DNA from: Comamonadaceae bacterium
Lineage (GTDB): Bacteria; Pseudomonadota; Gammaproteobacteria; Burkholderiales; Burkholderiaceae_C
NCBI GenBank assembly: GCA_947460065.1
Contig: CANHGF010000055.1
Span: 1-10,621, forward strand
Reading direction: 5' to 3'
DNA length: 10,621 bases
Below, piece by piece: positions 1 to 10,621 of this stretch (positions within the stretch are counted from its first letter, which is position 1; every line of letters starts with the position of its first letter). The notes below the pieces were generated by a model. The model was not told where the DNA came from, searched no databases, and worked only from the letters and a program-made list of their open reading frames with translations. A program made the translations under genes and the position numbers.

Positions 1-696
1 ATCGTCGGCCATCTCGAGCGCGGTGCCAAGCGCGTCATCGTGGCGGCGCCGGTGAAGACCGGGGGTGTCCTCAATGTGGTGGTCGGGGTCAACGAGCACC
101 AGTACGACCCGAGCAAGGACCGCATCGTCACGGCTGCGTCGTGCACCACCAACTGCTTGGCGCCGGTGGTCAAGGTCGTGCATGAAAACCTGGGCATACG
201 GCACGGGCAGATCACCACCATCCATGACCCGACCAACACCAATGTGGTGGTCGATGCGCTGCACAAAGACCTGCGCCGCGCCCGCAGCGCGATGATGAGC
301 CTGGCGCCCACCACCACCGGCAGTGCCACTGCGATTGCGCTGATTTACCCCGAACTCAAGGGCAAACTCAATGGCCACGCGGTTCGCGCGCCCGTGCTCA
401 ACGCCTCGCTGACCGATTGCGTTTTTGAGCTGCAACGCCCGACCACCGCCGAGGAAGTAAACGCCCTGTTCAAGCAGGCCGCGGCCGGGCCGCTGGCGGG
501 CATCCTAGGCTACGAGGAGCGACCCCTGGTCAGCGCCGACTATGCGCGCGACACCCGCAGCGCCATCGTCGACGCGCCCTCGACCTTGGTGACCGACGGT
601 ACGCTGCTCAAGGTCTATGCTTGGTACGACAATGAGATGGGCTATGCCTGTCGCATGGTCGATCTGGCCTGCCACCTGGAGCGTGCCGGCCTTTGA
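1..696 (+). CDS. gap: ArsJ-associated glyceraldehyde-3-phosphate dehydrogenase, 3' part
   Basis: The reading frame is open from the first base, so the gene is cut at its 5' end. The 231 residues seen are the catalytic domain; compared with a family length near 335, roughly 100 residues (the NAD-binding Rossmann part) are missing. The active-site cysteine lies in SCTTNCLAP (codon 142-144) and the catalytic histidine in [10 protein letters not shown] (codon 223-225). The C-terminal [15 protein letters not shown] is the usual GAPDH end. The HDPTNTN segment and KDLRRARS fit the GAPDH paralogues that accompany arsJ rather than the housekeeping enzyme, an assignment that leans on the arsJ gene 46 bp downstream. 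In that system the enzyme uses glyceraldehyde 3-phosphate and arsenate to make 1-arseno-3-phosphoglycerate in the cytoplasm, which ArsJ exports. The promoter and any arsR/arsC would lie upstream of the window. A glycolytic role in addition is possible. Confidence 0.9.
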
Positions 697-743
697 TGGA
701 AGCTCAGCGCGAGCTCGTAAGCTCCTTGCGCGGTCCCTTTTGA
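696..743 (+). other. 15-codon mini-ORF bridging gap and arsJ
   Basis: An ATG at 696 overlaps the gap stop codon (TGATG at 694-698). Its frame runs 15 codons ([15 protein letters not shown]) and ends in a TGA at 741-743 that shares its last base with the arsJ ATG (TGATG at 741-745). No ribosome binding site is visible before arsJ. The mini-ORF could carry terminating ribosomes from gap to arsJ by re-initiation. It may equally be chance; the peptide itself resembles nothing I know. A 5-bp hairpin (GAGCT, 4-nt loop, AGCTC, 711-724) lies inside it. Confidence 0.25.
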
Positions 744-1966
744 TGCAGTCTGCAGTTCGTCATTACGCCATCGTCACATCGGCCTACTGGGGCTTTACCC
801 TGACCGATGGCGCCTTGCGCATGCTGGTGCTGCTGCACTTTTACAAGCTGGGTTATTCGGCCATCACCTTGGCCTTCTTGTTTCTGCTTTATGAGGCGGC
901 CGGCATTGTGGCCAATCTGTTGGGCGGCTGGCTGGCGGCGCGTCACGGCATTACCCGCATGCTGGTGGTGGGGCTGAGCACACAGATCGTCGGCTTTATC
1001 GTGCTGTCGGCGCTGCAGCCTGGCTGGAGCGCGGCCATGTCGGTGGCTTGGGTGGTGTTGGCTCAGGGTATATGCGGCGTGGCCAAGGACCTGACCAAGA
1101 CCGCCAGCAAGTCGGCCATCAAGCTCACCCAGGCGGCCGCTCAGGAGCAGGGCAGTGGCCAGCTTTTCAAATGGGTGGCCTGGTTCACCGGCAGCAAGAA
1201 CGCGATGAAGGGTCTGGGCTTTTTCCTGGGCGGTCTGCTGCTGCAGACCCTGGGCTTTCAAGGTGCCTTGTGGTCTATGGCTGCATTACTCAGCCTGGTG
1301 CTTGCGGGCGTGCTGTTGAGTCTGCCGCGCCTGATGGGCAAGGCCCGTGCATCGCGCTCGGCGCGTGAACTGTTTGCCAAAGGCCCGGGCATCAACACCC
1401 TGGCTGCCGCTCGGGTTGTGCTCTTCGGCGCGCGCGATGTCTGGTTTGTGGTGAGTCTGCCCGTTTTTTTATACGCCGCCGGCTGGACCTTCACCATGGT
1501 GGGCTCCTTCCTGGCGGCTTGGACCGTAGGCTATGGCTTGGTGCAGGCGCTGGCGCCGCGCTGGGTCAAACGCAGCGCCGACGGCCTGAGCACCGAGGTG
1601 CCGGCTGCCAGGACCTGGTCTGCGGCGCTGGCGGTGGTGCCGGCGGCCATGGCCTTGGCCCTGAGCCTGCACTGGGGCCCAGCCACCGCCGTAGTGGTGG
1701 GCGGCCTGGTCTTGTTTGGTTTTGCTTTTGCGGTCAATTCTTCGGTGCATTCCTACCTCATCTTGGCCTATGCCGGCAGCGAGAAGGCCGCCGAGGATGT
1801 GGGCTTTTATTACGCGGCCAATGCGCTGGGCCGTTTTTCAGGCACCTTGCTGTCGGGCTTGCTCTACCAGTGGGGCGGTCTGCTCTACGCCCTCATCGGC
1901 TCGGCGCTGATGCTCGCTGTCTGCGCCTGGCTGACCTGGCTGCTGCCCGTCAAACGAAGTTCCTGA
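743..1966 (+). CDS. arsJ: ArsJ, 1-arseno-3-phosphoglycerate efflux permease (MFS)
   Basis: A 407-residue hydrophobic protein of the major facilitator type with about 11-12 predicted membrane segments in the inner membrane. The N-terminus (VTSAYWGFTLTDGALRMLVL, then LHFYKLGYS) is the characteristic ArsJ opening, and AKDLTKTASKSAIKL near residue 120 is also typical. ArsJ exports the unstable 1-arseno-3-phosphoglycerate made by the partner GAPDH; outside the cell it falls apart to arsenate and 3-phosphoglycerate, giving net arsenate resistance. The frame is open back to 617, but that stretch overlaps gap and does not resemble protein. I chose ATG 743 because the family homology begins there and because it overlaps a stop codon (TGATG) that could couple translation; TTG 740 is an alternative. 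No clear Shine-Dalgarno sequence is seen. It follows gap by 46 bp, so the two are almost certainly co-transcribed. Length matches the family. Confidence 0.92.
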   Translation: MQSAVRHYAIVTSAYWGFTLTDGALRMLVLLHFYKLGYSAITLAFLFLLYEAAGIVANLLGGWLAARHGITRMLVVGLSTQIVGFIVLSALQPGWSAAMSVAWVVLAQGICGVAKDLTKTASKSAIKLTQAAAQEQGSGQLFKWVAWFTGSKNAMKGLGFFLGGLLLQTLGFQGALWSMAALLSLVLAGVLLSLPRLMGKARASRSARELFAKGPGINTLAAARVVLFGARDVWFVVSLPVFLYAAGWTFTMVGSFLAAWTVGYGLVQALAPRWVKRSADGLSTEVPAARTWSAALAVVPAAMALALSLHWGPATAVVVGGLVLFGFAFAVNSSVHSYLILAYAGSEKAAEDVGFYYAANALGRFSGTLLSGLLYQWGGLLYALIGSALMLAVCAWLTWLLPVKRSS

Positions 1967-2045
1967 CAGGGGCTTCGTACGCGCAGTTCAAGCAGGCTGC
2001 GTCTAAGCCTAAGGCCTGGGACGGTGCGGCGCAGCAGCAGCCCGC

Positions 2046-3092
2046 ATGACCGACAATTGGGCGATCAGATTTCACCGATTCCCAGTGCAGACCTCATCTT
2101 CTTGCGACCAGCCCCTGAGCCCCTGGCGCCTGTCCGTGGCGCCCATGATGGACTGGACCGATCGGCATTGCCGTTACCTGCACCGGTTGCTGTCCAAGCG
2201 TGCGCTGCTCTACACCGAAATGGTGACCACCGGCGTGCTGCTGCATGGCGATGTGCCCCGGCATCTGGATTTCAACGAGGTGGAGCATCCGCTGGCCTTG
2301 CAATTGGGGGGGAGCGAACCTGCCGATTTGGCGCGTTCGGCCCGCCTGGGTGAGCAGTGGGGCTATGACGAGATCAACCTGAACTGCGGCTGCCCGAGCG
2401 AGCGGGTGCAGCGCGGCGCTTTTGGGGCTTGTCTGATGGCCGAGCCCGCCACCGTGGCCGATGGGGTCAAGGCCATGCGTGATGCGGTGAGTCTGCCGGT
2501 GACGGTCAAGCACCGCATTGGCATAGACCGGGTGGAGAGTTATGAGTTCGTGCGCGACTTTGTCGGGCAGGTCAGCGAGGCTGGCTGTCAGACCTTTATC
2601 GTGCACGCGCGCAATGCCTGGTTGCAAGGTCTGAGCCCCAAAGAGAACCGTCAAATTCCGCCGCTGCGCTACGAGCTGGTGCACAGGCTTAAGCATGATT
2701 TCCCGGCGCTCACCATTGCCATCAATGGCGGGATCACCACCGGCGAGCAGGTGCAAGCGCAGCTGCAGGCCGTGGACGGCGTGATGATTGGGCGCCAGGC
2801 CTATCACCAGCCCTGGTGGCTGGCCAGTTGGGATGCTGAATTTTTTGGCCTTGCTGACCCCGGCCTGAACCGTGATGAAGTCGAAGATGCTATGGTCGAG
2901 TACATGGAGCGCCAGGCCTTAAAGGGAGTGCCCTGGTCCATGGTGGCCCGCCACATGCTGGGCCTGCGCCACGGTCAGACCGGCTCGCGCAGGTGGCGAC
3001 AGGTCTGGAGCGATCACAGGCTCAAGGGTGAAGCGCCGCGGCGGGTGTCGCAGCTGGCACGGTCCGCCATGCAAGCGGCGGTCCTTGCTTGA
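2046..3092 (+). CDS. dusA: tRNA-dihydrouridine(20/20a) synthase DusA
   Basis: An FMN-dependent enzyme that reduces uridine to dihydrouridine in the D-loop of tRNA (positions 20/20a for the DusA class) with NADPH, in the cytoplasm. The 348-residue protein shows the family's motifs in order: VAPMMDWTDRHCRYLHR (31-47, start of the TIM barrel), LALQLGGSEP (83-92), NLNCGCPSERVQRGAFGACL (111-130) with the catalytic cysteine at Cys116, VKHRIGID (FMN/phosphate contacts), FIVHARNAWLQGLSPKENRQ (a DusA signature), INGGI and MIGRQAYHQPW (FMN phosphate binding). The first ~27 residues before the conserved part are longer than strictly needed, so the start is uncertain: ATG 2046 is the first candidate after arsJ but has no good ribosome binding site. 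It lies 79 bp after arsJ on the same strand; read-through is possible, but a functional link is not implied. Confidence 0.95.
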   Translation: MTDNWAIRFHRFPVQTSSSCDQPLSPWRLSVAPMMDWTDRHCRYLHRLLSKRALLYTEMVTTGVLLHGDVPRHLDFNEVEHPLALQLGGSEPADLARSARLGEQWGYDEINLNCGCPSERVQRGAFGACLMAEPATVADGVKAMRDAVSLPVTVKHRIGIDRVESYEFVRDFVGQVSEAGCQTFIVHARNAWLQGLSPKENRQIPPLRYELVHRLKHDFPALTIAINGGITTGEQVQAQLQAVDGVMIGRQAYHQPWWLASWDAEFFGLADPGLNRDEVEDAMVEYMERQALKGVPWSMVARHMLGLRHGQTGSRRWRQVWSDHRLKGEAPRRVSQLARSAMQAAVLA

Positions 3093-3117
3093 TCTGTTGT
3101 CGGCCTGGATCCACTGT

Positions 3118-3150
3118 GCTGAGCTTGGCCGTCTAAGCAGCTTGTTTTTT
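3118..3150 (+). terminator. Possible rho-independent terminator after dusA
   Basis: About 25 bp after the dusA stop, GCT-GCTT (3118-3120 and 3123-3126, with a 2-nt bulge) can pair with AAGC-AGC (3135-3141) around an 8-nt loop, followed by TTG and six Ts (3145-3150). The stem is weak and bulged, so this is tentative. No run of As suited to terminating the convergent gene on the other strand was seen. Confidence 0.35.
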
Positions 3151-3182
3151 CGCCCGAGGGCGCGCCCCATCCGTCTCTAGGC

Positions 3183-4394
3183 TCATCTTTTGGGTCTGGG
3201 TTCAGGCAGCGCCAGCAAAGCGCCCAGGCAGATCAGCCCCAGGGCCGTACTCAGCCACAACGCCTGGCCGCCCCAGTGGTCCAACGCCACGGCAAAAGCC
3301 AGCGGTGCCAGCGCCTGCGCAAACCGGGCCGGAACCATCAACAGGCCTTGGCGCAAGGCATAGCCTTGAGCGCCAAAAAGGACCAGGGGCAACACCCCTT
3401 TGGCAATGGTCAGCACGCCGTTGCCGACGCCGTGCAGCAGCGCGAACAATGCGCCGGCCGGCGCGCCGGCGAGCATGAACAGTGCTGCGCCCAGGGGATG
3501 CATCGCACCGGCCAGTCGGGCCGATAGCAGCGGGTGCTGGTGCCGCAACACGGTGTACTCCAGCAGGCGGCCGGCCACTTGGGCCGGGCCTATCAGGCTG
3601 CCCAGCAGCAGCGCTGTGGCCAGATCTATGCCCTGTACCTGCAGCAAGCGGGGCAGATGAGCGGCCATGGCGGTGCTGATGAACCAGGTCAGCGCAAAGA
3701 TGAGGGCCAGCAGCATGGCAGCCCGCTGTTGTTGAGCGGCGCTGAGTTCCGGCTTCAGTTCGATGATCCGCTCGGGGCTGTGAGCCGCGCTTGCAGATTC
3801 CTGTGCCACTGATTCAGGGGCTGTCTGCTGTGCCTGAGGCTTACGCAAAAAACCGTACAGCGGCAGGTTGATCAGCAGGTGCACCGCCGCCCATGCAAGA
3901 CAGGCCTCGCGCCAGCCCATATTGATCTCAAGCCAGGCCGATGCCGGCCAGGCCACCGTGCTGGCCAGACCACCGAGCAGCGTGATGCCGGTGATCGGCC
4001 CGCGTGCATCGCGCCCGTAAAACTGCACCGCAGCCGCGAACGCGCCCTCGTAAAGGCCGGCGGCCATGCCCGCGCCGATCAGGCTCCAGGCGGCAAACAG
4101 CTGTAGCGCGCCCTGCGCCTGCGACAGCAGCGCTAGCGCCGCGGCCAGCAAGCCGCTGGCGAACATCAGCACCGCCCGCCCGCCGAACTTGTCCGATGCC
4201 CAGCCGGCAGCCGGGCCGAGCAGGGCTGAGACGATCAGAGCCCAGGAAAAAGCGGCGAAGACCATGCCGTTGCTTATGCCCAGATCGCGCGCCATCGGCA
4301 GGGCCAGCATGGCCGGCAGGTAGTAGGTCGAGCCCCAGGCCAGCAACTGGGCCAGTCCCAGCAGGATGACGTTGCGGTGGGGGGAGGTGGGCAT
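3183..4394 (-). CDS. MFS permease, substrate unknown
   Basis: A 403-residue inner-membrane protein with about 12 hydrophobic segments, divided by a hydrophilic loop around residues 205-235 (rich in Gln, Ala, Ser and Glu) as expected between the two six-helix halves of a major facilitator. Visible family features are LGLAQLLAWGSTYYLPAMLA at the N-terminus, GWASDKFGGRAVLMF (the loop 2-3 motif A region: D-x-x-G-G-R) and GVGNGVLTIAKGVLPLVLFG in the second half. The frame is open to a TTG at 4454, but the ATG at 4394 is preferred because conserved sequence starts just after it. No strong ribosome binding site is visible. It converges on dusA and diverges from the Pho-type promoter at 4470; those direct repeats face the other way, so they should not drive it. 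Because of the nearby gap-arsJ pair, an arsenic-related role (ArsK-like permeases are also MFS) is conceivable but only a guess. Confidence 0.85.
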   Translation of the reverse strand: MPTSPHRNVILLGLAQLLAWGSTYYLPAMLALPMARDLGISNGMVFAAFSWALIVSALLGPAAGWASDKFGGRAVLMFASGLLAAALALLSQAQGALQLFAAWSLIGAGMAAGLYEGAFAAAVQFYGRDARGPITGITLLGGLASTVAWPASAWLEINMGWREACLAWAAVHLLINLPLYGFLRKPQAQQTAPESVAQESASAAHSPERIIELKPELSAAQQQRAAMLLALIFALTWFISTAMAAHLPRLLQVQGIDLATALLLGSLIGPAQVAGRLLEYTVLRHQHPLLSARLAGAMHPLGAALFMLAGAPAGALFALLHGVGNGVLTIAKGVLPLVLFGAQGYALRQGLLMVPARFAQALAPLAFAVALDHWGGQALWLSTALGLICLGALLALPEPRPKR

Positions 4395-4469
4395 GCCGGA
4401 GTCAGTGGGGCGGAGACGAACAAGCTCAGCATAGCAGTGCGGCTGGGTCCTCAAGGATGGAGGAAGGAC

Positions 4470-4525
4470 CTGTCATAAAACTGCCTTGAAATTGACATGC
4501 AGCTGTCGCTGCCGAACCGAACAAT
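4470..4525 (+). promoter_or_regulatory. Double Pho box and -10 (PhoB-type promoter) upstream of the small ORF/olsB-like gene
   Basis: Four 7-bp units lie in the same orientation with an exact 11-bp period: CTGTCAT (4470), CTGCCTT (4481), TTGACAT (4492) and CTGTCGC (4503). The first is followed by AAAA, as in the classical Pho box. Ten bases after the last unit is AACAAT (4520-4525), 4/6 to TATAAT. PhoB promoters have this design: two or more Pho boxes replace the -35 and the -10 follows about 10 bp later. Transcription would start near 4532 and go rightward. The PhoB assignment is inference from pattern. Confidence 0.8.
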
Positions 4526-4531
4526 CCATGC

Positions 4532-4786
4532 ATGGATGCACAACACCCTCCACTCTTGACTGCCTCGAGTGTGTCGCCTGCGAGCGAGCGCATCGGTGCA
4601 GCCGCCCCCCTTTGCTCCCTCAAACAGGCCAGCCTGGTGATCCTGCAACGCACCGCGACTTACCTGGCCAGCACCCCAGGCGGCTTGCGCTTTGTTGGCA
4701 GCTCGCGCGAGGGGCTCAAGGCCTTGCAAGCGCTGGCCGGCGGCACGCTGTCCTCAACGAACCTGACCTCCCCACAGAATCCATGA
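4532..4786 (+). CDS. Small hypothetical protein, translationally coupled to the olsB-like gene
   Basis: An 84-residue frame whose TGA (4784-4786) overlaps the ATG of the next gene (4783-4785) as ATGA, a classical coupling arrangement. From about residue 31 the sequence looks like real protein (KQASLVILQRTATYLAST, then GGLRFVGSSREGLKALQALA), with G/C-rich third positions like the neighbouring genes; the first 30 residues are less convincing. I recognise no domain; no signal peptide or membrane segment is evident. The predicted transcription start (about 4532, from the -10 at 4520-4525) falls on its ATG, so either the mRNA is leaderless or translation begins at a later codon such as GTG 4571. 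The other reading frames here give Cys/Pro/Arg-rich translations that look like shadows. It may be a small partner of the acyltransferase or a leader peptide that couples translation; function unknown. Confidence 0.5.
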   Translation: MDAQHPPLLTASSVSPASERIGAAAPLCSLKQASLVILQRTATYLASTPGGLRFVGSSREGLKALQALAGGTLSSTNLTSPQNP

Positions 4787-5622
4787 ACGAACTGCTCAGT
4801 CCCGCCTCAACCCTGTCGTCCATTCATGTCCCCAGCCAGGCCGCTCACCGCCCAGCCCTTGCTCAGGGTGCGCTCGCCCCGCTGGCTGCGCGCTGCATCA
4901 AGGTCAGTTGGGCGCGCCATTTGGATGAGGTCCGGCAGGCCCAGCGCCTGCGCTATCAGGTTTTTGCCGATGAAATGGGCGCTCGTCTGAGCGGCCCGCT
5001 GGCCGGCCATGACATCGATCTGTTCGATGACTATTGCGAGCATCTGCTGGTGCGCGACAGCGACAGCAACGCAGTCATCGGCACATACCGGGTGCTCACC
5101 CCCGCGCAGGCCGCGCGAGTGGGCAGCTTTTACGCCGACCTGGAGTTTGACCTGACCCGGCTGCGCGATCTGCGCAGCCGCATGGTGGAACTGGGCCGCA
5201 GCTGTGTACATGCCGAGCACAGGCATGGCGGGGTGATTCTGGCCTTGTGGGGCGCTCTGACCCAGTTTATGCTGCGCAATCAGCTCGATGTGATGATAGG
5301 TTGCGCCAGCATCCCGATGCAGCATCAGGGCCTGGCCGCAGGCCAGGCTGCAGCGAGCATCTGGCGGCAGGTTCGGGCCACATCCCTGGCGCCGCTGGAC
5401 TGCCAGGTGCTGCCGCGCTTGCCGCTACCGGTACACCGTTTTGACGACAGCCAGGACGTGGAGCCGCCGGCGCTGATCAGGGGCTACCTGCGCCTGGGAG
5501 CCAAGGTGCTGGGCCCTCCGGCCTGGGACCCGGATTTCAATGCCGCCGATCTGCCCATGATGATGCGCACCCAGGACCTGCCGTCCCGCTACCGCCGACA
5601 TTTTGCAACCGAATTGTCATGA
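4783..5622 (+). CDS. olsB: OlsB-like GNAT N-acyltransferase (ornithine lipid synthesis type)
   Basis: A 279-residue protein of the GNAT-fold family that contains OlsB, the L-ornithine N-alpha-(3-hydroxyacyl)transferase. Conserved blocks in order are RLRYQVFADEMGARL (55-69), DIDLFDDYCEHLLV (77-90), VIGTYRVL (98-105), FYADLEFDL (116-124), VELGRSCVHAEHR (135-147) and LDVMIGCASIP (168-178). OlsB moves a 3-hydroxyacyl group from acyl carrier protein to ornithine, the first step to phosphorus-free ornithine lipids that can replace phospholipids. The substrate here is inferred; some relatives act on other amino acids or amines, and no olsA-type second acyltransferase is in the window. The frame is open upstream to 4486, but that part is not protein-like; ATG 4783 is chosen for the ATGA overlap with the preceding small ORF. 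No ribosome binding site is evident, which fits coupling. The Pho-type promoter at 4470-4525 agrees with induction by phosphate starvation. The last two codons and stop lie in the Pho box of ppk. Confidence 0.8.
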   Translation: MNELLSPASTLSSIHVPSQAAHRPALAQGALAPLAARCIKVSWARHLDEVRQAQRLRYQVFADEMGARLSGPLAGHDIDLFDDYCEHLLVRDSDSNAVIGTYRVLTPAQAARVGSFYADLEFDLTRLRDLRSRMVELGRSCVHAEHRHGGVILALWGALTQFMLRNQLDVMIGCASIPMQHQGLAAGQAAASIWRQVRATSLAPLDCQVLPRLPLPVHRFDDSQDVEPPALIRGYLRLGAKVLGPPAWDPDFNAADLPMMMRTQDLPSRYRRHFATELS

Positions 5623-5647
5623 GACGGTCACATTAAGCGACTAGATT
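5614..5647 (+). promoter_or_regulatory. Pho box and -10 upstream of ppk, overlapping the olsB-like stop codon
   Basis: TTGTCAT (5614-5620) and CGGTCAC (5625-5631) are two CTGTCAT-like units spaced by 11 bp. Ten bases later is TAGATT (5642-5647), 4/6 to TATAAT. The layout is identical to that of the other two Pho-type promoters in the window. The first unit consists of the last two sense codons of the preceding gene (TTG TCA) plus the T of its TGA stop. Predicted start of transcription is near 5654. Assignment to PhoB is inference. Confidence 0.7.
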
Positions 5648-5683
5648 CAAGGCAACAAAAGCTCCAGGCTTGTGACGCATCTC

Positions 5684-7795
5684 ATGAATTCAGCATCGTC
5701 GCTCAAGAAGTCCGCCGGGCCCGCCGGGCTCGATGCTGGCTCGCATCCTGCCCCGGTGGCACTGCTCGATCGCGACGGCAGTTTGCTCGCCTTTAATGAA
5801 CGGGTGCTGGCCATGGTCACGCGCGAGGACGTGCCCTTGCTCGAGCGGCTGCGCTACCTTTGCATTGTTTCTTCCAACCTGGATGAGTTTTTTGAGGTCC
5901 GCATGGCGCCGCACCTGCAGGCCTCGCGCGCTGGCCATGGCGGCTTGCCGATCTTTGAACAGATCTCGGCCGCAGCGCATGCCCTGGTGGAGCGTCAGTA
6001 CGCGCTTTACAACGACGTACTGACCCCACTGTTTCAGCGCAGCGGTATTGAAATCGTGGCGCATGGTGAGCGCAATGCCGAGCAGCGTAGTTGGGTGCAG
6101 TCGTACTTTCGGCGCGAGGTGCGGCCCTTGCTGGTGCCAGTCAGTCTGGATCCTTCGCACCCCTTTCCGATGGTGGCTAACAAGTCGCTCAATTTCATCG
6201 TTCGTCTGCAGGGCAAGGATGCGTTCGGCCGTCACAACGAGGTGGCCATCGTCAAGGTGCCGAGGGTGCTGCCGCGCATCATCGCGTTGCCCGATCGCCT
6301 GTGCAGCAAGGGCCGCTTGTTCGTGTCTTTGTCGAGTGTGATTCGGGCCCATTTGCACGAGCTCTTTGCGGGCCGCGAGGTGCTTCATTTTTCCCAGTTC
6401 CGCGTCACTCGAAATTCGGACCTGGCGGTGCAGGAGGCTGATGTGGCCGATCTGAGGTCGGCCCTGCGTGCTGGCCTGGAGCATCGGCACTTTGGCGAGG
6501 CGGTGAGGCTGGAGGTGTCTTCGGGCTGTTCGCAGTTTCTCGTCGACTTTTTGTTGCAGCAGTTCGACTTGCCCGTGCAGTCGGTATACCGGGTCCATGG
6601 ACCGGTGAACCTCAACCGGCTCACCCAATTGATCGATTTGGTCGCCGACCCCGCCCTGATGTGGCCCACCTATCAGGCCAGCTACCCCCGCCAGTTGGTT
6701 CCGGGGCAGGACCTGTTCGAGCGTTTGAAGCAGGGCGACGTGTGCCTGCATCAGCCGTTTGAAAGTTTTGATGCGGTCATCGACTTCCTGCGACAGGCGG
6801 TGGAAGACCCCCAGGTGCTGGCGATACGGCAGACGGTGTACCGCACGGGCTCCGATTCCGAAATGATGAAGCTGCTGCGTGAGGCGGTACGCCGTGGCAA
6901 AGAAGTCATGGTGGTGGTCGAACTCAAGGCTCGCTTTGACGAGGAGGCCAATATCAATTGGGCTGAGATGCTCGAATCGATTGGAGCCCAGGTGGTCTAT
7001 GGCGTCTTGGGCTTGAAGACCCATGCCAAGATGCTGTTGGTGACGCGCAGGGAAGGGCGCTCCATCAAGCGCTATGTGCACCTGTCGACCGGCAATTACA
7101 ACCCCCGTACCGCTCGCCTTTATACCGATGTGAGCTATCTGTCGGCCGATCCTGTGCTGACCCAGGATGTGGAACATCTTTTTTATCATCTGGGCAGCCA
7201 AAGTCGCCTGCCCAAGCTCAATCGCCTGCTGGTGGCCCCGCATGCCTTGCACGGCAGCCTCATGGAGAAGATCGAGGCTCTGGCCCGATCTGCCGCTCAA
7301 GGCGGGCAGGCGCGCATCGTGGCCAAGATGAATTCCTTGACCGATGAAAAGCTGATTCGGGCATTGATGGGGGCGGGTCGGCAAGGTGTGCAGATTGATT
7401 TGATCGTGCGGGGCGCCTGCATGTTGCCGGCGCAGGTGCCTGGGCAAACCGACAATATTCGCGTTCGCTCAGTGGTGGGCCGCTTTTTAGAGCATTCACG
7501 CTTGTTTTACTTCAGTGACGGCCAGGAGGACAGCTTGTTCCTCTCGAGCGCCGACTGGATGAACCGCAACATGTTCGGTCGCGTCGAGCTGGCCTGGCCG
7601 GTGACAGATCCGTCGATACGCCAGCGCTTGATCGACGAATGTTTGGTGGCTTACCTCCATGACAGTCGCGACGCCTGGCAGCTTCAGCCCGATGGCAGCT
7701 ACCTGCCGGCCCAGCCTGCGCCGCGCCAGCGCCGACACAGCGCTCAATTGGCGCTGATGGCGCGCTACGGCGTGACCGGCAGCAAGAACCGGTAA
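5684..7795 (+). CDS. ppk: Polyphosphate kinase 1
   Basis: PPK1 polymerises the gamma-phosphate of ATP into inorganic polyphosphate, reversibly, through a phosphohistidine intermediate. The 703-residue protein has the usual four-part layout: the N domain (RLRYLCIVSSNLDEFFEVRM, 55-74), the head domain (LLVPVSLDPSHPFPMVANKS), and two C-terminal phospholipase-D-like domains. The phosphorylated histidine is in GLKTHAKMLL (codon 7022-7024, residue 447) and the second active-site histidine is in FLEHSRLFYF (codon 7493-7495, residue 604). HLSTGNYNPRTARLYTD and ELKARFDEEANI are further PPK1 signatures. Full length for the family. A GTG at 5672 in the same frame adds four residues and lies 3 nt after AGG; ATG 5684 is chosen but the choice is open. 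The gene has its own Pho-type promoter (5614-5647) and is followed after 2 bp by sixA. Confidence 0.97.
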   Translation: MNSASSLKKSAGPAGLDAGSHPAPVALLDRDGSLLAFNERVLAMVTREDVPLLERLRYLCIVSSNLDEFFEVRMAPHLQASRAGHGGLPIFEQISAAAHALVERQYALYNDVLTPLFQRSGIEIVAHGERNAEQRSWVQSYFRREVRPLLVPVSLDPSHPFPMVANKSLNFIVRLQGKDAFGRHNEVAIVKVPRVLPRIIALPDRLCSKGRLFVSLSSVIRAHLHELFAGREVLHFSQFRVTRNSDLAVQEADVADLRSALRAGLEHRHFGEAVRLEVSSGCSQFLVDFLLQQFDLPVQSVYRVHGPVNLNRLTQLIDLVADPALMWPTYQASYPRQLVPGQDLFERLKQGDVCLHQPFESFDAVIDFLRQAVEDPQVLAIRQTVYRTGSDSEMMKLLREAVRRGKEVMVVVELKARFDEEANINWAEMLESIGAQVVYGVLGLKTHAKMLLVTRREGRSIKRYVHLSTGNYNPRTARLYTDVSYLSADPVLTQDVEHLFYHLGSQSRLPKLNRLLVAPHALHGSLMEKIEALARSAAQGGQARIVAKMNSLTDEKLIRALMGAGRQGVQIDLIVRGACMLPAQVPGQTDNIRVRSVVGRFLEHSRLFYFSDGQEDSLFLSSADWMNRNMFGRVELAWPVTDPSIRQRLIDECLVAYLHDSRDAWQLQPDGSYLPAQPAPRQRRHSAQLALMARYGVTGSKNR

Positions 7796-7797
7796 AT

Positions 7798-8280
7798 ATG
7801 GACCTGATTTTGTGGCGCCACGCCGATGCGCAGGAGGCCGATCCGGTCGACGACCGGCTGGAGATGGTGCGCCGCGACCTGGCCCGCAGCTTGACCGGTC
7901 GCGGGCAAAAGCATGCCGCCCGCATGGCCGCATGGCTGGACCATCAGATGAGCGAGTCCACCCGAATTTTGGTCAGCCCGGCCCTGCGCTGCGAGCAGAC
8001 TGCGCTCAATCTGGGACGAAAATTCAAGATCTGCGAGCAGCTAGCGCCCGATCGCAGCGCTGATGACTTGTTGCAGGCCGCTCAGTGGCCCGACAGCAAG
8101 CACCCTGTTTTGGTGGTGGGTCACCAGCCCACGCTGGGCCGGGTCGCGGCACGCCTGCTGGGTTTGCCGCAGCTGGACTTGTCGGTGCGCAAAGGCGGCG
8201 TTTGGTGGCTGCGCTCGCGCGAGCGCGACGGCCAAAGCCAGACGGTGCTGTTGGCCGTTCACTCGCCCGATCTGCGCTAG
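7798..8280 (+). CDS. sixA: SixA-type phosphohistidine phosphatase
   Basis: A 160-residue member of the histidine phosphatase superfamily, cytoplasmic. The N-terminal LWRHADA carries the nucleophilic His8 with Arg7; SPALRCEQTA (60-69) supplies the conserved Arg64; VVGHQPTLG supplies the second catalytic histidine, His109. Length and the RHA (rather than RHG) motif match SixA. Characterised SixA proteins remove phosphate from histidine on signalling or phosphotransfer proteins (in E. coli, ArcB and the nitrogen-PTS protein NPr have been reported). ATG 7798 is 2 bp after the ppk stop, so the two are surely one transcript and probably translationally coupled; no separate ribosome binding site stands out. 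Its target here is unknown. The pairing with ppk, an enzyme that works through phosphohistidine, is suggestive but unproven. Confidence 0.9.
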   Translation: MDLILWRHADAQEADPVDDRLEMVRRDLARSLTGRGQKHAARMAAWLDHQMSESTRILVSPALRCEQTALNLGRKFKICEQLAPDRSADDLLQAAQWPDSKHPVLVVGHQPTLGRVAARLLGLPQLDLSVRKGGVWWLRSRERDGQSQTVLLAVHSPDLR

Positions 8281-8340
8281 GCGCCTCCTGCGGATTCAAG
8301 CGGGCGGACGCAGCTGCCCTGGGCACCCCAGCCTTGCGCC

Positions 8341-8772
8341 TTAGCCTTTGGGACGCCCGGTTTTGATGGTCGGCACGGCGGTCAAGGCCTTGCCCAGGGC
8401 CGTATCCCCAAGACTGGCCAGCAGCATCAGCCCAGCGCGCAGCAATTCGCTTTTCTTGGGCGTCATGGCCATCTTGGCGGCGCGCTGCTTGAGCGTTTCG
8501 ATCGCCATGTATTCGGACTTGGGGATGGTGAAGCTGTCGCGCACCAGCTTGGGCTTTTTGACTTTTTCGATTTTCTCAGCTTGGCTGGCTACTTTCTCAG
8601 CAGGCAGTGCAGGGCCGCTGGAGGGCGCTGGATTTGCGGCGGCCACAGGTGCCGGCTGAGCCCTGGTCCTTGTAGCGGGCTTGCGCTTTGCAGCAGGCTT
8701 GGCCGTCCCTGCAACGGTCTTGCGCGCTGCGGTGCGGGTGGAGGTGGTGGTTTTTCGGGCGCTGGTGGCCAT
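8341..8772 (-). CDS. Histone-H1-like basic tail with ribbon-helix-helix-like C-terminal domain; unrecognised function
   Basis: A 143-residue protein in two parts. Residues 1-45 are an Ala/Lys/Arg/Thr tail (SARKTTTSTRTAARK, then AAKRKPATRTRAQ) like histone H1 or the AlgP-type tails, followed by a Pro/Ala linker. Residues 78-122 (VRDSFTIPKSEYMAIETLKQ, then KKSELLRAGLMLLASL) read as a short strand, a helix, a turn and a helix, which fits a ribbon-helix-helix fold. The protein ends in TIKTGRPKG, where GRP preceded by basic residues resembles an AT-hook-like minor-groove contact. I infer DNA binding, possibly nucleoid-associated or autoregulatory; no specific family function is known to me. The frame is open to 8829, but AGGAG six bases before ATG 8772 and the palindrome at 8788-8814 fix the start. 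It lies 157 bp after ppx on the same strand and converges on sixA with 60 bp between. Confidence 0.8.
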   Translation of the reverse strand: MATSARKTTTSTRTAARKTVAGTAKPAAKRKPATRTRAQPAPVAAANPAPSSGPALPAEKVASQAEKIEKVKKPKLVRDSFTIPKSEYMAIETLKQRAAKMAMTPKKSELLRAGLMLLASLGDTALGKALTAVPTIKTGRPKG

Positions 8773-8778
8773 GTCAAT

Positions 8779-8783
8779 CTCCT
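8779..8783 (-). promoter_or_regulatory. Ribosome binding site that decides the start of the H1-like gene
   Basis: On the minus strand AGGAG lies 6 nt before ATG 8772. It is the clearest Shine-Dalgarno sequence in the window and argues against the upstream start at 8829. Confidence 0.75.
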
Positions 8784-8787
8784 GGTT

Positions 8788-8814
8788 AAACGGTATAAAC
8801 AGTTTATATCGTTT
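8788..8814 (-). promoter_or_regulatory. 27-bp near-perfect palindrome, probable operator
   Basis: On the plus strand the arms are AAACGGTATAAAC (8788-8800) and GTTTATATCGTTT (8802-8814) around a single A; 12 of 13 positions are complementary. It is AT-rich in a GC-rich region and lies 15 bp before the start codon of the H1-like gene. On the minus strand it contains TATAAA, a possible -10, so a protein bound here would block or shape transcription of that gene. The simplest reading is an operator for the gene's own product or another dimeric regulator. A hairpin in the mRNA leader is an alternative if transcription starts further upstream. Confidence 0.65.
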
Positions 8815-8929
8815 TCCGGAGCGAGGCAAATCCCGTCCAATGCCGGCGCCACAGTGTCATGCTTTTGAAGGTGATAGCCGTGCCCAAGTGGCGGCGCCGC
8901 CTATGAACAAGCCCGCAGTCGCCCAGCCT

Positions 8930-10411
8930 TCAGTCGCTGCGCAAAGTCCAGGGCCAGGGCGTCCTGCTCCACGCTGCGCATTCTTCCGTCAGCAGGTGCA
9001 TGGATTGGGGGTAGCGCAAGGCCCAGTCACTGGCTACCGACAGTCGCAGCTCGCGCGCCTCTTGGTGCAAGTGGATGCTCGCCAGCTCTGGGTCTCGATG
9101 AGCATGGCAGAGGATGACGGCCAGCCGCAGGCTCAAGAGCTGGCGCATGAAGACCGGGTCTGAAAACCAGTGTTCCATCTTGCGCAGCTTGCCGCGGTGG
9201 CCGAGCACAAGTTGACTGAGCCGGTGAAGTTCTTCGAGCGAAAAGCCCGGCGCATCGGCGTGGTCGAGCAAATAGGCGCCGTGTTTGTGGTACTCCTGAT
9301 GGGAGACATGGCTGCCGATGTAGTGCAACTGCGCCGCCCAGTCCAGCTTGCGCTTTAGCCGGTGGAGATCGTGGTCTGGCGGCGCCTGCCCTAGAAGCGC
9401 TTGCGCGGTTCGGCTGACCCGCGCTGCCTGACGTACATCGACCCGATACTTGAGCATCAGGTGTTCAACCGTCCTGGCCCGCAGATCGGTTTGGTCGTCC
9501 TGGCGATCAAGCAGGTCGTAGAGGACGCCGTGGCGCAGCGCGCCCTCGGCTGACTTGATTTCGGTGATATCCAACAAAGAAAAGATCGCCCGCAGCACAC
9601 TCACCCCGCCGCCAATGACCGCTCGCCGATCCTCCTTGAGGCCTTCGAGCTTGATGCGGTCCGCGCTTTGGGCGCGCAGCAGTTTGTCGAGCAGCCAGTC
9701 CAGCGCGTCCTGGCTGATCACGCCCGCCTCCCAGCCACTGGCCTGCAGTGCGTCGGCCACCGCGTTGACGGTCCCGGAGGATCCATAGGCACTGTCCCAA
9801 TGCAGCCGAGAAAACGCGGGCAGAGCCTCTTCAAGCACCGCCTTGGCGGCCACCTCGGCGCGCTCAAAGGCCTGCTCGGTGAGCAGGCCGTCGGGAAAGA
9901 ATTTGTGCGACCAGCTGACGCTGCCCACCCGCCAAGACTCCAGGGTCTGGGCCTGCAGGTGCTGACCCAGGATCATTTCGGTCGAGCGTCCGCCAATGTC
10001 GATCACCAGGCGGCGCTCATGACTGTAGGGCAACAAATGCGCTACCCCGAGATAGATCAGGCGGGCTTCCTCGCGTCCGGGAATCACATCGATCGCAAAG
10101 CCCAAGATCTTGCGGGCCTGATCCAGGAATTCGTCCCGGTTTCGGGCTTCTCGCAAGGTTTGGGTGGCCACCGCTCGCACCTGGTGGCGCTTGAAGCCCG
10201 ACAGGCGCTCGGCAAAGCGTGCCAGGCAGTCCCAGCCGCGCTGCATGGCCTGGGGAGTGAGGTTTCGCTGCGCATCGAGCTCGCCGCCTTGCCGCACCGT
10301 TTCCTTGAGGTAGTCGGAGCGACGGATCAGGCCATGGTCGAGCTGACCGATTTCAAGTCTGAAGCTGTTTGAGCCGAGGTCTACCGCGGCCAGCCGGGTT
10401 CCGTCTTGCAT
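8930..10411 (-). CDS. ppx: Exopolyphosphatase, Ppx/GppA family
   Basis: The enzyme removes terminal phosphates from polyphosphate and, in some members, hydrolyses pppGpp to ppGpp. The 493-residue protein has the actin-like ATPase fold: LAAVDLGSNSFRLEIG (7-22, first phosphate-binding loop), GREEARLIYLGVAH (112-125) with the catalytic glutamate of the family at Glu114/115, VIDIGGRSTEMILG (136-149, second phosphate-binding loop) and AYGSSGTVNAVADAL. The C-terminal third (RLKRKLDWAAQLHYIGSHVS, then HQEYHKHGAYLLDHA) is the HD-like helical domain of the long Ppx type, about the length of E. coli Ppx. Context favours Ppx over GppA: ppk is nearby and a Pho-type promoter precedes it. ATG 10411 has no visible ribosome binding site; the next in-frame codons upstream soon reach a stop. 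It is on the opposite strand to ppk, so synthesis and breakdown are controlled from separate promoters. Confidence 0.95.
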   Translation of the reverse strand: MQDGTRLAAVDLGSNSFRLEIGQLDHGLIRRSDYLKETVRQGGELDAQRNLTPQAMQRGWDCLARFAERLSGFKRHQVRAVATQTLREARNRDEFLDQARKILGFAIDVIPGREEARLIYLGVAHLLPYSHERRLVIDIGGRSTEMILGQHLQAQTLESWRVGSVSWSHKFFPDGLLTEQAFERAEVAAKAVLEEALPAFSRLHWDSAYGSSGTVNAVADALQASGWEAGVISQDALDWLLDKLLRAQSADRIKLEGLKEDRRAVIGGGVSVLRAIFSLLDITEIKSAEGALRHGVLYDLLDRQDDQTDLRARTVEHLMLKYRVDVRQAARVSRTAQALLGQAPPDHDLHRLKRKLDWAAQLHYIGSHVSHQEYHKHGAYLLDHADAPGFSLEELHRLSQLVLGHRGKLRKMEHWFSDPVFMRQLLSLRLAVILCHAHRDPELASIHLHQEARELRLSVASDWALRYPQSMHLLTEECAAWSRTPWPWTLRSD

Positions 10412-10464
10412 GGATGAGGGGTCTAAGGGCGGTGAACGCGGGCCCTGAAGGGATCAAGTGAGCG

Positions 10465-10498
10465 ATCATATGACTTGGCCATGACAGAAATATGACGA
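10465..10498 (-). promoter_or_regulatory. Pho box and -10 upstream of ppx
   Basis: Read on the minus strand, TCGTCAT (10498-10492), ATTT, CTGTCAT (10487-10481), then exactly 10 bp, then TATGAT (10470-10465), 5/6 to TATAAT. A third unit, AAGTCAT (10476-10470), continues the 11-bp period and overlaps the -10. Predicted start of transcription is near 10458, giving a leader of about 47 nt before the ppx ATG. Of the three Pho-type promoters here this has the best -10 match. PhoB binding is inferred from pattern. Confidence 0.8.
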
Positions 10499-10621
10499 GT
10501 CCGTGTTTCAGCTGCCATCGGCCGGCTCGGCCCGACCGAACGATAGCCGCGCTTGCCTGTATTGACAGGTGCGTAAGACATCGAGGCTGGCCCCTGTAGC
10601 GATGCCAAGTTAAGCATTTCA

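What the first reader, a model, noticed from the sequence alone, without database searches (positions are those of the whole stretch)
4470..10498. Three promoters with the same Pho-box geometry define a phosphate-starvation locus
Boxes at 4470-4509, 5614-5631 and 10481-10498 all use 7-bp CTGTCAT-like units with an 11-bp period, and in each case a -10-like hexamer follows after exactly 10 bp. Chance agreement in three places, each directly before a gene of phosphate economy (OlsB-like, ppk, ppx), is unlikely. It implies that PhoB switches on phosphorus-free lipid synthesis and both arms of polyphosphate turnover at once. Making and degrading polyphosphate under the same signal would be a cycle that needs post-translational control.
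Basis: partly seen in the sequence, partly recalled or inferred. Interest (0 to 1): 0.75.

Follow-up and report, generated by a model that had tools for sequence, protein, structure and literature searches.

The report
Phosphate-starvation switches, including arsenate export
Three DNA switches that the phosphate-starvation regulator PhoB should bind are real and sit before genes for phosphorus-free lipid and polyphosphate metabolism; the same kind of switch also stands before arsenate-export genes next door and in many related bacteria, which suggests that phosphate-starved cells prepare for arsenate before it harms them.

Summary
A PhoB matrix built from 27 pstS promoters of relatives ranks the three reported places as the window's five best positions; the ppx and ppk boxes (19.8, 16.7) exceed all 387,182 background positions of the same genome (maximum 11.9). 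The olsB box is a four-unit array. A -10-like hexamer follows each box after exactly 10 bp. This box-spacer-hexamer signature matches exactly at four places in the assembly: ppk, ppx, pstS, gapdh-arsJ. Best explanation: an ordinary class II PhoB locus. Relatives weaken two points: ppx boxes in 5 of 19, and the nearest relative lacks the ppk box. Beyond the finding, the fourth site precedes the arsenate-efflux pair gapdh-arsJ, just left of the window. Across the family 18 of 32 such promoters score >=12 and 24 of 32 >=8 (0.32 expected from shuffles); in other families of the class 1 of 21 scores >=12. The papers searched showed no report of this. The olsB box precedes a conserved small protein gene of unknown function. 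Expression and binding were not testable.

The parts
4470..4509 (+). Four-unit PhoB box array (11-bp period) of the small-protein/olsB operon
   Evidence: Four units in register score 17.9 vs background maximum -6.9; three-unit score >=12 in 32 of 43 relatives' olsB upstream regions, 30 of 43 also with a NANNNT hexamer 10 bp after one of the units, usually the fourth (one artefact row L076 left out)
4520..4525 (+). -10-like hexamer AACAAT, exactly 10 bp after the array
4532..4786 (+). Conserved small protein (84 aa), first gene of the operon, ATGA overlap with olsB; no Pfam or NCBIfam match
   Evidence: HMM of its core (trained on 21 relatives and the window) hits 27 of 44 relatives' olsB loci; no family
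4783..5622 (+). OlsB-like ornithine N-acyltransferase (GNAT, 279 aa)
   Evidence: Pfam Acetyltransf_5 119.6 bits, over cut-off; NCBIfam OlsB models 155.5 and 139.1 bits over nearly their whole length but below cut-offs 350 and 320; OlsA-like gene next to olsB in L080, itself below cut-off, 132.8 of 300 bits
5614..5631 (+). PhoB box of ppk, overlapping the olsB stop codon
   Evidence: score 16.7, 0 of 387,182 background positions as high
5642..5647 (+). -10-like hexamer TAGATT
   Evidence: NANNNT at the same spacing in 21 of 22 relatives' ppk promoters with a box within 250 bp
5672..7795 (+). ppk1, polyphosphate kinase (GTG 5672 or ATG 5684)
   Evidence: TIGR03705 855 bits, cut-off 466
7798..8280 (+). 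sixA-like phosphohistidine phosphatase, downstream of ppk
   Evidence: TIGR00249 76.5 bits, cut-off 74.5; 0 of 25 relatives have a box >=12 before sixA
8930..10411 (-). ppx (Ppx/GppA family exopolyphosphatase)
   Evidence: TIGR03706 311.9 bits, cut-off 307; Ppx-GppA Pfam
10465..10470 (-). -10-like hexamer TATGAT of ppx
10481..10498 (-). PhoB box of ppx
   Evidence: score 19.8, best in the window, 0 of 387,182 background positions as high
1..696 (+). ArsJ-associated GAPDH, 3' part; its 5' part and its three-unit PhoB box (CCGTCAT-N4-CTGTCAC-N4-CTGTCAT, 10 bp, CAAAAT) are on contig C406 (L116:2730-2774), which by its match to relative G013 ends about 62 bp left of the window
   Evidence: (box score 24.0)
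743..1966 (+). arsJ, efflux permease for 1-arseno-3-phosphoglycerate
   Evidence: NF033734 514.3 bits, cut-off 400

Best explanation
The three sites are genuine class II PhoB promoters: phosphorylated PhoB binds direct 7-bp repeats in place of a -35 element and recruits RNA polymerase to a -10 hexamer 10 bp downstream. When phosphate runs low, PhoR-PhoB (genes beside the pst operon) should induce the small-protein/OlsB operon, ppk-sixA, ppx, pstSCAB-phoU-phoB-phoR and, from just left of the window, gapdh-arsJ. OlsB would start ornithine-lipid synthesis and spare phosphate. Ppk and Ppx would let polyphosphate be built and drawn down. GAPDH-ArsJ would convert arsenate that enters with phosphate through Pst to 1-arseno-3-phosphoglycerate and export it. 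Shown: sequence match, spacing, gene families, conservation. Inferred: PhoB binding, induction and physiology.
For: The pstS-trained matrix puts the three places at the top of the window, ppx and ppk boxes above all 387,182 background positions. Four exact genome-wide matches to box-10 bp-hexamer: ppk, ppx, pstS, gapdh-arsJ. NANNNT at exactly 10 bp, not used in the matrix, in 27 of 27 pstS, 21 of 22 ppk and 23 of 23 gapdh promoters with a box (29 ppk and 30 gapdh promoters were examined). olsB array >=12 in 32 of 43 relatives. Control genes with a box >=12 in their own direction: sixA 0 of 25, dusA 0 of 5, arsJ 0 of 5, MFS 0 of 8, orf162 0 of 4, phoB 0 of 2; pstS 7 of 7. PhoB and PhoR over NCBIfam cut-offs.
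Against: No expression, footprint or 5'-end data. Nearest relative (L069/G013) lacks the ppk box and has a degenerate gapdh box, 0.4. ppx box in only 5 of 19 relatives, three of those five with the hexamer. At up to one mismatch the composite pattern is enriched in G000 (14 vs 3 for the reversed control) but hardly in G013 (12 vs 10). The assembly is 79% complete in 421 contigs.
Confidence: 0.88

Rival explanations
1. The boxes are real but bound by another OmpR/PhoB-type regulator with a similar repeat.
For: The genome has 24 matches to the PhoB model.
Against: The matrix was trained on pstS promoters, the classical PhoB target, and only one of the 24 is over the model's cut-off; it lies with phoR beside pstSCAB-phoU.
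Confidence: 0.05
2. Only some sites work: ppk and olsB are PhoB-controlled, while the ppx box is lineage-specific or idle, or belongs to the crowded divergent ppx-pstS region.
For: ppx boxes in 5 of 19 relatives, while 7 of 19 ppx upstream regions have a box >=12 in the opposite direction; ppx start lies 190-706 bp from the pstS start in 7 relatives.
Against: The window's ppx box is the strongest in the window (19.8), points toward ppx and has TATGAT at exactly 10 bp.
Confidence: 0.15
3. The repeats are chance similarities in promoters of another type.
For: Single 7-mers are at chance frequency.
Against: Matrix, spacing and conservation results.
Confidence: 0.02

Closest known systems
PhoB regulon with class II Pho-box promoters (E. 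coli type; recalled)
   Same: Direct 7-bp repeats with 11-bp period replacing the -35, -10 element 10 bp downstream, pstS as target
   Different: The predicted regulon includes gapdh-arsJ and an unknown small protein; the olsB array has four units
Predicted Pho boxes before olsB in Burkholderia sensu lato (PMC7814305, passages read)
   Same: Putative Pho box upstream of olsB homologues in 21 of 43 genomes, in all 43 with a second matrix (authors' data not shown)
   Different: Here the array precedes a small protein gene (27 of 44 relatives' loci), and in many relatives olsB sits beside ppk
PhoB control of arsenite oxidase aioBA in Halomonas sp. HAL1 (PMC4563254, abstract and outline read)
   Same: PhoB binds a Pho box before an arsenic gene, with effect at low phosphate
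   Different: Arsenite oxidation there; arsenate export as 1-arseno-3-phosphoglycerate here
P-limitation response of Nodularia (PMC9846622, passages read)
   Same: ArsJ-associated GAPDH (log2 1.6 and 2.4) and ArsJ (0.3 and 1.2) in two comparisons under phosphate limitation; ppk rises late
   Different: Cyanobacterium; the authors could not find a conserved P-box there
Arsenic island of Halomonas GFAJ-1 (PMC5930303, 12 of 23 matching passages read)
   Same: arsJ and gapdh homologues in an island that also holds a pst operon
   Different: The passages read mention no Pho box or PhoB control

Membership tests
Class II PhoB promoter | Two or more TGTCA-type 7-bp direct repeats, 11-bp period | tested here: met
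Class II PhoB promoter | -10 hexamer 10 bp downstream of the last repeat | tested here: met
Class II PhoB promoter | Conserved in relatives at the same gene | tested here: inconclusive
   olsB 32 of 43, ppk 23 of 29, ppx 5 of 19
Class II PhoB promoter | PhoB binding and phosphate response | not testable with these tools
   needs footprint and RNA data
OlsB ornithine N-acyltransferase | Match over curated cut-off | tested here: not met
   155.5 of 350 and 139.1 of 320 bits; described as OlsB-like only
OlsB ornithine N-acyltransferase | OlsA-like partner in the genome | tested here: inconclusive
   partial OlsA-like frame at a contig edge, 57% over 105 aa; matches of roughly 235-263 of 302 residues in 8 of 8 relatives searched, one with a stop inside; the query itself is below the OlsA cut-off
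PPK1 | TIGR03705 over cut-off | tested here: met
   855 vs 466 bits
Ppx/GppA | TIGR03706 over cut-off | tested here: met
   311.9 vs 307 bits
Ppx/GppA | Exopolyphosphatase rather than pppGpp hydrolase activity | not testable with these tools
   needs enzyme assay; GppA model 377 bits, below its cut-off 624
GAPDH-ArsJ arsenate efflux | ArsJ over cut-off next to ArsJ-type GAPDH | tested here: met
   ArsJ 514 vs 400 bits; the best GAPDH model is the ArsJ-associated one, 420 of 450 bits for a partial gene

The most novel reading that the evidence does not exclude
In this bacterial family the arsenate-export pair gapdh-arsJ is a conserved direct PhoB target, controlled by phosphate hunger rather than by arsenic alone. 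Cells that open the high-affinity Pst gate, which admits arsenate, would switch on arsenate export at the same moment, a pre-emptive defence whether or not the genes lie near the pho locus.
Probability: 0.7. Interest if true: 0.65.

Novelty: new member of a known kind. Interest (0 to 1): 0.5.

Why it matters
It supports the view that lipid replacement, polyphosphate turnover and phosphate uptake are written as one PhoB locus in this lineage. It also gives a testable account of how phosphate-starved bacteria avoid arsenate taken in by the same transporter: a PhoB site before the arsenate-export genes in most members of the family examined that carry them. That would link phosphorus limitation to arsenic cycling by a specific promoter, and it points to an unknown small protein whose gene precedes olsB in the same operon.

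Tried and rejected
The sigma-70 scan of the window found no promoter-like site (0 found, 1.9 expected), as expected for activator-dependent promoters without a -35. No Rfam match at gathering scores. A third unit after the ppx box (10470-10487 pair, score 12.8) lies in the spacer and overlaps the -10 hexamer by one base; it was not counted as a separate box. C89:7907, one of the six genome-wide hits with at most two mismatches, lies inside a coding frame and was not counted as a promoter. The MFS gene 3183-4394 as a divergent PhoB target: no box >=12 in its own direction in any of 8 relatives, 3 of 8 in the opposite direction, that of olsB; it is below the ArsK cut-off (220.9 of 400). Pho control of OlsA: no box >=12 before any of 12 scorable OlsA-like genes; a thirteenth, L259, is cut by a contig end. 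Neighbouring ArsR genes as alternative regulators of gapdh-arsJ: HTH_5 matches lie next to arsJ in many of the 33 genomes searched (the listing is cut and I did not count them), so control by ArsR as well is not excluded. Other families of the class: 1 of 21 scorable gapdh promoters >=12 and 3 of 21 >=8 (0.5 expected from dinucleotide shuffles), none of the three with the hexamer (30 loci fetched from 59 genomes with a match; 9 dropped, 6 without GAPDH and 3 partial); the matrix may be less sensitive there.

Rows dropped before counts: L144 and L145 left out of the training set on purpose and L157 for lack of a match, 4 of 36 (L071, L174, L181, L186: partial GAPDH or too little upstream), L076 (locus begins inside olsB); L088 and L089 as duplicates of L069 and L070. 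Some loci look nearly identical (for example L075/L077 and L102/L107), so counts are not fully independent. The matrix was recomputed with slightly different base frequencies in later scripts, so scores differ by a few tenths or more between calls (for example olsB of L069).
Full report
What is in the window. The window is contig C55 of a 2.73 Mb, 421-contig assembly, 79% complete. Genes left to right: GAPDH of the ArsJ-associated type (3' part), arsJ, dusA, an MFS gene on the minus strand, a small ORF, an OlsB-like gene, ppk1, sixA, an unnamed ORF on the minus strand, and ppx on the minus strand.

The observation. All three sites exist as described, with 7-bp units, an 11-bp period and a -10-like hexamer exactly 10 bp after the last unit. 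Single units are at chance frequency, so the test has to use the arrangement. I built an 18-bp matrix from 27 pstS promoters of same-genus genomes (loci, upstream regions, matrix), leaving out the window's genome and its nearest relative. The window's five best positions are all at the three sites. The ppx and ppk boxes (19.8, 16.7) exceed every one of 387,182 positions in 193,761 bp of the same genome (maximum 11.9). The olsB pairs score 12.7 and 11.1, the latter matched by 2 background positions; as four units in register the olsB array scores 17.9 against a background maximum of -6.9.

Genome-wide rank. The plain two-unit pattern with up to three mismatches gives 104 hits against 31 for the reversed control; six hits have at most two mismatches, three of them in this window, two at one place on contig C406 and one inside a coding frame on C89. 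The fuller pattern with the 10-bp spacer and hexamer matches exactly at four places in the assembly: ppk, ppx, pstS and C406. I designed that pattern after seeing the sites, so it measures rarity and is not a blind prediction. With up to one mismatch it gives 14 hits against 3 for the reversed control in this genome, but 12 against 10 in the nearest relative G013, which has 2 exact matches.

The fourth site. C406 ends inside the 5' part of the same GAPDH gene whose 3' part begins the window; both match one stretch of relative G013 with about 62 bp between them. Its three-unit box begins 71 bp before the GAPDH start codon and is followed after 10 bp by CAAAAT. Left of it are arsS (TIGR04167, 451 bits, cut-off 300) and an MTA phosphorylase gene. 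So the locus reads arsenosugar genes, [PhoB] gapdh-arsJ, dusA, MFS, [PhoB] small protein-olsB, [PhoB] ppk-sixA, ppx [PhoB], and in relative L069 (the same stretch of G013) it continues as pstSCAB-phoU-phoB. In the window's genome the pst-pho genes are on contig C135, which ends at the pstS promoter; that C135 lies right of the window is inferred from G013.

Conservation of the three sites. Upstream of olsB, three-unit arrays score >=12 in 32 of 43 relatives, 30 of 43 with a NANNNT hexamer 10 bp after one of the units. In 14 of the 32 the four units have the order GTCA, GCCA, GACA, GTCA; the window and L069 show a close variant of that order. Before ppk, 23 of 29 relatives score >=12 and 21 of 29 >=15, 22 of 29 at >=12 within 250 bp; the nearest relative, L069, does not (1.4) although the region aligns. 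Before ppx only 5 of 19 do, three of the five with the hexamer. Control genes in the same loci give 0 of 25 (sixA), 0 of 5 (dusA), 0 of 5 (arsJ), 0 of 4 (orf162), 0 of 2 (phoB) and 0 of 8 (MFS, own direction), while pstS gives 7 of 7. The hexamer was not part of the matrix, yet NANNNT occurs at offset 10 in 27 of 27 pstS, 21 of 22 ppk and 23 of 23 gapdh promoters with a box; at the other offsets from 3 to 18 it occurs in at most 19%, 14% and 9% of them, except offset 18 for gapdh (61%).

The arsenate pair across the family. ArsJ is present in 32 of 250 genomes of the family, own genome included. Of 32 gapdh promoters that could be scored (27 from that survey, four from relatives' olsB loci and the window genome's own), 18 score >=12 and 24 >=8; mononucleotide shuffles predict 0.32 at >=8. 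In a second count of survey stretches only, 23 of 30 have a box >=8 within 150 bp, all 23 with the hexamer at 10 bp. In 31 stretches totalling 560,406 bp, 30 positions score >=12 and 19 of them, in 18 stretches, lie 60-120 bp before the gapdh start on its strand. Only 2 of those 18 stretches also show olsB, ppk or pst genes, so the box does not depend on lying near the pho locus. Against this: 8 of 32 promoters stay below 8, the nearest relative's copy is degenerate (0.4), and outside the family 1 of 21 scorable class-level promoters scores >=12. The trait therefore looks like one of this family.

The small protein. The olsB box is followed first by an 84-aa ORF whose stop overlaps the olsB start (ATGA). 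Its core, of the form LRILRCTA..MASSPGGLRF..GTRPWL, is found in 27 of 44 relatives' olsB loci by an HMM trained on 21 of them and the window (a seven-row alignment is). It has no Pfam or NCBIfam match. A wider search could not be made.

Mechanism. Class II activation by PhoB accounts for all sites. Predicted products at low phosphate: the OlsB-like acyltransferase, with a partial OlsA-like frame elsewhere in the assembly; Ppk and Ppx; Pst; and GAPDH-ArsJ. OlsA-like genes of relatives have no box. GAPDH-ArsJ converts arsenate to 1-arseno-3-phosphoglycerate and exports it, as described for Pseudomonas and inferred for Halomonas (PMC5930303, passages read). Because Pst uptake can bring arsenate in with phosphate, induction by phosphate hunger would act before arsenic is sensed. 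This step is inference.

Known and new. Pho boxes before olsB are predicted in Burkholderia (PMC7814305, passages). PhoB control of an arsenic gene is known for aioBA (PMC4563254, abstract and outline). GAPDH-ArsJ induction by phosphate limitation is reported in a cyanobacterium without a recognised box (PMC9846622, passages). PhoB control of ppk and ppx in other bacteria is recalled; two searches for it listed only papers that I did not open. Searches for arsJ with phosphate starvation, PhoB and pstS, for arsenate with PhoB and Pho box, and broader ones of which I saw 20 of 957 and 12 of 188 papers listed showed no report of PhoB sites before gapdh-arsJ in titles, abstract starts or the passages read (PMC9846622, PMC5930303, PMC7005997). 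Most listed papers were not opened, and the library lacks most subscription papers, so absence from print is not established.

Changes after checking: the gap between C406 and the window is about 62 bp, and the OlsA row is now inconclusive.

Noticed in passing
L116:2730-2774 (contig C406, left neighbour of the window): Three-unit PhoB box with exact 10-bp spacing before gapdh-arsJ; a box >=8 is present in 24 of 32 gapdh promoters scored.
   Followed up: yes
window 4532-4786: Conserved small protein gene between the Pho box and olsB, without known family; hit in 27 of 44 relatives' olsB loci.
   Followed up: partly
window 4520-4534: The ATG of the small ORF lies only 6 bp after the -10-like hexamer, so its transcript may be leaderless; in some relatives the distance seems longer, but I did not measure it.
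   Followed up: no
L116:1-2469: arsS (arsenosugar radical SAM protein) and an MTA phosphorylase gene left of gapdh-arsJ: arsenosugar-type genes beside the phosphate locus.
   Followed up: partly
L093, L099, L189, L190, L197, L207: gapdh-arsJ found inside or next to pho, ppk or olsB genes in different orders, suggesting repeated linkage.
   Followed up: partly
family arsJ loci: ArsR-type (HTH_5) match directly beside arsJ in many genomes, suggesting possible double control by PhoB and ArsR; the window has dusA after arsJ instead.
   Followed up: partly
window 8341-8772, minus strand: Lysine- and alanine-rich ORF between sixA and ppx, present in many syntenic relatives, no Pfam or NCBIfam match.
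   Followed up: no
G013:C13:207914-207947 (L260): Exact match to the composite PhoB pattern in the nearest relative at a place that I did not examine.
   Followed up: no
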